A DNA stretch of 64,000 nucleotides from the NCBI RefSeq assembly GCF_007747215.1, contig NZ_CP036273.1, positions 5,254,322 to 5,318,321 of the forward strand, in the 5' to 3' direction. Both the position numbers and the translations under genes were made by a program. The notes beneath the pieces are model-generated. The model was given only the letters and a program-made list of their open reading frames with translations, was not told where the DNA came from and did not search any database. Of the stretch, positions 1-64,000 are shown one piece after another. Source of the DNA: Urbifossiella limnaea. Lineage in GTDB: Bacteria > Planctomycetota > Planctomycetia > Gemmatales > Gemmataceae. The first letter of the stretch is position 1. The number at the start of each line of letters is the position of its first letter.

Positions 1-2070
1 CACGGCCCGGCGAGCCAGATGGGGAAGGTGCGGCTCGACACCCGCGAGGCGGCGGTGAAGTCGGGCGCCATCGTGCCGGGCAGCCCGGACAAGAGCACGC
101 TGGTGGAGCGCGTGTGCGAGCCGTCGGACGACGACCGCATGCCGCCCCCCGAGGCCGGCCCGCGCCTGACGGCCCAGCAGGTGAAGACCCTGAAGCAGTG
201 GATCGCCGAGGGGGCGGAGTACACCCCGCACTGGGCCTTCCAGCGGGTCGTCCGGCCCCAGCCACCGACCACGAAGACCGCGACGCGCTACGCGATCGAC
301 CGATTCGTCCTGGCCCGGCTGGAGAAGGCCGGGCTCACCATGTCCGCGGAGGCCGACCGCTCGACGCTACTCCGCCGCGTCACGCTCGACCTGACAGGCC
401 TGCTGCCCACGCCGGTCGAGGTGCTGGCGTTCCTGGACGACCGCTCGCCGGACGCCTACGAGAAGGCGGTCGATCGGCTGCTGGCGTCGCCGCACTACGG
501 CGAGCGGCACGCCCGCCACTGGCTCGACCTCGCCCGATACGCCGACAGCAACGGCTACACCATCGACGGCGCCCGGAGCATCTGGCCGTACCGCGACTGG
601 GTGGTCCGCGCCCTGAACGCCGACCTGCCGTTCGACCAGTTCACGACGCACCAGCTGGCCGGCGACCTGCTGCCGGGCGCGACGGCGGACCAGAAGATCG
701 CCACCGGCTTCCACCGCAACACGTCGTTCAACGAGGAGGGCGGCACCGACCCGGAGCAGTTCCGCGTCGAGCGGACCGTGGACCGCGCCAACACGACCGG
801 GGCCGTGTGGCTCGGCCTGACGGTCGGCTGCGCCCAGTGCCACACGCACAAGTACGACCCGGTGACGCAGCACGACTACTACCGCCTCTACGCCTTCTTC
901 GACTCGTGCGACGAGCCGACGATGCCGATCGGCGGCACCGCGAAGATGGAGGAGGCGATCTCCCGGCTGAACCAGATGGAGGCGTGGATTCAGAAGAACG
1001 GCGGCAGCCGCGAGGACATCGACCTGGTGAAGGCCGAGATCAAGCGGGTGCAGGGGAAGGTGACGACGACGCTGGTCATGCGCGAGCGCCCCGCGGCGCG
1101 GACGACGCACGTCCAGATCCGCGGCGACTTCCTCCGCAAGGGCGACGTGGTGCAGCCCGGCTTTCCCGCCGCGCTGGGCGCTACGCCCGCCGGCAAGCGG
1201 CAGACCCGCCTCGATCTGGCAAAGTGGCTCGTGAGCCGCGACAACCCGCTGACGGCCCGCGTGACGGTGAACCGCGAGTGGCAGAAGTTCTTCGGCCGCG
1301 GGCTGGTCGAGACGGAGAACGACTTCGGGATGCAGGGCGCGCTGCCGACGCACCCCGAGCTGTTGGACTGGCTCGCCGTCCAGTTCATGGAGCCACTCGG
1401 CTGGTCGATGAAGAAGCTGCACCGGCAGATCGTGCTGAGCGCGACGTACCGGCAGGCGTCGGTGGTGCGGCCGGACCTGACGCAGCGCGACCCGCGGAAC
1501 CTGCTGCTCGGCCGGCAGTCGCGGCTTCGGCTCGAAGCCGAGGTGATCCGCGACGCGGCGCTGTCGGCGAGCGGCAAGCTGAACACGAAGGTCGGCGGCC
1601 CGGGGGTGTACCCGCCGCAGCCGAAGGAGGTGTTCGCGTTCACCCAGAGCCAGCGGACGTGGCCCGAGAGCAAGGGGCCGGACCGCTACCGCCGCGGCGT
1701 GTACACGTACATCTGGCGGCAGAGCCAGCACCCGCTCCTGACCACGTTCGACGGCGCCGACGCCCAGACCGCCTGCACGAAGCGCAACCGCAGCAACACG
1801 CCGCTGCAAGCACTGCACCTGGCGAACGACCCGGTGTTCGTGGAGCTGGCGACCGAACTCGGCCGCCGCGTCGACACGGACGGCGGCGCGGACGACGCCG
1901 CGAAGGTGCGCTTCGCCTACCGGGCTTGCTTCGGCCGCGACCCGACGACGCAGGAGGCGGCTCGGGTGCTTGCGTACCTGGAGGCGCAGCGCCGCACCGA
2001 CGCGGTCGGCGCGTGGCCCGCGACCGCACGGGTGCTGATGAACCTGGACGAGTTCATCACCCGGGAGTGA
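1..2070 (+). CDS. DUF1549/DUF1553 cytochrome-like exported protein (5' end outside window)
   Basis: The reading frame is open from base 1, which encodes HGPASQ, the tail of a CxxCHGP haem site of a planctomycete cytochrome domain (PSCyt1), so the N-terminus lies left of the window. The visible 689 residues hold the end of PSCyt1 (about 1-75, with MPPPEAGP), DUF1549 (about 95-300, with a CAQCHTHK haem-type motif near residue 278) and DUF1553/PSD1 (about 400-689, with NPLTARVTVNR and NTPLQALHLAND). The linker between the domains is short compared with the homologue at 50771-53746. The family is typical of Planctomycetes and Verrucomicrobia; its chemistry is unproven and a role in exported polysaccharide breakdown is inference. 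A DUF1501 gene follows 105 bp downstream, probably in the same operon. Confidence 0.9.
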   Translation, partial: HGPASQMGKVRLDTREAAVKSGAIVPGSPDKSTLVERVCEPSDDDRMPPPEAGPRLTAQQVKTLKQWIAEGAEYTPHWAFQRVVRPQPPTTKTATRYAIDRFVLARLEKAGLTMSAEADRSTLLRRVTLDLTGLLPTPVEVLAFLDDRSPDAYEKAVDRLLASPHYGERHARHWLDLARYADSNGYTIDGARSIWPYRDWVVRALNADLPFDQFTTHQLAGDLLPGATADQKIATGFHRNTSFNEEGGTDPEQFRVERTVDRANTTGAVWLGLTVGCAQCHTHKYDPVTQHDYYRLYAFFDSCDEPTMPIGGTAKMEEAISRLNQMEAWIQKNGGSREDIDLVKAEIKRVQGKVTTTLVMRERPAARTTHVQIRGDFLRKGDVVQPGFPAALGATPAGKRQTRLDLAKWLVSRDNPLTARVTVNREWQKFFGRGLVETENDFGMQGALPTHPELLDWLAVQFMEPLGWSMKKLHRQIVLSATYRQASVVRPDLTQRDPRNLLLGRQSRLRLEAEVIRDAALSASGKLNTKVGGPGVYPPQPKEVFAFTQSQRTWPESKGPDRYRRGVYTYIWRQSQHPLLTTFDGADAQTACTKRNRSNTPLQALHLANDPVFVELATELGRRVDTDGGADDAAKVRFAYRACFGRDPTTQEAARVLAYLEAQRRTDAVGAWPATARVLMNLDEFITRE

Positions 2071-2075
2071 CTTGA

Positions 2076-2153
2076 CGAACGGCCGGCGTCAGCCGGCTGG
2101 TCGTTGGTACAGGCAACTGCCACCCCCACCAGCCGGCTGACGCCGGCCGTTCG
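2076..2153. repeat. Perfect 26-bp inverted repeat with 26-nt spacer
   Basis: The arms at 2076-2101 and 2128-2153 are perfect reverse complements. Each arm is itself nearly palindromic around GCCGGCGTCAGCCGGC. The element fills the gap between the DUF1549 gene and the DUF1501 gene. A pair of inverted, self-palindromic units resembles a REP doublet (REPIN). It could also act as a transcription attenuator between the two genes. Confidence 0.85.
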
Positions 2154-2175
2154 CCCGAACCGCGGACATCCCGAC

Positions 2176-3600
<1,425 letters not shown>

Positions 3601-3610
3601 GCCGCATCGG

Positions 3611-3723
3611 AGATTGGCCGCAAAAACGCACAAAAAGCACAAAAATGAAGAACGAAGCGACCGAATGAACTGATCCTGCCTTGTTTCTATTTTGTGTCTT
3701 TTGTGCCTTTTTGCGGCCAATCT
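3611..3723. repeat. A-rich dispersed palindromic element, copy 1
   Basis: The left arm (about 3611-3647) starts AGATTGGCCGCAAAAA. The right arm (about 3687-3723) is its reverse complement with a few mismatches. The arms are strikingly A/T-rich for this genome. A second copy with almost the same arm sequence lies at 46781-46874. The element sits between two DUF1501 genes. It looks like a MITE or other non-autonomous element; no transposase is present in the window. Confidence 0.85.
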
Positions 3724-3746
3724 GTCTTCTGCTCGGAATTCTCCCC

Positions 3747-5114
3747 ATGCTCCGCGTGCAGGTCACCCGCCGCGACTTCCTCCACGCCGGCTCCCTCGCC
3801 GCCGCTTGCGGCGTTGCAGGGGTGGCTCGTGCGACGCCGCAAGCGGCGCCGCCGGCCAAGTCCGTCCTCCTCCTCGACCTGTTCGGCGGCCCGAGCCACA
3901 TCGACACGTTCGACCCCAAGCCGAACGCCCCCGCCGAGGTCCGCGGCGAGTTCGGCACCATCCCCACCGCCCTCCCCGGCTTCCGCGTTTGCGAGCACCT
4001 GCCCGAACTCGCCCGCCGCCTGGACCGTTTCGCCACCATCCGCACGGTTAGCCACCGGTACAACTCGCACAACCCGTATGGGGTGATGACAGGCTACGAC
4101 GGCGGGCAGGACCAGACCGACTACTTCGCCCGGCCGACGAACCACCCCAGCGTGCCGACCGTGTGCCGCTACCTCGGCCTCGGCCGCGGCACCGACCTGC
4201 CGGGGTACGTCATGCTGCCGGCGGCCCCCGGCTACACCCAGGGGCTCCGCCGCGCCGGCCCCTACGGTGGCTACCTCGGCACCGCCTTCGACCCCGTCTT
4301 CGCCACCGCCGACGAGCACAAGCGCGACGACCTCGGCGACGACAAGGACTTCTACAGCCACACCACCATCCCGCGCGGCGAGCCGCGCCTGCCGCGGCTC
4401 GACGGCAACCTCTCGCTCGACGCGCTGAACACCCGCCGCACCCTCGCCCAGCAGATCGACAACGCCGCCGCGGCCCTCGACGCCCGCGGCCACGCCGCCC
4501 GCCGCGACGCCGCGTTCGACCTGCTCGTGTCGCCGAAGGCCCGCGCCGCGTTCGACCTGTCCCGCGAGCCGACGCGCGTCCGGGACCGCTACGGCGCCGG
4601 CCTGTTCGGCCAGAGTGTGCTGCTGGCGCGGCGGCTGATCGAAGCCGGAGTGACGTTCGTGACCGTGCACACGGAGGCGAAGCCGAACGGCCACTGGGAC
4701 ACGCACAACAACAACTTCAAGATGCTGCGCCACGTCCTGCTGCCGTTCCTCGACCACGCCTTCTCGGCCCTGCTCGACGACCTCGACGACCGCGGGTTGC
4801 TCGACAGCACACTCGTGGTGGTGACCGGCGACATGGGGCGGACGCCCAAGGTGAACGGCGCCGCCGGCCGCGACCACTGGCCGCAGTGCGGGTTCGGCCT
4901 GTTCGCGGGCGGGGGCACGAAGCCGGGCGTCGTCCACGGCACGACGGACAAGATCGCCGCGTACCCGACCGACCACCCGGTGTCGGCCGGCGACCTGGTG
5001 GCGACGGTGTACAAGCTCGTCGGTGTAGACCCCGAGGCGATGGTGCCCGACCACACCAACCGCCCCACGCACATCAGCCACGGCGGCCGGCCGGTGACGG
5101 CGGTGATGCTCTAA
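3747..5114 (+). CDS. DUF1501 family Tat-exported protein
   Basis: 455 residues from ATG 3747. A frame extending upstream to a TTG at 3681 would translate the right arm of the A-rich palindrome and is rejected. The Tat signal is TRRDFLHAG (residues 7-15). The hydrophobic and cleavage part of the signal, about residues 17-34, is encoded by a second palindrome pair (3797-3851). The core has DLFGGPSH, DPKPNAPAEVRGEFG, GDMGRTPKVN near 361 and GRDHWP, all normal for the family. No DUF1549 partner is adjacent; it follows another DUF1501 gene by 146 bp. Its stop overlaps the stop of the convergent glycosyltransferase by 4 bp. Confidence 0.92.
   Translation: MLRVQVTRRDFLHAGSLAAACGVAGVARATPQAAPPAKSVLLLDLFGGPSHIDTFDPKPNAPAEVRGEFGTIPTALPGFRVCEHLPELARRLDRFATIRTVSHRYNSHNPYGVMTGYDGGQDQTDYFARPTNHPSVPTVCRYLGLGRGTDLPGYVMLPAAPGYTQGLRRAGPYGGYLGTAFDPVFATADEHKRDDLGDDKDFYSHTTIPRGEPRLPRLDGNLSLDALNTRRTLAQQIDNAAAALDARGHAARRDAAFDLLVSPKARAAFDLSREPTRVRDRYGAGLFGQSVLLARRLIEAGVTFVTVHTEAKPNGHWDTHNNNFKMLRHVLLPFLDHAFSALLDDLDDRGLLDSTLVVVTGDMGRTPKVNGAAGRDHWPQCGFGLFAGGGTKPGVVHGTTDKIAAYPTDHPVSAGDLVATVYKLVGVDPEAMVPDHTNRPTHISHGGRPVTAVML
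3797..3851. repeat. Inverted repeat inside the Tat signal-peptide coding region
   Basis: The arms at 3797-3814 and 3834-3851 match in 17 of 18 positions with a 19-nt spacer. Each arm contains the palindrome CGCCGCTTGCGGCG, the same doublet architecture as the intergenic repeat at 2076-2153. It lies within codons of about residues 17-35 of the DUF1501 protein that starts at 3747. Confidence 0.75.
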
Positions 5115-6289
5115 CGGGCCACGACCCCGCGGATCACGTCCATCACCTGCGCGACGTAGCTCTCGGTCGAATGCCGCCGGCGGGCGACGTTCCACCCCGC
5201 CTCGCCGTGCTGCCACGCCAACTCCGGGGCAGCCGCGTAACGAGCCATGCACTCGGCCAGTTCGTCGGCCCCGCCGCGGTAGAGAGCACCGGTGCGGCCG
5301 GCGTCGATGAGTTCGCTCGTGCCGCCGGCGTCGTAGCCGATCACCGGCCGGCAGGCCGACATCGCCTCCGCCGTCACGCGGCCCATCGCCTCGCTGCGGG
5401 AGCACATCAGCGCCACGTCGGCCGCCAGGAACGCCCGCTCCGGGTCGGGAATGTAGCCCCAGAATTCGACCCGGTCCGCGACGCCCAACTCCGCCACCAG
5501 GGTACGGCACTGCTCGTAGTACGCCTGGTCACCCGTCTGCCCGGAGCCGCCGACGAGGAGGAGCCGCGTTCCGGGCACGCGCGCGACCGCCCGGATCGCC
5601 ACGTCCTGCCCCTTGCTCTCGCGGAAGCGGCCGACCAGCACGAACGTGAACGGCTGGCTTCGCCCGCGGACCGCCTCGGCGGCGCGGCGGCGCTCGTCGA
5701 ACTGCTCCTCGCGGGCCACGCCGTTGTAGATGACGTGCGAGTTCGCAGGTGTCACCCGCCCCAGGAACGCCCGTCGTAGGGCGTGCGACACGAAGATCGT
5801 GGCGTCCGCGGTGCGGAACCCGAGCCGCGACAGCCGCACCCCGAGGTCGGGCTTCAAGTCGTAGTCGCGGCGGCCGAACTCGCGCAGGTGCCACAGGTGG
5901 GGCAGTTCCAGCTCCGCGGCCGCGAGCGCCCCTGCGGCGAACACCGACGAGTTCGAGTACACCAGCCCGCACCCCCAGGTCCGCACCTGCCGCGCGATCG
6001 CCCGCACCCGCCGGAGGTTGCGCACGATCCGCGTCGCAGCGCCGAGCACCGTGCGGGCCGGCGACACCCACCACTCGAACGGCACGACCGCGGCCGGGAC
6101 GGCTCGCTCGGCCAGCACGCCGAGCAGGTCGCCCCCCTCGGGGCAGACGACGTGCGGGCGAACGCCGGCGCGCACGAGCCCGTCGAGCAGGTTCAGCATC
6201 GACAGGTTGGCGCCGTACAGCTCGGTGTAGTGCGTCAGGAATGCGACCCGCAGGCCGGCGAGCGGGGCGTTATCGTCTGGCACGAGCAT
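5111..6289 (-). CDS. Glycosyltransferase family 4 protein
   Basis: 392 residues. The N-terminal half has the GT4 donor-fold start (RVAFLTHYTELYGAN). The C-terminal GT-B domain has FVLVGRFRESKGQ, a WGYIPDP loop and the EAMGRVTAEAMSACRPV motif that carries the E-x7-E nucleotide-sugar site, followed by GGTSELI. It should transfer a sugar from a nucleotide donor in the cytoplasm, for cell-surface polysaccharide or glycolipid; the acceptor cannot be told. ATG 6289 is preceded on its strand by GGGAAGGG, a good ribosome binding site. It is convergent with the DUF1501 gene on its left and has no sugar-pathway neighbours. Confidence 0.88.
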   Translation of the reverse strand: MLVPDDNAPLAGLRVAFLTHYTELYGANLSMLNLLDGLVRAGVRPHVVCPEGGDLLGVLAERAVPAAVVPFEWWVSPARTVLGAATRIVRNLRRVRAIARQVRTWGCGLVYSNSSVFAAGALAAAELELPHLWHLREFGRRDYDLKPDLGVRLSRLGFRTADATIFVSHALRRAFLGRVTPANSHVIYNGVAREEQFDERRRAAEAVRGRSQPFTFVLVGRFRESKGQDVAIRAVARVPGTRLLLVGGSGQTGDQAYYEQCRTLVAELGVADRVEFWGYIPDPERAFLAADVALMCSRSEAMGRVTAEAMSACRPVIGYDAGGTSELIDAGRTGALYRGGADELAECMARYAAAPELAWQHGEAGWNVARRRHSTESYVAQVMDVIRGVVAR

Positions 6290-6438
6290 ATCCCTTCCCG
6301 GGCGATACCTGCGGTCCGGTTTACGCCGTCGCTCGACGCTCGTCCGCGGGTGAACCGTTGATCGCGGCCCCCGTCCGGGTTACCCTGGTGTCAAACCCGC
6401 CGCGGCCCGCCGCCCCCTCCCCTTCCGGACGCCCGCCC

Positions 6439-7821
6439 ATGCTCACCATCGGCGACACCACCCGCCACGGCCGCCGCGACTTCCTCCGCGTCGGCGGGCT
6501 GGCCGGCGGCGTGCTCTCCCTGCCAGGCCTCGTCCGCGGCGGCGCCCCGCTGTCGGCCGCGAACCGCCCCGTCACCGACAAGTCGGTCATCTTCCTGTTC
6601 CTCCACGGCGGCCCGAGCCAGATCGAAACCTTCGACCCCAAGATGACCGCCCCCGAGGAAATCCGCTCGGCCACCGGCGAGGTGCAGACCGCGATCCCGG
6701 GCGTCACGTTCGGCGCGTCGTTCCCGGAGCTGGCCCGCCGGGCCGACCGGTTCACGGTGGTGCGGTCGTTCGCCACCGGCGACGGCAACCACGACATCAA
6801 GCCGGTGGTCGGCAAGGACTCGTTCGGGGCGAACCTCGGCTCCGCCTACGCGGCCGTCGCGGGCGGCGTCAACCCCGAGACGTCGCTGCCGTCAAACGTG
6901 CTGCTGTTCCCGCGGGCGGTCGATCCCGAGGCCGGTCCGGGGCAGGCGAACTTCGGCCGGTTCGCCAGCAACGGCCCGTTCGGCGCCGGGGCGGTGCCGT
7001 TCCAGCCCGAGGGCGACACGGGCCTCCGCGCCGACATGCGGATCAACCTGCCGCTGAGCCGCGTCAACGACCGCCGCTCGCTGCTGACCGCGTTCGACGC
7101 CGCCCGCGTGGCCGGCGACGAGGCCGGCGGCCTCGACAGCACCCGCGAGCGCGCCTTCACGGTGCTGACGAGCGGCATCGGCGACGCCTTCGACCTGTCG
7201 AAGGAGGACGCCCGCACGGTGGCCCGCTACGACACGGCGACGCGGGTGAACGTGGCGGCGATCGACAAGAAGTGGAACAACCACAAGCACTACGCGGACA
7301 ACGCCCGCACCCTGGGGAAGCTGCTGCTGCTGGCCCGCCGGCTGTGCGAGCGCGGGGCGGGGTTCGTGACGGTGACGACGAACTTCGTGTGGGACATGCA
7401 CGCGGACGTGAACAACGCGACGATGAAGGAGGGGATGAGCTACATGGCCCCGCCGCTGGACCACGCGGTGAGCGCGTTCCTGGACGACGTGCGGGCGCGC
7501 GGCCTGGAGGACAAGATTCTCCTGGTGGCGTGCGGCGAGATGGGGCGGACGCCGAAGATCAACCGCAACGGCGGCCGCGACCACTGGGGCGGCCTGGCCC
7601 CGCTGCTGCTGGCGGGCGGCGGGCTGCGGATGGGTCAGGTGATCGGCCAGTCGGCCCGCGACGCCGGCACCCCGGCGACGACCCCGATCCGCATCCCGCA
7701 CCTGCTGGGCACGGTGATGCACACGCTGTTCGACGTGGGCCGCCTGCGCGTGGCCCGTGGCGTCGGCCGCGAGGTGCTCCAGCTCGCCGACCACGAGCCG
7801 ATCCCGGGCCTGCACGGATAG
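6439..7821 (+). CDS. DUF1501 family Tat-exported protein
   Basis: 460 residues from ATG 6439. The frame is open further upstream, but that stretch lies opposite the glycosyltransferase gene and lacks a signal. The Tat signal is GRRDFLRVGG (residues 11-20). The core has FLHGGPSQIETFDPK, then GEMGRTPKIN near 366 and GRDHWGG. It belongs to a subtype with DPKMTAPEEIRSATG in place of the more usual DPKPNAPAEFRGEFG. There is no DUF1549 partner. A TatD-like gene follows after 41 bp and may be cotranscribed, although a TAGAAT hexamer overlapping this stop codon could give that gene its own promoter. Confidence 0.92.
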   Translation: MLTIGDTTRHGRRDFLRVGGLAGGVLSLPGLVRGGAPLSAANRPVTDKSVIFLFLHGGPSQIETFDPKMTAPEEIRSATGEVQTAIPGVTFGASFPELARRADRFTVVRSFATGDGNHDIKPVVGKDSFGANLGSAYAAVAGGVNPETSLPSNVLLFPRAVDPEAGPGQANFGRFASNGPFGAGAVPFQPEGDTGLRADMRINLPLSRVNDRRSLLTAFDAARVAGDEAGGLDSTRERAFTVLTSGIGDAFDLSKEDARTVARYDTATRVNVAAIDKKWNNHKHYADNARTLGKLLLLARRLCERGAGFVTVTTNFVWDMHADVNNATMKEGMSYMAPPLDHAVSAFLDDVRARGLEDKILLVACGEMGRTPKINRNGGRDHWGGLAPLLLAGGGLRMGQVIGQSARDAGTPATTPIRIPHLLGTVMHTLFDVGRLRVARGVGREVLQLADHEPIPGLHG

Positions 7822-7862
7822 AATCATCAACCGGTGCCGTGCAGAGCCGAACCGAGCCGACC

Positions 7863-8702
7863 ATGAACTACATCGACCCGCACATCCACATGGTCTCGCG
7901 GACCACGGACGACTACCAGCGGATGGCCTACGCCGGGTGCGCCGCGATCTCCGAGCCCGCGTTCTGGGCCGGGTTCGACCGCGGCACCGCGGCCGGGTTC
8001 CACGACTACTTCCGCCAGCTGACCCAGTACGAGCCGAAGCGCGCGGCCCAGTTCCACATCCGGCACTACTCCTGGCTGTGCATCAACGCCAAGGAGGCCG
8101 AGAACGTGTCGCTGTCGCGCGAGGTCATCGCCCTCATCCCCGAGTTCCTCAAGGAGCCGACCGTCCTCGGCATCGGCGAGATCGGCCTCAACAAGAACAC
8201 CCGCAACGAGGCCACCGTCTTCCAGGAGCACCTCGACCTCGCCGCGAAGACCGACGAACTCGTCCTCATCCACACCCCGCACCTGGAGGACAAGCTGAAA
8301 GGCACGCGGATGATCGTGGACATGCTCAAGGGCGACTCGCGGGTGAAGCCGCACCGCGTCTGCGTCGATCACGTCGAGGAGCACACCGTCCGGCTGGCGC
8401 TCGACAACGGGTTCTGGTGCGGGATGACGCTCTACCCGACCACGAAGTGCACCCCCGCCCGCGCCTGCGACATCATCGAGATGGTCGGCACCGACCGCAT
8501 CATGGCGAACTCGGCCGGCGACTGGGGGAAGTCCGACCCGCTGGCCGTGCCCGAATTGATCCAGGAGATGCGCCGCCGCGGGCACCCCGAGGCGGCGGTC
8601 CGCAAGGTGGTGTACGAGAACCCGCTCAACTTCTGGCGGCAGGCCAACAACTGGGTCGAGTGGGCCGACGCGCCCGCCGCGGGCGCGAAGGCCGGCTACT
8701 GA
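7863..8702 (+). CDS. TatD-like metal-dependent hydrolase, EboB-type
   Basis: 279 residues from ATG 7863. A TIM-barrel hydrolase with the metal-binding start DPHIHM, then GEIGLNK, LIHTPH and VDHVEEH, which carry the expected His, Glu and Asp ligands. From memory, the opening HMVSRTTDDY and the whole layout are closest to the TatD-like protein of the ebo (edb) clusters, which act in moving certain secondary metabolites to the periplasm in cyanobacteria and others. No other ebo gene (prenyltransferase, dehydroquinate-synthase-like) is visible nearby, so the pathway link is weak. A generic TatD nuclease is less likely because the sequence is so distinctive. The product is cytoplasmic (no signal peptide). 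Confidence 0.8.
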   Translation: MNYIDPHIHMVSRTTDDYQRMAYAGCAAISEPAFWAGFDRGTAAGFHDYFRQLTQYEPKRAAQFHIRHYSWLCINAKEAENVSLSREVIALIPEFLKEPTVLGIGEIGLNKNTRNEATVFQEHLDLAAKTDELVLIHTPHLEDKLKGTRMIVDMLKGDSRVKPHRVCVDHVEEHTVRLALDNGFWCGMTLYPTTKCTPARACDIIEMVGTDRIMANSAGDWGKSDPLAVPELIQEMRRRGHPEAAVRKVVYENPLNFWRQANNWVEWADAPAAGAKAGY

Positions 8703-8706
8703 CCGG

Positions 8707-9321
8707 CTACCACGACAACCCGCCCGCGGCGCGGACGGCGGAGTACGCCGCGCGCCGCCGCCAGGCGGCGATGCCCTCGACTTCCATCAGGTGGTAAAAC
8801 AGGTCGTCCGCCTCGCGCCGGGTGAACGTCCGGTACGGGTCCACTTGCACCTGCGCGAGTTGCCCCTTGTAGCGGTACAGCAAGTCGTGGAACAGCGGGG
8901 CGACGACCGACAACTCGTTCGGGGCGATCAGCCACCACAGCGGCCGCGGGATCGACGCCAGGTCGAACGAGAACCCCTCCAGCGCGGTCAGCGTCGTCCC
9001 CTCGTAGACGTAGGAGTAGTTGGCCAACAGCCGCCACGAGCGGCGGCTCGCGTCGTAGGTGATCGGCACCGGCGCGACGGCCGCCGCCGTCGTGTTAGCC
9101 GCCACGAACCCGAACATCCCCGCCGCGGCGTCGGGCGCTGCCGGCAGCGGCGGCGGGACGTACTCGACCAGTTCCAGCAGGCTCGGCCCCGCGGTCTCGG
9201 CGGGGGCGAACGACGCGGCGATGTCGGGCGCCCCGCCCCCGAACAGAGCGGCCGGCGAGCGCGCGACAAGCTGGACGGCCTGGACGCGGGAAGCGGCGGG
9301 CGAGCGGCGGGCGCGGGCCAT
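8707..9321 (-). CDS. DUF1353 domain protein with long N-terminal extension
   Basis: 204 residues. The C-terminal half (about 95-204) is a DUF1353 domain: GFSFDLASIPRPLWWLI, APLFHDLLYR and TRREADDLFYHLM are the usual conserved blocks, with His and Asp residues that could bind metal. DUF1353 is known mainly from phage and prophage proteins and its role is unknown. The first 90 residues are low-complexity, rich in Ala, Pro and Arg, and not part of the domain. It has no phage neighbours. It is convergent with the TatD-like gene, with 4 bp between the stops. Confidence 0.75.
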   Translation of the reverse strand: MARARRSPAASRVQAVQLVARSPAALFGGGAPDIAASFAPAETAGPSLLELVEYVPPPLPAAPDAAAGMFGFVAANTTAAAVAPVPITYDASRRSWRLLANYSYVYEGTTLTALEGFSFDLASIPRPLWWLIAPNELSVVAPLFHDLLYRYKGQLAQVQVDPYRTFTRREADDLFYHLMEVEGIAAWRRRAAYSAVRAAGGLSW

Positions 9322-9494
9322 AGTCGGGGTCCGGTGGTGGGAGGGAATTGCGACACGCCGATACTACCGTCCGCCCGCCGCGGCAGCAAATAGTTCCGAC
9401 CACGATTTCCGTCCCGCGGTGCGGCATGGACGCCGCTCCGGTTTACCCGGTAAAGTAACCGCGGTTAGCACGGCACAAGCCCGCGGAGGCCGCA

Positions 9495-10691
9495 ATGTCT
9501 CGGTTCGACCTGTCCCGCCTCGAAGCCGCCCAGAAGGTGCCGGGCAAGCCCCGCCACAAGACCCGCGAGGTGCGGGTCGGTAGCCGCGTCTTCGGCGGGT
9601 CGAACCCGATCTGGGTACAGTCGATGACCACCACCGACACGTTCGACGTGGACGGCACGGTGAAGCAGATCCACGCCCTCGAAGAAGCCGGCTGCGAGTT
9701 GGTCCGCGTGACAGTGCCGAAGCCGGAGGACGCCGGGGCGCTGTCGCGCATCCGCGAGCGGGTCGGCATCCCGCTCATCTGCGACATCCACTTCGACTAC
9801 AAGATGGCCCTCGCGGCGCTCGACCACCCGGTGGACAAGATTCGCATCAACCCCGGCAACATCGGCAGCCACGAGCGGTTCCGGCAGGTGATCCGCAAGG
9901 CGAAGGACCGCGGCCTCCCCATGCGCATCGGCGTCAACGCCGGCAGCCTGGAGCGGGAGCTGATCGACAAGTACGGCTTCCCCTGCCCGCCGGCGATCGT
10001 CGAGAGCGCGCTGCGGTACATCGAGATGGCCGAGAGCGAGGGGTACCACGACATCGTGGTGTCGCTGAAGTCGTCGGACGTGCTCGTGGCGGTGGAGGCG
10101 TACCGGCTCTACGCCGGGCTCGCCGACTACCCGACGCACATCGGCATCACCGAGGCCGGGAAGCCGCCCTACGCGGTGACCAAGAGCGCCGCCGGGCTCG
10201 CCCCCATCCTGCTCGACGGCATCGGCGACACGATTCGCATCTCGCTGCTCGGTGACCCGGTGCCCGAGATCGCGGCGGCGTTCGACATCCTTCAAGCGAC
10301 GCAGCGCCGCGTCCGCCGCCCGGAGTTGATCGCGTGCCCGACATGCGGCCGGCTGGCGATCGACCTGGAGAAGATCATTGCCGAGCTGGAGGTAAAGCTG
10401 GCCGGTAAGAAGCTGCCGGTGAAGATCAGCGTGCTGGGGTGCGTGGTGAACGGCCCCGGCGAGGCGAAGGAGGCGGACATCGGCATCGCTGCGGGGAACG
10501 GCCAGGGGATGATCTTCCGCAACGGTGAGATGGTGCGGCGGGTGCCGGAGGCGGAAATCGTGGACGGCCTGATGGAGGAGTTGGCCCGCTGGGAGGTTGA
10601 GAACGCCGACAAGATCGCCGCGGCGAGCCCGTCGCGGCCGGGCGAGGCCGAGGGGCTGGGCCGCCGCCGGCTGCCAGTGGTGGCGGGTTGA
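9495..10691 (+). CDS. ispG: 4-hydroxy-3-methylbut-2-en-1-yl diphosphate synthase
   Basis: 398 residues from ATG 9495, with AGG/GGAGG-like ribosome binding sequence (GCGGAGG) just upstream. IspG (GcpE) converts 2-C-methyl-D-erythritol 2,4-cyclodiphosphate to HMBPP in the non-mevalonate isoprenoid pathway. The TIM barrel starts with NPIWVQSMTTTDT. The three Fe-S cysteines are present at about C281, C284 (CPTCGR) and C316 (CVVNGPGE), with the catalytic Glu a few residues after the last. The length fits the short bacterial form. A C-terminal tail of about 20 residues is rich in Ala and Arg. It stands alone, without other isoprenoid genes. Confidence 0.97.
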   Translation: MSRFDLSRLEAAQKVPGKPRHKTREVRVGSRVFGGSNPIWVQSMTTTDTFDVDGTVKQIHALEEAGCELVRVTVPKPEDAGALSRIRERVGIPLICDIHFDYKMALAALDHPVDKIRINPGNIGSHERFRQVIRKAKDRGLPMRIGVNAGSLERELIDKYGFPCPPAIVESALRYIEMAESEGYHDIVVSLKSSDVLVAVEAYRLYAGLADYPTHIGITEAGKPPYAVTKSAAGLAPILLDGIGDTIRISLLGDPVPEIAAAFDILQATQRRVRRPELIACPTCGRLAIDLEKIIAELEVKLAGKKLPVKISVLGCVVNGPGEAKEADIGIAAGNGQGMIFRNGEMVRRVPEAEIVDGLMEELARWEVENADKIAAASPSRPGEAEGLGRRRLPVVAG

Positions 10692-10695
10692 GCCG

Positions 10696-11004
10696 CTACG
10701 GGAGTCGTTGCCGCCATTGATGACGGGCACTGCGACCGTGTGTCACCGAAATGATTATGACCTCGGACGCGGTTGCCTCGTAGACGACGAGAAAGTCGTA
10801 GCGGTGGGGGACAACGACCCGGACTTCCCGGCCGCGGGGGCAGCCGGCCACCTTCGGGTACGCGAGCGGCATCGCCAAGACACGCGAGACCGCAGCGTGG
10901 ACCTCGTCGATCAACTCGCCGCCGAGGCCGGCCTGACGGGCCTCGTACCAGGCAGCCGCGTCGTCCAGGTCCGCACGGGCGACATCCAAAAATCGGTACG
11001 TCAT
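10696..11004 (-). CDS. ParE/RelE-type toxin
   Basis: 102 residues from ATG 11004. The type II toxin fold of the RelE/ParE superfamily is shown by MTYRFLDVARADLDDAAAWYE, VSRVLAMPLAYPKV, the basic stretch REVRVVVPHRYDFLVVYE and IISVTHGRS. It overlaps the upstream antitoxin gene by 4 bp (ATGA), so the two are translationally coupled. Whether it acts on gyrase (ParE) or on translated mRNA (RelE) cannot be told from the sequence. Confidence 0.88.
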   Translation of the reverse strand: MTYRFLDVARADLDDAAAWYEARQAGLGGELIDEVHAAVSRVLAMPLAYPKVAGCPRGREVRVVVPHRYDFLVVYEATASEVIIISVTHGRSARHQWRQRLP

Positions 11005-11249
11005 GGCTGCGGCCCGCGGGCGTACCGGGCGCGCAGTTCGCGCATCACCTGCTCCCCGTCGAGCAGTACCGCGGTCCCGTCGGCGATCGACTGGAGTCGG
11101 CGGTCGAGCTCGGCCCGGAACGCCGGGTCGTCGGGGAGCTGGCTCTCGGCCGGACCGAGGGTCGCGTCCAGTTGGTCGGCGAGCCACCGCCGGTCGTCCT
11201 CGGTCAGAGTCAGCGCCTGTTGCAACAACGCGGTTGCGGCATCGCTCAT
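11001..11249 (-). CDS. Antitoxin, addiction-module component type (TIGR02574-like)
   Basis: 82 residues. The pattern ALLQQALTLTEDDRRWLADQL matches the short helical addiction-module antitoxins (TIGR02574) that accompany ParE/RelE toxins. It directly precedes the toxin and shares ATGA with it. The start at 11249 has a GGAGG-like site (GACGGAGGCG) upstream. It lies 12 bp behind the stop of uxaA on the same strand, so it may be read from the uxaA promoter as well as its own. Confidence 0.85.
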   Translation of the reverse strand: MSDAATALLQQALTLTEDDRRWLADQLDATLGPAESQLPDDPAFRAELDRRLQSIADGTAVLLDGEQVMRELRARYARGPQP

Positions 11250-11261
11250 CGGTCGCCTCCG

Positions 11262-12827
11262 TCACAGGGTCGGGCCGATCGACCACGGGGCGAACTCCTC
11301 CTCGCCGACGCCGTGGAGCTCGCTCTTGGTCTTCTCCCCGCTCGCCGTCGCCAGGATCGCCTCGAAAATCTCGCGGCCCACGTCCTCGACCGGCGTCCCG
11401 GTCAGGATTGGGCCGGCGTTGATGTCCATGTCCGACTCCATCTTCTCGTACAGCGGCGTGTTCGTGGCGATCTTCAGGCACGGCGTCGGCTTGCACCCGT
11501 ACACGCTGCCGCGGCCGGTCGTGAACACGCACACGTTCGCCCCGCCGGCCACGATGCCGGTCATGCTCACCGGGTCGTAGCCGGGCGTGTCCATCACCAC
11601 GAACCCCTTCGCCGTCACCGGCTCGGCGTACCGCACCACGTCCACCATCGCCGTGCTGCCAGCCTTGGCGATCGCGCCCAGGCTCTTCTCGTAGATCGTC
11701 GTCAGCCCGCCCTCCTTGTTCCCCGGGCTCGGGTTGTTGTTGATCTCCGCCCCGAACACGCCCGTGTACCACTCCCACCACTTGATCCGCTCCACCAGCT
11801 TCTCGCCGACTTCCTTGCTGACGGCCCGCCGAGTCAGGACGTGCTCGGCGCCGTAAATCTCGGTCGTCTCGCCGAGGATGGTGGTGCCGCCCTGCTGCAC
11901 GATCAGGTCGGACGCGACGCCGAGCGCCGGGTTCGCCGTCACGCCGCTGTTGCCGTCGGAGCCGCCGCAGTTCGTGCCCAGAATGAGGTGCTTGGCCGGC
12001 AGTTCCACCCGCTTGACGTCGTTCATCCGCGGCAGCAGTTCGGCCAGCGCCTTCACGCCGGCGTCGACCGTTTTGCCGATGCCGCCGGCCTCCTGGATGG
12101 TGATGACCGTCGGCGGCTGCTTCGACCCGCCGATCTGGATCAGGCCTTCCGCCTCGACCAGGTGCGAGGCCTGCACGATCTCGCAGCCGAGGCCGACGAT
12201 GATGAACCCGGCGATGTTCGGGTGCTTGGCGAACCCGGCCAGCGTGCGTTCCAACTGGCGGTGGTCCGGCCCCTCGTACTGCATCGCGCACCCGCCGCGG
12301 TGGACGATCGGCACCACGCCGTCCACGTTCGGGTAGTCGCGGAGGATGCCACTCGTCCGCACCTTCTCGGCGATGTACTTGCTGGCGCTCGCCGAGCAGT
12401 TCACCGTGCTGATGATGGCGACGTAGTTCCGCGTGCCGTACCGCTGGTGGTCGGGCCGGCTGCTGCCGCGGTCGTAGCCCAGGAACGTGCGGTACTCGGC
12501 CGGCGGCGGCAGCGGCGCCGGGAGGTCGGCGCAGAAGGCGTAGTCGCGCTCGAAGCTGCCGAGCTTCACGTTCTGGACGTGGACGTGTTCGCCGACGGCG
12601 ATGTTCCGCCCCGCGAAGCCGATGACCTGGCCGTACTTGTTCACCGCCTCGCCGTCCGGGATCGGCCGGACGGCGAACTTGTGCCCCATCTTCACCGGCG
12701 CGGACACGGTGACGGTCGTGCCGTCGAGCCGCAGCGCGGTGCCCCCGGGGATGGGCTTGCGGGCGACGGCGACGTTGTCCCCCGGGCGAAGGTGGACGGC
12801 GAACTCGGACAGAGGCACGGAGGACAT
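11262..12827 (-). CDS. uxaA: UxaA/GarD family altronate (or galactarate) dehydratase
   Basis: 521 residues from ATG 12827; a longer frame to 12863 has poorer spacing to the AGGA ribosome site. An N-terminal SAF-type domain (about 1-100, with HLRPGDNVAVARKPIP) is followed by the large UxaA C-terminal domain with the cysteine-rich NCSASASKYIAEKV region, the GCAMQYEG and NCGGSDGNSGV motifs and the TGRGSVYGCKPTP block. The family removes water from sugar acids with an Fe cofactor, giving 2-keto-3-deoxy acids. The substrate may be D-altronate or another hexonate/hexarate, since the family is not separable by eye. No uronate-pathway genes are adjacent. Confidence 0.88.
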   Translation of the reverse strand: MSSVPLSEFAVHLRPGDNVAVARKPIPGGTALRLDGTTVTVSAPVKMGHKFAVRPIPDGEAVNKYGQVIGFAGRNIAVGEHVHVQNVKLGSFERDYAFCADLPAPLPPPAEYRTFLGYDRGSSRPDHQRYGTRNYVAIISTVNCSASASKYIAEKVRTSGILRDYPNVDGVVPIVHRGGCAMQYEGPDHRQLERTLAGFAKHPNIAGFIIVGLGCEIVQASHLVEAEGLIQIGGSKQPPTVITIQEAGGIGKTVDAGVKALAELLPRMNDVKRVELPAKHLILGTNCGGSDGNSGVTANPALGVASDLIVQQGGTTILGETTEIYGAEHVLTRRAVSKEVGEKLVERIKWWEWYTGVFGAEINNNPSPGNKEGGLTTIYEKSLGAIAKAGSTAMVDVVRYAEPVTAKGFVVMDTPGYDPVSMTGIVAGGANVCVFTTGRGSVYGCKPTPCLKIATNTPLYEKMESDMDINAGPILTGTPVEDVGREIFEAILATASGEKTKSELHGVGEEEFAPWSIGPTL

Positions 12828-13101
12828 CGCGGCGGGTTCCTGCGGGAGGGGGAATCCGTTCACTCTACCGGATGGCGGCGCGGCCGGGAACCCGGGCCGG
12901 TCGGGGGGGTTGTGCCGGGCGGGCGGGCGGCCGCGTCGGGTTTCAGCCGAGGCAGTCGCCCGGAAGCGCGGCGGGGGTGCCGTACCCCGGTAAACTCACG
13001 GAAGCAAGCGGGAGACGTGTCCGTTGCCGGGTCTTCCCCTATCCTGACGGCCAACCACCTCGCCCGCCGGACCCCGGGGGCGCACCGCGGAAAGGTCGGC
13101 G
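12828..13101. other. Divergent intergenic region uxaA / small membrane protein
   Basis: 274 bp between divergent genes. On the minus strand GTAGAGT near 12860-12866 is a possible -10 for uxaA. On the plus strand GGTAAACT near 12988-12995 is a possible -10 for the small gene at 13102. I see no convincing -35, no repeat and no other gene. Confidence 0.4.
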
Positions 13102-13287
13102 ATGGAAAAAGGGCTCTGCTACGGGGCGCTCGGCGTCGCCGCACTGATGCTCGTGGTCTTCCTGCTCGACCTCGTCGCGGGGTTCCCGTTCGGCGGCAGC
13201 CCCTTCATGCTCCTCGACATCCTCGGCATCATCTCGGCCGGGATCATCGGCTACCTGGCATTTAACGCCAGCCAGGATTTGAAGTGA
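13102..13287 (+). CDS. Small two-helix membrane protein
   Basis: 61 residues from ATG 13102. Two hydrophobic segments (about residues 5-27 and 33-55) are joined by FGGSPF, and the protein ends in NASQDLK. I do not recognise a named family; small proteins of this layout are common beside unrelated genes in planctomycetes. The frame is real by its clean membrane-protein composition and by the terminator-like hairpin 4 bp after the stop. Function unknown. Confidence 0.7.
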   Translation: MEKGLCYGALGVAALMLVVFLLDLVAGFPFGGSPFMLLDILGIISAGIIGYLAFNASQDLK

Positions 13288-13291
13288 CGCG

Positions 13292-13315
13292 GCCCACCCG
13301 TTGCCACGGGCGGGC
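13292..13315. terminator. Hairpin between convergent genes
   Basis: GCCCACCCGT (13292-13301) pairs with ACGGGCGGGC (13306-13315) around a TGCC loop, with one mismatch. It lies between the stops of the small membrane protein and of the CobA-HemD gene and could end both transcripts. There is no clear U-tract. Confidence 0.6.
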
Positions 13316-13317
13316 GA

Positions 13318-14892
13318 TCAGGGATGGTGTTCGGTCCCTTCTTCACGCACCAGCCGGATCAGCGCGTCGATTAACCCGTCAATGGTGAACGTCGTGGCCT
13401 CCGCGGCCACGGGGTAGCCCAGCCGCCGGACGGCGCCGCCGGTCTCGGGGCTGATCGCCACCAGTTTCACCTCGCCGCGCTCGACCCGGCCGCGGATCGT
13501 GTCGTCGAATCCGGCCAGCAGGTTCTCCGCGATGCGCGAACTCGGCAGCGTCACGTAGCGGATCTCGCCGCGGCGGAGGGCGTCGAGCACGCCGGGGTCG
13601 GGTGCCGCGGTGTCGGTCTGGTCGTAGGTCGTCACCTGCCCCACGACGGACGCCACCTTCGCCAACTCGACGCGGATCACGTCGCGGCCGCGGTTCGCCC
13701 GTGCCAGCAGCACCCGATGCCCGGCGACGTGCGGAGCCAGAGCCGCGGCCAGCCCCTCGGACGAGAACGTCTCGGCCGGCACCACGTCGGCGCGGAGGCG
13801 GTACTCGCGGAGGGCGTCGGCCGTCTTGGGGCCGATGGCGGCGAACTTCACGCGGCCCACGTCGCGCAGGTCGCGCCCAAGCTCGTCCAGGCGGCGGACC
13901 ACGGCGTGAACGCCGTTCGCGCTCGTGAACACGAGCCAGTCCCAGCCGCCGTCGCGCACTTCCGCCAACGCCCGGTCGAGCGGCGCGGGATCGGCGGGCG
14001 GGCGGATTTCGACCGTCGGCATCTGGGACACGACGGCCCCGAGGTGTTCGAGCCGCCGCACCATTCCCGCGGCCTGGTGCGCCGGTCGGGTCACCAGCAC
14101 GCGCCGGCCGAACAGCGGCCGCGACTCCCACCACGCCGCCGCCGGGCGGTGCGCCACCGGGTCGCCGACGACGATGAGCCCGGGGGCTTCGAGGCCGGCG
14201 TTGCGGCGGGCGGGTTCCAGGTCGGCGAGGCGGGCGTACACCGCACGCTGCTCGCCGGTGCTGGCCCGCTCCACGATCGCGGCCGGCGTGTCGGGGTTCT
14301 TCCCGTGCTTCAACAGTTCCGCGACGATAACGGGCAGCCGGGCCACGCCCATGTAGATGCACAGCGTGCCGGGGAACGCCGCGAGGGCCTTCCAGTCGAG
14401 GCGGTTGCCGGGCTTGTTCGGCAGTTCGTGGCCCGTGACGAGCGCCACGGCGCTGGCGTAGTTGCGGTGCGTGAGCGGGATCTCGAGGAACGCCCCGGCG
14501 GCGAGCGCGGCGGTGACGCCGGGGACGATCTCGTAGCCGACGCCGGCCGTCCGCAGCGCCTCGGCTTCTTCACCGCCGCGGCCGAAGACGAGCGGGTCGC
14601 CGCCCTTGAGCCGCACCACGGTCTTGCCGGCGCGGGCGTACCGGATGAGCATCTCGTGGATGTGCGGGTACTTGTCGGGGTGCGTCCCCGGCAGGTCGCG
14701 GACGCACACCTTTTCCGCGGCCGGGTTCGCCACGTCGAGTAGCCGGAGGGGAACGAGCTGGTCGTGCAGCACCAGGTCGGCGCGGGCCAGCACCTCCGCC
14801 GCGCGGACGGTCAGCAACCCCGGGTTGCCGGGGCCGGCGCCCACCAGGAAGACGGTGGGCTCGGCAGGATCAGGTTGCAGCGGGGGACTCAT
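13318..14892 (-). CDS. cobA-hemD: Fused uroporphyrinogen-III C-methyltransferase / uroporphyrinogen-III synthase
   Basis: 524 residues, two enzymes in one chain. Residues about 10-250 are the SAM-dependent methyltransferase (VGAGPGNPGLLT, VRLKGGDPLVFGRGGEE, PGVTAALAAGAFLEIPLTHR), which makes precorrin-2 for sirohaem and cobalamin. Residues about 260-515 are HemD (GRRVLVTRPAHQAAGM, WDWLVFTSANGV, FAAIGPKTADAL), which closes the tetrapyrrole ring. The fusion is known in several phyla. No other haem gene is next to it. The start at 14892 gives MSPPLQPDPAEP before the first strand. Confidence 0.95.
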   Translation of the reverse strand: MSPPLQPDPAEPTVFLVGAGPGNPGLLTVRAAEVLARADLVLHDQLVPLRLLDVANPAAEKVCVRDLPGTHPDKYPHIHEMLIRYARAGKTVVRLKGGDPLVFGRGGEEAEALRTAGVGYEIVPGVTAALAAGAFLEIPLTHRNYASAVALVTGHELPNKPGNRLDWKALAAFPGTLCIYMGVARLPVIVAELLKHGKNPDTPAAIVERASTGEQRAVYARLADLEPARRNAGLEAPGLIVVGDPVAHRPAAAWWESRPLFGRRVLVTRPAHQAAGMVRRLEHLGAVVSQMPTVEIRPPADPAPLDRALAEVRDGGWDWLVFTSANGVHAVVRRLDELGRDLRDVGRVKFAAIGPKTADALREYRLRADVVPAETFSSEGLAAALAPHVAGHRVLLARANRGRDVIRVELAKVASVVGQVTTYDQTDTAAPDPGVLDALRRGEIRYVTLPSSRIAENLLAGFDDTIRGRVERGEVKLVAISPETGGAVRRLGYPVAAEATTFTIDGLIDALIRLVREEGTEHHP

Positions 14893-14906
14893 AGCTCACT
14901 TGCGTC

Positions 14907-14990
14907 GCGGAATGACCACTTACCAATGACCCGCCAACGACCAAGGAAAACCTGGTGCTCCGTCCTTGGTCATCGGCAAGTGGTCATTCC
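14907..14990. repeat. Intergenic inverted repeat with GGAATGACCACTT arms
   Basis: The arms at 14909-14931 and 14968-14990 match in 21 of 23 positions. An inner stem (GACCAAGG at 14939-14946 with CCTTGGTC at 14964-14971) makes an alternative fold. The element fills the gap between cobA-hemD and tatC, both on the minus strand. The arm sequence differs from the other repeats in the window. Confidence 0.8.
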
Positions 14991-15001
14991 CGCGCGGCGG
15001 G

Positions 15002-16174
15002 TCAGACGGCGATCTCCTCGGCCGCCGGCTCGTCGGCGGCGGCCGGGTCGAACCCCGGGAAGTAGTAGCAGAACACGATGCCCGCCAGGTACAGGCCGAA
15101 CATCGGCACGAACAGGTAGCCCATCGTCACCAGGTCCGGCGTCGGCGTGATGAGGGCCGCGAACAGCGCCAGTACGAAGCACGCCCCGCGCCACTTCCGC
15201 AGGTAGTCGGCGGCGCTGAACAGGCCGATGCGGTTCAGGAAGATCATCACCAGCGGCGTCTGGAACGACAGCCCGAACACCAGCGGCAGGATCAGCGCCA
15301 GGCCGAGCCACTCGTTCAGCCGGATGTCCGGGTCGATGTTCAGCCACTCGTTGAACTTCAACAACGCCTTCACCGCCCCGGGCAGCACCACGAACTGGCA
15401 CAGGAGCACGCCGGCGACGAACAGGAACAGGCTCGGCAGGAAGATGATCCGGATGTACCGCTTCTCGTGCGGGTACATCCCGGCCCCGACGAACGCCCAG
15501 AACTGGTACAAGAGCCACGGGCTCGCCAGCACGATGCCGCAGACGATCGACACCTTGAAGTACACCACCAGCGACTCCTGCGCGCTCAGGGTGGTGAGAT
15601 ACCCCTTGGCCCCGACCAGCGCGTCGCCCTGGTTGCTGAACGAGCTGATGTACCCGGGGTACACCTTGAGGGTGGTGATGATCTCCTTCGGCGCCCCCTC
15701 CTTCGGCGCGCCGAACACCGGCACGAACGCCTCCACCGGGATCATCACCGGCATCTCCTGCGGGGCGCCGAGCAGGACGCGCCGCTCGTCGTCGGTGAGG
15801 ACGGTCAGCGAGTTGTCGTTGTCCCGCAGCTTCTGCCGCACCCCCTCGACCTCGTCCTCCGCGGACGTCTGCTTGTCCTTCAGCTTCTCCTCTTGGGCCT
15901 TCAGCGTGCGGCGGTAGTAGAAGTCGCGGACCTGCGTCTCGACCGGGTCGGTGATGATCTCGAACATCGGCTTGCCGACGCCGATCTTGGGGTTGCCGAC
16001 GGCGCTGCCGATGCCGTCGAGGACGAAGCCGACGCACATCAGGACGACGAGCCCGACCAGGGCGCGGATCATCCGCATCCGCAGCTCTTCGAGGTGCTCC
16101 CCGAAGGTCATCCGGGTGTCGTCGAAGATGTCGTCCGGGTATTCGTGGCTGCGCTGGCTTTTCCGGGAAAGCAT
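15002..16174 (-). CDS. tatC: Sec-independent (Tat) translocase subunit TatC with enlarged first periplasmic loop
   Basis: 390 residues from ATG 16174; a longer open frame upstream is arginine-rich and not TatC-like. The TatC signature is clear: TFGEHLEELRMRMIRAL before helix 1, ASPWLLYQFWAFV...YPHEKR after helix 2, and FQTPLVMIFLNRIGL. TatC is the substrate receptor for twin-arginine signals in the inner membrane. Ordinary TatC is about 250 residues. Here about 110-120 extra residues (roughly 80-190) lie between helices 1 and 2 on the periplasmic side, including a charged, probably helical stretch (RRTLKAQEEKLKDKQ). No tatA or tatB is adjacent. Confidence 0.93.
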   Translation of the reverse strand: MLSRKSQRSHEYPDDIFDDTRMTFGEHLEELRMRMIRALVGLVVLMCVGFVLDGIGSAVGNPKIGVGKPMFEIITDPVETQVRDFYYRRTLKAQEEKLKDKQTSAEDEVEGVRQKLRDNDNSLTVLTDDERRVLLGAPQEMPVMIPVEAFVPVFGAPKEGAPKEIITTLKVYPGYISSFSNQGDALVGAKGYLTTLSAQESLVVYFKVSIVCGIVLASPWLLYQFWAFVGAGMYPHEKRYIRIIFLPSLFLFVAGVLLCQFVVLPGAVKALLKFNEWLNIDPDIRLNEWLGLALILPLVFGLSFQTPLVMIFLNRIGLFSAADYLRKWRGACFVLALFAALITPTPDLVTMGYLFVPMFGLYLAGIVFCYYFPGFDPAAADEPAAEEIAV

Positions 16175-16345
16175 CGGTATACCCCCCGCGCGGGTGGATG
16201 CGGGACGAATCCCAACCACGAGGCGAAGGTGCTCGACCGGTTGGCAGGAACGGACTCGGCGGAAGGTCGGGAGTATCCTATCGACCCGACCCCCGCGACT
16301 CAAGTTCCGGGGCGACCGCGGGCCGCCCCGGACACCCGGGGCGGG

Positions 16346-16351
16346 TAGAAT
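16346..16351 (+). promoter_or_regulatory. Possible -10 element for the small lipoprotein gene
   Basis: GGGTAGAATT contains the hexamer TAGAAT 36 nt before ATG 16388, with a GGGAGG ribosome site between them. TAGAAT or TAGACT hexamers recur upstream of several genes in this window. No good -35 is seen. Confidence 0.4.
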
Positions 16352-16387
16352 TGTGCCGGACGGACCCACCTACCGGGAGGCCGGGCG

Positions 16388-16618
16388 ATGACGCGGCTTG
16401 TGCTGCTCGGGCTGATTCTGGCGGTCGTCGGCTGCACCCGCTACGAGGGGCCGCTGGAGGTGTACCAGAAGAACCGCGCCGGCGACCGGGCCGACCGGCC
16501 CGGGTACACCATCGAGGAGCAGAAGGCCCGCGCCCGCGAGCGGCTCACCACCTTCGAAGACAACCCCGAGCGCTACCCGTCGGCCGGCGTCGACCGACCC
16601 GGCGGCGTGGGGCGGTAA
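16388..16618 (+). CDS. Small lipoprotein
   Basis: 76 residues. The signal peptide MTRLVLLGLILAVVGC ends in a lipobox-like VVGC, so the mature protein would start with a lipidated Cys17. The rest is hydrophilic (YEGPLEVYQKNR, then RARERLTTFEDNPERYP) with no domain I recognise. GGGAGG lies 9 nt before the ATG. It converges with the multihaem cytochrome gene, with 1 bp between the stops. Confidence 0.72.
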   Translation: MTRLVLLGLILAVVGCTRYEGPLEVYQKNRAGDRADRPGYTIEEQKARARERLTTFEDNPERYPSAGVDRPGGVGR

Positions 16619-16619
16619 C

Positions 16620-18749
16620 CTACAACCCCTCCAACTCCGTCAGCTTCCGCTCGGCCGCCCGGATCGCGTTCGGCTGCTTCTCGTGCGCCACGGCCAGCGC
16701 TCGCCGGGCGGCCGCGAGGGCTTCCGGCCGGTTCCCCGCGGCCGCCAGCGCGTCGGCCAGCGACACCAGCACGTCGGCGCTGTCGTAGCGCGTCAGGCGC
16801 GCCGCCCGGCGGGCGGCGTCGAGCGCCGCCGGTGCGTTGCCGAGTTGCCGGCGGGCGTGGGAGAGCCCCTGCCAGGCGCCCGAGTGCCGGGGGTTGGCGG
16901 CCGTCGCCCGGGCGAACCGGTCGGCGGCCCCGGCCCCGTCCCCCAGATCGAGCAGCGCCAGCCCCCAGCGGTACAGCACGTCCGCCGACCGCGGCGTCAG
17001 CCGGTCCGTCTTCTCGAAGTAGCTCGCCGCGTCCTTCGGGTTGCCGCTCAGGTACGCCATCCAGCCGAGCATGTTGTACCCGTAGGGGTCGTCCGGGTCG
17101 GACCCGGCGACCGCCTCCAGGTGGCCGACCGCGGCCTTGCGGTCGCCGAGGGTGGCGAGGAGCGTGCCGAGCTTCCCCTGGGCGGACGCCCAGTTCGGCT
17201 TCACCTTGAGCAGTTGTTCGATTCGGGCGACGGCCTCGCGGGTGCGTCCCGCGGCCTGGTCGCGCTCCGCCGCGTAGAACCCGTCGTCCAGCGAAACCTT
17301 CCGCTCGACCGCCGCCTTCACGCGGGCCGTGGCCTGCGGCGACGGGTCGAACCGGGCCGCCTCGCGGGCCGAGCCAATCGCCTGAAAGAAGCGGTACTCC
17401 TTCGCGTCCCGCTCTGATTCCGAGGCGTAGTGGCGGGCCAACTGCGCCGCCAGCTCCGCGGCCCGGGCCTTGTCCGCCGCGTCGGGCCGGGCGCGGTAGT
17501 GCTCCCACAGCACCTCCTCCCGCGCCATCGGGTGGACGGCGATGCGGTGGTCGGTCGGGCGGACCGGGAAGACGTACTGCTCGGCCGCGGTGTGAAAGTT
17601 GACCGCCACCCGGGTGTACCGCGGCATGTGGCAGCCGACGCAGTCGGCCCGCACCGCCTCGGGGAGTTTGGGCTGTTCGCGGCAGTTCGCCGGGGTGTGG
17701 CAGGTCGCACACGCCGCGCGTACGGCGGCCGGCTCGGACGGCTTGTGCGGGTTGTGGCAGGTCACGCAGGTGAGCGTGTCCGACTTCGTGTAGCACTTGC
17801 TCTGCCGCATGTAGCCGGCCTGACCGGCGACGTGGTCGTTCTCCCGCCCGGTCGCGGCGAGCGTGTAGAAGTGGTCGTCCACCTTGTCCCCGGGGCGGAA
17901 CGCGAACGGCTTTCCCTTCGCCCGCATGGCGTTGCTGTGGCACTGCCCGCACACGTCGGTGAGGCGCTCGCGCGGCAGCCGGCCGGGGTGGACGGTGGCG
18001 TGCCCGTCGCCGCCGCGGGCGGGGTTGGCCCGGTGGTAGGCGGTGTGGTCCCGGCCGGGGCCGTGGCAGTTCTCGCAGGTGACCCCGAGCGCTGAATCGG
18101 ACCGCCGGAACTCGTTGGCCGTACCCGGGACGTGCGCGAGCCAGGTGTTGTGGCACTCGACGCACCGCGTGGTGGTGGTGCGGGTGAAGTCGCTGGGGTG
18201 GTTCGGGTCGAAGCGCTGCTCGCCCCACTCGCCGGTCGGGTGGAGCCAGCCGAGGGGCAACTCGAACAGCCGGTCGCCCTTCCAGGTGAAGTACACCTCG
18301 TCCGCCCCGCCGGCGGAGCCGTACACGAGGTCGATGCGGCCGGCGTGGCGGGTCGCCCCGCGGCTCACGGTCTGGGTGTACTCTCCGCCCCGCTGCGACA
18401 CCTCGATGCGGGCGCCGGGGGGGGCATAAGGCGTGTACGCGGCCGGGAACGCCGACGCCGGCATCGGCCCCCGTTCGGCCGGCCAGCAGGCGCGGAAGTG
18501 GCGCGTCTTCTCGAACCCCTCGACGCGGGCGGCGTGGCACTCCCGGCACGCCTGCGGGCCGACGTACCCGGGATTGGTCTCGGCGGGCGGGGGGCCGTCC
18601 TCCGGTTCCTGGAAGAGCGTCGCGAGCTCCGGCGGGGCCGGCGGCGGGACCGGGCGGGGCCACTTCCACCAGCCGACGGCCGCGGCCGCCACGAGCAGCC
18701 CGACCCCGAGCCAGCGGAGGTTCGTGCGCCGGTGCGGGTCTGCGGTCAT
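16620..18749 (-). CDS. Membrane-anchored seven-haem cytochrome c with C-terminal TPRs
   Basis: 709 residues from ATG 18749; the frame is open far beyond but runs antisense to the SPFH gene. One transmembrane helix (about 11-28, WLGVGLLVAAAAVGWW) anchors the protein with the bulk outside the cytoplasm. Seven CxxCH haem sites follow: CRECH, CVECH, CENCH, CGQCH, CVTCH, CATCH and CVGCH, the layout of cytochrome c554/NapC-NrfA-like electron carriers. From about residue 430 to the end there are tetratricopeptide repeats (YNMLGWMAYLSGNPKDAASYFEK is typical). Haem-TPR fusions of this kind are seen in planctomycete genomes. The electron donor and acceptor are unknown. Confidence 0.88.
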   Translation of the reverse strand: MTADPHRRTNLRWLGVGLLVAAAAVGWWKWPRPVPPPAPPELATLFQEPEDGPPPAETNPGYVGPQACRECHAARVEGFEKTRHFRACWPAERGPMPASAFPAAYTPYAPPGARIEVSQRGGEYTQTVSRGATRHAGRIDLVYGSAGGADEVYFTWKGDRLFELPLGWLHPTGEWGEQRFDPNHPSDFTRTTTTRCVECHNTWLAHVPGTANEFRRSDSALGVTCENCHGPGRDHTAYHRANPARGGDGHATVHPGRLPRERLTDVCGQCHSNAMRAKGKPFAFRPGDKVDDHFYTLAATGRENDHVAGQAGYMRQSKCYTKSDTLTCVTCHNPHKPSEPAAVRAACATCHTPANCREQPKLPEAVRADCVGCHMPRYTRVAVNFHTAAEQYVFPVRPTDHRIAVHPMAREEVLWEHYRARPDAADKARAAELAAQLARHYASESERDAKEYRFFQAIGSAREAARFDPSPQATARVKAAVERKVSLDDGFYAAERDQAAGRTREAVARIEQLLKVKPNWASAQGKLGTLLATLGDRKAAVGHLEAVAGSDPDDPYGYNMLGWMAYLSGNPKDAASYFEKTDRLTPRSADVLYRWGLALLDLGDGAGAADRFARATAANPRHSGAWQGLSHARRQLGNAPAALDAARRAARLTRYDSADVLVSLADALAAAGNRPEALAAARRALAVAHEKQPNAIRAAERKLTELEGL

Positions 18750-18929
18750 CGCGGCGACTCGTGACGGGGGAACCGTCAGGGTATCACACGCGGGGCACCG
18801 GAAGTAGCCGGCGCGAATACTCCGGGGCGGGCGGCGAATCCCCACCAGTAGCGGGTAATTCGGTTGCCGCGCCGCCGCCGGCCGGGCGACAATACCCCGC
18901 GACCCACCACCCGCACCGATGAGGCCGTC

Positions 18930-20060
18930 ATGGGGCTCTGGGAGAAGATCACCGGCGAGTTCATCGACATCATCGAGTGGACCGAGCCGAGCCAGAACGA
19001 GGTGCTGTCGTACCGCTTCACCCGGTACAAGAACGAGATCAAGAACGGGGCCAAGCTCATCGTCCGCGAGGGGCAGGCGGCGGCGTTCGTGAAGGAGGGC
19101 CAGCTCGCCGACGTGAAGGGGCCGGGCACGTACACCCTCGACACCAAGAACATGCCGATCCTGTCCACCATCCTGGGGTGGAAGTACGGGTTCGAGTCGC
19201 CGTTCAAGGCCGAGGTGTACTTCATCAGCACCCGCCAGTGGACCGACCAGAAGTGGGGCACGTCGAACCCGGTCATGGTCCGCGACCCCGAGTTCGGCCC
19301 CGTCCGCCTGCGGGCGTTCGGCAGCTACGCGTTCAAGGTCACCGACCCGGCCACGTTCCTGCGGGAGCTCGTCGCCACCGACCCGTCGTTCGAGGCGTAC
19401 GAGGTCACGGCCCAGTTCCGCAACGCCATCGTGTCGCGGTTCGTGGACGTGCTCGGGTCGAGCCGCATCCCGATGCTCGACCTGGCCGGCAACTACGAAA
19501 AGGTGAGCAAGCTGGCGCTGGAGAAGATCAGCCCCGAGCTGGCGAAGATGGGCATCTCGCTGACGCAGTTCTTCGTGGAAAACGTGTCGCTGCCGCCGGA
19601 GGTGGAGGCGGCGCTGGACAAGCGGAGCCAGATGGGCATCCTCGGCAACCTGGACCAGTACGCGAAGTTTCAGTCGGCCGAGGCCATCCGCGACGCGGCG
19701 AACAACCCCGGGGGCGTGGCCGGGCTCGGCGCCGGCATCGGGGCCGGGGTGGCGATCGGCGGCCAGATGGGGAGCGTCCTCGCCGGCGCGGCCGGGGCGC
19801 CGGGGGTCGTGACGCCGGGGAACACGCAACCCTACGGGGCCCCGCCGCCGCTGCCCACGGGGGCGCAGTACTTCGCCGCGATCGGCGGCGCCCAGGCCGG
19901 GCCGTTCGACACGGCCGGCCTTCAGGCGCAGCTGGCGGCCGGCAAGCTGACGCGGACGACGCTGGTGTGGAAGCAAGGGATGAGCGGCTGGACCGCGGCC
20001 GCGGACGTGGCCGAGTTGGCGCCGCTGTTCGCGCACCTGCCGCCGCCGTTGCCGACGTAG
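18930..20060 (+). CDS. SPFH-domain protein (YdjI-like) with C-terminal GYF_2 domain
   Basis: 376 residues from ATG 18930. Residues about 1-260 are an SPFH/Band-7-type domain of the YdjI or virion-core-protein group (FIDIIEWTEPSQNEVLSYRF, LRAFGSYAFKVTDPATFLRE, EKISPELAKMGISLTQFFVENVSLPPEV). A glycine-rich linker follows, then a GYF_2 (DUF4339) domain (YFAAIGGAQAGPFDTAGLQ, TLVWKQGMSGWTAA), usually a protein-binding module. In Bacillus, YdjI acts with YdjG and YdjH in an envelope-associated complex linked to PspA. Here a zinc-ribbon protein of YdjG type follows directly, so the two probably work together. Confidence 0.85.
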   Translation: MGLWEKITGEFIDIIEWTEPSQNEVLSYRFTRYKNEIKNGAKLIVREGQAAAFVKEGQLADVKGPGTYTLDTKNMPILSTILGWKYGFESPFKAEVYFISTRQWTDQKWGTSNPVMVRDPEFGPVRLRAFGSYAFKVTDPATFLRELVATDPSFEAYEVTAQFRNAIVSRFVDVLGSSRIPMLDLAGNYEKVSKLALEKISPELAKMGISLTQFFVENVSLPPEVEAALDKRSQMGILGNLDQYAKFQSAEAIRDAANNPGGVAGLGAGIGAGVAIGGQMGSVLAGAAGAPGVVTPGNTQPYGAPPPLPTGAQYFAAIGGAQAGPFDTAGLQAQLAAGKLTRTTLVWKQGMSGWTAAADVAELAPLFAHLPPPLPT

Positions 20061-20144
20061 GCGAACCGGCGGCGGCAGCCGCCGGGCGGGCACGGCTCTC
20101 ACCTTGACTCAACCACCCGGCGGCGCCAGCCGCCGGCTCGCCTA
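20058..20144. repeat. Inverted repeat spanning stop and start codons of the SPFH and zinc-ribbon genes
   Basis: The left arm (20058-20088) begins with the TAG stop codon of the SPFH gene. The right arm (20114-20144) ends in the A of the next gene's ATG. The arms match in 26 of 31 positions, and each contains a self-palindromic CCGGCGGC...GCCGCCGG core. A fold in the mRNA would bury the ribosome site of the downstream gene. Confidence 0.8.
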
Positions 20145-21436
20145 TGTCTACCCCCACCCAAGGCAAACTGTTCCCCTGCTCGCAGTGCGGGGCGAAGGTC
20201 GCGTTCGACCCGGCCACACGGTCGCTCAAGTGCCCCTACTGCGGCCACACCACCGCCGTCCCCGACCCGGCCGACGACGCCGCGGCCGCGGTCGTCGAGC
20301 GCGACTTCGACGCCTACCTGGGGCGCGCGGAGGGCGGCGACGGCGGCGTCATCGCCGGCCACACGTCGCAGACGCGCTGCACTGGCTGCGGGGCCACCGT
20401 GCTGCTCGAAGACAAGGTGGTGACGAAGGAGTGCCCGTTCTGCGGCACGCACCTGGAGAACAAGCCCGAGCGCGCGACCGGGATGATCCCACCGGAATCG
20501 CTGGTGCCGTTCGCGGTCGACCTGCGCGGCGCCCGCGAGGCGTTCACGGGCTGGCTCGGCAACCTTTGGTTCGCCCCGAGCGAGTTGAAGACCGTCGCCA
20601 ACCTCGGCCAGCTCTCCGGCGTCTACGTGCCGTACTGGACCTACGACGCGATGACGTACACGGCCTACCGCGGCGAGCGTGGCGACAACTACCAGGACAC
20701 CGAGACGTACACCGACCGCGACGCCCAGGGGAACACCGTCACGAAAACGCGGACGGTCACCCGCGTCCGCTGGTGGCCGGCGTCGGGGCGGGTCGAGCAC
20801 TTCTTCGACGACGTGCTCGTGTGCGGCTCGAAGAGCGTGCCGCCGCACCTGATCGCGTCACTGGAGCCGTGGGATTTGGAGAACCTGGAGCCGTTCCGCC
20901 CGGAGTTCCTCGGCGGGTTCAACACCGAGCGCTACGCCGTCGGGCTGCGCGAGGGATACGCCGAGGCCAAGCAACTGATGGCGCCGACGATCGACACGCT
21001 CGTCCGCCGCGACATCGGCGGCGACCACCAGCGCGTGGCCTGGAAGCGGACCGACTACGCGGCGGTGACGTTCAAGCACCTGCTGCTGCCGGTGTGGGTG
21101 GCTCACTACCGCTACCACGAGACGCTGTACCAGATTCTGGTGAACGGGCGGACCGGGCAGGTGTCCGGCGATCGGCCGTGGAGCGCCTGGAAGATTCTCG
21201 GGGTGGTACTGGCGGTTCTACTCCTCGTGGGCGTGATCGCGCTGGTGATGGCGGTGTCGTCCGGGAAGGCACGGGGGGCGGAGCCGCGCGTCGCCGCCGC
21301 GACCGTCGCCAGGTCACAACCGGTTGCGGCGTCACGGCTTGGCCCGATCGCCGAAGCCGCAGCTGGATCGAACCAACTTTTTTATGAGTCGGTGACATGT
21401 TTCCGGGGATCGACCCCCCTCGGCCGGAAACAATGA
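20144..21436 (+). CDS. Zinc-ribbon membrane protein (YdjG-like)
   Basis: 430 residues. Two zinc ribbons open the protein (CSQCGAKV...CPYCGHTT at 13-39 and CTGCGATV...CPFCGTHL at about 84-108), a TFIIB/YdjG-type arrangement. A middle domain has VYVPYWTYDAMTYTAYRG and ends with LLLPVWVAHYRYHE. One transmembrane helix (about 347-368) follows. The last 55-60 residues after the helix are unlike the rest and may be an extension into former intergenic DNA. Paired with the SPFH gene across an 83-bp gap filled by a hairpin. Confidence 0.78.
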   Translation: MSTPTQGKLFPCSQCGAKVAFDPATRSLKCPYCGHTTAVPDPADDAAAAVVERDFDAYLGRAEGGDGGVIAGHTSQTRCTGCGATVLLEDKVVTKECPFCGTHLENKPERATGMIPPESLVPFAVDLRGAREAFTGWLGNLWFAPSELKTVANLGQLSGVYVPYWTYDAMTYTAYRGERGDNYQDTETYTDRDAQGNTVTKTRTVTRVRWWPASGRVEHFFDDVLVCGSKSVPPHLIASLEPWDLENLEPFRPEFLGGFNTERYAVGLREGYAEAKQLMAPTIDTLVRRDIGGDHQRVAWKRTDYAAVTFKHLLLPVWVAHYRYHETLYQILVNGRTGQVSGDRPWSAWKILGVVLAVLLLVGVIALVMAVSSGKARGAEPRVAAATVARSQPVAASRLGPIAEAAAGSNQLFYESVTCFRGSTPLGRKQ

Positions 21437-21469
21437 TTTCGGCTCGACGGTCGGCGCCGTCCGGTCGGG

Positions 21470-22738
21470 TCAGTTACCGGCCGAGTCGAGTTGGTCGAGC
21501 ATGTGGCCGAGTTTCTCGCGCTTGGTCTGCAAGTAGCTGCGGTTGTGCTCGCCGGGCGGAATCTGGATCGGCACCCGGTCCGTGATCCGCAGCCCATACC
21601 CGTCCAGGCCGATCACCTTCGCGGGGTTGTTCGTCAGCAGCCGGATGTCGCGCACGCCCAGGTCGTGGAGGATTTGCGCCCCGATGCCGTAGTGCCGCAG
21701 GTCCGACGGGAAGCCGAGCCGGCGGTTCGCCTCGACCGTGTCCAGCTTCTCCTCGGTCTGCAGCTTGTACGCCCGCAGTTTGTTCAGCAGCCCGATCCCG
21801 CGGCCCTCCTGGCGGACGTACACGATCACGCCCTTGCCCGCCTCCGCGACCTTCCGCATGGCGAGCTGCAACTGCGGCCCGCAGTCGCACTTCATCGAGT
21901 GGAGCGCGTCGCCGGTCAGGCACTCGCTGTGCATCCGCACCAGCACCGGCTCCGCCTGCTCCGCCACCACCCCCGGTGCGGATTCGACGCCGACGCCGCC
22001 GAGTGTCAGCGCCAGGTGCGGCTCCTGGTCCACGACCGACGTGTACGCGAAGAGGTCGAACTCGCCGAACTCCGTCGGCAACTTCAGGGCGATTTCGCGC
22101 TTGACGAGCTTCTCGCGGCGGCGGCGGTACTCGATCAGGTCGGCGATGGTGCACATCTTCAGCTGGTGTCGGTCGCAGAACGCCCGCAGGTCCGGCAGGC
22201 GGGCCATCGACCCGTCCTCGTTCAGAATCTCGCAGATGAACGCCACCTCGCGCAGCCCCGCCAGCCGGCACAGATCGACGCTCCCCTCGGTATGGCCCGC
22301 GCGGACCAGGACGCCACCCTGGCGGGCGATGAGGCCGTCCATGTGCCCCTTGTCGCGCACCAGGTCACTCGGACCGCTCGCGGGGTCGGCGCACACCTGG
22401 ATCGTGCGGCAGCGGTCGAACGCGGAGATGCCGGTGGTGACGCCGTCGCGGGCGTCGAAGTTGTGCGTGAACGGCGTGGCGGTGGGGTCGAGGTGGACGC
22501 CCGGGAGCAGGTCGAGGCCGAGGCGGGTGGCGTTGGCCGAGGACATGGCGACGCACGGCCGGCCGGCCTGGCGGACGATGAAGTTCACCGCCGCCGGCGT
22601 GACGTGCTCGGCGGCCATGACGAGGTCGCCCTCGTTCTCCCGCTGCTCGTCATCGACCAGGACGATCATCCGCCCCGCCGTCAGCTCGGCAAGGGCGTCG
22701 TCGATGGGGCAGAACCCGGCGGCAGTGCGGTGCGACAT
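21470..22738 (-). CDS. ribBA: Bifunctional 3,4-dihydroxy-2-butanone 4-phosphate synthase / GTP cyclohydrolase II
   Basis: 422 residues. The N-terminal half (to about 205) is RibB, with the acidic metal loop DDEQRENEGDLV and the conserved AGHTEGSVDL. The C-terminal half is RibA, with the zinc site CLTGDALHSMKCDCG and RQEGRGIGL. Together these make the two precursors of riboflavin. Both halves look complete. A TATAAT hexamer sits exactly 6 nt before the ATG, so the mRNA may be leaderless. No other rib gene is near. Confidence 0.97.
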   Translation of the reverse strand: MSHRTAAGFCPIDDALAELTAGRMIVLVDDEQRENEGDLVMAAEHVTPAAVNFIVRQAGRPCVAMSSANATRLGLDLLPGVHLDPTATPFTHNFDARDGVTTGISAFDRCRTIQVCADPASGPSDLVRDKGHMDGLIARQGGVLVRAGHTEGSVDLCRLAGLREVAFICEILNEDGSMARLPDLRAFCDRHQLKMCTIADLIEYRRRREKLVKREIALKLPTEFGEFDLFAYTSVVDQEPHLALTLGGVGVESAPGVVAEQAEPVLVRMHSECLTGDALHSMKCDCGPQLQLAMRKVAEAGKGVIVYVRQEGRGIGLLNKLRAYKLQTEEKLDTVEANRRLGFPSDLRHYGIGAQILHDLGVRDIRLLTNNPAKVIGLDGYGLRITDRVPIQIPPGEHNRSYLQTKREKLGHMLDQLDSAGN

Positions 22739-22744
22739 GCCAGG

Positions 22745-22750
22745 ATTATA
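22745..22750 (-). promoter_or_regulatory. TATAAT -10 box 6 nt before the ribBA start codon
   Basis: The minus strand reads GCTATAATCCTGGCATG: a perfect -10 hexamer, 6 nt, then the ATG. Transcription would start at or next to the A of the start codon. No -35 of good match is seen 16-18 nt upstream. Confidence 0.6.
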
Positions 22751-22762
22751 GCCCGCCGGCCG

Positions 22763-24250
22763 TCACATCCCCATGCCACCGGGGCCGCCACCGCCGGGCG
22801 GGCCTTCAGACTCACGCGTCTGGACCGGTCGCATGTCGCTCTCGACGCGCACGACCCGCCACCGTAGCCCCTGCCGCGGGCCGCTCCCAGCCGGCGGCGA
22901 GATCGTGCCGGATTCGGGGTTCGCCGACGCCCGCAGCTGCTTCAGGTCGGCCAGAAGGGCCGGGTCGGTACACTCCACCACGACCCGCCCGCGGGCCGCC
23001 AGGTCGGCTTTTTTCGACTCCACCGGCAGCTCCACCGGCACCCGCACCTCGACGGCCGAGTCGGTGAACGTCATCAGCTCGTGGACGTCGGGCGTGTTGC
23101 GGAGGCGCTCCCCCGCGGGCACGATGCCGCCGGCATTCCACACGTTGAAGAACTGCCGGGACTGGTCGGCGCCCGGCGACTTGTTGCCGGGGAGGCGGAA
23201 CAGCTTGGCAGCGGTCACGCTGAAGACGTGATCCGGCATCTGCCAGCCGAGCCCGGCCGGCACGCCGACGCCCGCCAACCGGGTCGCACCACCGTCGGGG
23301 CTGAGCAACCGCAAATCCGGATCGCCGGCCAACCCCGCGTGGACGTAGGCGGCGTAGGGGCGGAAAACCCGGTCGCGGCCGTCGGCCATGAACTGCTGGA
23401 CGACGCTGCGACCCTGCAGTTGTAGGTCGCGGACGAGCCAGCCGTAGGACGTCAGCTGCGGGTCGTCGCGCTGGAAGCCGTTCTGCGACGGCACCACCTG
23501 CCACTGCCGGCCGAGGCTCCCCTCGCTGCCGGCGACGGCGTCCACGGCCTTCAGCGGGAACTGCATCGGGAACTTCCCCTCGGGGCAGACGAGGGTGCCG
23601 GTGGCGACGCAGGCAACGCCGCCCGCCTGGATCGACCAGTCGCGGAGGCCGCCGGGCACGTAGGTACACGCCTTCGGGTTCCGCAGCGCGGTGCGGACCA
23701 GGTCGCACTGCGAGAACGCAACCCAGTCAACCTTGTACCGGGCTTCCAGCGCGGTGGCGTTGTCGGGGCCCATGCTCGCCCGCTCGGCCGGGTCGCGGGT
23801 GCGGTAGAACGCCGGCGTCAGCTTCTCGTCGAGCACCTGCCCGACCCACTTGCCGACCTCGGACTCGGCCTCCGCCCGCACCGCCACCTCGATGGCAAAC
23901 AGGTACGTGAAGTACACGAGCCCGACGACCACGGCCCCCCACCACGCGGCGTTGATGAGGTCGAACCCGAACAGCTCGCCCGTGCGGGTGCCTTCCGAGT
24001 TGCGGACGATCCGCCGGGCGGCAAACGCCAGCACGACGGCCACGACCGGCAGGAAGAGCATCTGTGGCGCGATGAGCGGCGACTTCGACTTCCACGAGGT
24101 GACCGCAAGTACGGCCAGGACGCCGACAAAGATCACGGTGACGACGAACGCGGCGACGGCCATCCACGAGACCGGAACGTACCCGACGGGGTCGGCGGTG
24201 GAGCCGAGCGGCGGGCCGGGGTCGCGGGCGGTCGGGGGCGTGTCGGCCAT
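22763..24250 (-). CDS. Membrane protein of unknown function
   Basis: 495 residues. After a proline-rich start there are three hydrophobic segments (about 28-50, 61-78 and 100-120). A long soluble domain from about 125 to the end follows, with FYRTRDPAERASMGPDNATALEARY, NPKACTYVPGG and VPVELPVESKKADL. The tail ends in glycine-rich GGGGPGGMGM. I recognise no family. Codon use and composition fit a real gene, and it is the only frame that gives clean membrane helices. It lies downstream of the rpoZ-gmk run on the same strand, separated by an inverted repeat, and upstream of ribBA. Confidence 0.7.
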   Translation of the reverse strand: MADTPPTARDPGPPLGSTADPVGYVPVSWMAVAAFVVTVIFVGVLAVLAVTSWKSKSPLIAPQMLFLPVVAVVLAFAARRIVRNSEGTRTGELFGFDLINAAWWGAVVVGLVYFTYLFAIEVAVRAEAESEVGKWVGQVLDEKLTPAFYRTRDPAERASMGPDNATALEARYKVDWVAFSQCDLVRTALRNPKACTYVPGGLRDWSIQAGGVACVATGTLVCPEGKFPMQFPLKAVDAVAGSEGSLGRQWQVVPSQNGFQRDDPQLTSYGWLVRDLQLQGRSVVQQFMADGRDRVFRPYAAYVHAGLAGDPDLRLLSPDGGATRLAGVGVPAGLGWQMPDHVFSVTAAKLFRLPGNKSPGADQSRQFFNVWNAGGIVPAGERLRNTPDVHELMTFTDSAVEVRVPVELPVESKKADLAARGRVVVECTDPALLADLKQLRASANPESGTISPPAGSGPRQGLRWRVVRVESDMRPVQTRESEGPPGGGGPGGMGM

Positions 24251-24311
24251 TACGGCACTCCGGCGGGGACACCCGTTCTACGGCCGTTGGGGGCACGGGG
24301 TTCGGGCCCAC

Positions 24312-24393
24312 GACCAATTCGCGCTGACCCACCTACGGCCAAGAAACCCCAGTGGTTCTGCCTTGGGCACTGGTGGGTCAGCGGGAATTCGTC
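24312..24393. repeat. Intergenic inverted repeat with GCTGACCCACC arms
   Basis: The left arm 24312-24343 and right arm 24362-24393 pair along about 32 bp with a few mismatches and one-base gaps. The best part is AATTCGCGCTGACCCACC against GGTGGGTCAGCGGGAATT. It fills most of the 161-bp gap downstream of rpoZ and could end that operon's transcript. Unrelated in sequence to the other repeats. Confidence 0.75.
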
Positions 24394-24411
24394 AGTTCCG
24401 CGCCGCGCGAG

Positions 24412-24723
24412 TTATTCATCCGTCGCCTGCGACGCCGAGCCGGCCGTCGGCGCGACGGCGCCCGGCATGCCGGGGTAGGCACCGGGGATGTTCGCCATCA
24501 TCGTCGCGTTGCCGACCTGCACGTTCCCGGCGGCGTCCAGGAAGATCTTGTCCTGAAGGATCTCCTGGATCACGATCGCCATCTTGTCGGACACGCCGCG
24601 GGCGTCCACGAGCGGCTTGGCACCGGTGTTCAGCGCCACCATCCGCTTCTGGATCAGGGTGGACAGTTTGAACCGCCCCCCCACCTTGTTCACAATCGCC
24701 TCTTCCTTCAGGTCGTCGAGCAT
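24412..24723 (-). CDS. rpoZ: DNA-directed RNA polymerase omega subunit
   Basis: 103 residues. The core [17 protein letters not shown] followed by [10 protein letters not shown] matches the conserved omega helix region (family motif NRFxLxxxAxxRAxxLxxGAxPLV). It directly follows gmk (3 bp apart), the usual bacterial position of rpoZ. Omega helps assemble and fold the beta' subunit. The remaining 50 residues are a divergent Ala/Pro/Met-rich tail ([15 protein letters not shown]). The match is short, so the call rests on motif plus position. Confidence 0.82.
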
Positions 24724-24726
24724 GAG

Positions 24727-25320
24727 CTAAAACCCCCTGCGGGTGAATTCGTCGCGGATCAGTCGTTCCAGGGCGTCGGTCGCGGCCGTCAGGTCGGCGT
24801 TCTCCAACCGCTTGTCGAACTCGTCGGCGCGGGCCAACTCGCCTCGGGCGGTTTCGAGCCGGCGGTGGATCGACGCCTCCGGCTCGCCGCGGCCGTCGAG
24901 CCGGTGGCGGAGCACGTCGAAGGCCGGCGGCATCACGAACAGCGAAAGGTGGTCGCCAGGGTACAGTAGCCGGACCTGCCCGGCGCCCTGCACGTCGATG
25001 ACCAGGATGACACCCACGCCGGCGGCACGGTACGGATCGACCTCCGCCCGTGGGGTGCCGTAGAAGTCGACGCCGTGGACCTCAGCCCATTCGAGCATTT
25101 CACCGCGGGCGATCGCCTCGCGGAACTGGTCGTGCGTCCAATAATGATACGAGACGCCGTCCAGTTCGCCCGGCCGCCGCTTCCTGGTCGTAGCCGTGAT
25201 CGCCCGGCGCAGTGGCAGCACGTTACGGCCGATGAGCCCGTCCACGAGCGTCGTCTTGCCGACCCCGCTCGGGCCCGACAAGACGATTAGCGGGGCGGTG
25301 CGGCCGGTCGGGGTCGTCAT
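24727..25320 (-). CDS. gmk: Guanylate kinase
   Basis: 197 residues from ATG 25320, with GGAG 6 nt upstream; a TTG seven codons earlier is a less likely start. The P-loop is LSGPSGVGKTTL. The GMP site follows in RRAITATTRKRRPGELDGVSYHYW, and VILVIDVQGAGQVR is typical. It phosphorylates GMP to GDP. It lies in the order yicC-gmk-rpoZ, conserved in many bacteria, 13 bp after yicC. Confidence 0.96.
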   Translation of the reverse strand: MTTPTGRTAPLIVLSGPSGVGKTTLVDGLIGRNVLPLRRAITATTRKRRPGELDGVSYHYWTHDQFREAIARGEMLEWAEVHGVDFYGTPRAEVDPYRAAGVGVILVIDVQGAGQVRLLYPGDHLSLFVMPPAFDVLRHRLDGRGEPEASIHRRLETARGELARADEFDKRLENADLTAATDALERLIRDEFTRRGF

Positions 25321-25333
25321 TCCGCGCTCCGCG

Positions 25334-26227
25334 TCACTCAACGTTCTGCACCAACTCGCGGACCTTCTCCAGCGCCGCCTTGATCTCGAACACGTGGCGC
25401 GACACGGTCACGTCGCCGGCCTTCGAGCCGAGGGTGTTCACCTCCCGGCCCATCTCCTGTAGCACGAATTCCAGCTTCCGCCCCGCCTCGTCCCCCTTAC
25501 GGACCAGTTCCGCGAACTGCTCGAGGTGAGCGGTCAGCCGCGTCACCTCCTCGGCCACGTCGGTGCGGTCGGCGAACAGCGCCACCTCGCGGATGACGTG
25601 GTCCTGCGACACCGCCACGCCGGCGTCCGCGACGCCCTGCCGGACCCGCTCCAGGATGCGCTGCCGGTACTCGGCCGTGACCGCCGGCAGGTGGCTCCGC
25701 ACCCGACCAAGTTCCTCGCACACGTGCCCGTGCAGCGACAGCAACTCGGCTGCCATCGCCTTCCCCTCTTCGCGGCGCATGGCGTCGAGCTTCGTCAACG
25801 CCTCGCCGAGCGCGGTCTCCACGGCCGGCCACTCGTCGTCGGGCAGGCCGCCGTGGCGGGTCGGCTCGGGGGCGACGCCGGGGAGCGTCAGCGCCGCGGC
25901 GAAGACTTGTGCCGCGTACAGTTCCGGCAATTTGGCGGCGTCGCAGGCGGTGCGAGCTTGTTTCAGGTAGGCGGTGAGCAGGTCGGTGTTCAGGGCGGCG
26001 TCGGTCGGCTTCGCCCGCCGGTTGGCGTGCACGTGAACCAGCAGGGTGCCGCGGCGGACGTGCCGGCGGACGACCTTCTCGACCTCGGCCTCGAACAGCG
26101 GGTACGGGTCGGACCCGCGAACGGTCACCTTCAGGTGCCGGTTGTTGACCGCCCGGACCTCGACGGCGACGGCGGCCGCGGCGGTCGCGCCCCGGGCCTC
26201 CCCGTACCCCGTCATGCTCAGCAACAC
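25334..26227 (-). CDS. yicC: YicC family endoribonuclease
   Basis: 297 residues starting at GTG 26227; the following codons LLSMTGYGEAR give the family's hallmark N-terminus. The C-terminal DUF1732 part has the conserved FVLQEMGREVNTLGSKAGD and KAALEKVRELVQNVE. YicC proteins are RNases (YicC in E. coli, YloC in Bacillus) implicated in small-RNA and mRNA turnover. Part of the secG-yicC-gmk-rpoZ run, 18 bp after secG. Confidence 0.93.
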   Translation of the reverse strand: MLLSMTGYGEARGATAAAAVAVEVRAVNNRHLKVTVRGSDPYPLFEAEVEKVVRRHVRRGTLLVHVHANRRAKPTDAALNTDLLTAYLKQARTACDAAKLPELYAAQVFAAALTLPGVAPEPTRHGGLPDDEWPAVETALGEALTKLDAMRREEGKAMAAELLSLHGHVCEELGRVRSHLPAVTAEYRQRILERVRQGVADAGVAVSQDHVIREVALFADRTDVAEEVTRLTAHLEQFAELVRKGDEAGRKLEFVLQEMGREVNTLGSKAGDVTVSRHVFEIKAALEKVRELVQNVE

Positions 26228-26245
26228 ACCGGTTCCCCGTGGGTG

Positions 26246-26599
26246 CTACTGTACGGGCGGGAGCTGGTTGCCCCCACCGCCCTGCTGGGCCGGGGCGGCC
26301 TTCTCGGCCGGAACCTCGATCTGGTTCACGTTCGCGTCCTCGGAGATCTCGTACTTCACGACCTTGACGTGGATCATGATGACGAGCACCCACACGGCGG
26401 CGAGGTACAGGGTGATCTTTACGAAGGCGTCGGCGGCACGCGAGCCGAAGGCGCTCGACCCGCCGGCGCCGCCGAACGCGCCCGCGAGCCCGCCGCCCTT
26501 GCCGCGCTGGATGAGGACGATCAGCATCAGGAACAGGCCGATGCCGACCACGAGCACGTTCAGAACGTGGGACACCCACCAGACGGCGAGCAAGGACAC
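26246..26599 (-). CDS. secG: Preprotein translocase subunit SecG
   Basis: 117 residues from GTG 26599, with CGGAGG upstream. Two transmembrane helices (about 8-27 and 60-77) flank the family motif LIQRGKGGGLAGAFGGAGGSSAFGSR. SecG supports SecYE during protein export. The acidic, then glycine/proline-rich tail (about 80-117) is longer than in E. coli but common outside proteobacteria. Downstream of tpiA, a frequent neighbour (tpiA-secG). Confidence 0.96.
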   Translation of the reverse strand: MSLLAVWWVSHVLNVLVVGIGLFLMLIVLIQRGKGGGLAGAFGGAGGSSAFGSRAADAFVKITLYLAAVWVLVIMIHVKVVKYEISEDANVNQIEVPAEKAAPAQQGGGGNQLPPVQ

Positions 26600-26696
26600 G
26601 GCGCGAACCTCCGTGCGAACGACACGACGGGCGACCCGGCCCGCCCCAACGGGTGAACGGTTAGTCTAGTGCGCGGGTCGGCGTCGGGTAGGGCCG

Positions 26697-27455
26697 TCAG
26701 CCCGCGGCGGCGACGATCTTGAGGAAGGCGTCGGCCTTGAGGCTGGCTCCGCCGACCAGTCCGCCGTCGATGTCCGGCTGCGCGAACAGCCCCGGCGCCG
26801 ACTCGCCTGTGAGCGACCCGCCGTAGAGGATAGGAAGGGCAGCGGCGATATTATCGCCGTAGAGCATCCCCATTCGGGCGCGAATGTTCTTGTGCGCCTC
26901 CTGCGCCAGTTCCGGCGTGGCGACCTTCCCCGTACCGATCGCCCATACCGGCTCGTAGGCGAAGATCAGTCGGGCGAACTGCTCGTCCGTGAGGCCGGCG
27001 CACGCGGCGTACACCTGGCGCTGGAAGACGCGCTCCTGTAGGTTCCGCTCGCGCTCCGCGAGCGTCTCGCCGATGCACAGGATGACGTGTAGTCCGGCCT
27101 CGAGCGCGGCATGAACCTTTTGGTTGGTCGCGGCGTCGGTCTCGCCGATGACATGCCGCCGCTCGCTGTGCCCGACGAGGGTGTATTTGCAGCCGACCTC
27201 TAGGAGCATCCCCGGGCTGACCTCGCCGGTGAACGCCCCCTTCGTCTCCGAGTACACGTCCTGCGCCCCGAGCGCCACCGCCGTCCCGGCGAGGGCGTCG
27301 GCGACGGGCACGAGCCACGGAAACGGCGGGATGACGGCCACGTCGCACGCCGGGGACGCACCTACGCCGGCGGCGACGGCCTTCGCCAGCGTGACGGCCT
27401 CGGCGCGGGTGGTGTTCATCTTCCAGTTGCCAGCAATCAGCTTGCGACGGGGCAT
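26697..27455 (-). CDS. tpiA: Triosephosphate isomerase
   Basis: 252 residues. GNWKMNTTRAEA carries the active-site Asn and Lys, VGHSERRH the catalytic His, YEPVWAIGTGKVATPE the catalytic Glu and loop 6, and ILYGGSLTGE the phosphate loop. It interconverts dihydroxyacetone phosphate and glyceraldehyde 3-phosphate. GAGGAG lies just before the start. The order tpiA-secG is conserved in many genomes. It starts 34 bp after the DAHP synthase gene. Confidence 0.97.
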   Translation of the reverse strand: MPRRKLIAGNWKMNTTRAEAVTLAKAVAAGVGASPACDVAVIPPFPWLVPVADALAGTAVALGAQDVYSETKGAFTGEVSPGMLLEVGCKYTLVGHSERRHVIGETDAATNQKVHAALEAGLHVILCIGETLAERERNLQERVFQRQVYAACAGLTDEQFARLIFAYEPVWAIGTGKVATPELAQEAHKNIRARMGMLYGDNIAAALPILYGGSLTGESAPGLFAQPDIDGGLVGGASLKADAFLKIVAAAG

Positions 27456-27489
27456 GAGGCTCCTCGGGAACTACACAACTGGCGAGCGG

Positions 27490-28521
27490 TCAGTTCTGTT
27501 CCGGCGCCCAGAACTCGCGGTCCAGCGCCGCAGCCAGCCGCCGCAGGTCGCCCATCAGGTCGAGGAACTGATGCGGCAGCAGCGCCTGCGGGCCGTCCGA
27601 CATCGCCTTCTCGGGACAGTTGTGAACCTCGACGTGCACCCCGTCGGCACCCGCCGCGACCGACGCCCGGCACATGCTCGGGATCAGGTCGGGCCGGCCC
27701 GTCGCGTGGCTCGGGTCCACGATGATCGGCAGGTGGCTCTGCCCCTTCACGTTCGGCACGGCGCTCATGTCGAGCATGTTCCGCGTGCTGTCCTCGAAGC
27801 TCCGCACGCCGCGCTCGCACAGCACCACGTCCTTGTTCCCCTCGGCGAGGATGTACTCCGCGCTCATCAGCATGTCCTTCACCGTGGCGCTCATGCCGCG
27901 CTTCATCAGCACCGGCTTCTTCGCCCGGCCGACCTCCTTCAGCAGGTCGAAGTTCTGCATGTTGCGGGCGCCCAACTGGAGCATGTCGGCGTACCGGCAC
28001 ACCAGGTCCACCTGCCGCGGGTCCATCACCTCGGTGACGACGGGCATGTCGTACTTGTCGCCCACGTCCCGCAGGATTTTCAGCCCGTCCTCGCCCATCC
28101 CCTGGAAGCTGTACGGGCTCGTCCGCGGCTTGAACGCGCCGCCGCGTAGGATGTTCGCCCCGCCGGCCTTCACGTACTTGGCGACGGTGTCCATCACCTC
28201 GTAGCTCTCGACCGCGCACGGCCCGGCGATCATGGCCAGGCTGCCGCCGCCGACCTTCACCTTGCCGACGTACACCGCCGAGTCTTCCTTGTGGAACTCA
28301 CGCGACGCCAGCTTGAACGGCTTCATGATCGACAGGACCTGCTCGACGCCCGGAATGGCGGAGAAGTTCTCCGTCTGCGGCTTCCGCTCGTCGCCGATCA
28401 CGCCGACGATCGTCCGCGTCTCGCCGCGAGAGACGTGGGGCGTGAAGCCGAGTTCCTTCACCCGCTCGATGACGTGCTCGATCTGTTCCAGGCTGGCGTC
28501 GGGCCGAATCACGAGGATCAT
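27490..28521 (-). CDS. aroF: 3-deoxy-7-phosphoheptulonate (DAHP) synthase, class I-beta with N-terminal regulatory domain
   Basis: 343 residues from ATG 28521; the frame is open further upstream into repeat DNA and is trimmed. Residues 1-70 form the ferredoxin-like regulatory domain of the I-beta enzymes ([20 protein letters not shown]). The TIM barrel follows with [36 protein letters not shown] and [11 protein letters not shown]. It condenses PEP and erythrose 4-phosphate, the first step of aromatic amino acid synthesis. pheA lies upstream on the same strand, so the pair covers both ends of the phenylalanine route. Confidence 0.96.
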
Positions 28522-28640
28522 GGCAGAAACTTTCGACCGCCGGCCGGGCCGACGGGGGCGCGGGTGAGGGATGCGGTTAACGTAGGGACGCGGCCCGGGC
28601 GGGAACACCCGGGCGGACGGCGGACGGTCGAGCCGGCGTG

Positions 28641-28720
28641 ATTGTGTGCACGACTCCCCCCCGGGGGTCGAGGCACGCATTGAGTCTATGACACAAAAGA
28701 GTGTGAGGGCGACCCGGGCT
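28641..28720. repeat. Conserved ~75-bp intergenic element, copy 1
   Basis: This stretch matches 62061-62140 closely, in the same orientation: ATTGTGTG, a C-run/G-run (CCCCCCCGGGGG), then TCGAGGCACGCATTGAGTC and ATGACACA are shared, with weaker similarity beyond. Read on the minus strand it lies about 120 nt upstream of the aroF start. It could be a regulatory leader, a small RNA or a mobile-element remnant. Confidence 0.75.
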
Positions 28721-28724
28721 GTCG

Positions 28725-29840
28725 CTACTCCTCGGACGCTTTCGCGGCCGGGAACGACCCCAGCGGCGAGACCTCGTCGCACACGGCTTCCAGGCCGGCG
28801 AGCGCCTTCTTCACCTTCGGGTCGTCGCGGTGGCCTTCCATCTCCAGGAAGAACACGTACTCGCCCTTCGCCTCGCGGTACGGGAACGACTCCACCCACG
28901 TCAGGTTGATCTTGTTCTGCTTGAAGACCTGGAGTGCGTCCGCCAGCGAGCCCGGGCTGTTGGTCGTCTGAAACATCAACGCCGTCTTGTCGGCGCCGGT
29001 CTTGGCGCTGTCCGACAGGCCGATGACGGCGAACCGCGTCTCGTTGAACGGGCTGTCCTCGATGTTGTTGTACAGGATGCGGATGCCGTACCGCACCGCC
29101 GCCTGCCGGCCGGCCACGGCCGCGACGTGCGGCTCGCTCTGCACCAGCGACGCCGCGTGCGCCGTGCTCGACACCTCGTGCAGGCTGGCGTGCGGCAGGT
29201 TCTTCGACAGCCAGTTCCGACACTGGCTCAGCGCCTGGGCCTTGCTGTAAACGCGGCGGATTTCCGTCTGCTCGCAGTTCGCCAGCAGGTGGTGCCGGAC
29301 GCGCAACCGCACCTCGGCGCAAATCTTCACCTGAGGCATGCGGATGAACATGTCCAGCGTGTCGGTGATGCGGCCGTCGGTGCTGTTCTCAAGCGGCACG
29401 ACCCCGTAGTCGGCGTGCTTCCGCTGCACCTCCTCGAAGACGGCCGCGATGGTGCCGGTCCGGAGGTACGTCATCGCTTCGCCGAACCGCTCCAGCGCCG
29501 CGAGGTGGCTGTAACTGTATTCCGGGCCGAGGAATGCGATCTTCTGCACCTTCTGAATGGCCCGCGACCCGCTGATGAGTTCGCGGAAGATCGCCCGCAG
29601 CGTGACTTCCTCGAGCGGCCCCTTGTTGGCGGCGAGGATGTTGTTCATCACCTCTTCTTCGCGGGCGGCCGAGAACACCTCGCCGCCCTGGTCGGCCTTC
29701 ACCTTGCCGATGCGGGCCGCGACCGCCGACCGCTTGTTCAACAGGTCAAGGATCTGCAGGTCGAACTTGTCGATCTGGACGCGCAGCCCCTTGAGGTCGG
29801 CGGAGGTCTTGTCGGCTCCGTCGTCGGTCTTGCGCGCCAT
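28725..29840 (-). CDS. pheA: Bifunctional chorismate mutase / prephenate dehydratase (P-protein)
   Basis: 371 residues. Chorismate mutase lies at about 15-95 ([22 protein letters not shown]). Prephenate dehydratase is at about 97-275 ([47 protein letters not shown]). A C-terminal ACT domain for phenylalanine feedback is at about 290-365 ([27 protein letters not shown]). It converts chorismate through prephenate to phenylpyruvate. The next gene downstream is the DAHP synthase, 203 bp away across a conserved element, so a separate promoter there is possible. Confidence 0.96.
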
Positions 29841-30265
29841 GGCGGAACCCGCGAGGGGATGAGTAGTTGGGTAGGAATGTACCGGCCGGCCGCGCGGGCG
29901 TCAACGAACAGAGTTAAGTCCGAGTGAAGGGGCGGTTCCGGTTGTAGCGGCGGTAGCGAGAATCCCGGTTGTCGCAATCCGTTCGCTATCACTGACTTGC
30001 CGCCAGCCGTCAAAACGGCAGTCGCCGCGGGTGGCGGGATCAGCGAGCTCCCCGATTCGGCGGCGATCGGCGTGCGGAAGCATTGACCAGATTATGACTT
30101 GCGTCGCCGCCACGTCGCAAGCGCGTGGGCTGGTATGAGGGTTGCTGAGCAACGCGACAAAACCTACGAATCCGGTGCGCCCCCGCCCGAATCCAACACG
30201 TGTCACAAACCCGGTCCGCTGCCCGGCCGACCGGCTAGAACACTACGAAACCGGAGACCCAAGTC
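29841..30265. other. Divergent intergenic region pheA / dnaK
   Basis: 425 bp with no convincing gene. It holds a minus-strand promoter candidate (30091-30120), a small hairpin GCCGTCAAAACGGC near 30006-30019 and the near-palindrome GTTGCTGAGCAAC near 30134-30146. No CIRCE element (TTAGCACTC-N9-GAGTGCTAA) is present before dnaK. CGGAGACC precedes the dnaK ATG. Confidence 0.5.
30091..30120 (-). promoter_or_regulatory. Possible sigma-70-type promoter toward pheA
   Basis: On the minus strand TTGCGA (30115-30120) and CATAAT (30091-30096) are separated by 18 bp. This is the best -35/-10 pair in the gap and would give pheA a leader of about 240 nt. Confidence 0.45.
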
Positions 30266-32212
<1,947 letters not shown>

Positions 32213-32223
32213 CCAACGAGAAA

Positions 32224-32247
32224 GCCCACCCGGTCTGACGGGTGGGC
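32224..32247 (+). terminator. dnaK terminator hairpin
   Basis: GCCCACCCG (32224-32232) pairs perfectly with CGGGTGGGC (32239-32247) around a 6-nt loop, starting 11 nt after the dnaK stop. There is no U-tract, which is common in such GC-rich DNA. Confidence 0.75.
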
Positions 32248-32261
32248 GTCGAGAAGCGCGG

Positions 32262-32288
32262 AAGCCCGGGGCGGATGTCCCCGGGCTT
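32262..32288 (-). terminator. Terminator hairpin for the small lipoprotein gene
   Basis: AAGCCCGGGG (32262-32271) pairs perfectly with CCCCGGGCTT (32279-32288), 7-nt loop. It lies just past the stop of the minus-strand gene at 32296 and could also back up the dnaK terminator. Confidence 0.65.
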
Positions 32289-32295
32289 CGTGCGT

Positions 32296-32400
32296 TTAGC
32301 CGCCGCAGGTCGAGCAGCCGCTCTTGGTGCTCTTGCAGCCGGTGCTGGTGACGGTGACGACGCCGGCGAGGAGCGCGAGGCAGATGAGAAGCTTACGCAT
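32296..32400 (-). CDS. 34-residue lipoprotein with Cys/Lys/Ser tail
   Basis: MRKLLICLALLAGVVTVTSTGC is a lipoprotein signal with the lipobox Cys at residue 22. Only 12 residues follow (KSTKSGCSTCGG), with two more cysteines. AGGGAAGGG stands before the ATG and a perfect hairpin follows the stop, so the short frame is credible as an expressed gene. Such entericidin-like or metal-binding mini-lipoproteins are often missed by gene callers. Function unknown. Confidence 0.68.
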   Translation of the reverse strand: MRKLLICLALLAGVVTVTSTGCKSTKSGCSTCGG

Positions 32401-32550
32401 CGGAAGGCCCTTCCCTGGGGGTGTTGCCGGCCGTCCCGTGGCCGACGTGCGACAGGTATCGGCGAGGCGGGGTGGGGCGGGGAGCGGGGAAGTGCGGTGT
32501 TTCGAGGGCGGTGGGCGTTGGAGGTCCGGCTGTGCGGGGTGTAGGGGTTC

Positions 32551-32583
32551 GGCGAGCTGGGGGGCGACGGCCCCCGGCTCGCC
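32551..32583 (-). terminator. Hairpin downstream of clpS
   Basis: GGCGAGC...GGGGGC pairs with GCCCCC...GCTCGCC around GACG, beginning 6 nt after the clpS stop on the minus strand. Its core GGCGACGGCC resembles the cores of the palindromic repeats elsewhere in the window, so it may be a single repeat unit used as a terminator. The rest of the 32401-32588 gap shows nothing else. Confidence 0.55.
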
Positions 32584-32588
32584 GCCCA

Positions 32589-32918
32589 CTATTCCGCCGG
32601 CTCCAGCACCGCGGTCATTGACCCGCTGCTGTGCTGGCTCCGCGGGTCGGGGCCGTACGCGTGAATCTGCTCCTGCTTCAGTTCCGCCCGTTCCAGGCTC
32701 GTCGTGCACACGATCGCCCGGCCCGTCTTGTGAACCTCCTCGGCGAGCTTGAACCCGGTTTCGAGCGGGTGCGCGAACAGGTCCAGCAGCATGATGGCCA
32801 CGTACTCGAAGGTGTGGTCGTCGTCGTCCAGCAGGATCACGTGGTACGGCGGCTGGTGCCGCGTTCGTGTCTCGGTCTGCTCGTCGAGTTCCGGCAGCAC
32901 CGCCGGTCCGCTGCTCAT
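32589..32918 (-). CDS. clpS: ATP-dependent Clp protease adaptor ClpS
   Basis: 109 residues from ATG 32918, with GGAGG 6 nt upstream. The ClpS core is clear: PPYHVILLDDDDHTFEYVAIML, then GFKLAEEVHKTGRAIVCTTSLERAELKQEQIHAYG. ClpS delivers proteins with N-degron residues to ClpAP/ClpCP. It starts 11 bp after the stop of the FHA-GAF-PP2C phosphatase and is probably cotranscribed. No clpA or clpC is near. Confidence 0.94.
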   Translation of the reverse strand: MSSGPAVLPELDEQTETRTRHQPPYHVILLDDDDHTFEYVAIMLLDLFAHPLETGFKLAEEVHKTGRAIVCTTSLERAELKQEQIHAYGPDPRSQHSSGSMTAVLEPAE

Positions 32919-32929
32919 CGATTCCTCCG

Positions 32930-34699
32930 TCAGCTCGGGCGCAGGGCCGGCGCCTTCGGGTCGGTCCGCGTCGTGTTCGTAACCGGCCCGTGGGCCGGGT
33001 CCACCCGGCCGAACACGATCACCGCGATGTCGTCGTTCTGAGCCCGGCCGGCGGCGTGCCGCTTCACCGCCGTCACGAGCTGGTCGCCGACGCGCCGCGG
33101 CCGCCAGTTCGCCGCCGCGATGGCGTCGTTCGGCGGCAGCAGGCACTCGTCCACGCCCTCGGGGCCGTACAGCGCCCCGGACGGGCTCATCGCGTCGGTC
33201 ACGCCGTCGGTGAACACGGCAACCACGTCGCCGACTTCCAACCGCAGCGTGACCGACTCGTACTCGTACCCCGGCATCACCCCCAGCGGCGTGCCGGTCT
33301 GGTCGGTGCTGATGGCGTCGTCCAGGTCGTGCGGGCCGACGCGAAACATGCGAGGGTTCATGTGCCCGGCGTTCACGACCGTCATCTGGTGGGCGACCGT
33401 GTCGATGAGCATCACGGCCAGGGTGACGAACCGATCGCCGAGCCCGCCGCTGATCATTTGGTCGTTCAGCATCCCGACCGCCTTCACCGGGTCGGGCTCG
33501 CTGAGCAGGCAGAACCGCACCTCGGAGCTGAGCTTGGCGACGAGCAGCGCCGCGGGCACGCCCTTCCCCGCCACGTCGCCGAGGACCACCGCGAGCCGCC
33601 CGTTCGGGAGCACGACGGCGTCGTAGTAGTCGCCGCCGATCGTCTGCGCGGGCGAGTAGTGGGCGAAGAACTCGTACCCGTCCACGGTCGGCATCGACTG
33701 CGGCAGGAACCCGAGCTGCACGGCGCGGGCCAGTTCCATCTCCTTCTTGGCCTTCTCCGCGTTCAGCGCGTTCTCGTGCAGCTTCGCCTTCTCGACCGCC
33801 ACGCCGGCCAGGTTGGCGACGATGGTGAGGAGGTTCAGGTCGTCCTCGCGGAACTTCTTGGAGCGGTCCTGGGTGTCGAGCTGGATGGCGCCGAGCGACT
33901 TCCCCTCGGCGGTGACCAGCGGCACGCACATGACGCTGCGGATCTTGAACTCGGCGATCGACGCGTTGGCCGGGAGCGAGGCGTCGGCGCTGGCGTCCTC
34001 GCTCAGGTACGAGTGCTGCGTGTCCACCGCCTTGCGGATGATGGTGCGGCTGAACCGGGCCTCCTCGGGGTCGCCGCGGCGGACGCGGACGGCCCGCGGC
34101 ACCATGCGGCCGGCGTCGTCCAGCAGGATGATGAAGCACCGGTCGGCCTGCTTGAACTCCTTCAGCATCGTCTCCGCGACCTGGTTCAGCAGCGGGTCCA
34201 GGTCGAGCGTCCGCGACAGGCTGGTGCTGATGTCGAGCAGCGCCCGCAGCCGGTCGTTCGGCTGGGTGTCGAGGAAGTGCTGGGCGTTGATCCGGCTGCC
34301 GGTGGCCTCGATGGTGGTGGCGCCGCTGGAGTCGGGCTCGTCGTCGGCGTCGCGGGTGAAGTGTTCGGGCAGCGGCGGCTTGTCGGCCGACCTCGCGCGC
34401 TCGTCCTCGTACTTGAACAGGAAGTCGCACAGCTTCAGCCGGTCTTCGGCGCGGAGCTGCGTGCGGGCGGTAACCTTGCGGCCGTTGAGGACGGTCTCGT
34501 TGCGGCTCTTGAGGTCTTCGACGTAGTAGTGGCCGTTGGCGCGGCTGATCTGGGCGTGGCGGCGGCTGATCGCGTGGTGCGGCAGCACGATCTGGCACGT
34601 CTCGGCGTCGCGGCCGAGGACGATGAGGTCGCCGTCGAGCGGGATTCGGTCGCCCGGGGTGCCGCCGGTCGGCGACTTCAGGAGGACGAGCGCGGGCAT
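32930..34699 (-). CDS. FHA-GAF-PP2C (SpoIIE/RsbU-type) phosphatase
   Basis: 589 residues. An FHA domain (about 25-95, with VLGRD, ISRRHAQI and SRNETVLNGRKV) would bind phosphothreonine. A GAF domain (about 150-305) is a likely small-molecule or signal sensor. The C-terminal PP2C domain (about 355-570) has GGDYYDAVVL, VVLGDVAGKGVPAALLV and VVAVFTDGVTDA, with the metal-binding Asp residues intact. Enzymes of this type dephosphorylate anti-sigma antagonists or other Ser/Thr-phosphoproteins. Such proteins are abundant in planctomycetes. clpS follows in the same transcript. Confidence 0.93.
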   Translation of the reverse strand: MPALVLLKSPTGGTPGDRIPLDGDLIVLGRDAETCQIVLPHHAISRRHAQISRANGHYYVEDLKSRNETVLNGRKVTARTQLRAEDRLKLCDFLFKYEDERARSADKPPLPEHFTRDADDEPDSSGATTIEATGSRINAQHFLDTQPNDRLRALLDISTSLSRTLDLDPLLNQVAETMLKEFKQADRCFIILLDDAGRMVPRAVRVRRGDPEEARFSRTIIRKAVDTQHSYLSEDASADASLPANASIAEFKIRSVMCVPLVTAEGKSLGAIQLDTQDRSKKFREDDLNLLTIVANLAGVAVEKAKLHENALNAEKAKKEMELARAVQLGFLPQSMPTVDGYEFFAHYSPAQTIGGDYYDAVVLPNGRLAVVLGDVAGKGVPAALLVAKLSSEVRFCLLSEPDPVKAVGMLNDQMISGGLGDRFVTLAVMLIDTVAHQMTVVNAGHMNPRMFRVGPHDLDDAISTDQTGTPLGVMPGYEYESVTLRLEVGDVVAVFTDGVTDAMSPSGALYGPEGVDECLLPPNDAIAAANWRPRRVGDQLVTAVKRHAAGRAQNDDIAVIVFGRVDPAHGPVTNTTRTDPKAPALRPS

Positions 34700-34756
34700 G
34701 GCGGTCCGGAGGCTGGGGCGCGGGGCCGGAAGGCGGCCCGGCGAGCCACCCCGATG

Positions 34757-35557
34757 TTACCCCCGCCGGGCGGGTAAGGCAAGGAAGCTGGCCGACACGT
34801 CGCGGATGTGTTCGACCGCCTCCGGCGGGACGCGTTCCACCGTGCCGTCGCCGCGCTCGAGTTCCAGCCCGTCGAACGACAGCGCGCGGAGGCGGCCGGT
34901 CGGGCGCGACCCGTCGGCTCGTTCCAGCTCCACGTCGCGGCCGACGAAGCCGACGCCGCCCGCCCACGCCGCCTCGACCGCGGCCCGGTCGCCGGCCAGC
35001 AGCCGCCGCCACGCCGCGTCCAGGTTCCGTACCACGGCCCCGGCCGCGTCGCGCAGCTCGACCGGCGAGCCGGTCACCAGCCCGAGCGAGGTCGCGTCCG
35101 GGAGGCCCAGCGCGGCGAACTCGTCGGCCGACTGCGCGAGGTTCAGCCCGACCCCGCACACGACCCGCGCCGCCTGCTCGATCAGGATGCCGCACACCTT
35201 CTTGCCCTGAACCAGCAGGTCGTTCGGCCACTTGATCCGGGCCTCGACGCCGGCCAACTCGCGCACCGCGGCGGCGACCGCGACCGCCGCCCACGCGGTG
35301 AGAATCACCGGGCGCCGGAGGTCGGCCGGCGGGGTCAGCACGACCGACATCAGCAGGGCCGCCCCGGGCCGGCTCCGCCACGGCCGGCCGAAGCGACCGC
35401 GGCCCGCGGTCTGGTTCCGCGCCACGATCACGAGGCCATCGTCCGTCCCGGCCGGCAGCGCGGCGGCGAACGAGTTCGTGCTGTCGAGTTCGTCGAAGAC
35501 GAGGACGCGGCGGCCGACCCGCTCGGTGGCGAACGTCCATTCGGCGGGGGGCGTCAC
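34757..35557 (-). CDS. birA: Biotin--[acetyl-CoA-carboxylase] ligase
   Basis: 266 residues. The catalytic domain is complete: DELDSTNSFAAAL, the biotinyl-AMP loop GRGRFGRPWRS, KWPNDLLVQGKKVCGILIE and GVGLNLAQ. The N-terminal DNA-binding domain of E. coli BirA is missing, so this is a monofunctional ligase without the repressor role. It overlaps nadC by 4 bp (ATGA). Confidence 0.94.
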   Translation of the reverse strand: MTPPAEWTFATERVGRRVLVFDELDSTNSFAAALPAGTDDGLVIVARNQTAGRGRFGRPWRSRPGAALLMSVVLTPPADLRRPVILTAWAAVAVAAAVRELAGVEARIKWPNDLLVQGKKVCGILIEQAARVVCGVGLNLAQSADEFAALGLPDATSLGLVTGSPVELRDAAGAVVRNLDAAWRRLLAGDRAAVEAAWAGGVGFVGRDVELERADGSRPTGRLRALSFDGLELERGDGTVERVPPEAVEHIRDVSASFLALPARRG

Positions 35558-36417
35558 GATTGGTAGTCGAGGGCGATGTCGAGGGCGGGGGCGGAGTGCG
35601 TGAGGGCGCCGACGCTGATGCGGTCCACGCCCGTCGCGGCCGCCGCGGCGATGGTGTCGAGCGTGATTCCCCCGGACGCTTCGAGCCTCGTACCGGGCGA
35701 AACCGCGTCGCGGCGGGCGACCGCGGTGCGCATCACGCCGGGCGGCATGTTGTCGAGCAACACGATGTCGGCCTTCGCGGCGAGGGCGTGTTCGAGCTGT
35801 TCCATGGTGTCCACTTCCACCTCGATCGGCAGGCCGGCGTTGGCGGCGCGGGCCAGTTCGACGGCGCGGCGCACGTCGCCGCCGAGGCCGGCGAGGTGGT
35901 TGTCCTTGATGAGCACGCCGTCGTACAGCCCGACGCGGTGGTTCGTGCCGCCGCCCGCCCGCACGGCGTACTTCTCCAGCAATCGCCAGCCCGGCGCCGT
36001 CTTTCGGGTGTCGAGAACCGCGGCGTGCGTGCCGGCAACCGCGTCGACATACCGCCGCGTCAGCGACGCGACGCCCGACAGCCGTTGCAGGAAATTGAGC
36101 GCGGTGCGCTCCGCGGCGAGGACGGAGCGCAACGGCCCGGCGACGGTGGCGAGCACGTCGCCGCGGGCGAGCCGGGTGCCGTCGGCGAGCACGGGCGTGA
36201 AGGCGAGTGCGGGATCGACGGCGGCGCAGACCAGCGCCGCGGCGGGGAGGCCGGCGGCCACGCCGGCGGTCCGGGCGACGAATGCGGCGCGTCCGGGCTG
36301 CTCCGCGGGGATAAGGGAGGCGCTGGTCCGGTCGCCGGCGTCGCCCAGGTCCTCGGCGAGGGCGAGGGCCACGAGCGCGCGGCAGGCGGCGGTTTCGGCC
36401 GGGTTGAACGCAGACAT
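35554..36417 (-). CDS. nadC: Nicotinate-nucleotide pyrophosphorylase (quinolinate phosphoribosyltransferase)
   Basis: 287 residues from ATG 36417. ALAEDLGDAGDRTS opens the family, and ERTALNFLQRLSGVASLT, DTRKTAPGWRLLEKYAV and GGGTNHRVGLYDGVLIKDNH form the quinolinate and PRPP sites. It makes NaMN in NAD synthesis. The start codon lies 6 nt after a TATGCT hexamer (possible leaderless mRNA). birA follows with a 4-bp overlap. Confidence 0.96.
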   Translation of the reverse strand: MSAFNPAETAACRALVALALAEDLGDAGDRTSASLIPAEQPGRAAFVARTAGVAAGLPAAALVCAAVDPALAFTPVLADGTRLARGDVLATVAGPLRSVLAAERTALNFLQRLSGVASLTRRYVDAVAGTHAAVLDTRKTAPGWRLLEKYAVRAGGGTNHRVGLYDGVLIKDNHLAGLGGDVRRAVELARAANAGLPIEVEVDTMEQLEHALAAKADIVLLDNMPPGVMRTAVARRDAVSPGTRLEASGGITLDTIAAAAATGVDRISVGALTHSAPALDIALDYQS

Positions 36418-36423
36418 GCGGGT

Positions 36424-36429
36424 AGCATA
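36424..36429 (-). promoter_or_regulatory. TATGCT -10-like box 6 nt before nadC
   Basis: The minus strand reads GCGTATGCTACCCGCATG. Spacing to the ATG is the same 6 nt as at ribBA and at the DUF1501 gene starting at 42800. It lies between nadC and the response regulator gene. Confidence 0.5.
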
Positions 36430-36437
36430 CGCGCCGG

Positions 36438-36869
36438 TCACTTCCGCCGGCACACTTCCGTGAGCATCGCGTCGAGCGTGGTTGGGTCCACGGGCTTGGT
36501 GAGGTGCAGGTCGAAGCCGGCCTCGGCGGTGCGGCGGCGGTCCTCGGCCTGGCCCCACCCCGTCAGCGCGATGAGCGCCACCCGCTCCCCCCACGCCGCC
36601 GCCCGGATGCGGCGGGCGACTCCGTTGCCGTCGAGCCGGGGCATGCCGATGTCCAGCACCGCCACGTCCGGCCGGAACTCTTCCGCCACGTCGACCGCCT
36701 CCATCCCGTCGGCCGCGGTACGGACCTCGTTTCCCAGCAACTCCAGGAGCGTCGCCAGGCTTTCCGCCGCGTCGGTGTTGTCGTCCGCGACCAGTACCTT
36801 CCGTCTGCCACCCGTAACACGCGCGCCGGCGTCCGCCACGTCGCACACTCCCACGGTCGCGCCGGACAT
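36438..36869 (-). CDS. Single-domain response regulator
   Basis: 143 residues from ATG 36869; the frame is open to 36989, but the added stretch is not domain-like. A receiver domain covers about 20-140: KVLVADDNTDAAESLATLL with the acidic pair, VAVLDIGMPRLDG with the phospho-Asp, LTGWGQ and LTKPVD with the conserved Lys. There is no output domain, so it would pass phosphate on or act by protein contact. No histidine kinase is next to it. The 166-bp gap upstream (36870-37035) shows nothing recognisable. Confidence 0.9.
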   Translation of the reverse strand: MSGATVGVCDVADAGARVTGGRRKVLVADDNTDAAESLATLLELLGNEVRTAADGMEAVDVAEEFRPDVAVLDIGMPRLDGNGVARRIRAAAWGERVALIALTGWGQAEDRRRTAEAGFDLHLTKPVDPTTLDAMLTEVCRRK

Positions 36870-37035
36870 ATCGGCCCACCCGGTCGTCGGATTGATATCC
36901 ACAGTGCAGAAGTGGTGAAGGCAACTCCCGTGCCCGGTCGGAAATCCCACTCCGGCCGCAAGGCCGGTCGCGGCCGTGCCTCCTCGCACCGGGAAGCGGG
37001 CTTCTCACTACTGACACAATCAGGAAGTCGCGTTC

Positions 37036-39315
37036 TCATCCGCCGGGCGGCCCGAGTTCCGCTACCACCATTCCGTGAACGTCAAGCCGCGGCACCGTCA
37101 CCCAGGCGAGACCGCCGTCGTGCCCCATTTCCAAAGCGCGGCCCCCGGGCTCCCACGTCACAGACCGGACGGAATTGGGTAACGGGAAGCCGACACGAAT
37201 CCCGGCGACCGGTATTGCCTCCTCGCGCAACGGCACGTCGTCGGTCGGGTGCGCGTGACCAGCTGTACTATTCAGGTCGTTGAACAGATGCACGACGAGC
37301 CGTTCACCGGCCACGGTTCGCTGACGTACTGTCGTGGCGTGGACGCACATCGGGGCCTGCACCGTCACCGGCTGCGGCACGCCGCCCGCCGCCCACCGAA
37401 TCGCGTCGGCGACGACGAGCCGCTGGTACGGGTACGGGTAGAGGTAGTACGCCGCGTCGAACCCGGCCGCGAGGTACACCACCCGGCCGCGGCCGAAGCG
37501 GTTTACGACGACGGCCGGCGACGCGCCTGGTGTGCCCTTCGCGCCGAACGTGGCGACCACTTCCGCCCCGGGCCGCGGCCGCACCCGCACGGCCGGCCCC
37601 TTGAACGTCACCGGGTCGGTGCCGACGTATTCGGCGAGCTTGCCGCGGTCGAGGAACGAGCCGGCGACGAGCTTCGAGTCGAACACGCCACGCCGCTTCT
37701 CCCAGTAGTCCGGCGGCAGGGCGCGGGCGAAGTTCTCGTCCAGTTCCTCTTTCGCGCCAGGTAGCGCGCCGGGCTGCTCGGGGATGCCGCGGTAGTCGCA
37801 GCCGAACACATCCGCGAGGGCGAAGTTCGGCCGCGGGTCGCCGTGACCGTCGAACAGCGACGCGTCGAGACTCGCCACCAGCCCGCCGCCGTTGGCCACG
37901 TACTGCCGCACGGCGTCGGCCTGCCGGTCGTCCAGGCAGGCGGCGTTCGGCAGGACCAGCACCGCGTACCCGGCCAGCCCCTCGCCCGACAGGTTCCAGT
38001 CGTTGACCACCGCCGTCGGCAGGTGCTCCTCGACGCACGCCCGGAACGTGCCGAACACGTTCGCCAGGTAGCGCTCCTCGACGCGGCCGGCGCTGCGGCC
38101 GTAGAAGGTCTTCGTGTCGTCGCTCATCAGCAGAGCTGCCCACTTCTCCGGCCGCGTCCGCGTCAGCCACGGCTTCCGCTTCTGCACCGCGTCCATCGCC
38201 TGGTACAAGCCCGCTTGCAGCCGCTTCGGCTGGGCCACGGCGATGCTCGGCCGGCAACCGTGGGCGACGCACAGCAACATGCGCCGTTCGATCTCGTGGG
38301 CCGGGAACGAGTCCTTGCCGTAGGGGTTGCCGTGGCTCATCAGGTACGGCTCGCTGAACGCCACGCGGTGGTTCGTCACCGCCCAGGCATACGCGACGCC
38401 GAACGCCGGCACGATGGTGTTGCCGCGGTTCGTCTCGTCCAGCCACAGTTCCTGGTCCGGGGCGTCGAACAGGAGGTTCAACCGGGCCGGCATGTTCCGC
38501 GGCACGCTCAGGAAGTGCCCGAACCGGCCGGCGTTCGTCGTCCACGTTACGAGGGCGATGTCGGGGTTGATGCCCTTGAGGCGCCGCTGCATCCGCTCGA
38601 CGAGCGACTCCAACCGGGAATCCGCCCACTTCTGGTAGCGGCGGAACGCGGCGTCGCTGAGGTCTGCTTTGGGGATCGCTGCCCCACTGTCACGCCGGTA
38701 GTTCTCGCGGCAGTGGCGGCAGTAGCACCCGCCGCCGTGGTGGAGGCCGTCGAAGCTGAACGCCGCCACGTCCGGGAAGCGCGTCACGATCTCGGCGAGC
38801 ACGTCGACGAAGAAGTCGCCGTAGGGGCCGAGCGGGCACAGCATCCCGCCGTGGGGGTACTTCTTCAGGTCGATCGTCGGGATGTCGGTGGTGTCGGTGC
38901 TGACGCGGCGCCAGTCGGGGTGCAGCTCGTAGACCTCGCCCTGGAGCGTCGGCGGGTAGACGCCCAGGACGCGGACGCCGAGCCGCTTGTACTCGGCGAG
39001 GTCGGCTTCGAGCCGGCCGGGCGGGACGTGCGGGCTGCGGCGGCGGAGGAGCTTGCTGTCGTAGTACGCGAAGAACGGATCGACGAAGTTCACCTCGCTG
39101 AGCGTGACGCCTTGGCGGGCGGCTTCCGTCCGCGCGGCGGTGTCCATGCCGGAGAGGGTGTAGCCGGCGCCGATGGTCTCCTCGACCCACGCCGGGATGC
39201 GGACGGGCTCGAACGGCAGCGGCCCCGCGGGCCGCGGCGGCGGGGCGACGGGCAGGTCGGCGAGTGGGACCGCGGCGGAGGTGGCGAGGAAATCGCGGCG
39301 GGTGGGAGAGGTCAT
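37036..39315 (-). CDS. Tat-exported glycoside-hydrolase-like protein
   Basis: 759 residues from ATG 39315, with a Tat signal PTRRDFLATS at 4-13. Residues about 45-400 look like a TIM-barrel glycoside hydrolase (FFAYYDSKLL, FSFDGLHHGGGCYCRHCRENYRR, NRGNTIVPAFG). A middle region (about 400-620) resembles the beta-galactosidase trimerisation or glutamine-amidotransferase-like fold (YAVLVLPNAACLDDRQADAVRQYVANGGGLVA). The C-terminal part is beta-rich. The overall plan recalls GH42-like or hypothetical GH families. Catalytic residues cannot be named with confidence. Sugar substrate unknown; action outside the cytoplasm. Confidence 0.72.
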   Translation of the reverse strand: MTSPTRRDFLATSAAVPLADLPVAPPPRPAGPLPFEPVRIPAWVEETIGAGYTLSGMDTAARTEAARQGVTLSEVNFVDPFFAYYDSKLLRRRSPHVPPGRLEADLAEYKRLGVRVLGVYPPTLQGEVYELHPDWRRVSTDTTDIPTIDLKKYPHGGMLCPLGPYGDFFVDVLAEIVTRFPDVAAFSFDGLHHGGGCYCRHCRENYRRDSGAAIPKADLSDAAFRRYQKWADSRLESLVERMQRRLKGINPDIALVTWTTNAGRFGHFLSVPRNMPARLNLLFDAPDQELWLDETNRGNTIVPAFGVAYAWAVTNHRVAFSEPYLMSHGNPYGKDSFPAHEIERRMLLCVAHGCRPSIAVAQPKRLQAGLYQAMDAVQKRKPWLTRTRPEKWAALLMSDDTKTFYGRSAGRVEERYLANVFGTFRACVEEHLPTAVVNDWNLSGEGLAGYAVLVLPNAACLDDRQADAVRQYVANGGGLVASLDASLFDGHGDPRPNFALADVFGCDYRGIPEQPGALPGAKEELDENFARALPPDYWEKRRGVFDSKLVAGSFLDRGKLAEYVGTDPVTFKGPAVRVRPRPGAEVVATFGAKGTPGASPAVVVNRFGRGRVVYLAAGFDAAYYLYPYPYQRLVVADAIRWAAGGVPQPVTVQAPMCVHATTVRQRTVAGERLVVHLFNDLNSTAGHAHPTDDVPLREEAIPVAGIRVGFPLPNSVRSVTWEPGGRALEMGHDGGLAWVTVPRLDVHGMVVAELGPPGG

Positions 39316-39359
39316 GCACGGGCTCCGGGCTTCGCCGCGAGCGGCGGAACCCGGGCAGT

Positions 39360-40454
39360 CTACTCGCCCCGCAGCGCCCGGTCGATCCACCCGCCGCCGA
39401 GCAGCCGCGGGCCGTCGTAGACTGCCACCGCCTGCCCCGGCGTCACCGCCGGCTGCGGCTCCGCGAACCGCACCACTGCCCCACCGTCGGCCGTCGCCGA
39501 CACCGTCGCCGGCACCGCGGCGTGGCGGTAACGAATCTTCGCGGCGCAGCTCAGTTCGTCCGCCGGGACCGCGGTCAGCCAGTTCATCCCGGACGCGACC
39601 AGCCCCTCACTCAGCAGCTCCTCCGGGTCGCCGACAACGACCTCGTTCGTGTCCGGCAGCAGTTCCAGCACGAACCGCTTCCGCCCGCCGCCGATGCCGA
39701 GCCCCTTCCGCTGGCCGACGGTGAAGCGGTCGATGCCGTCGTGCTCGCCGAGCACCGTGCCGTCGCGCTCGCGCACCACGCCGGCCTTCGCCACCTCGGG
39801 CCGGCGGCGGCGCACCACCTCGGTGTGGTCCCCGCCGGGGACGAAGCAGATTTCCACGCTGTCCGGCTTGTCGGCCATCGCGCCGAGCCCCGCCTCCCGG
39901 GCCAGCTCGCGGATGTCGCGCTTCTGCCGGTCGCCGACGGGGAACAGCAGGTGGGGCAGCACCTCGCGGCGGATGCCGTGCAGGACGTAGCTCTGGTCCT
40001 TCTCCGGGTCGGCGCCGCGGTGAAGCTCGGGGCCGTCCGGCCCGCTGACGATTTGGGCGTAGTGGCCGGTGGCGATGAAGTCGGCGCCGAGCCCCTGGGC
40101 GAACGTCCACAGCTGGCCGAACTTCAGCCAGGTGTTGCAGACGACGCACGGGTTGGGCGTGCGGCCGCGGGCGTACTCGGCGGCGAAGTAGTCGATGACG
40201 CGGCCGAACTCGGCCTCGAAGTCGAGGGCGTGGAACGGGATGTCGAGCCGGTCGGCGACGCGGCGGGCGTCGGTGGCGTCGACCGCGGAGCAGCAGCCCT
40301 TCTTGTGGTCGGGCCGGCCGGCGGAGTGGTCGCCGGGGTGGTCGACGCCGGTGCGCATGAACAGTCCGACCACGTCGAAGCCCTGCCGCTTCAGCAGCAC
40401 GGCCGACGCGGAGCTGTCCACCCCGCCGCTCATCGCCAGCACCACCCGGGGCAT
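39360..40454 (-). CDS. mnmA: tRNA-specific 2-thiouridylase MnmA
   Basis: 364 residues from ATG 40454, preceded by GAAGGAGG. The PP-loop is MSGGVDSSASAVLL. The two catalytic cysteines lie in NPCVVCNTWLKFG and SVEICFVPGG, and ATGHYAQI and VGQRKGLGIGGG are also typical. It adds the 2-thio group to U34 of Glu, Gln and Lys tRNAs. A TAGAAT hexamer 21 nt before the ATG may be its -10. No sulfur-relay genes adjacent. Confidence 0.96.
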   Translation of the reverse strand: MPRVVLAMSGGVDSSASAVLLKRQGFDVVGLFMRTGVDHPGDHSAGRPDHKKGCCSAVDATDARRVADRLDIPFHALDFEAEFGRVIDYFAAEYARGRTPNPCVVCNTWLKFGQLWTFAQGLGADFIATGHYAQIVSGPDGPELHRGADPEKDQSYVLHGIRREVLPHLLFPVGDRQKRDIRELAREAGLGAMADKPDSVEICFVPGGDHTEVVRRRRPEVAKAGVVRERDGTVLGEHDGIDRFTVGQRKGLGIGGGRKRFVLELLPDTNEVVVGDPEELLSEGLVASGMNWLTAVPADELSCAAKIRYRHAAVPATVSATADGGAVVRFAEPQPAVTPGQAVAVYDGPRLLGGGWIDRALRGE

Positions 40455-40491
40455 CCGCGGGCCTCCTTCGGAAGGCCATTCTACGGCCGGG

Positions 40492-41412
40492 TCAGGCGAG
40501 CGGGTCCGGGTTCCACCAGCACGGCCCCTTGTCGCGGCGGGCCTCGGCAGCACGACGACGCACGTCGGCCATCTCCGCGTCACCAAGCGGGCGGAACGAC
40601 CGCGCGGCGGCGAACGCGGCGTCTTGCTCGTTCGGGTAGCTGAGGCCGAGCAGCGTCACGTCGGGGTCGAGCGTCAGCGTGTAGTGCAGGCACTCCTCGA
40701 CCGTCAGCCGCGGCAGCACGGCAGCACCGTCGTCGGCGCCGCCGCTCGACACCTTGCCGCGCGGGCGGACCGTCAGCGGCTGGTTGTAGCCGGTCGTGTC
40801 GCCGAGCAGTTTGCCGCCGCCGAACGTCTTGAAGCACACCGTACCCACTCCGGCCGCCTTCGCCCGCGGCAGCACGTCGGTAACGTAGCGGTCGTCCACG
40901 AACGGTCCGAGCGGGAACATCACCACGTCGCACACTCCCGCTTCGAGCGCCTTCTGAAGCACGTCCGGGTTGTGCGAGCTGATGCCGCGGTATCGCGTGG
41001 TGCCGGCGCGGACCGCGTCCGCGAGCTGGTCGAAGCCGCCACCGGGGTGGCAGAGGCGGTCGAAGGTCGCGGGGTCGGACAGGTCGTGGAACACGAGCAG
41101 ATCGACGTGACCGAGCCCGAGGCGGGACAGCGAGCCTTCGATTTGCAGGCCGACGGGCGCGTCGTGGTGGTCGATCTTGTCGATCACGAACACGCCGTCG
41201 CGCCGCCCGCGCACGGCGGCGCCGACGATCTCCTCGGAGTAGCCGTCCTCGTAATTGGGGGCGGTGTCGATCACGTTCAGGCCGGCGTCGAGAGCGCGGC
41301 GGGCGGTGGCGACGCAGGTGTCGAAGGGGACGCTGCGGTCGGCGAGGTCGCCGACGCCGAGTTGCGTGGCAACGAACCCGGTGCGGCCGAGCGGGCGGCG
41401 GGGGGTGAACAT
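40492..41412 (-). CDS. Aldo/keto reductase
   Basis: 306 residues. LGRTGFVATQLGVG opens the barrel. DTAPNYEDGYSEE carries the catalytic Asp and Tyr, and VIDKIDHHD the Lys. The family reduces aldehydes and ketones or oxidises sugars with NADPH; the subfamily resembles oxidoreductases used on sugars. There is no signal peptide. Its ATG overlaps the TAA of the upstream DUF1501 gene (TAATG), so translation is coupled to that exported protein, which suggests a common pathway. Confidence 0.9.
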   Translation of the reverse strand: MFTPRRPLGRTGFVATQLGVGDLADRSVPFDTCVATARRALDAGLNVIDTAPNYEDGYSEEIVGAAVRGRRDGVFVIDKIDHHDAPVGLQIEGSLSRLGLGHVDLLVFHDLSDPATFDRLCHPGGGFDQLADAVRAGTTRYRGISSHNPDVLQKALEAGVCDVVMFPLGPFVDDRYVTDVLPRAKAAGVGTVCFKTFGGGKLLGDTTGYNQPLTVRPRGKVSSGGADDGAAVLPRLTVEECLHYTLTLDPDVTLLGLSYPNEQDAAFAAARSFRPLGDAEMADVRRRAAEARRDKGPCWWNPDPLA

Positions 41413-42800
41413 TAGCTGAGGATCCCGCGGATCACCTCGCCGTCGCAGAGCGTCAGCGGGCGGCCGAGGCGGTCGTGAATCTCGGTCCGCGGGTCCACGC
41501 CGAGGCTGTGGTACACCGTCGCGGCGAGGTCGGCCGGGGTCGTCGGCAGGTTTGCCGGCTCGGCCGCATACTTGTCGCTGGCGCCGTACACGGCCCCGCC
41601 CTTCACGCCGCCGCCGGCCAGCACCGTCGTGAACACCCGGCCCCAGTGGTCGCGACCGTCACGGCCGGCCCCGGCGCCGCCGGGCACGGACTGACCCACC
41701 TTCGGCGTGCGACCCATTTCGCCGGTCCACACTACAAGCGTCTCGTCGAGCATGCCGCGGGCCGACAGGTCGTCGAGCAGCGCCGAGAAGGCGCGGTCGG
41801 TGACCGGGCACAGCCGCGTCTTCAGGTCGATGAAGTTGCGGCTGTGCGTGTCCCAGTAGACGCTCACGTTTGTGATGCCGTCGTTCGGCCAGAACACGGT
41901 GACGAGCGGCACCCCGGCTTCGATGAGCCGGCGGGCCTGCAACACGCTCTGACCGTGGCGGTTCATGCCGTAGCGTTCGCGGACCGCCATCGGCTCGCGG
42001 GTCAGGTCGAACGCCGCCCGCGCCGCCGGGCTGGCGATCAGCTCGAAGGCACGCCGGCGGTTCGCCTCCGCGGCGTCGAGTTCGGCCGCGGCCATGCGCT
42101 GCACCTGCCGGTCGAGCGAGTCGAGGAGCCCCCGCCTGCCGCCGACGCGGTCGGCGTCGAGCCCCGCGGACAGGGTCAGTTCGCCGACCTTGTAGTCGGG
42201 CGAGCTGGCGTCGGCGTCGATCCGCATCGGGTTGTACACGGGGCCGAGCAGGCCGGCGCCCTGGCCGTGACTTTCTTCCACGAACCGCGGCGCGCCGTCG
42301 GGCACGACCGGCATCATGGATACGTAGGGCGGCAGCGCCCCCGCCCCGCGGCCGAGCTTCGCCAGCACCGCGCCGTAGTTCGGCCAGTCGTCCGCGATCG
42401 GCCCGGCGGGGGCGGCCCGGCCGGTGAGCAGGTGGTGCGTGGCGGTCAGGTGGTTTACGTCCGGGTGGGTCATCGACCGGATGAGGCACAGCTTGTCGGC
42501 GCGCTTCGCCAGCTCGGGCAGGTGTTCGCAGACGCGCAAGCCGGGGACGGCGGTCGGGATGGTGCCGAACTCGCCGCGGTACACGTCCGGGGCGTCCGGT
42601 TTCGGGTCCCAGGTGTCCTGCTGTGCGGGGCCGCCCCACATGAACAGGACGATGCACGACTTCGCCCGGCCGCGGCGCGGGCTGGGCTTGTCGGCGGCGC
42701 GGAGGTAGTCGGGGAGGCCGAGGCCGAACAGGCTGAGCCCGCCGGCGCGGAGGAACTCGCGGCGGCGGACGGCGGGGTTGAAGAAGCGTGCGGTCGGCAT
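41412..42800 (-). CDS. DUF1501 family Tat-exported protein
   Basis: 462 residues. The Tat signal is VRRREFLRAGG (11-21). The core has VLFMWGGPAQQDTWDPKPDAP, GEFGTIPTAVPGLRVCEHLPELA, GEMGRTPKVGQ and GRDHWGR. Most similar by eye to the DUF1501 at 3747-5114 (same EFGTIPTA block). No DUF1549 partner; instead an aldo/keto reductase follows, coupled through TAATG. A TAGACT hexamer lies exactly 6 nt before the ATG. Confidence 0.92.
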   Translation of the reverse strand: MPTARFFNPAVRRREFLRAGGLSLFGLGLPDYLRAADKPSPRRGRAKSCIVLFMWGGPAQQDTWDPKPDAPDVYRGEFGTIPTAVPGLRVCEHLPELAKRADKLCLIRSMTHPDVNHLTATHHLLTGRAAPAGPIADDWPNYGAVLAKLGRGAGALPPYVSMMPVVPDGAPRFVEESHGQGAGLLGPVYNPMRIDADASSPDYKVGELTLSAGLDADRVGGRRGLLDSLDRQVQRMAAAELDAAEANRRRAFELIASPAARAAFDLTREPMAVRERYGMNRHGQSVLQARRLIEAGVPLVTVFWPNDGITNVSVYWDTHSRNFIDLKTRLCPVTDRAFSALLDDLSARGMLDETLVVWTGEMGRTPKVGQSVPGGAGAGRDGRDHWGRVFTTVLAGGGVKGGAVYGASDKYAAEPANLPTTPADLAATVYHSLGVDPRTEIHDRLGRPLTLCDGEVIRGILS

Positions 42801-42806
42801 GAGTTT

Positions 42807-42812
42807 AGTCTA
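42807..42812 (-). promoter_or_regulatory. TAGACT -10-like box 6 nt before the DUF1501 start
   Basis: The minus strand reads GGGTAGACTAAACTCATG. The spacing is the same 6 nt as at ribBA and nadC, which suggests a leaderless transcript. TGGCAC about 17 nt further upstream is a weak -35 candidate. Confidence 0.5.
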
Positions 42813-42836
42813 CCCGCGCCGCCGCGCCGGTGCCAG

Positions 42837-43121
42837 CTAGCCGTGGTTCGTGTCGACGCCGAGCGCCGAGTACGCCGAGCAGTGACCGCTGTAACCACGG
42901 TACGCGAGTGCGGCGCCGACCGCCGCCATCGCCAGCCCGGTCGCTCCGCCCTTCCCGATCCCGAGGCCGGCGAGCAGCGCGCCGCCCAACGCAGACGCGG
43001 CACGCTCCGCGGGGCCGACGTTCACGCCGCCGCCCGTACTGGGGCGGACCGGGTGGTCCAGGTCGCGGACGCCCTGCCGGGTCATCGGGTAGTTCACGGT
43101 GCCGATCGTTCCTTCCGCCAT
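42837..43121 (-). CDS. Small DUF2892-type membrane protein
   Basis: 94 residues from ATG 43121, with GGAGGA upstream; longer frames run into the next gene's promoter region. The segment NVGPAERAASALGGALLAG followed by GLAMAAVGAALAYRG and the ending TGHC-like SGHCSAYSALGVDT is the pattern of DUF2892/YgaP-like two-helix membrane modules. Role unknown. It is divergent from the DUF1549 gene at 43255; CTATTCT near 43210 on the plus strand is a possible -10 for that gene. Confidence 0.72.
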   Translation of the reverse strand: MAEGTIGTVNYPMTRQGVRDLDHPVRPSTGGGVNVGPAERAASALGGALLAGLGIGKGGATGLAMAAVGAALAYRGYSGHCSAYSALGVDTNHG

Positions 43122-43254
43122 GACGCGTCCTCCAATGGAAAAGCCGACGACGGTGGACGCAACTCGGGTGCCGTGGGGCGAACTCTCTGGCGTCACCGGC
43201 CCGATCGGGCTATTCTGAAGGTGCCTACCCCACCGCCTCCCGCGGTCCCGCCTT

Positions 43255-45426
43255 ATGCCGTTCCGACTGTCCGCCCTCTGCGCCCTCGTTCTCGCCGGCC
43301 CCGCGGCCGCCGGCCCGCCCACGTTCGAGACGGACGTGCAGCCCGTGCTGACGCGCTACGGCTGCAACCAGGGCGCGTGCCACGGCAAGGCCCGCGGGCA
43401 GAACGGCTTCCAGCTGTCGCTCCTCGCCTTCGACCACGACGCGGATTACGCGGCGCTGACCGCCGAAGCCCGCGGGCGTCGAGTCTTTCCGGCCAGCCCG
43501 CAGAACAGCCTGCTGCTCACGAAGGGGACCGGAATTGTGCCCCACGGCGGCGGCAAGAAATTGCCCCCCGACGGCCCCGAGTACCGCACGCTGTTGACGT
43601 GGATCGCTGCCGGCGCGCCGCGCACGCCCGCCGACGCGCCCAAGCTCGTCCGCATCAGCGTCACGCCGCCGACGAAGCAGCTGACGTTCGGCGCGAAGGT
43701 GCCGCTGTCGGTGACCGCGCACTGGTCCGACGGCCGCACCACCGACGTAACCCGACTGGCGCAGTTCTCCTCCAGCGAGAGCGTGTACGCCGCCGTGGAC
43801 CCGAGCGGCCTCGTCACCGCCGGGCCGATCCCCGGCGAAGCCGCGATCATGGCGCGGTTCATGGAACGTTTCGCTGTTGCGCCAATCGTAATCCCGCTGC
43901 CCGGCGCCGTGCCGGCCGAGGCGTACGACCGGCTGCCGCGGCGGAACTTCATCGACGGCCACGTCTGGGCGAAGCTCCGTCAGCTGGGTCTGACGCCGTC
44001 CAACCCGGCCGGCGAAGCCACGTTCCACCGCCGCGCCTTCCTCGACGTGATCGGCCGGCTGCCGACCCCGGACGAGACGCGCGCCTTCCTCGCCGACACC
44101 GCCGCCGACAAGCGCGAGAAGCTGATTGAACGGCTGTTGCAGCGGGCGGAGTACGCCGACTTCTGGGCGAACAAGTGGACCGACCTGCTGCGGCCGAACC
44201 CGTACCACGTCGGCATCAAGGCGACTTACAACCTCGACCAGTGGCTGCGGCGGGCGTTCCGCGAGAACATGCCGTACGACCGGTTCGCCCGCGAACTCAT
44301 CGCCGCGAAGGGGAGCACGTTCACGAACGGCGCCGTGGTGATGTACCGTGACCGCCGCGACCCGGCCGAGCTGACAACGCTCGTCGGGCAAATCTTCCTC
44401 GGCGTCCGGCTCGACTGCGCGAAGTGCCACCACCACCCGTTCGAGGTGTGGAGCCAGGACGATTTTTATAGCTTCGCGTCGTTCTTCGCCCGCATCGGCC
44501 GCAAGGGCGTCGGCATCTCCGCCCCCATCTCCGGCGGCGAGGAAACGGTCTTCGCCGCGCCCGCGGGCGCGGTGAAGCACCCGCTCACCGGCCGCACCAT
44601 GACGCCGACGCCGCTGCTCGGCAAGGCGCTGGACATCCCGCCGGATCAAGACCCGCGCGACGTGCTGGCCGCCTGGGCGACGGCGCCGGACAACCCGTTC
44701 TTCGCGAAGGTGATCGTCAACCGGGTGTGGGCCGACCTGATGGGCCGCGGCATCGTGGACCCGGTGGACGACCTCCGCGCCACGAACCCGCCGTCGAACC
44801 CCGAGTTGCTCGACGCCCTGGCCGCCGACTTCCGCCGCAACGGCTACGACCTGAAGAAGCTGATCCGCACGATCACGACGAGTCACGTGTACGGGCTGAG
44901 TACCGCTCCGAACGACCGCAATGCCGCGGACCTGCGGAACTACTCGCGCCACTACCGCCAGCGGCTACGGGCCGAGGTGCTGCTGGACATGGCGAGCGAC
45001 GTGACGGGCGTGCCGGAGGCGTTCGCCGCGATGCCGCCGGGGAGCCGGGCCGTGGAGGTGTGGACGGCACGGACCCCGAACGAGTTCCTGGACAGCTTCG
45101 GCCGCCCCGACCCGAACCAGGACCCGCCGTGCGAACGGACGAGCGACACGACCGTGGTGCAGGCGCTCCACCTGATGAACAGCCCGAACCTCCACCGGAA
45201 GGTGACGGCGGACAGCGGTCGAGCGGCGAAGCTGGCCACGAGTGACAAGCCGTTGTCAGCAATCGTCGAGGAGCTGTACCTGCTCGCCTACTCCCGGTTG
45301 CCGACAGACGCTGAGAAGGCCGCGGCCGTGCGCCGCTTCGAGCGCCCCGGCGCTAGCCGCCGGCAAGCGACGGAAGACCTGATGTGGGCGCTGCTGAACA
45401 CGCCCGAGTTTGTATTCAACGACTGA
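43255..45426 (+). CDS. DUF1549/DUF1553 protein with CNQGACH cytochrome site and Big-like domain
   Basis: 723 residues with a Sec signal (MPFRLSALCALVLAGPAAA). Residues about 24-110 are a PSCyt1-like domain whose haem-type motif reads CNQGACHGKARG, with four residues between the cysteines instead of two. A bacterial Ig-like (Big_2) domain follows (about 125-215, LSVTAHWSDGRTTDVT). DUF1549 then has CAKCHHHPFE, and DUF1553 has NPFFAKVIVNRVW and TTVVQALHLMN. This subtype differs from the CFKCHGP type at 50771-53746. A DUF1501 gene follows after 26 bp. Confidence 0.92.
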   Translation: MPFRLSALCALVLAGPAAAGPPTFETDVQPVLTRYGCNQGACHGKARGQNGFQLSLLAFDHDADYAALTAEARGRRVFPASPQNSLLLTKGTGIVPHGGGKKLPPDGPEYRTLLTWIAAGAPRTPADAPKLVRISVTPPTKQLTFGAKVPLSVTAHWSDGRTTDVTRLAQFSSSESVYAAVDPSGLVTAGPIPGEAAIMARFMERFAVAPIVIPLPGAVPAEAYDRLPRRNFIDGHVWAKLRQLGLTPSNPAGEATFHRRAFLDVIGRLPTPDETRAFLADTAADKREKLIERLLQRAEYADFWANKWTDLLRPNPYHVGIKATYNLDQWLRRAFRENMPYDRFARELIAAKGSTFTNGAVVMYRDRRDPAELTTLVGQIFLGVRLDCAKCHHHPFEVWSQDDFYSFASFFARIGRKGVGISAPISGGEETVFAAPAGAVKHPLTGRTMTPTPLLGKALDIPPDQDPRDVLAAWATAPDNPFFAKVIVNRVWADLMGRGIVDPVDDLRATNPPSNPELLDALAADFRRNGYDLKKLIRTITTSHVYGLSTAPNDRNAADLRNYSRHYRQRLRAEVLLDMASDVTGVPEAFAAMPPGSRAVEVWTARTPNEFLDSFGRPDPNQDPPCERTSDTTVVQALHLMNSPNLHRKVTADSGRAAKLATSDKPLSAIVEELYLLAYSRLPTDAEKAAAVRRFERPGASRRQATEDLMWALLNTPEFVFND

Positions 45427-45452
45427 TCACGACCCACCACGGAGTCGTCGGT

Positions 45453-46772
45453 ATGCCCGCCCACACGAACTGCGCCGGCGTTTCCCGCCGCGACTGCCTC
45501 CAACTCGGGCTCGGCGCCCTGCTCGGCGGCGGGCTCGCGTCCGCCCTCCGCGCCAAGGCGAGCGGCCCGGGCGCCCTCCCGGGCAACGCGAAGGCGTGCA
45601 TACTGGTCTGGATGGACGGCGGCCCCACGCACTACGAGATGTTCGACCCCAAGCCGAACGCCCCCGCCGAATTCCGTGGCGAGTTCGGCACCGTCGCCAC
45701 GGCCGTGCCCGGCGTCCGCTACTCCGAGCACATGAAGCAGCTCGCCGGGCTCCTCGGCAAGTACGCGATGATCCGCTCGGTCCGGCACGACCAGGGGAAC
45801 CACGGTGCGGGCAACCACTACATGATGACCGGGGCGCCGCCGCGCATCCCGGTCGGGTGCGGGGCGTTCGTCAGCTTCCACCCGAGCATGGGCTCGGTCG
45901 TCGCCGCCGAGAAGGGGGCACCCGCCGGGCTGCCGCCGTACTTCTCGATGCCGACCATGAGCCGGTCCGGCGGGCCGAACTTCCTCGGCGCCAAGTACGC
46001 CCCGTTCGTGGTGGACGGCAACCCCGGCTCGCCCGCTTTCCGTGTCCGCGACGTGGCACTGCCGGCCGGCCTCACCGACGACAGATTCGCCACCCGCACC
46101 GACATCCGCCGCGAGGTGGACACGTTCCGCCGAGACACCGACCGCGCGGCCGCCGACCCGGCCGTGGCGCTGGACGAGCACTACGTGCAGGCCCACGACC
46201 TGATGACCTCGGCGCCCGCGCAGGCCGCGTTCGACATCGGCCGCGAGCCGGAGCGCACCCGCGAGCGGTACGGCCGCAACCCGCTCGGCCAGCGCCTCCT
46301 CCTGGCCCGCCGGCTGGTCGAAGCGGGGGTGCCGTTCGTGACCGTGTATGACGGCGGGTGGGACCACCACACGAAGCTGTTCGAGACGCTGAAGGGCCGG
46401 CTGCCGGCGTGGGACAACAGCGTGGCGGCGGTGATCGAGGACCTGTCGCAGCGTGGCATGCTCGACGACACGCTGGTAATCGCGCTCGGCGAGTTCGGCC
46501 GCACGCCGCAGATCAACAAGGACGCCGGCCGCGACCACTGGTCGAACGCCATGAGCATCCTGTTCGCCGGCGGCCGCACGCCCGGCGGCCGCGTGATCGG
46601 CGCCACGGACACGCGCGGGTTCGCCGCGGTCGAACGGGTGTTGTCGCCGGAGAACTTCGTTTCGACGGTGTACGCGAAGCTCGGTATCGACCCCGGCAAG
46701 GTGCTGTACGGCCCGAACGGCCGGCCGGCGCACCTGGTCAGCGACCCGACGCCGATCCGCGAGCTGATGTGA
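45453..46772 (+). CDS. DUF1501 family Tat-exported protein
   Basis: 439 residues from ATG 45453. The signal is SRRDCLQLGLGALLGG (13-28), a Tat motif with Cys in place of the usual Phe. The core has LVWMDGGPTHYEMFDPKPNAPAEFRGEFGT, GEFGRTPQIN and GRDHW. It is the partner of the preceding DUF1549/DUF1553 gene (26 bp). An A-rich palindrome and a PPC-domain gene follow. Confidence 0.92.
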   Translation: MPAHTNCAGVSRRDCLQLGLGALLGGGLASALRAKASGPGALPGNAKACILVWMDGGPTHYEMFDPKPNAPAEFRGEFGTVATAVPGVRYSEHMKQLAGLLGKYAMIRSVRHDQGNHGAGNHYMMTGAPPRIPVGCGAFVSFHPSMGSVVAAEKGAPAGLPPYFSMPTMSRSGGPNFLGAKYAPFVVDGNPGSPAFRVRDVALPAGLTDDRFATRTDIRREVDTFRRDTDRAAADPAVALDEHYVQAHDLMTSAPAQAAFDIGREPERTRERYGRNPLGQRLLLARRLVEAGVPFVTVYDGGWDHHTKLFETLKGRLPAWDNSVAAVIEDLSQRGMLDDTLVIALGEFGRTPQINKDAGRDHWSNAMSILFAGGRTPGGRVIGATDTRGFAAVERVLSPENFVSTVYAKLGIDPGKVLYGPNGRPAHLVSDPTPIRELM

Positions 46773-46780
46773 AGCGAGGC

Positions 46781-46874
46781 TGGCCGCAAAAAGGCACAGA
46801 AGACACAAAAATGAAGACGAATACGACCCTGCGTTCTGTCTTCATTTTGTGTCTTCTGTGCCTTTTTGCGGCCA
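46781..46874. repeat. A-rich dispersed palindromic element, copy 2, serving as signal-peptide DNA
   Basis: The left arm (46781-46818, TGGCCGCAAAAAGGCACAGA onward) and right arm (46838-46874) are near-perfect reverse complements over 37 bp with one extra A. The spacer is 19 nt. The arms match those at 3611-3723. The start codon of the next gene (46811) lies in the left arm. The right arm encodes VFILCLLCLFAA, the hydrophobic core of its signal peptide. Confidence 0.85.
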
Positions 46875-48409
46875 ACCCGTCTACTGCCGTCGCGGCCCCT
46901 CCGGCGTTGACCTACCTCTTCCCCGCGGGCGGCCCGCGCGGCGGCACCGTCGAGGTGACCGCCTCCGGCACGTTCGACCCGTGGCCGGCGAAGGTCTGGG
47001 TCAGCCGGCCGGGCCTGACCGTCACCCCGGCGAAAGACAAGGGCAAGTTCACGGTCGCCGTCGCGGCCGACGCCGCGCCGGGGGTGTACTGGCTCCGCGC
47101 CCACAACGCCGACGGCGCCAGCCCGCTGCGCCCGTTCGTCGTCGGCACGCTGCCCGAGATCGTCGAGTCGGAACCGAACGACGAAACCGCACAGGCGAAG
47201 GTGATCGACGCACCTGGAGTCGTGGTCAACGGCCGGCTCGCGAAGGCCGGGGACGTGGATAGTTTCGCCGTGGCGCTGAAGCAGGGCCAGACGCTCGTGG
47301 CGTCCGTCGCCGCGAACGACACCCTGAAGTCGCCGATGGACGGCGTGTTGCAGGTCGTCTCGCCCGGCGGTTTCGTCGTGGACCAGAACAACGACCGCCG
47401 CGGCATGGATTCGCAGTTGACCTTCACGGCTCCCGCCGCGGGCACCTACGTCGTCCGACTGTTCGCCTTCCCGGCGACGCCGGATTCGAGCATCCGCCTG
47501 TTCGGCTCCGATGCCTGCGTGTACCGGCTGACGATCACCACCGGCGGGTTCGCCGAATTCGCCACGCCGTTGGCAGTTGCTCCGGACGGCGGCATCGTCG
47601 AGGTGACGGGCTGGAATGTGCCGGACGCGGCGCGGCGATTGACCGTCCCGAAGGGCGAGCCCGGGCCGGTGGACCTGTTTCACCCGCTGCTCGGCAACAC
47701 GATCCGCGTCCGCCGCGAGTCCGGAACGGTGACCGGGAAAGTCGAATCCGCCGGTGCCCCGTTCGAGACCACGGTTGCCGGCCGGAAGGGTCAACCGCTG
47801 GCGGTCCGCGCCGAGAGCCGGGCGGTCGGGCTCGACGTGAACCCGGTCGTCCGCGTGCTCGGCCCGGACGGCAAACAACTGGCCCGCGCCGAACCCGGAA
47901 AGCTGCACAGTGACACCGCGCTGACGTTCACGCCGCCCGCCGACGGCGAGTACCGCGTGGCCGTGTCCGACCTGTACGGCGCGGCCGGGCGGCGGGGCGT
48001 GTTCCTCCTGAAGGTGGCCGCCCCCGAACCGGACTACGACCTGAGCGTCCCCGCCGACCGGATCGCGGTGCCGCCCGGGAAGTCCGTCGATGTCACAGTG
48101 AAGGTCGCGCGGCGGAACGGCTTCTCGAAGCCGGTCGAGGTCGTGGCCGAGGGGCTGCCCGAGGGCGTGACGCTGGCGACGAAGGCCCCGGCGGGGAAGG
48201 CGGACCCGAACGCCGTCGTCGTGTCGCTGTCCGCCGGCAAGGCGGGGGTGAGCGGGGCGCTCCGGCTGGTCGGGCGGGTGGCGGGTGAGCCGGCGCTGTC
48301 GCGACCGGCCCGTGCCCCGAACGGCGAGTTCGACGAGCCGACCGCGGACCTGTGGGTGACGGTCAGCGACACCCCGGTGTCACCGCCGCCGCCGAAGAAG
48401 AAGCGCTAG
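46811..48409 (+). CDS. Exported PPC-domain (pre-peptidase C-terminal-like) protein
   Basis: 532 residues from ATG 46811. The signal peptide (1-28, ending STAVAA) comes from the A-rich palindrome. An IPT/Ig-like start (LTYLFPAGGPRGGTVEVTASG) is followed by PPC-type beta domains (SEPNDETAQAKVI, GDVDSFAVALKQGQTL, AAGTYVVRLFAF). The end is basic (PPPPKKKR). Planctomycetes often encode such proteins next to DUF1549-DUF1501 pairs, here 38 bp after the DUF1501 stop. No catalytic domain is seen; carbohydrate or surface binding is inference. Its TAG stop shares the CTAG palindrome with the convergent gene. Confidence 0.85.
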   Translation: MKTNTTLRSVFILCLLCLFAANPSTAVAAPPALTYLFPAGGPRGGTVEVTASGTFDPWPAKVWVSRPGLTVTPAKDKGKFTVAVAADAAPGVYWLRAHNADGASPLRPFVVGTLPEIVESEPNDETAQAKVIDAPGVVVNGRLAKAGDVDSFAVALKQGQTLVASVAANDTLKSPMDGVLQVVSPGGFVVDQNNDRRGMDSQLTFTAPAAGTYVVRLFAFPATPDSSIRLFGSDACVYRLTITTGGFAEFATPLAVAPDGGIVEVTGWNVPDAARRLTVPKGEPGPVDLFHPLLGNTIRVRRESGTVTGKVESAGAPFETTVAGRKGQPLAVRAESRAVGLDVNPVVRVLGPDGKQLARAEPGKLHSDTALTFTPPADGEYRVAVSDLYGAAGRRGVFLLKVAAPEPDYDLSVPADRIAVPPGKSVDVTVKVARRNGFSKPVEVVAEGLPEGVTLATKAPAGKADPNAVVVSLSAGKAGVSGALRLVGRVAGEPALSRPARAPNGEFDEPTADLWVTVSDTPVSPPPPKKKR

Positions 48410-49338
48410 CCGCGCCGCGGCAGCCGGTACGCCTCGCGGGCGTTCGCGGCCATCACCTTGCGGTACGCCGCGTCGCCCTTCCCTTTCACGAACTCGGTCG
48501 CGAGCGATACCACCCGCGCGAGCGGGGCGTAGTGGTCGCTCACCGGCCAGTTGGTGCCGAACACCAGCCGGTCGGCGCCGAACGCGGCCCACGCGGCGTC
48601 GAGCACCGGGCGGTAGAACGCCGCCTCGGTCGGCGCCCGTTGCTCGCGGCGGCGCGTCGAGTCGGCGAGCGCCGACAGCTTGCACCACACGGTCTTCGCC
48701 GCGGCCGCGGCCTTCAGCGCGCCGAGCCACTCCGCCGGCGGGTCACGACCGTCGATATGCGGGTTCCCGAGGTGGTTCACGACGATCCGCAGCGAGGGAA
48801 GCCGTCCCGCCAGCCACCCCGCCTCGGTGAACGCCGCGTGGTCGCCGTTCACGTCGAGTGTTCGGCCGGCGTCGGCGAGCGCCTTGAGGCGATCGAACTG
48901 GTCGCGGTCGGCCCGACAGGCCCGCACCTCGTCCGCGGTCACGCGGATGCCGACGAACTTCGGGTCGGCCGCGAGCCGGGTGAGGTTGCGGGTAAACTCG
49001 CGATCCTGTGGGAACAACCGGCCGACGACGCCGAGCAGGAACGGGTCGTCCTTCGCCAGCCCGAGCAGCCAGTCGGTGTCCTCGACGCGCGGGCTCGCCT
49101 CCACGACCACGGTGCCGGTGACGCCGAGCGGCGCCGCCAGCCGGCGGTACTCGGCCGGCAGCACCGGGCGGTACAACACGCGGTCGTCCTTCGCCGGCCA
49201 CGGCACGCCGCCGGGCCGCGTCGGGTCGTAGAAGTGGGTGTGAGTGTCGATCACCTCGGCGGCCGGCTGCCCGGCCGCGGCGCCGAGTGGCAGCGCGGTG
49301 ACACCAGCGGCCAGAGCCTCGCGGCGGGTAACGGTCAC
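48406..49338 (-). CDS. TIM-barrel amidohydrolase (COG3618-type) with Tat signal
   Basis: 310 residues from GTG 49338, which overlaps the stop of the upstream DUF1501 gene (GTGA). The N-terminus TVTRREALAAG is Tat-like, so it may be exported. DTHTHFYDP is the metal-binding start, VVNHLGNPHIDG and FGTNWPVSD carry the later His and Asp. COG3618 members hydrolyse lactones and related compounds (for example sugar lactones, 2-pyrone-4,6-dicarboxylate). As the third gene of a coupled DUF1549-DUF1501-amidohydrolase operon, it may act on a sugar-acid lactone from the same substrate. Confidence 0.87.
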   Translation of the reverse strand: MTVTRREALAAGVTALPLGAAAGQPAAEVIDTHTHFYDPTRPGGVPWPAKDDRVLYRPVLPAEYRRLAAPLGVTGTVVVEASPRVEDTDWLLGLAKDDPFLLGVVGRLFPQDREFTRNLTRLAADPKFVGIRVTADEVRACRADRDQFDRLKALADAGRTLDVNGDHAAFTEAGWLAGRLPSLRIVVNHLGNPHIDGRDPPAEWLGALKAAAAAKTVWCKLSALADSTRRREQRAPTEAAFYRPVLDAAWAAFGADRLVFGTNWPVSDHYAPLARVVSLATEFVKGKGDAAYRKVMAANAREAYRLPRRG

Positions 49339-50768
49339 GCGAGAATCTCCTTCACGACGCGGCCGTGGACGTCGGTGAGGCGGAAGTCGCGGCCGGCGTG
49401 GCGGACCGTCAGTCGCTCGTGGTCGAGGCCGAGGCAGTGGAGCATCGTGGCCTGCACGTCGTGGACGTGGACGGCGTTTTCGGCCGGGTGGAAGCCGAGT
49501 TCGTCGGTGCTACCGAAGGTGACGCCGCGCTTCACGCCGCCGCCGGCCATCCAGATCGTGTACGCCTGCGGGTGGTGGTCGCGGCCGAGGCTGCGGCCGA
49601 GCGTCGGGTTCGACTCCACCATCGGCGTCCGCCCGAACTCGCCGCCCCACACCACCAGCGTGCTGTCGAGCAGCCCGCGCCGCTTGAGGTCGGCGACCAG
49701 GGCGGCGCTGCCGCGGTCGGTGGCGCCGCAGTTCGTCCGCAGGTTCCCGGCCACGTCCGAGTGTCCGTCCCAGCCCTCGTGGTAAATCGTGATGTAGCGG
49801 ACGCCACGCTCCACCATCCGCCGCGCGAGGAGGCACGCCCGCGCGAAGCTCGGCTTGGCCGGTTCGGCCCCGTACAGCTCCAGCGTTTCCTTGCTCTCGC
49901 GGCTCAGATCGGTCAACTCCGGGGCGGCGGTCTGCAGGCGGAACGCCATCTCGTAGGCGGCCGTGCGGGTTGCGATCTCGGGGTCGCCGACCGCACCCTG
50001 CCGGCGACGATTCAGCTCGGTCACGAGGTCGAGCGTGTCGCGCTGCTGCCGGGCGTCCACGCCCGGCGGCAGCGACAGGTTCAGGATCGGGTCGCCGCCG
50101 TTGCGAAAGCGCACGCCGGTGTACGTGGTCGGGAGGAATCCGCTCGACCAGCACGCCGGCCCGCCGCTGATGCCGCCGCCGGTGCTCATGACCACGAACG
50201 CCGGCAGGTCGCGCGTCTCGCTGCCGAGGCCGTACAGCGCCCACGACCCGATGCTCGGCCGACCCGGTTGCGAGAAGCCGGTGTTGAAGAAGATCTGCGC
50301 CGGGGCGTGGTTGAACTGGTCAGTGTGGACGGCCTTCAGGATCGCGATGTCGTCCACAACCGTCGCCAGGCGCGGCAGCATCTCGGACAGTTCGGCGCCG
50401 CTGTTCCCGTGCCGCGCGAAGCGAAATCGGGGCCCGAGTACCGCAGCGTCGGGGCGGATGAAGGCGTAGCGCTGGCCGCGGATCACCTCCGGCGGCAGTG
50501 GCTTCCCTTCGAGCTTCGCCAGCGCCGGCTTGTGGTCGAACAGGTCGAGTTGGCTCGGCGCCCCGGCCATGAACAGGTGGATAACGGCCTTCGCCTTCGC
50601 CGGGAAGTGTGGCCGCCTCGGCGCCATCAGGGTCGGTGAGTCGGGGGCGTCACCTCCCGGATTCTGGGCGCGCGCCGAGCCCGCGAGCAGCGACGCGAGC
50701 GCGGCCTTGCCGACGCCGTAGCCGCAGTCGCGGAAGAAGTACCGGCGGGGAACGGGGAGGTCCGTCAC
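49335..50768 (-). CDS. DUF1501 family Tat-exported protein
   Basis: 477 residues from GTG 50768, with AAGGAG 5 nt upstream. A GTG two codons earlier (50774) overlaps the previous stop and is also possible. The Tat-like signal is PRRYFFRDCGYG. The core is HLFMAGAPSQLDLFDHKP, then GEFGRTPMVE and GRDHH. Very like the DUF1501 at 2176-3600, including the FRDCG signal and the VVLVSTG-type middle, and like it preceded by a CFKCHGP-type DUF1549 protein. Coupled to both neighbours. Confidence 0.92.
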   Translation of the reverse strand: MTDLPVPRRYFFRDCGYGVGKAALASLLAGSARAQNPGGDAPDSPTLMAPRRPHFPAKAKAVIHLFMAGAPSQLDLFDHKPALAKLEGKPLPPEVIRGQRYAFIRPDAAVLGPRFRFARHGNSGAELSEMLPRLATVVDDIAILKAVHTDQFNHAPAQIFFNTGFSQPGRPSIGSWALYGLGSETRDLPAFVVMSTGGGISGGPACWSSGFLPTTYTGVRFRNGGDPILNLSLPPGVDARQQRDTLDLVTELNRRRQGAVGDPEIATRTAAYEMAFRLQTAAPELTDLSRESKETLELYGAEPAKPSFARACLLARRMVERGVRYITIYHEGWDGHSDVAGNLRTNCGATDRGSAALVADLKRRGLLDSTLVVWGGEFGRTPMVESNPTLGRSLGRDHHPQAYTIWMAGGGVKRGVTFGSTDELGFHPAENAVHVHDVQATMLHCLGLDHERLTVRHAGRDFRLTDVHGRVVKEILA

Positions 50769-50770
50769 GG

Positions 50771-53746
50771 TCACTCCTTGTTCACGAACTCGTCCAGGTT
50801 GAACACCGCCCGCGCGACCGCGGCCCACGCCGCTCGCTCCACCGCCGGCCCGTCGCCCGGCCCGGCCGCGGCCGTGGCGCGGGCAGCGTCCGCGGCGAAT
50901 CGCTCGCGCTGCGCCGCGTGGAAGCGCACCAGTACCGCCAGGTCCTCCGCCTGCGGCGTCCGCGCCAGCGCAATGCGGAACAGGTGCGCGGCCTTCGCCG
51001 ACGCGTCCCCGGGGTGCGCGAGCGCCCGTCGGCCGAGCGCCTGGGCGGCCTCCGTCAGCACCTGGTCGTTCAGCATCGTGAGCGCCTGAAGCGGCGTGTT
51101 CGACACCTCGCGGCGGGCCTGGCACGCCTCGCCGCTCGGCCCGTCGAACGTCGCCGACATGGCGAACGGGGCGGTGCGCTTCGTGAACGTGTACAACCCG
51201 CGGCGGTAGCGGTCCTCGCCCGGGCTCGGCGTCCACGGCTGGCCGTTGTACGACCCCTCGGTCGCCACCCCTGCCGGTTGCGGCGGGAACACACCGGGGC
51301 CGCCCATCTTCGCGGAGAGGAGCCCGCTCGCCCGCAGGAGTGAATCGCGAATCTGCTCGGCCTCCAACCGCACGCGCGGGCCGCGGCTCAGCCACACATT
51401 CTCAGTGTCCTTCGACCGCTGCTCGGGGGCCGCGCGCGACGCCTGCCGGTAGGTCGCGCTCGTGACGATGAGGCGGTGCAGCTTCTTCATAGACCAGCCG
51501 CCGGGGCCGGCGAATTCCGCAGCGAGCCAGTCCAGCAGCGCCGGGTGCGAGGGGGCGTCGCCCTGGTAGCCGAAGTCGTCCACGGTGCGGACGATGCCGC
51601 GGCCGAACAACGCCTGCCACTGGCGGTTCACCGTTACGCGGGCGGTCAGCGGGTTGTCGGGCGAGACGAGCCAGCGGGCGAGCGTGAGCCGGTTCTGCGG
51701 CGCGGCAGCAGGCACGGGGGGTAACACTGCGAGACCGCCGGGGGTGACCGGTTCCTTCGGCTGAAGAAACTCGCCGCGGTGGTGGCGGTGCGTCTCGCGC
51801 GGGAAGTCGGCGGGCCGCTCGCGGAACACGAGCGTCGTCGTCGGCTTCGGCAGTTGCTTACGGGCCGCGTCGATCTCGTCGCGCGCCGCCTTGAGTTCGG
51901 GGGCCGCCTTCGCCCACGCGGCCAGGAGTGTTCGGCGCTGGTCGGCTGTCAGGCGATCGTCGGGAAGCGTCAGCAACTCCTCGACCTCGGCCGGGAGTGT
52001 GCTCGCCTTCGCTCCGCCGGGCGCCGTCGTCACCGCGAGTCGGAACCGGCCCAGGCTCGCCGAGTAGTGGCGCTCGAAAGCGAGTTCCAGCGTCGCGGCC
52101 GACGCCGGCAGTGCCGCGGCGGGAACGAACACGGCCTGGCTCGCGGTCCCCTCCCGGCCGGTCGCCGCCCAGCCGGACTGCTGCTGCCCGTCGATCGCCT
52201 GCGCCGCGGTCGTGGGGTTGGCCCCCTTCGCCATCGCGGCGAACGACTCGCTGGTGCCGGCGAACGTCACCCGCTGCCCCCCGGCGGTGAGCACGAACTC
52301 GCTGAGCAGAAAGTCTCCGAACGGCCCCTCGTAGAACGCCCGACCGGGGCCGCGCGCCGGAAGGCTGTCGTGCGGCAGCGCCTCGATTCGCACCGCCGTC
52401 ACGCCGGCCGGGAGCGCGGGAAGCGTCGCCGCGTACACGTCGCGCTTTTGGGGGTCGCCGGTGGCCAGGATCGAGCCGTCGGGCTGAACGGTCAGCTTGG
52501 TGTGCGGGCCGGCGTCGAGCGCGGTCGGCCGCAGCACGGTCCACTTCCTGGCCTTCGGCCGTTCGGCGGCGAGCCACGCGGCGAACTGCTTCTCGCGCAC
52601 GGCCACGGGCACGCGGTCCGGCAGGGCGGCTTCCAGCCCGCCGATCTTTGCCCGCAGCCGGTCGCGCTGCTGCTCTTGTTCGGGCGTGAAGACGTCCAGC
52701 ATGGGCTCGTCCGCGTTGTTCAGGAACGCGAAGAGGCGGTAGTACTCGGTGTGCGAGATCGGGTCGAACTTGTGCGTGTGGCACTGGGCACAGCCGACCG
52801 TGAGACCGAACCACACCATACCGGTCACGGCCACGCGGTCGGTCATGGCGTGGTAGCGGAACTCCAGCGGGTCGATGCCGCCCTCCTCGTTCAGCATCGT
52901 GTTGCGGTGGAAGCCGGTGGCGATCAACTGGTCCTGCGTCGGGTTCGGCAGCAGGTCGCCGGCCAGCTGCTCGATCGTGAAGCGGTCGAACGGCACGTCG
53001 GCGTTCATCGCCCGGACCACGTAGTCGCGGTAGAGCCAGATCGAGCGGGCGCGGTCCTTCTCGTAGCCGTTGGTGTCGGCGTAGCGGGCCAGGTCGAGCC
53101 AGCGGCGCGCCCAGCGCTCGCCGTACTGCGGCGACGCCAGCAGCCGGTCCACCATCCGCTCGTAGGCGTCGGGGGCGGCGTCGTTCACGAACGCACCGAC
53201 CTCCTCGGGCGTCGGCGGCAGGCCGATCAGGTCGAGGAACACGCGGCGGGCGAGCGTCGGCCGGTCGGCTTCCGCGGACGGCGTGAGGCCGCGAACGGCG
53301 AGAGCGGCGAGCACGAAGTTGTCGATCGGGTTGCGGACCACCGCCCCGGCAGGAGCCGGCGGCACCGGCGGCCGGCGGACCGGAGTGAACGCCCAGTGCG
53401 GGTCGTAGCGGGCGCCGGCCGCGATCCAGCGCTTCAGGATGTCCTTCTCGCGGGCCGTAAGCGCGTTCTTCACCGCCGGCGGCGGCATCACCTCGGTGGG
53501 GTCCGCGGAGTGGATCCGTTTCACGACTTCGCTGGCGTCCGCGTTACCCGGGCGGAGTGCCTCCAAGGCGGCGGCGCGGTCGTCGAGCCGCAGATCGGCC
53601 TTGCGGCTCTTGTCGTCCGGCCCGTGGCACTTGAAGCACTTCCCGGCGAGGATCGGCCGCACGTCGCGGTTGAAGTCGGGCTCTTGCGCCGCGGCCGGCG
53701 TGGCGGCAAGAAGGGCGGCGGCGAGCGCCAGCGCGGACCGCGGCAT
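50771..53746 (-). CDS. PSCyt1-DUF1549-DUF1553 exported cytochrome-like protein
   Basis: 991 residues from ATG 53746 with GGAG 7 nt upstream. A Sec signal (MPRSALALAAALLAATPAAAQ) precedes PSCyt1 with CFKCHGPDDKSRKADLRLDD (about 37-110). DUF1549 (about 135-330) has CAQCHTHKFDP. A long insert (about 350-600) looks like a beta-rich, LamG-like or F5/8-like domain, absent from the protein at 1-2070. DUF1553 (about 640-990) has NPLTARVTVNRQWQ. Two CxxCH sites suggest dihaem binding. It is first in a coupled operon with DUF1501 and an amidohydrolase. TAAAAT near 53772 on the minus strand may be its -10. Confidence 0.93.
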   Translation of the reverse strand: MPRSALALAAALLAATPAAAQEPDFNRDVRPILAGKCFKCHGPDDKSRKADLRLDDRAAALEALRPGNADASEVVKRIHSADPTEVMPPPAVKNALTAREKDILKRWIAAGARYDPHWAFTPVRRPPVPPAPAGAVVRNPIDNFVLAALAVRGLTPSAEADRPTLARRVFLDLIGLPPTPEEVGAFVNDAAPDAYERMVDRLLASPQYGERWARRWLDLARYADTNGYEKDRARSIWLYRDYVVRAMNADVPFDRFTIEQLAGDLLPNPTQDQLIATGFHRNTMLNEEGGIDPLEFRYHAMTDRVAVTGMVWFGLTVGCAQCHTHKFDPISHTEYYRLFAFLNNADEPMLDVFTPEQEQQRDRLRAKIGGLEAALPDRVPVAVREKQFAAWLAAERPKARKWTVLRPTALDAGPHTKLTVQPDGSILATGDPQKRDVYAATLPALPAGVTAVRIEALPHDSLPARGPGRAFYEGPFGDFLLSEFVLTAGGQRVTFAGTSESFAAMAKGANPTTAAQAIDGQQQSGWAATGREGTASQAVFVPAAALPASAATLELAFERHYSASLGRFRLAVTTAPGGAKASTLPAEVEELLTLPDDRLTADQRRTLLAAWAKAAPELKAARDEIDAARKQLPKPTTTLVFRERPADFPRETHRHHRGEFLQPKEPVTPGGLAVLPPVPAAAPQNRLTLARWLVSPDNPLTARVTVNRQWQALFGRGIVRTVDDFGYQGDAPSHPALLDWLAAEFAGPGGWSMKKLHRLIVTSATYRQASRAAPEQRSKDTENVWLSRGPRVRLEAEQIRDSLLRASGLLSAKMGGPGVFPPQPAGVATEGSYNGQPWTPSPGEDRYRRGLYTFTKRTAPFAMSATFDGPSGEACQARREVSNTPLQALTMLNDQVLTEAAQALGRRALAHPGDASAKAAHLFRIALARTPQAEDLAVLVRFHAAQRERFAADAARATAAAGPGDGPAVERAAWAAVARAVFNLDEFVNKE

Positions 53747-53805
53747 CGGCAGGCTCCGGGGAGGAGAGGGCATTTTATCGCGGCCGCCGGCCGTGGCGAA
53801 TTCCG

Positions 53806-53833
53806 TTGTCCTGCGGGATGGTGAACGTACACT
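53806..53833 (+). promoter_or_regulatory. Possible promoter of the TIGR03067-like gene
   Basis: TTGTCC (53806-53811) and TACACT (53828-53833) are 16 bp apart and point at ATG 53892. This is one of the few spots in the window where both boxes look reasonable. Confidence 0.45.
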
Positions 53834-53891
53834 CACCCGCGGCCGGGGCGGAGCAGGTCCGCCCCGGCCGAGACACGAGCCGGAGTCACTG

Positions 53892-54335
53892 ATGAAAACG
53901 CTGTACGCGGTGCTGGTGGCCGGGATTGTCGGGTTCGGCGGGGTGGTGACGGCCGACGAGAAGGCCGCCCCGAAGATCGAGGGAACCTACACCATCGTCG
54001 GCGGGGTGAAAGACGGGGTTAAGGCCAAGGTGGACCAGGACGGCAAGCCGACGGTGGTGACGATCGACGCCAAGCAGGTGTTCCTCGGCGAGAAGGGTAA
54101 GGGGTTCGTGATCGCGTACAAGCTCGTGGGGACCGACAGCCCGACGAAGATGGAGATGAAGATTCTGGACGCGCCGCCGCCGTTCGCCGACGCCAAGGGC
54201 GCCCAGGCCTACGGGCTGATTGCGGCGAAGGGTGACACGTTGAAGCTGGCGTACAGCCTGGACAAGGAGAAGCAGCCGACCGACTTCAGCGGCAAGCACG
54301 GGTTCGCGTTCGAGTTGAAGAAGTCGGCGAAGTAG
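53892..54335 (+). CDS. Secreted TIGR03067-like small beta protein
   Basis: 147 residues with a signal peptide (MKTLYAVLVAGIVGFGGVVTA). The mature part has KIEGTYTIVGGVKDGVKAKVD, VTIDAKQVFLGE, PTKMEMKILDAPPP and the Lys-rich end FELKKSAK. The pattern, an EGTW-like opening then beta strands around ITxDxxxI, is that of the planctomycete TIGR03067 domain, function unknown. It stands alone and ends in a strong symmetrical hairpin shared with the convergent cytochrome gene. Confidence 0.75.
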   Translation: MKTLYAVLVAGIVGFGGVVTADEKAAPKIEGTYTIVGGVKDGVKAKVDQDGKPTVVTIDAKQVFLGEKGKGFVIAYKLVGTDSPTKMEMKILDAPPPFADAKGAQAYGLIAAKGDTLKLAYSLDKEKQPTDFSGKHGFAFELKKSAK

Positions 54336-54392
54336 TGACACACGGCGAGCCGCCCGCCGCGAGGCAGCGGGCGACTCGCCATGCGTCACTAC
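54332..54392. terminator. Bidirectional hairpin with the stop codons of both convergent genes in its arms
   Basis: The left arm 54332-54357 (GTAGTGACACACGGCGAGCC onward) and right arm 54367-54392 match in 23 of 26 positions around a 9-nt loop. The TAG of each gene sits at the mirrored end of an arm. It should terminate both transcripts. Confidence 0.75.
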
Positions 54393-55756
54393 TCGATCCG
54401 AATCGTCGGGTCGAACTGCCCCAGCAGCATCCGGTCGCGCGGGTCGGCGAGCGCTTGCAGGAAGTGAACCGCGTCCCAGATCGCGTCCGGCTGGTCGGCC
54501 GGCACCGCCCCCGCTTTCGCCTTCGAGTCCGGCATCGTCGAGGCATAAATGCCGGCGTACACCCGGGCATACAGGTCTTCGCCGCGGCGGCCGCCGCGGT
54601 ACACCCCGAGCGTCAGGTTCCGCGGCTGCACCACCGTGCCCCACACGTCGAACTTCAACTGCTGCGTCCGGCCGTAGTTTTGGTGGCAGCTCGCGCAGGT
54701 ACTCGTGAACACGCGGAAGCCGCGGGCCGCGGACGCCAGCCGGTCCGTCGGCGTCGGCGTGTTCTCCGGCGGCACCGGGATGCGGTTCGCCTCCGCGCGG
54801 CCCCAGTTGCCGAGCGTCAGCAGCACCCGCAGCGCTAGCGTTTGCTGGCCGAGGGCGCGCGAGTAGTCGGGGTCGTCCTCGTTCGGGTTCTTCGTCAGCT
54901 GGATCATCCGGGTCATCCAGTCGAACTCGGCCTCGCCGCGGACGCTGAGGTGGATCACGTACCCGGCCAGGTCGTCGATGTCGGCCGTGGTGAGCTGCGC
55001 GAACGCCGGCATCATCGAGCCCGGCAGGCCGTTCGTGATACTGCGGCGGAGGTCGTCCTTGCGGGGCTTGCCGAGTTCGCCCTTGCGCGGGGTGCCGGGC
55101 GGGAACGCGGTCACGAACTTGAACACGCCGCGGCGGTAGTCGCGCGGCATCGCCGTCCCCGCGACAGCATGGATGCCGTCGCCGGCCCCGCTCGGCCCGT
55201 GGCACTCGGCGCACCAGCGGCGGTACAGCACCGCGCCGCGGGCTAGCGCTGCGTCCGTCAGCCCCAGCTGCTCCACGGCCGCCGCCGCCTCGGTGGCCGC
55301 CTCCTCGGTCGCCTGCGCGGCCGACTTCCCCGCGCGGCCCTCGGTGTACGCCTCGTAAACCTTTAGCTTCTCGGCGTCCTTCACCGTCACCGGGCGCACG
55401 ACTGGGGCCGCGGGCGTGCCGAACGCGGCGTCGAGGAACGCGGCCAGCTCCTTCCGTAGCTCCGGCGTCAAATCCTTTTCGGGGTCGAGGATCGCCCTGC
55501 CGAGCTTGGGCTTCAGCTGCGCCACGAACTCGGCGTCCGGGGCGGCGGCGTCGAGCTTCAGCACGCGGAGCGGCGGCGCGCCGGCGCTGTACCAGCGCGG
55601 CGGGGCGCCGAGGTCACCGACGGGCATCAGGTCGGAGCGGACGGGATAGCGGGCAGTGGTCGCGTCCGCGATGTGGGCGATGTCGACGGTGAGAGCCGGG
55701 CTATCGCACCCAGCGGCGGTGGCGGCGGCGACGAGCGCGAGGAGGAGGCGACGCAT
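54389..55756 (-). CDS. Dihaem cytochrome c lipoprotein
   Basis: 455 residues from ATG 55756. The signal LLLALVAAATAAGC ends in a lipobox (Cys17). Two class I-like haem domains are seen, with CAECHGPSGAGDG near 190 and CASCHQNYGRTQ near 350. Phrases such as LPGSMMPAFAQLTTADIDDLAGYVIHLS are typical of cytochrome c chains with a Met axial ligand. Probably an envelope electron carrier. It is divergent from the large PQQ-like gene. Confidence 0.88.
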   Translation of the reverse strand: MRRLLLALVAAATAAGCDSPALTVDIAHIADATTARYPVRSDLMPVGDLGAPPRWYSAGAPPLRVLKLDAAAPDAEFVAQLKPKLGRAILDPEKDLTPELRKELAAFLDAAFGTPAAPVVRPVTVKDAEKLKVYEAYTEGRAGKSAAQATEEAATEAAAAVEQLGLTDAALARGAVLYRRWCAECHGPSGAGDGIHAVAGTAMPRDYRRGVFKFVTAFPPGTPRKGELGKPRKDDLRRSITNGLPGSMMPAFAQLTTADIDDLAGYVIHLSVRGEAEFDWMTRMIQLTKNPNEDDPDYSRALGQQTLALRVLLTLGNWGRAEANRIPVPPENTPTPTDRLASAARGFRVFTSTCASCHQNYGRTQQLKFDVWGTVVQPRNLTLGVYRGGRRGEDLYARVYAGIYASTMPDSKAKAGAVPADQPDAIWDAVHFLQALADPRDRMLLGQFDPTIRIE

Positions 55757-55793
55757 GACCACCCACGGGCGACGGGAGCGACTTTTTTCTTTG

Positions 55794-55831
55794 GCTATTC
55801 TTGTGTTTCCGGCCGGGCCGTCAAGAATAGC
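55794..55831. promoter_or_regulatory. Inverted repeat in the divergent promoter region
   Basis: GCTATTCTTG (55794-55803) and CAAGAATAGC (55822-55831) are perfect 10-bp inverted arms with an 18-nt spacer. The right arm ends 3 nt before ATG 55835, in place of an obvious ribosome site. A T-rich run (ACTTTTTTCTTTGG) lies just left of it. It could be an operator or an mRNA hairpin limiting translation. Confidence 0.6.
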
Positions 55832-55834
55832 GGG

Positions 55835-58800
55835 ATGCCGCGCCGCGCCGCCGTCGCCGTCCTCCTCCTCGCCGCGACCGCGGCGCGCGGGCAGCAGCCG
55901 CTCGAGCCGGCGGTCCTCCGCGGCGACTCGCCGCAGACCCGCAAGCGGCTCGCGGAGGCCGAGGCGAAGCTCCTCGCGGGCAAGGCTGCCGACGCGGCCG
56001 ACGACTTGCAGCGCGTGCTCGACGAGGCCGGCGACGACCTCGTCGGCCTGGACGGCAAGCACTTCCGCCCGGCCCGGCTGGTGGCCCACGGGCTCCTCGC
56101 TCGCCTCCCGGCCGACGCCCTGAAGGCGTACCAGAATCGCGTCGACGCACCGGCCAAGCTGCTCCTCGACGCCGGGGCGCGCGACCGCGACCCGCTCCCG
56201 CTCTGGCAGCTGCTCGACCGATACTTCGTGTCGCGGCCCGCACAAGACGGCGGGCGGCTGCTCGGCGATTTGCTCTTCGAGCGGGGCGAGTTCCGCGCCG
56301 CGGAGTTGGTGTGGCGCCGGCTCCTCCCCGACGGCAGCGCCGACCTGGCGCACCCGACGCCGCCGTCGGACCCGGCGGCGCTGCGGGCACGGGTGGTGCT
56401 CGCGGTCATCTTCGAGCACGAGTTCGAACGCGCGGCCGAGGAACTGAAGGCGTTCGAGGCGCGGCACGCGGGCGCGGCCGGGCCGGTCGCGGGCCGAAAC
56501 GGGCCGTACGCCGTGACGCTGCGGGCGCTGCTCGACAGCCCGCCGCGGCTGGCGCCGGACGCGGCGACCGGCGCGTGGTCGACGTTCGGCGGCGGCCCCG
56601 ACCGCGCCGGCCGCGTTACCGGGCCGGTGCCGTACCGATGGCCGCCGACGCCGACCTGGCGCAAGCCGCTCGTGGACGCCAACATGGCGTTCCTCCCCGG
56701 CCGCCTCCGCCCGCCGACGCGGCACCCGGTCATCGTCGGTGGCACGGTGTTCGTGCCCGGCGACCGGATCCAGGCGTTCGACCTGAAGACCGGCGACCGC
56801 ACTCACAGCGGCGGTGTGCGGAACCTCGACACCGACGCCGGCGGCACGTTGTCGGCGTTCGCCGGCCGGCTGTTCCAGCGGACCGGGCCGGCGGCGGTGC
56901 GGCCGCCCGAGGCGAAGGCCGGGAAGGCGGACGAGACCGCCCTCGCCGCAGTCGCCCGGCCGGACGGGTCGGCGCCGAGCGCCCTGCCGTTGCGGGAGGC
57001 GTGGAAACTGCCGCCGCCCGCCGCCGGCGAGAACCGCGGGCCGGCCGTGTGGGAGGGTGCCCCGCTCGCGGCCGACGGCCGGTTGTACGCCGCGTTCGCC
57101 CGGTTCGACGGCGGCCGGGTGGCGCACGCGCTGGCGTGCTACGACCCCGCCGACGCCGTCACCGTCCCGCGCCCGGCGTGGGTGACGGAGGTGAGTGACA
57201 GTCCGTTGTCGGTGGGGGCCGAGGGCCGGCCGCGGCAGGAGTTGGTGACGCGGGCCGGGCGGAACGTGGTGCTGGCGACGAACGCCGGGGCGGTGGTGGC
57301 GGTGGACGCTGCGACCGGGAAGCGGGCGTGGGGCTTCGCCTACCCGCGGGCGGGGAAGCGGGCCAACGACGCCAGCCGCTCGGCCGACCCGGCGCCGGCG
57401 GTCGCGGCCGGCGGGCGGGTGTTCGTCGCCCCCGCAGACGCCGACCGGGTGTACGCCCTCGACGCCGAGACAGGCCGCGCGGTGTGGGAGAGCGCGCCCG
57501 TCGACGGGGCGCAGATTCTCGGCGTGACTGACGGCCGCGTCGTGATAACGGTCACCGGGCCGCTCCGCGGCGCCCGCGGGCTGAGCGTGGCCACCGGCTC
57601 GCACCGGCCGCCGGAGGGCTGGGCGCAGCACGACGGCGGCGGCCAGTTGACGTTCGGCCGCGGCCTCGTTGCCGACGGCGTCGTCTTCTGGCCGACGCGG
57701 TCGGCCGGGCTGGCGTTGCTGAATTCGGCTACCGGCTACCCGCTGGCGCCGCCGCTGCCGTCGCCGCTCGGGCCGGGGGGCCCGGTCGGGAATCTGGCGT
57801 ACGCCGACGGCGTGCTCGTCGTGGTGACCGCGACGGAGGTGATGGGCTATGTCGCCGAGGACCGCACGCCACCGCCGCGCTCCGAGCCCGGCCCGCCGCG
57901 GTTCGACGCCCTCCTGGACGGTGCCGAGCGCCGGCTCGCCGCCTGCGACCGTGCGGGCGCCGAGAAACTGCTGCTCGAAGCGGCGAAGGGCTCCGCCGCG
58001 GAGCGCGCCCGCGCCGCGGCTCGTCTCGTCTTGCTGACACCGCCGGGGACTGAAGAAGCGAACCTGCCCCCGGACGTGCGTGCGCTCCTCACCCCGTCCG
58101 TTCGATCGGAATGGCTCCTGACCGCCGACGGGCAGTTCGTCACGCTCCGCGAACTGCTGTCGCGCCAGGCCGGCCGCGGCACCCCGGCTCGCGCTCCGCC
58201 TGCGGTTCAACCGGTCACCCCGGACGTACCCTTCGCGCTCGGCGCCGACGCCCGCGTCCGCCGAATGGTGCCGTTCCCGCCGGCGACGTTCCCCCTTTCC
58301 CCCGTCCCGGGCGCGACCAGCACCCACGCCTTCGCCGCGAGCCCGCAACAGATCACCGCCTTGCCGCTCGCCGGCGGCGCGCCGCGCCGGTTGCCCGCGG
58401 CCGATCTATTCACGCACGCCGCCGACCTCGGCGCCGGCTTCGTCGTCGCGGGACCGTTCGCGGTGGCCGTGTACGGCGCCGGCGACGAAGCCGAGTGGGT
58501 GTTCCGCCTACCCACCACCGACGCGCTCCCGGAGCGCCCCGGCCGCGTGCCGTTCCGCACCGGCGAGCGCCGCCCGCCGCCGCACCTGTCGGCGTTCACG
58601 CTAGCCGGCGACTGGCTCCTCGCCCGCGTCGGCGAGCACCACCTCGTCGGCCTCGACCTCGCCGGCCGGCGCGTCGGCTGGGTGCTCGGCGGGCACGGCC
58701 GGCCGCGGTACGAGCCGGTCGTATTCCCGGGCGTGCCGGCGTTCGGGCCGCACCTGTACGCCGCGGGGCCGCTCGCCGCGGTGCAACTGTCCGACGGCCG

Positions 58801-59635
58801 GCGGTGGTTCGTCAACGTGGCGACGGGTTGCGTCTGCGACCGCGGCGGCCGCTCGCTCGACGGCTCGGTGCCGACCGGCCACGGCGAGCGCACGGCCGGG
58901 GCGCTGTGGACGGCGCCGCCGGCGCGGTTGACCGGCGACCGGATCGCTTTTTCGGACGGGCCGGGGCTCGTGCAGGTGTTCCGGCCGTCGCTCGACAAAA
59001 CGGTCTGGACGTATGCCGCGACCGGCGACGCGAGTTTGAGCGGCGAGCCGCCGCGCGTCCGGGCGCTCGGCGGCGACGCCTTCGTGCTCGTCCGCCGCAA
59101 CCACGGCTGCGAGTTGGAGCGGTTGTCGTCGCTCGACGGCACGCAGGCCTGGGAGGAACCACTCTTCCTGGACGCGGGTCGCATCGACCTGTCGGCGATC
59201 GACGCGGACGCTTCACGGCTGTACGTGCCGGTCGGCGAGAGGCTGCGAGCGTTCGACAAGGAGGACGGCTCGGCCGCGTGGTCGGCCGACCTACCGAAGC
59301 TGCGCGGCGCCGGTGGCTGGCACGTGCGGGTGGGAACCGAGGTGGTGCTGGCTTACCCCGCGGAGGCGATCCCCGATGAGCCGGTGGCCGACGTGTGGAG
59401 GCGCGTCGTGCGGTCATTCGCACGCGTGCCGACGGCGTGGCGGCTGCCGCTGTTGGCCGAGACGCTCGCCGACACCTGGGGCGAGCGAACGGTGCCGGTG
59501 TTGCTGTTCGACCCCGAGACGGGCGAGTTGTTGAAGCGCGTGACGCTGACCGCCCGCGGCCCCGGGGTGACGGCGCACGCCGCGGGGAACGCGGCGGTGG
59601 TGGTCACCGGCGCCGGGGTGACGTGGTTGCGGTAG
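55835..59635 (+). CDS. Large exported PQQ-like beta-propeller protein
   Basis: 1266 residues from ATG 55835, with a signal peptide (MPRRAAVAVLLLAATAARG). The first 200 residues are helical and TPR-like (LAEAEAKLLAGKAADAADDLQRVLDEAGDDL). PQQ-like propeller strands follow in two blocks, about 240-680 and 810-1260 (GDRIQAFDLKTGDRTH, VVAVDAATGKRAWGF, VYALDAETGRAVWES, LRAFDKEDGSAAWSADL). BamB-like and WD40-like proteins of this kind are common in planctomycetes and mostly uncharacterised. True PQQ binding is not shown. No frameshift seen. Confidence 0.88.
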   Translation: MPRRAAVAVLLLAATAARGQQPLEPAVLRGDSPQTRKRLAEAEAKLLAGKAADAADDLQRVLDEAGDDLVGLDGKHFRPARLVAHGLLARLPADALKAYQNRVDAPAKLLLDAGARDRDPLPLWQLLDRYFVSRPAQDGGRLLGDLLFERGEFRAAELVWRRLLPDGSADLAHPTPPSDPAALRARVVLAVIFEHEFERAAEELKAFEARHAGAAGPVAGRNGPYAVTLRALLDSPPRLAPDAATGAWSTFGGGPDRAGRVTGPVPYRWPPTPTWRKPLVDANMAFLPGRLRPPTRHPVIVGGTVFVPGDRIQAFDLKTGDRTHSGGVRNLDTDAGGTLSAFAGRLFQRTGPAAVRPPEAKAGKADETALAAVARPDGSAPSALPLREAWKLPPPAAGENRGPAVWEGAPLAADGRLYAAFARFDGGRVAHALACYDPADAVTVPRPAWVTEVSDSPLSVGAEGRPRQELVTRAGRNVVLATNAGAVVAVDAATGKRAWGFAYPRAGKRANDASRSADPAPAVAAGGRVFVAPADADRVYALDAETGRAVWESAPVDGAQILGVTDGRVVITVTGPLRGARGLSVATGSHRPPEGWAQHDGGGQLTFGRGLVADGVVFWPTRSAGLALLNSATGYPLAPPLPSPLGPGGPVGNLAYADGVLVVVTATEVMGYVAEDRTPPPRSEPGPPRFDALLDGAERRLAACDRAGAEKLLLEAAKGSAAERARAAARLVLLTPPGTEEANLPPDVRALLTPSVRSEWLLTADGQFVTLRELLSRQAGRGTPARAPPAVQPVTPDVPFALGADARVRRMVPFPPATFPLSPVPGATSTHAFAASPQQITALPLAGGAPRRLPAADLFTHAADLGAGFVVAGPFAVAVYGAGDEAEWVFRLPTTDALPERPGRVPFRTGERRPPPHLSAFTLAGDWLLARVGEHHLVGLDLAGRRVGWVLGGHGRPRYEPVVFPGVPAFGPHLYAAGPLAAVQLSDGRRWFVNVATGCVCDRGGRSLDGSVPTGHGERTAGALWTAPPARLTGDRIAFSDGPGLVQVFRPSLDKTVWTYAATGDASLSGEPPRVRALGGDAFVLVRRNHGCELERLSSLDGTQAWEEPLFLDAGRIDLSAIDADASRLYVPVGERLRAFDKEDGSAAWSADLPKLRGAGGWHVRVGTEVVLAYPAEAIPDEPVADVWRRVVRSFARVPTAWRLPLLAETLADTWGERTVPVLLFDPETGELLKRVTLTARGPGVTAHAAGNAAVVVTGAGVTWLR

Positions 59636-59638
59636 CCG

Positions 59639-59995
59639 TCACTTCGTCGTCCACGCCGGCGGGGGGGCGATGTCGTCCGTCGGCCGCTTGCCGGCGTCGG
59701 CCCGGCCGCTGCCAGCCAGCCGCGAGATCAGCCGCACCGTCATGTCGGCGTCGCACGTCATCTGGCAACTCAGCCGCACGCCGGTCAGCCCCTTCGCCGC
59801 CAAAACCGCCTTCTCCGCCTCCGTGATCTGGTCCGGCTCACCGGACACGAACTCAACCCTGCACGTCGTGCAGCGGGCGTTGCCGCCGCAGGCGTGTAAC
59901 TGGTCGACACCAGCCTCGTCGGTGAGCGCCAGTACCAGCCGCTTGCCGGCCGGCACGTCCACGGGGGCGGTTCCTTCGACGGTCAACATCGGCAT
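59639..59995 (-). CDS. 2Fe-2S ferredoxin
   Basis: 118 residues. The cluster site is HACGGNARCTTCRVEF (C-x5-C-x2-C) with the fourth Cys in RLSCQMTCDADM, 30-odd residues later, the spacing of plant/adrenodoxin-type ferredoxins. A second Cys in that last motif is extra. The tail (RADAGKRPTDDIAPPP) is unstructured. It is a cytoplasmic electron carrier, partner unknown. Convergent with the propeller gene, 3 bp between stops. Confidence 0.9.
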   Translation of the reverse strand: MPMLTVEGTAPVDVPAGKRLVLALTDEAGVDQLHACGGNARCTTCRVEFVSGEPDQITEAEKAVLAAKGLTGVRLSCQMTCDADMTVRLISRLAGSGRADAGKRPTDDIAPPPAWTTK

Positions 59996-60086
59996 GGCGA
60001 TTCTCCGGATAGAGTAACCTCATCCTAGGCGGCCGAGCAAACCGCGGACCGCGACACGCCCGTTACCTTTCCCCCGGCTGTCCCCC

Positions 60087-61961
60087 TTACTGGTACTCGT
60101 ACCCGATGTGGAAGGTGATCCGCCCGTCCGGCAGGCGGCGGATGTTCGTCACGTGGACCGGCAGGCCGCCACCGAGTTGGCTGCGGCTGCTCGGCACCGT
60201 GTACGGCGTGAACGCCGTGTTCGACTGGCTCGGGTACGGCACCGAGCCCAGGTACACCCGCGGCCCGCTCGCGCCCTCCACCCCGTGCGACTCCTCCAGG
60301 ATCGGCCGGCCGTTCACCACGCGCCACACCAGCAGCCCGCTCGCCGGCAGCGACTCGTCGAACCCCTTCTTCTGGCGGTTCTCCAGCAGGAAGTACTCGC
60401 TGCCGTCGGCCCGCACCGCCACCTTCACGCACTGCGTGGGGTCGTCCTCGATCGGCCCCAGCACCAGCTTCTGTTTCACCCGCGGGTCGATCAGCGTCGG
60501 CTTCACCCACCCGAGTTGCTCGCGGCACCACGCCGAGAAGTGCTGCGGCTTACCCGTGTCCACCTGGTTCGACATCGCGCACCACACCCCCACGCCCTCC
60601 GAGCCGGGGAGTTCCGGCCGGGCGTACAGGTCCGGGAGGCCGAGCATGTGGCCGAACTCGTGGCAGAACACGCTGATGTTCCGCATCTTCGAGCCGCCCT
60701 CGTCCACGATGAAGTACGGCCACCGCTTCCCGCCGAACGTCACGTTCGCCCGGTGCGGCCAGTAGATCGTCGACCGGGCCACGTTCGGCACCCGCCCGCC
60801 GGCGTAGATGAAGAACATGCCGTCGAAGCCGTCGAGGGCGTCCTTCTTCTTGTCGGTCAGCTTGGTCAGCGACTCGGTCAGCAGGGCCAGCTTCTCGCGC
60901 TGCTCGATCCCGGCCCCGACGCCGGACGTGTACTCCGACCGCTTCTTCGACATCTGCATCCAGCCCAGGAACTTCCCCTCCAGGTGCAGCTTGCCGTAGC
61001 TGATTTCCTTGTAATAGTCGTGCATGCTGCCGTGCACCTTCTCGCCGGTGGCGTTGCGGTCGGTGTACGTCCCCAGGCTGAACAGCGACGCTTCCCAGTC
61101 GGCGTCGGTGATCGTCGGGTTGTGCTTCACGTCGGGGTACTCGACGCCGACGATCGCCAGGCGGTAGGTGCCCTTCTTCCACGCCGACGGAATCCGGTCG
61201 TCCCACCCGCCCCTCCCCCCGGGGCCGGGCTGAATCACGCCCTCCGCGATGAGCGTCGGCTGGGCCTCGACGCGCTTGCCGTCGCGCTCGGCCAGCACGT
61301 TGATCCGGTCGCCGGGCCGGCGGTCGGCCATCAGGTCGCGGAAGGCGGTGTCGCCGTCCACGTCCTTGCCGTCGATCTTCACGATCACGTCGCCGGCCTT
61401 CAGGCCGGCCGCGGCCGCCGGGCCGCCGGCGGTCACGTCGGTCAGCTTCACGCCCGCACCCTTCGACGCGCCCAGCTGGATGCCGAGGACGGCCCGGCCG
61501 GCGGCGGCCAGCGGGCGGGTCGTGGCCTTCAGCGTGGCGGCCACCTGGACGGTCTTGCTCCCGCGGTCCACGGCCAATTTCACCGACTCGCCGGCCAGGC
61601 GCGACCGGAGCGCGTCCTGAACCGCAGTCGGCGACGTGTAGCGGGTGCCGTCGATGGCGGCGACGACGTCGCCCACTTTCAGTCCGGCGGCCTCGGCCGG
61701 CGAGTCCGGCTCCACCGCGTCGACGACGGCCTGGCCGTCCTTGCCGACGACGAGCAGGCCGAGGTAGCCGGCGGCGGTCGGGGCGGCGGACGCGCTGGCG
61801 GCGAACAGTTTGGGGTCGGCCTTCACGGCGTCGGCGACGGTGCGGTAGCCGGTGAGATCGACCCCGGGGCGCGGCGGCGGGGCGACGGGGAGCGGGTCGG
61901 CCGCGACGGCGGCGACGACGGCGGCGAGCAGCGCCGCGGAGGCGAGCGTGGTGCGTGTCAT
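60087..61961 (-). CDS. PDZ-containing M6-family metalloprotease
   Basis: 624 residues from ATG 61961, with a signal peptide (MTRTTLASAALLAAVVAAVA). Two PDZ domains (about 55-150 and 155-245; GYLGLLVVGKDGQAVV, VLGIQLGASKGAGVKL) precede an M6 (immune-inhibitor-A-like) protease domain with HEFGHMLGLPDLY near 433, where HExxH binds zinc. The C-terminal part has EYFLLENRQKKGFDESLP and GLLVWRV, typical of M6. The PDZ-M6 order is unusual outside planctomycetes. Secreted or envelope-bound. Confidence 0.9.
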   Translation of the reverse strand: MTRTTLASAALLAAVVAAVAADPLPVAPPPRPGVDLTGYRTVADAVKADPKLFAASASAAPTAAGYLGLLVVGKDGQAVVDAVEPDSPAEAAGLKVGDVVAAIDGTRYTSPTAVQDALRSRLAGESVKLAVDRGSKTVQVAATLKATTRPLAAAGRAVLGIQLGASKGAGVKLTDVTAGGPAAAAGLKAGDVIVKIDGKDVDGDTAFRDLMADRRPGDRINVLAERDGKRVEAQPTLIAEGVIQPGPGGRGGWDDRIPSAWKKGTYRLAIVGVEYPDVKHNPTITDADWEASLFSLGTYTDRNATGEKVHGSMHDYYKEISYGKLHLEGKFLGWMQMSKKRSEYTSGVGAGIEQREKLALLTESLTKLTDKKKDALDGFDGMFFIYAGGRVPNVARSTIYWPHRANVTFGGKRWPYFIVDEGGSKMRNISVFCHEFGHMLGLPDLYARPELPGSEGVGVWCAMSNQVDTGKPQHFSAWCREQLGWVKPTLIDPRVKQKLVLGPIEDDPTQCVKVAVRADGSEYFLLENRQKKGFDESLPASGLLVWRVVNGRPILEESHGVEGASGPRVYLGSVPYPSQSNTAFTPYTVPSSRSQLGGGLPVHVTNIRRLPDGRITFHIGYEYQ

Positions 61962-62258
61962 GGCGCGAGCCCTGGTGCCGGGAGGGGATAAGGCGGTTTT
62001 AGCCCCCCGGAGGTGAAGCGGAAATGAGAGGGGGCGCGGCCCGTCATTCGGACCGGGTGCATTGTGTGTCACGTTCCCCCCCGGGGGGTCGAGGCACGCA
62101 TTGAGTCAATGACACAGATTAGTGTTGGAGCGACACCGGGGGTGGCGTTCTGGTATACTTCTTCCCAACCCGCCCGCGGCGCCCAATATTCCGCCCCGGG
62201 CGGCGAACCTCCAGAGTAAGAACCGGAGGACCGGTTTCGCACGGGGGCGCGCGTGGCG
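61962..62258. other. Divergent intergenic region, M6 protease / Ser-Thr kinase
   Basis: 297 bp. It holds the second copy of the conserved ~75-bp element (62061-62140). TATACT at 62154-62159 is a possible -10 toward the kinase. The remaining sequence, including CCGGAGGACCGG near 62223, shows nothing further. Confidence 0.5.
62061..62140. repeat. Conserved ~75-bp intergenic element, copy 2
   Basis: Closely matches 28641-28720 in the same orientation (GTCGAGGCACGCATTGAGTC is identical in both, then ATGACACA). On the minus strand it lies about 100 nt upstream of the M6 protease start, a distance like that of copy 1 to the DAHP synthase. Confidence 0.75.
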
Positions 62259-63857
62259 ATGAAGTTCACCCACCGATCCGGACAGCGCCCGCTGGACGGG
62301 TTCACCATCAAGCGCGGCGTCGGCCAGGGCGGCTTCGGCGAGGTCTATTTCGCCGTCTCCGACGCCGGCAAGGAAGTCGCGCTCAAGCTCCTGTTCCGCC
62401 ACCAGGACGCCGAGCTCCGCGGCATCGCCCACTGCCTCAACCTCAAGCACCCGAACCTCGTTCACCTCTACGACCTCCGCACCGACGACCGCGGCGCGAA
62501 GTGGGTGGTCATGGAGTACGTGTTCGGCGAGTCGCTCGCCCAGTGGATCAACCGGTACCCCACCGGCCTGCCGAGCGACCTGGTCCGCGAATGGTTCGCC
62601 GCCATCGGCCGCGGCGTCGCCTACCTCCACGAGCAAGGCGTCGTCCACCGCGACCTGAAGCCGGCGAACATCTTCGTCGAGAACGGGCACCTCAAGATCG
62701 GCGACTACGGCCTGTCGCGGCGGATCAGCCTGAGCCAGGGCGGCGAGCTGACGCAGGGCGTCGGCACCCCGCACTACATGGCTCCGGAGATCAAGAGCGG
62801 CAACTACACCCAGTCGATCGACATCTACGCCTGCGGGGTCATGCTGTTCGAAATGCTGACCGGCCTGCCGCCGTTCGAGGGGCAGACGCCGATGGAGGTG
62901 CTGGTCAAGCACCTCACGGACACGCCGGACCTGGCGAAGGTGCCGGCGGCGTACCGCGCGGTCGTCGGCCGGGCGCTGGAAAAAGACCCGGCCGTTCGCT
63001 ACCCGACGATGCGCGAGTTCGTGCGGGCGGTCGAGGAAGTCGGCTCCGACCCCGTGACGAAGGCCGTGCCCGTGGGCCTGCTGAAGACAACCGCCGTGCC
63101 GGTGGCATCACCACCCGCCGGGCCGCTGCCCGACGCGCGTGTCGCTCCGGTGGCGGCGCCTCCGTCGCCGCGGTTCGCCTCCGGCCCGATCCCGGTCGGC
63201 GTGCGGACGTGGCTGACGCAGCGGCTCGGGGCGTTCGCCCTGGCCCCGGTCGTGGCCGGCCTCTGCACCGCCCCGTTCGTGCTGTTCGGCGCGCCGCAGC
63301 CGTGGTCGCTGCTGGGGCGGATGATCCTGCTCTCCACCGCCCTGAGCTGGGGCGCACTCTCCGTCGCCCGCACGCCGAAGGACAAGGCTTCGGGCTGGGG
63401 CCGGAAGTTCCAGATGCTGTTGGTCGGCCTCGCGCTCGGCGGGTTCGCCTTCTGGCTCGACGGCTGGTCGGCGCCGAGCGCCGGCCCGGCGGTGGAGACG
63501 GGCCGCGACCTGACGCTCGGCTCGTGGGCGCGGGTGAGCCCGGAGCTGTTCAGCACGGCGACGCGGTACGCCCTGTACTACGGCCTGGCCGTGGCCGCGT
63601 GCCCGTGGTGGGGCATGACGAACCGCAACCGGAAGGAGCGGTTCAAGTTCGGCCGGGTGGTGCTGACGGGGTTGGCCGGCGGGGTGCTGCTGTTCCTGTG
63701 GCCGTGGGGCTACTCGTCGGCGATGCTGAGCGTGTTTCCCCTGGTGATCGCGTCGGTGGCCGTACAGGTGGTGAGCCCGTGGCAGGCGCCGCCTCCGCCC
63801 CCGCCGCGGCCGCAGGTGGTGCGCGGCCCGGCCCCGCGGCGCCGGCAGTACGCATAA
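62259..63857 (+). CDS. Membrane Ser/Thr protein kinase with multi-helix C-terminus
   Basis: 532 residues from ATG 62259 (a GTG two codons earlier is possible). The kinase domain (about 12-265) has the Gly loop GVGQGGFGEVYF, VALKLL with the ATP Lys, VVHRDLKPANIF, IGDYGLSRR (DYG in place of DFG), and TPHYMAPEI. After a proline/alanine-rich linker (about 270-315) there are five to six hydrophobic segments (about 322-515). The kinase lies in the cytoplasm with its tail in the membrane. All catalytic residues are present, so it should be active. Typical PASTA repeats are absent. Confidence 0.92.
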   Translation: MKFTHRSGQRPLDGFTIKRGVGQGGFGEVYFAVSDAGKEVALKLLFRHQDAELRGIAHCLNLKHPNLVHLYDLRTDDRGAKWVVMEYVFGESLAQWINRYPTGLPSDLVREWFAAIGRGVAYLHEQGVVHRDLKPANIFVENGHLKIGDYGLSRRISLSQGGELTQGVGTPHYMAPEIKSGNYTQSIDIYACGVMLFEMLTGLPPFEGQTPMEVLVKHLTDTPDLAKVPAAYRAVVGRALEKDPAVRYPTMREFVRAVEEVGSDPVTKAVPVGLLKTTAVPVASPPAGPLPDARVAPVAAPPSPRFASGPIPVGVRTWLTQRLGAFALAPVVAGLCTAPFVLFGAPQPWSLLGRMILLSTALSWGALSVARTPKDKASGWGRKFQMLLVGLALGGFAFWLDGWSAPSAGPAVETGRDLTLGSWARVSPELFSTATRYALYYGLAVAACPWWGMTNRNRKERFKFGRVVLTGLAGGVLLFLWPWGYSSAMLSVFPLVIASVAVQVVSPWQAPPPPPPRPQVVRGPAPRRRQYA

Positions 63858-63909
63858 GGCCACAACGCCGGACCCGTCAGATTGGGCGAGCTTTGCTCCG
63901 GAAGGCAGC

Positions 63910-64000
63910 ATGAACAGGATTCGCATTACCGCCGTCGCCCTGCTCGCCGCCCTTCTGGCCGGGTGCGGCGGGCCGCGTACCCCGGCCGACGGCGGGGCGC
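63910..64000 (+). CDS. Lipoprotein, N-terminal part only (cut by window end)
   Basis: From ATG 63910 the frame encodes a lipoprotein signal: MNRIRITAVALLAALLAGC, with the lipobox LAGC and Cys19, then GGPRTPADGG. GGAAGG lies before the ATG. The frame runs off the window. It follows the kinase gene by 52 bp on the same strand. Confidence 0.7.
   Translation, partial: MNRIRITAVALLAALLAGCGGPRTPADGGA

Follow-up and report, generated by a model that had tools for sequence, protein, structure and literature searches.

Leaderless expression has been reported in archaea and in bacterial groups that include Actinobacteria and Deinococcus-Thermus (main texts of PMC3160421 and PMC12340547). The TA-led genes described in the main text of Zheng et al. 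2011 (PMC3160421) carry a TA-like signal approximately 10 bp before the start, have no Shine–Dalgarno (SD) motif and often form a minority class, and leaderless shares are higher in information storage and processing, RNA processing and transcription. In Deinococcus-Thermus, experiments show that a TANNNT motif located a short, constant distance upstream of the open reading frame (ORF) drives leaderless mRNA, with a −35 element that enhances this but is not required (PMC12340547, main text). Planctomycetes are unnamed in the list of leaderless groups of PMC3160421, and the string ‘planctom’ is absent from its main text, although its ‘Other Bacteria’ row, which gives 8 of 20 genomes, may include some; the string is likewise absent from the main text of PMC12340547, in which a supplementary figure on ‘common phyla’ may cover the group. 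The available text of a survey of anti-SD types (PMC10783764) lists planctomycete classes and does not discuss leaderless genes in them. Nakagawa et al. 2017 (PMC5397173) count Planctomycetes among the phyla in which base bias points to leaderless mRNA and/or use of S1, a hint that, in the available text, concerns one planctomycete species, comes without gene-level or spacing evidence and does not separate leaderless mRNA from S1. No start-site study of Planctomycetes was recognised in a literature search of the titles and abstracts of freely available papers.

Here we describe candidate leaderless genes in a 64,000-nt stretch of the Urbifossiella limnaea chromosome (the window) and in a sample of the whole genome. 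Like the TA-led genes in the main text of PMC3160421, they combine a TA-like signal near the start with the absence of an SD motif, form a minority class and lean, suggestively, towards information processing and RNA modification. With the Deinococcus-Thermus genes they share TANNNT at a short fixed spacing; the class comprises approximately 30% of ORFs there (PMC12340547, main text) and approximately 4% of ATG-start genes here, and was shown by experiment there and is proposed from sequence here. The kind of gene is already known, and what would be new is its taxonomic occurrence in a planctomycete.

Candidate promoters at three genes of the window

A preliminary description had placed −10 hexamers exactly 6 nt ahead of the ATG of ribBA, nadC and a DUF1501 gene, with no ribosome site in any of the 6-nt gaps; direct reading of the letters confirmed both statements (Table 1). 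At all three genes, the −35 region at 17-nt spacing matches TTGACA weakly; for ribBA, the match comprises the first T, a position that is enriched across the leaderless set, and the last A. The 5′ end of the ribBA mRNA is predicted to be the A of the ATG. The DUF1501 gene was identified by Pfam and gave no match in an NCBIfam scan. DUF1501 genes are very numerous, with 46 matches in this genome when 40 of 169 candidates were scored, and at least 20 matches in 38 of the 41 genomes searched; a second DUF1501 gene (L013:9630-11036) is also a leaderless candidate.

Table 1 Features of the three candidate leaderless genes in the window (positions are those of the window)
Feature	Position	Strand	Remarks
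ribBA −10 hexamer TATAAT	22745..22750	−	gap CCTGGC, ATG from 22738
ribBA −35 region TGGGGA	22768..22773	−	17-nt spacing
ribBA gene	21470..22738	−	ATG start 22738; NCBIfam match
nadC −10 hexamer TATGCT	36424..36429	−	gap ACCCGC, ATG from 36417
nadC −35 region TGCCGG	36447..36452	−	17-nt spacing
nadC gene	35554..36417	−	ATG start 36417; NCBIfam match
DUF1501 gene −10 hexamer TAGACT	42807..42812	−	gap AAACTC, ATG from 42800
DUF1501 gene −35 region TGGCAC	42830..42835	−	17-nt spacing
DUF1501 gene	41412..42800	−	ATG start 42800; Pfam

The pattern TANNNTN6ATG occurs only three times in the window on both strands, each time at a predicted gene start. This count is not significant alone (shuffled sequences gave a mean of 1.16, and three or more in 9 of 100 shuffles), and the test was therefore moved to the genome scale.

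Spacing of TAnnnT and properties of the candidate class

The genome is a single contig of 7.8 Mb, which we sampled through the window and 100 stretches of 20 kb along the chromosome (L001–L100; 2.06 Mb, 1,627 genes, 71.5% G+C). Genes were called by coding score and start-codon type alone, without an upstream motif, and of the 1,163 ATG genes found, 1,145 were kept with a 120-nt cut-off at stretch ends and 1,140 with a 150-nt cut-off. The preliminary description had predicted that a histogram of the distance from TAnnnT to the start codon would peak sharply at 6 nt, and such a peak was obtained in the 2.06-Mb sample: the hexamer precedes the ATG by 6 nt in 39 genes, by 7 nt in 14 and by 8 nt in 4 (n = 1,145), and by each distance from 2 to 5 nt in only 0–2 genes. 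When every upstream column was permuted among genes (n = 1,140), the expected count at 6 nt was 4.5, with a maximum of 11 in 1,000 permutations. Seven other hexamer patterns of equal A+T content showed no peak (1–7 genes each at 6 nt). Across the whole genome, the pattern occurs 229 times at spacing 6 and 71 times at spacing 12, and reversed-pattern controls occur 145 and 148 times, respectively; these counts include matches away from gene starts, and those at spacing 12, which fall in the depleted zone described below, may be slightly low as a control, for which reason the reversed patterns were also counted. Subtraction of the approximately 8.5 genes expected by chance from the 57 candidates found among 1,140 yields the estimate of approximately 4% of ATG-start genes, and the null places the chance share of the 6-nt cases at approximately 12%.

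Beyond the peak, TAnnnT is depleted. At 9–14 nt, only 3 genes carry the hexamer, compared with a permutation null of 14.2 (minimum of 4 in 1,000 permutations) and 11–29 genes for the seven control patterns, and from approximately 23 nt it again exceeds the controls (208 genes at 23–40 nt, compared with 52–100). Given this depletion and the excess that follows, leader lengths look bimodal: there is either no leader or, assuming the same start point relative to the hexamer as for the leaderless genes, one of at least approximately 17 nt. Such a distribution may reflect selection against leaders that cannot accommodate a ribosome site but already exceed the length at which a 5′ AUG is recognized.

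A 4-nt SD motif precedes 2 of the 57 candidates, compared with 151 of 280 leadered genes and 390 of 803 other ATG genes. The preliminary description had ascribed hexamers further upstream with clear ribosome sites to other genes of the window; TAnnnT-type hexamers do lie 20–39 nt upstream of 13 window genes, but clear ribosome sites hold for only part of them, given the share of leadered ATG genes with the motif genome-wide. The other 129 of the 280 leadered ATG genes (window and L001–L100) lack a 4-nt SD motif, which indicates that an SD-less yet leadered class exists. The candidates comprise 57 of 1,140 ATG genes and 2 of 398 GTG genes (Fisher’s test, P = 6 × 10−6), a preference to be read with the prior of the gene finder in mind, which favours ATG; GTG genes show no signal, and a leaderless GTG class was rejected on this count.

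Like leadered promoters, the candidates are A-rich at hexamer positions 4 and 5, which sets them apart from TAnnnT across the genome (P = 3 × 10−5 and 2 × 10−8). A T is found 23 nt before the −10 hexamer (17-nt spacer) in 22 of the 57 candidates (P = 5 × 10−6) and in 114 of the 280 leadered genes. The −35 element is otherwise weak, as the closest match to TTGACA among the candidates did not surpass that in shifted controls. Among the 56 candidates with a known neighbour, 15 lie less than 40 nt behind a gene on the same strand, compared with 16 of 278 leadered genes. A marked difference in codon usage was considered and rejected (leaderless score of 0.322 versus 0.366 for leadered genes, P = 0.002, and 0.339 for other genes, P = 0.18).

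Family scans covered 42 of the 57 candidates. From the 6-nt group, 36 of 39 were included, the other three being short or cut by the end of a stretch; the 7-nt group contributed 6 of 14, chosen from its longer members, and the 8-nt group none of 4. Proteins were categorized by reading family names. By this measure, 9 of the 42 act in amino-acid or vitamin biosynthesis and 7 are DNA-repair or RNA-modification enzymes, compared with 2 and 0 of 40 controls drawn at random from 247 leadered genes of 100–1,070 amino acids. The combined difference (16 of 42 versus 2 of 40; Fisher’s test, P = 3 × 10−4) is only suggestive of a functional lean, because the categories were set after the candidates had been viewed and were assigned by family name.

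Conservation at single genes and across the phylum

The nadC arrangement is kept within the genus. In all six same-genus genomes (U. limnaea included), TA...T lies exactly 6 nt ahead of the aligned ATG and residue 1 falls within the protein match. The hexamers themselves vary (TATGCT, TATCCT, TACCGT (twice), TAGGGT and TAGGCT), and across the upstream 40 nt the only invariant positions are T−12, A−11, T−7 and one G at −15; as read from these alignments, it is TA...T itself that leaves the footprint. Of 24 nadC loci from outside the genus, three (L187, L200 and L202) carry TAnnnT 6–8 nt ahead of an ATG that coincides with the aligned start or lies close to it.

For ribBA, the ten closest relatives (80–87% identity) comprise eight labelled Gemmataceae or Gemmata, one labelled Planctomycetia and one labelled bacterium. 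Among 29 relatives (L101–L129), the hexamer lies at 6–8 nt only in the nearest, L101, in which a Met aligns with residue 1 of ribBA; it lies at 20–50 nt in 24 of the 29, and 14 of the 29 have an SD motif. Given that a single relative shares the arrangement, the leader of ribBA was probably lost recently. More distant planctomycete-type ribBA loci (L130–L134 and L179), which may form one group as judged from identity rather than from a tree, carry TTGATT-17-TAC(C/T)AT-8/9-ATG in four of six cases; these four (L130, L131, L132 and L134) are near-leaderless, with 8–9 nt to the ATG and a good −35 element. Conservation is lacking at the DUF1501 site, for which a single ATG start in the 29 relative loci has the arrangement (L234, 46% identity), and this gene is the weakest of the three cases.

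In the Gemmataceae (95 genomes, U. limnaea included), whole-genome counts at spacing 6 exceed those at spacing 12 in 90 genomes, with z > 3 in 46 and z < −3 in none; the reversed-pattern control gave 2 and 0, respectively. Across the phylum, z exceeds 3 in 52 of the 118 other genomes (119 with U. limnaea, which this count omits) and falls below −3 in none (reversed control, 2 and 0), and in genomes with a low background the proportion with z > 3 is 39 of 53. Two whole genomes of the same class and of the high-G+C, low-background type, G087 and G105, show no clear excess (130 versus 111 and 230 versus 193 at spacings 6 and 12), and offer a natural comparison in which the leaderless class may be lost or absent. 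G193, a family member with 58% G+C, showed no peak in a sample (5 of 229 ATG genes at 6–8 nt; controls, 3–13); its whole-genome counts differ (744 versus 571), yet its reversed control shifts likewise (813 versus 699). In G090, the reversed control itself differs strongly between spacings (128 versus 30), possibly owing to a repeat or to unusual base composition. Judged from counts that extend beyond gene starts, the leaderless trait looks widespread but patchy in the phylum.

Interpretation and implications

The 6-nt peak, the depletion at 9–14 nt, the absence of SD motifs, the use of ATG, the −10 core, the −35 T and the nadC footprint support the proposal of the preliminary description that the three genes are leaderless. 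Leaderless mRNAs, made from a housekeeping-type promoter whose −10 box precedes the start codon by 6 nt or, in fewer cases, by 7 or 8 nt, appear to be the best reading of these data (probability of roughly 0.88). Against this reading stand the weak −35 element, the missing peak in the G193 sample, the chance share of the 6-nt cases, the frequent position of candidates close behind a same-strand gene, and the scarcity of the arrangement at nadC outside the genus and among the DUF1501 relatives. With the box at this distance, RNA polymerase would start the transcript at, or within approximately 2 nt of, the A of the ATG, and the mRNA would offer no room for a ribosome site. Elsewhere, translation of leaderless mRNAs begins by direct recognition of the 5′-terminal AUG, and ribosomes may enter these transcripts in the same way.

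Transcripts with a very short leader (1–5 nt) and a start point that varies by a few nucleotides would accommodate the genes with gaps of 7 and 8 nt (14 and 4, respectively), as well as the four distant planctomycete ribBA loci with 8–9 nt. However, the mode is exactly 6 nt and, taken with the depletion at 9–14 nt, suggests that leaders of a few nucleotides are disfavoured; we consider such transcripts unlikely. It is more improbable still that the start codons are misplaced, the hexamer being an ordinary −10 box and the true start an in-frame codon further downstream that follows a leader of the usual kind. The gene finder, which used coding score and start-codon type alone, and the unconserved N terminus of the DUF1501 protein leave room for such errors, but misplaced starts would not give rise to a peak located precisely 6 nt ahead of the ATG that was called, and residue 1 lies inside the match in all six nadC genomes and is aligned with a Met in the nearest ribBA relative.

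We give hardly any weight to chance matches among many upstream regions: the three matches in the window are unremarkable in themselves, but the genome-scale peak is nearly ninefold above the null (39 versus 4.5), and the chance risk that remains for any single gene is roughly 12%. In some bacteria, A/T patches near starts help initiation without an SD motif, and TAnnnT could on this basis be a signal for translation or structure, in the form of an unpaired A/T patch ahead of the start codon, instead of a promoter. Against this, the peak is found for TAnnnT only and for none of the seven other A/T patterns, the core resembles that of leadered −10 boxes and the −35 T stands at 17-nt spacing, so that a signal of this kind is about as improbable as chance.

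The leaderless reading would extend this mode of expression to a phylum for which we found one species-level hint in the literature (PMC5397173, available text), and TAnnnT would provide a usable signal for the annotation of gene starts in high-G+C planctomycetes. The depletion at 9–14 nt represents a measurable limit on leader length. On balance, we lean towards a picture in which leaderless expression is a lineage-dependent second expression mode in much of Planctomycetota. It would have been acquired and lost from one family to another and even at individual genes, with nadC retaining it within the genus and ribBA exchanging a leadered for a leaderless form. Leaders of 1–8 nt would fall in a forbidden zone and hardly ever occur, promoters being placed to give either no leader or one of approximately 17 nt and more. 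Because ribBA would occur in leadered and leaderless versions in close relatives, it may permit direct tests of leader removal.
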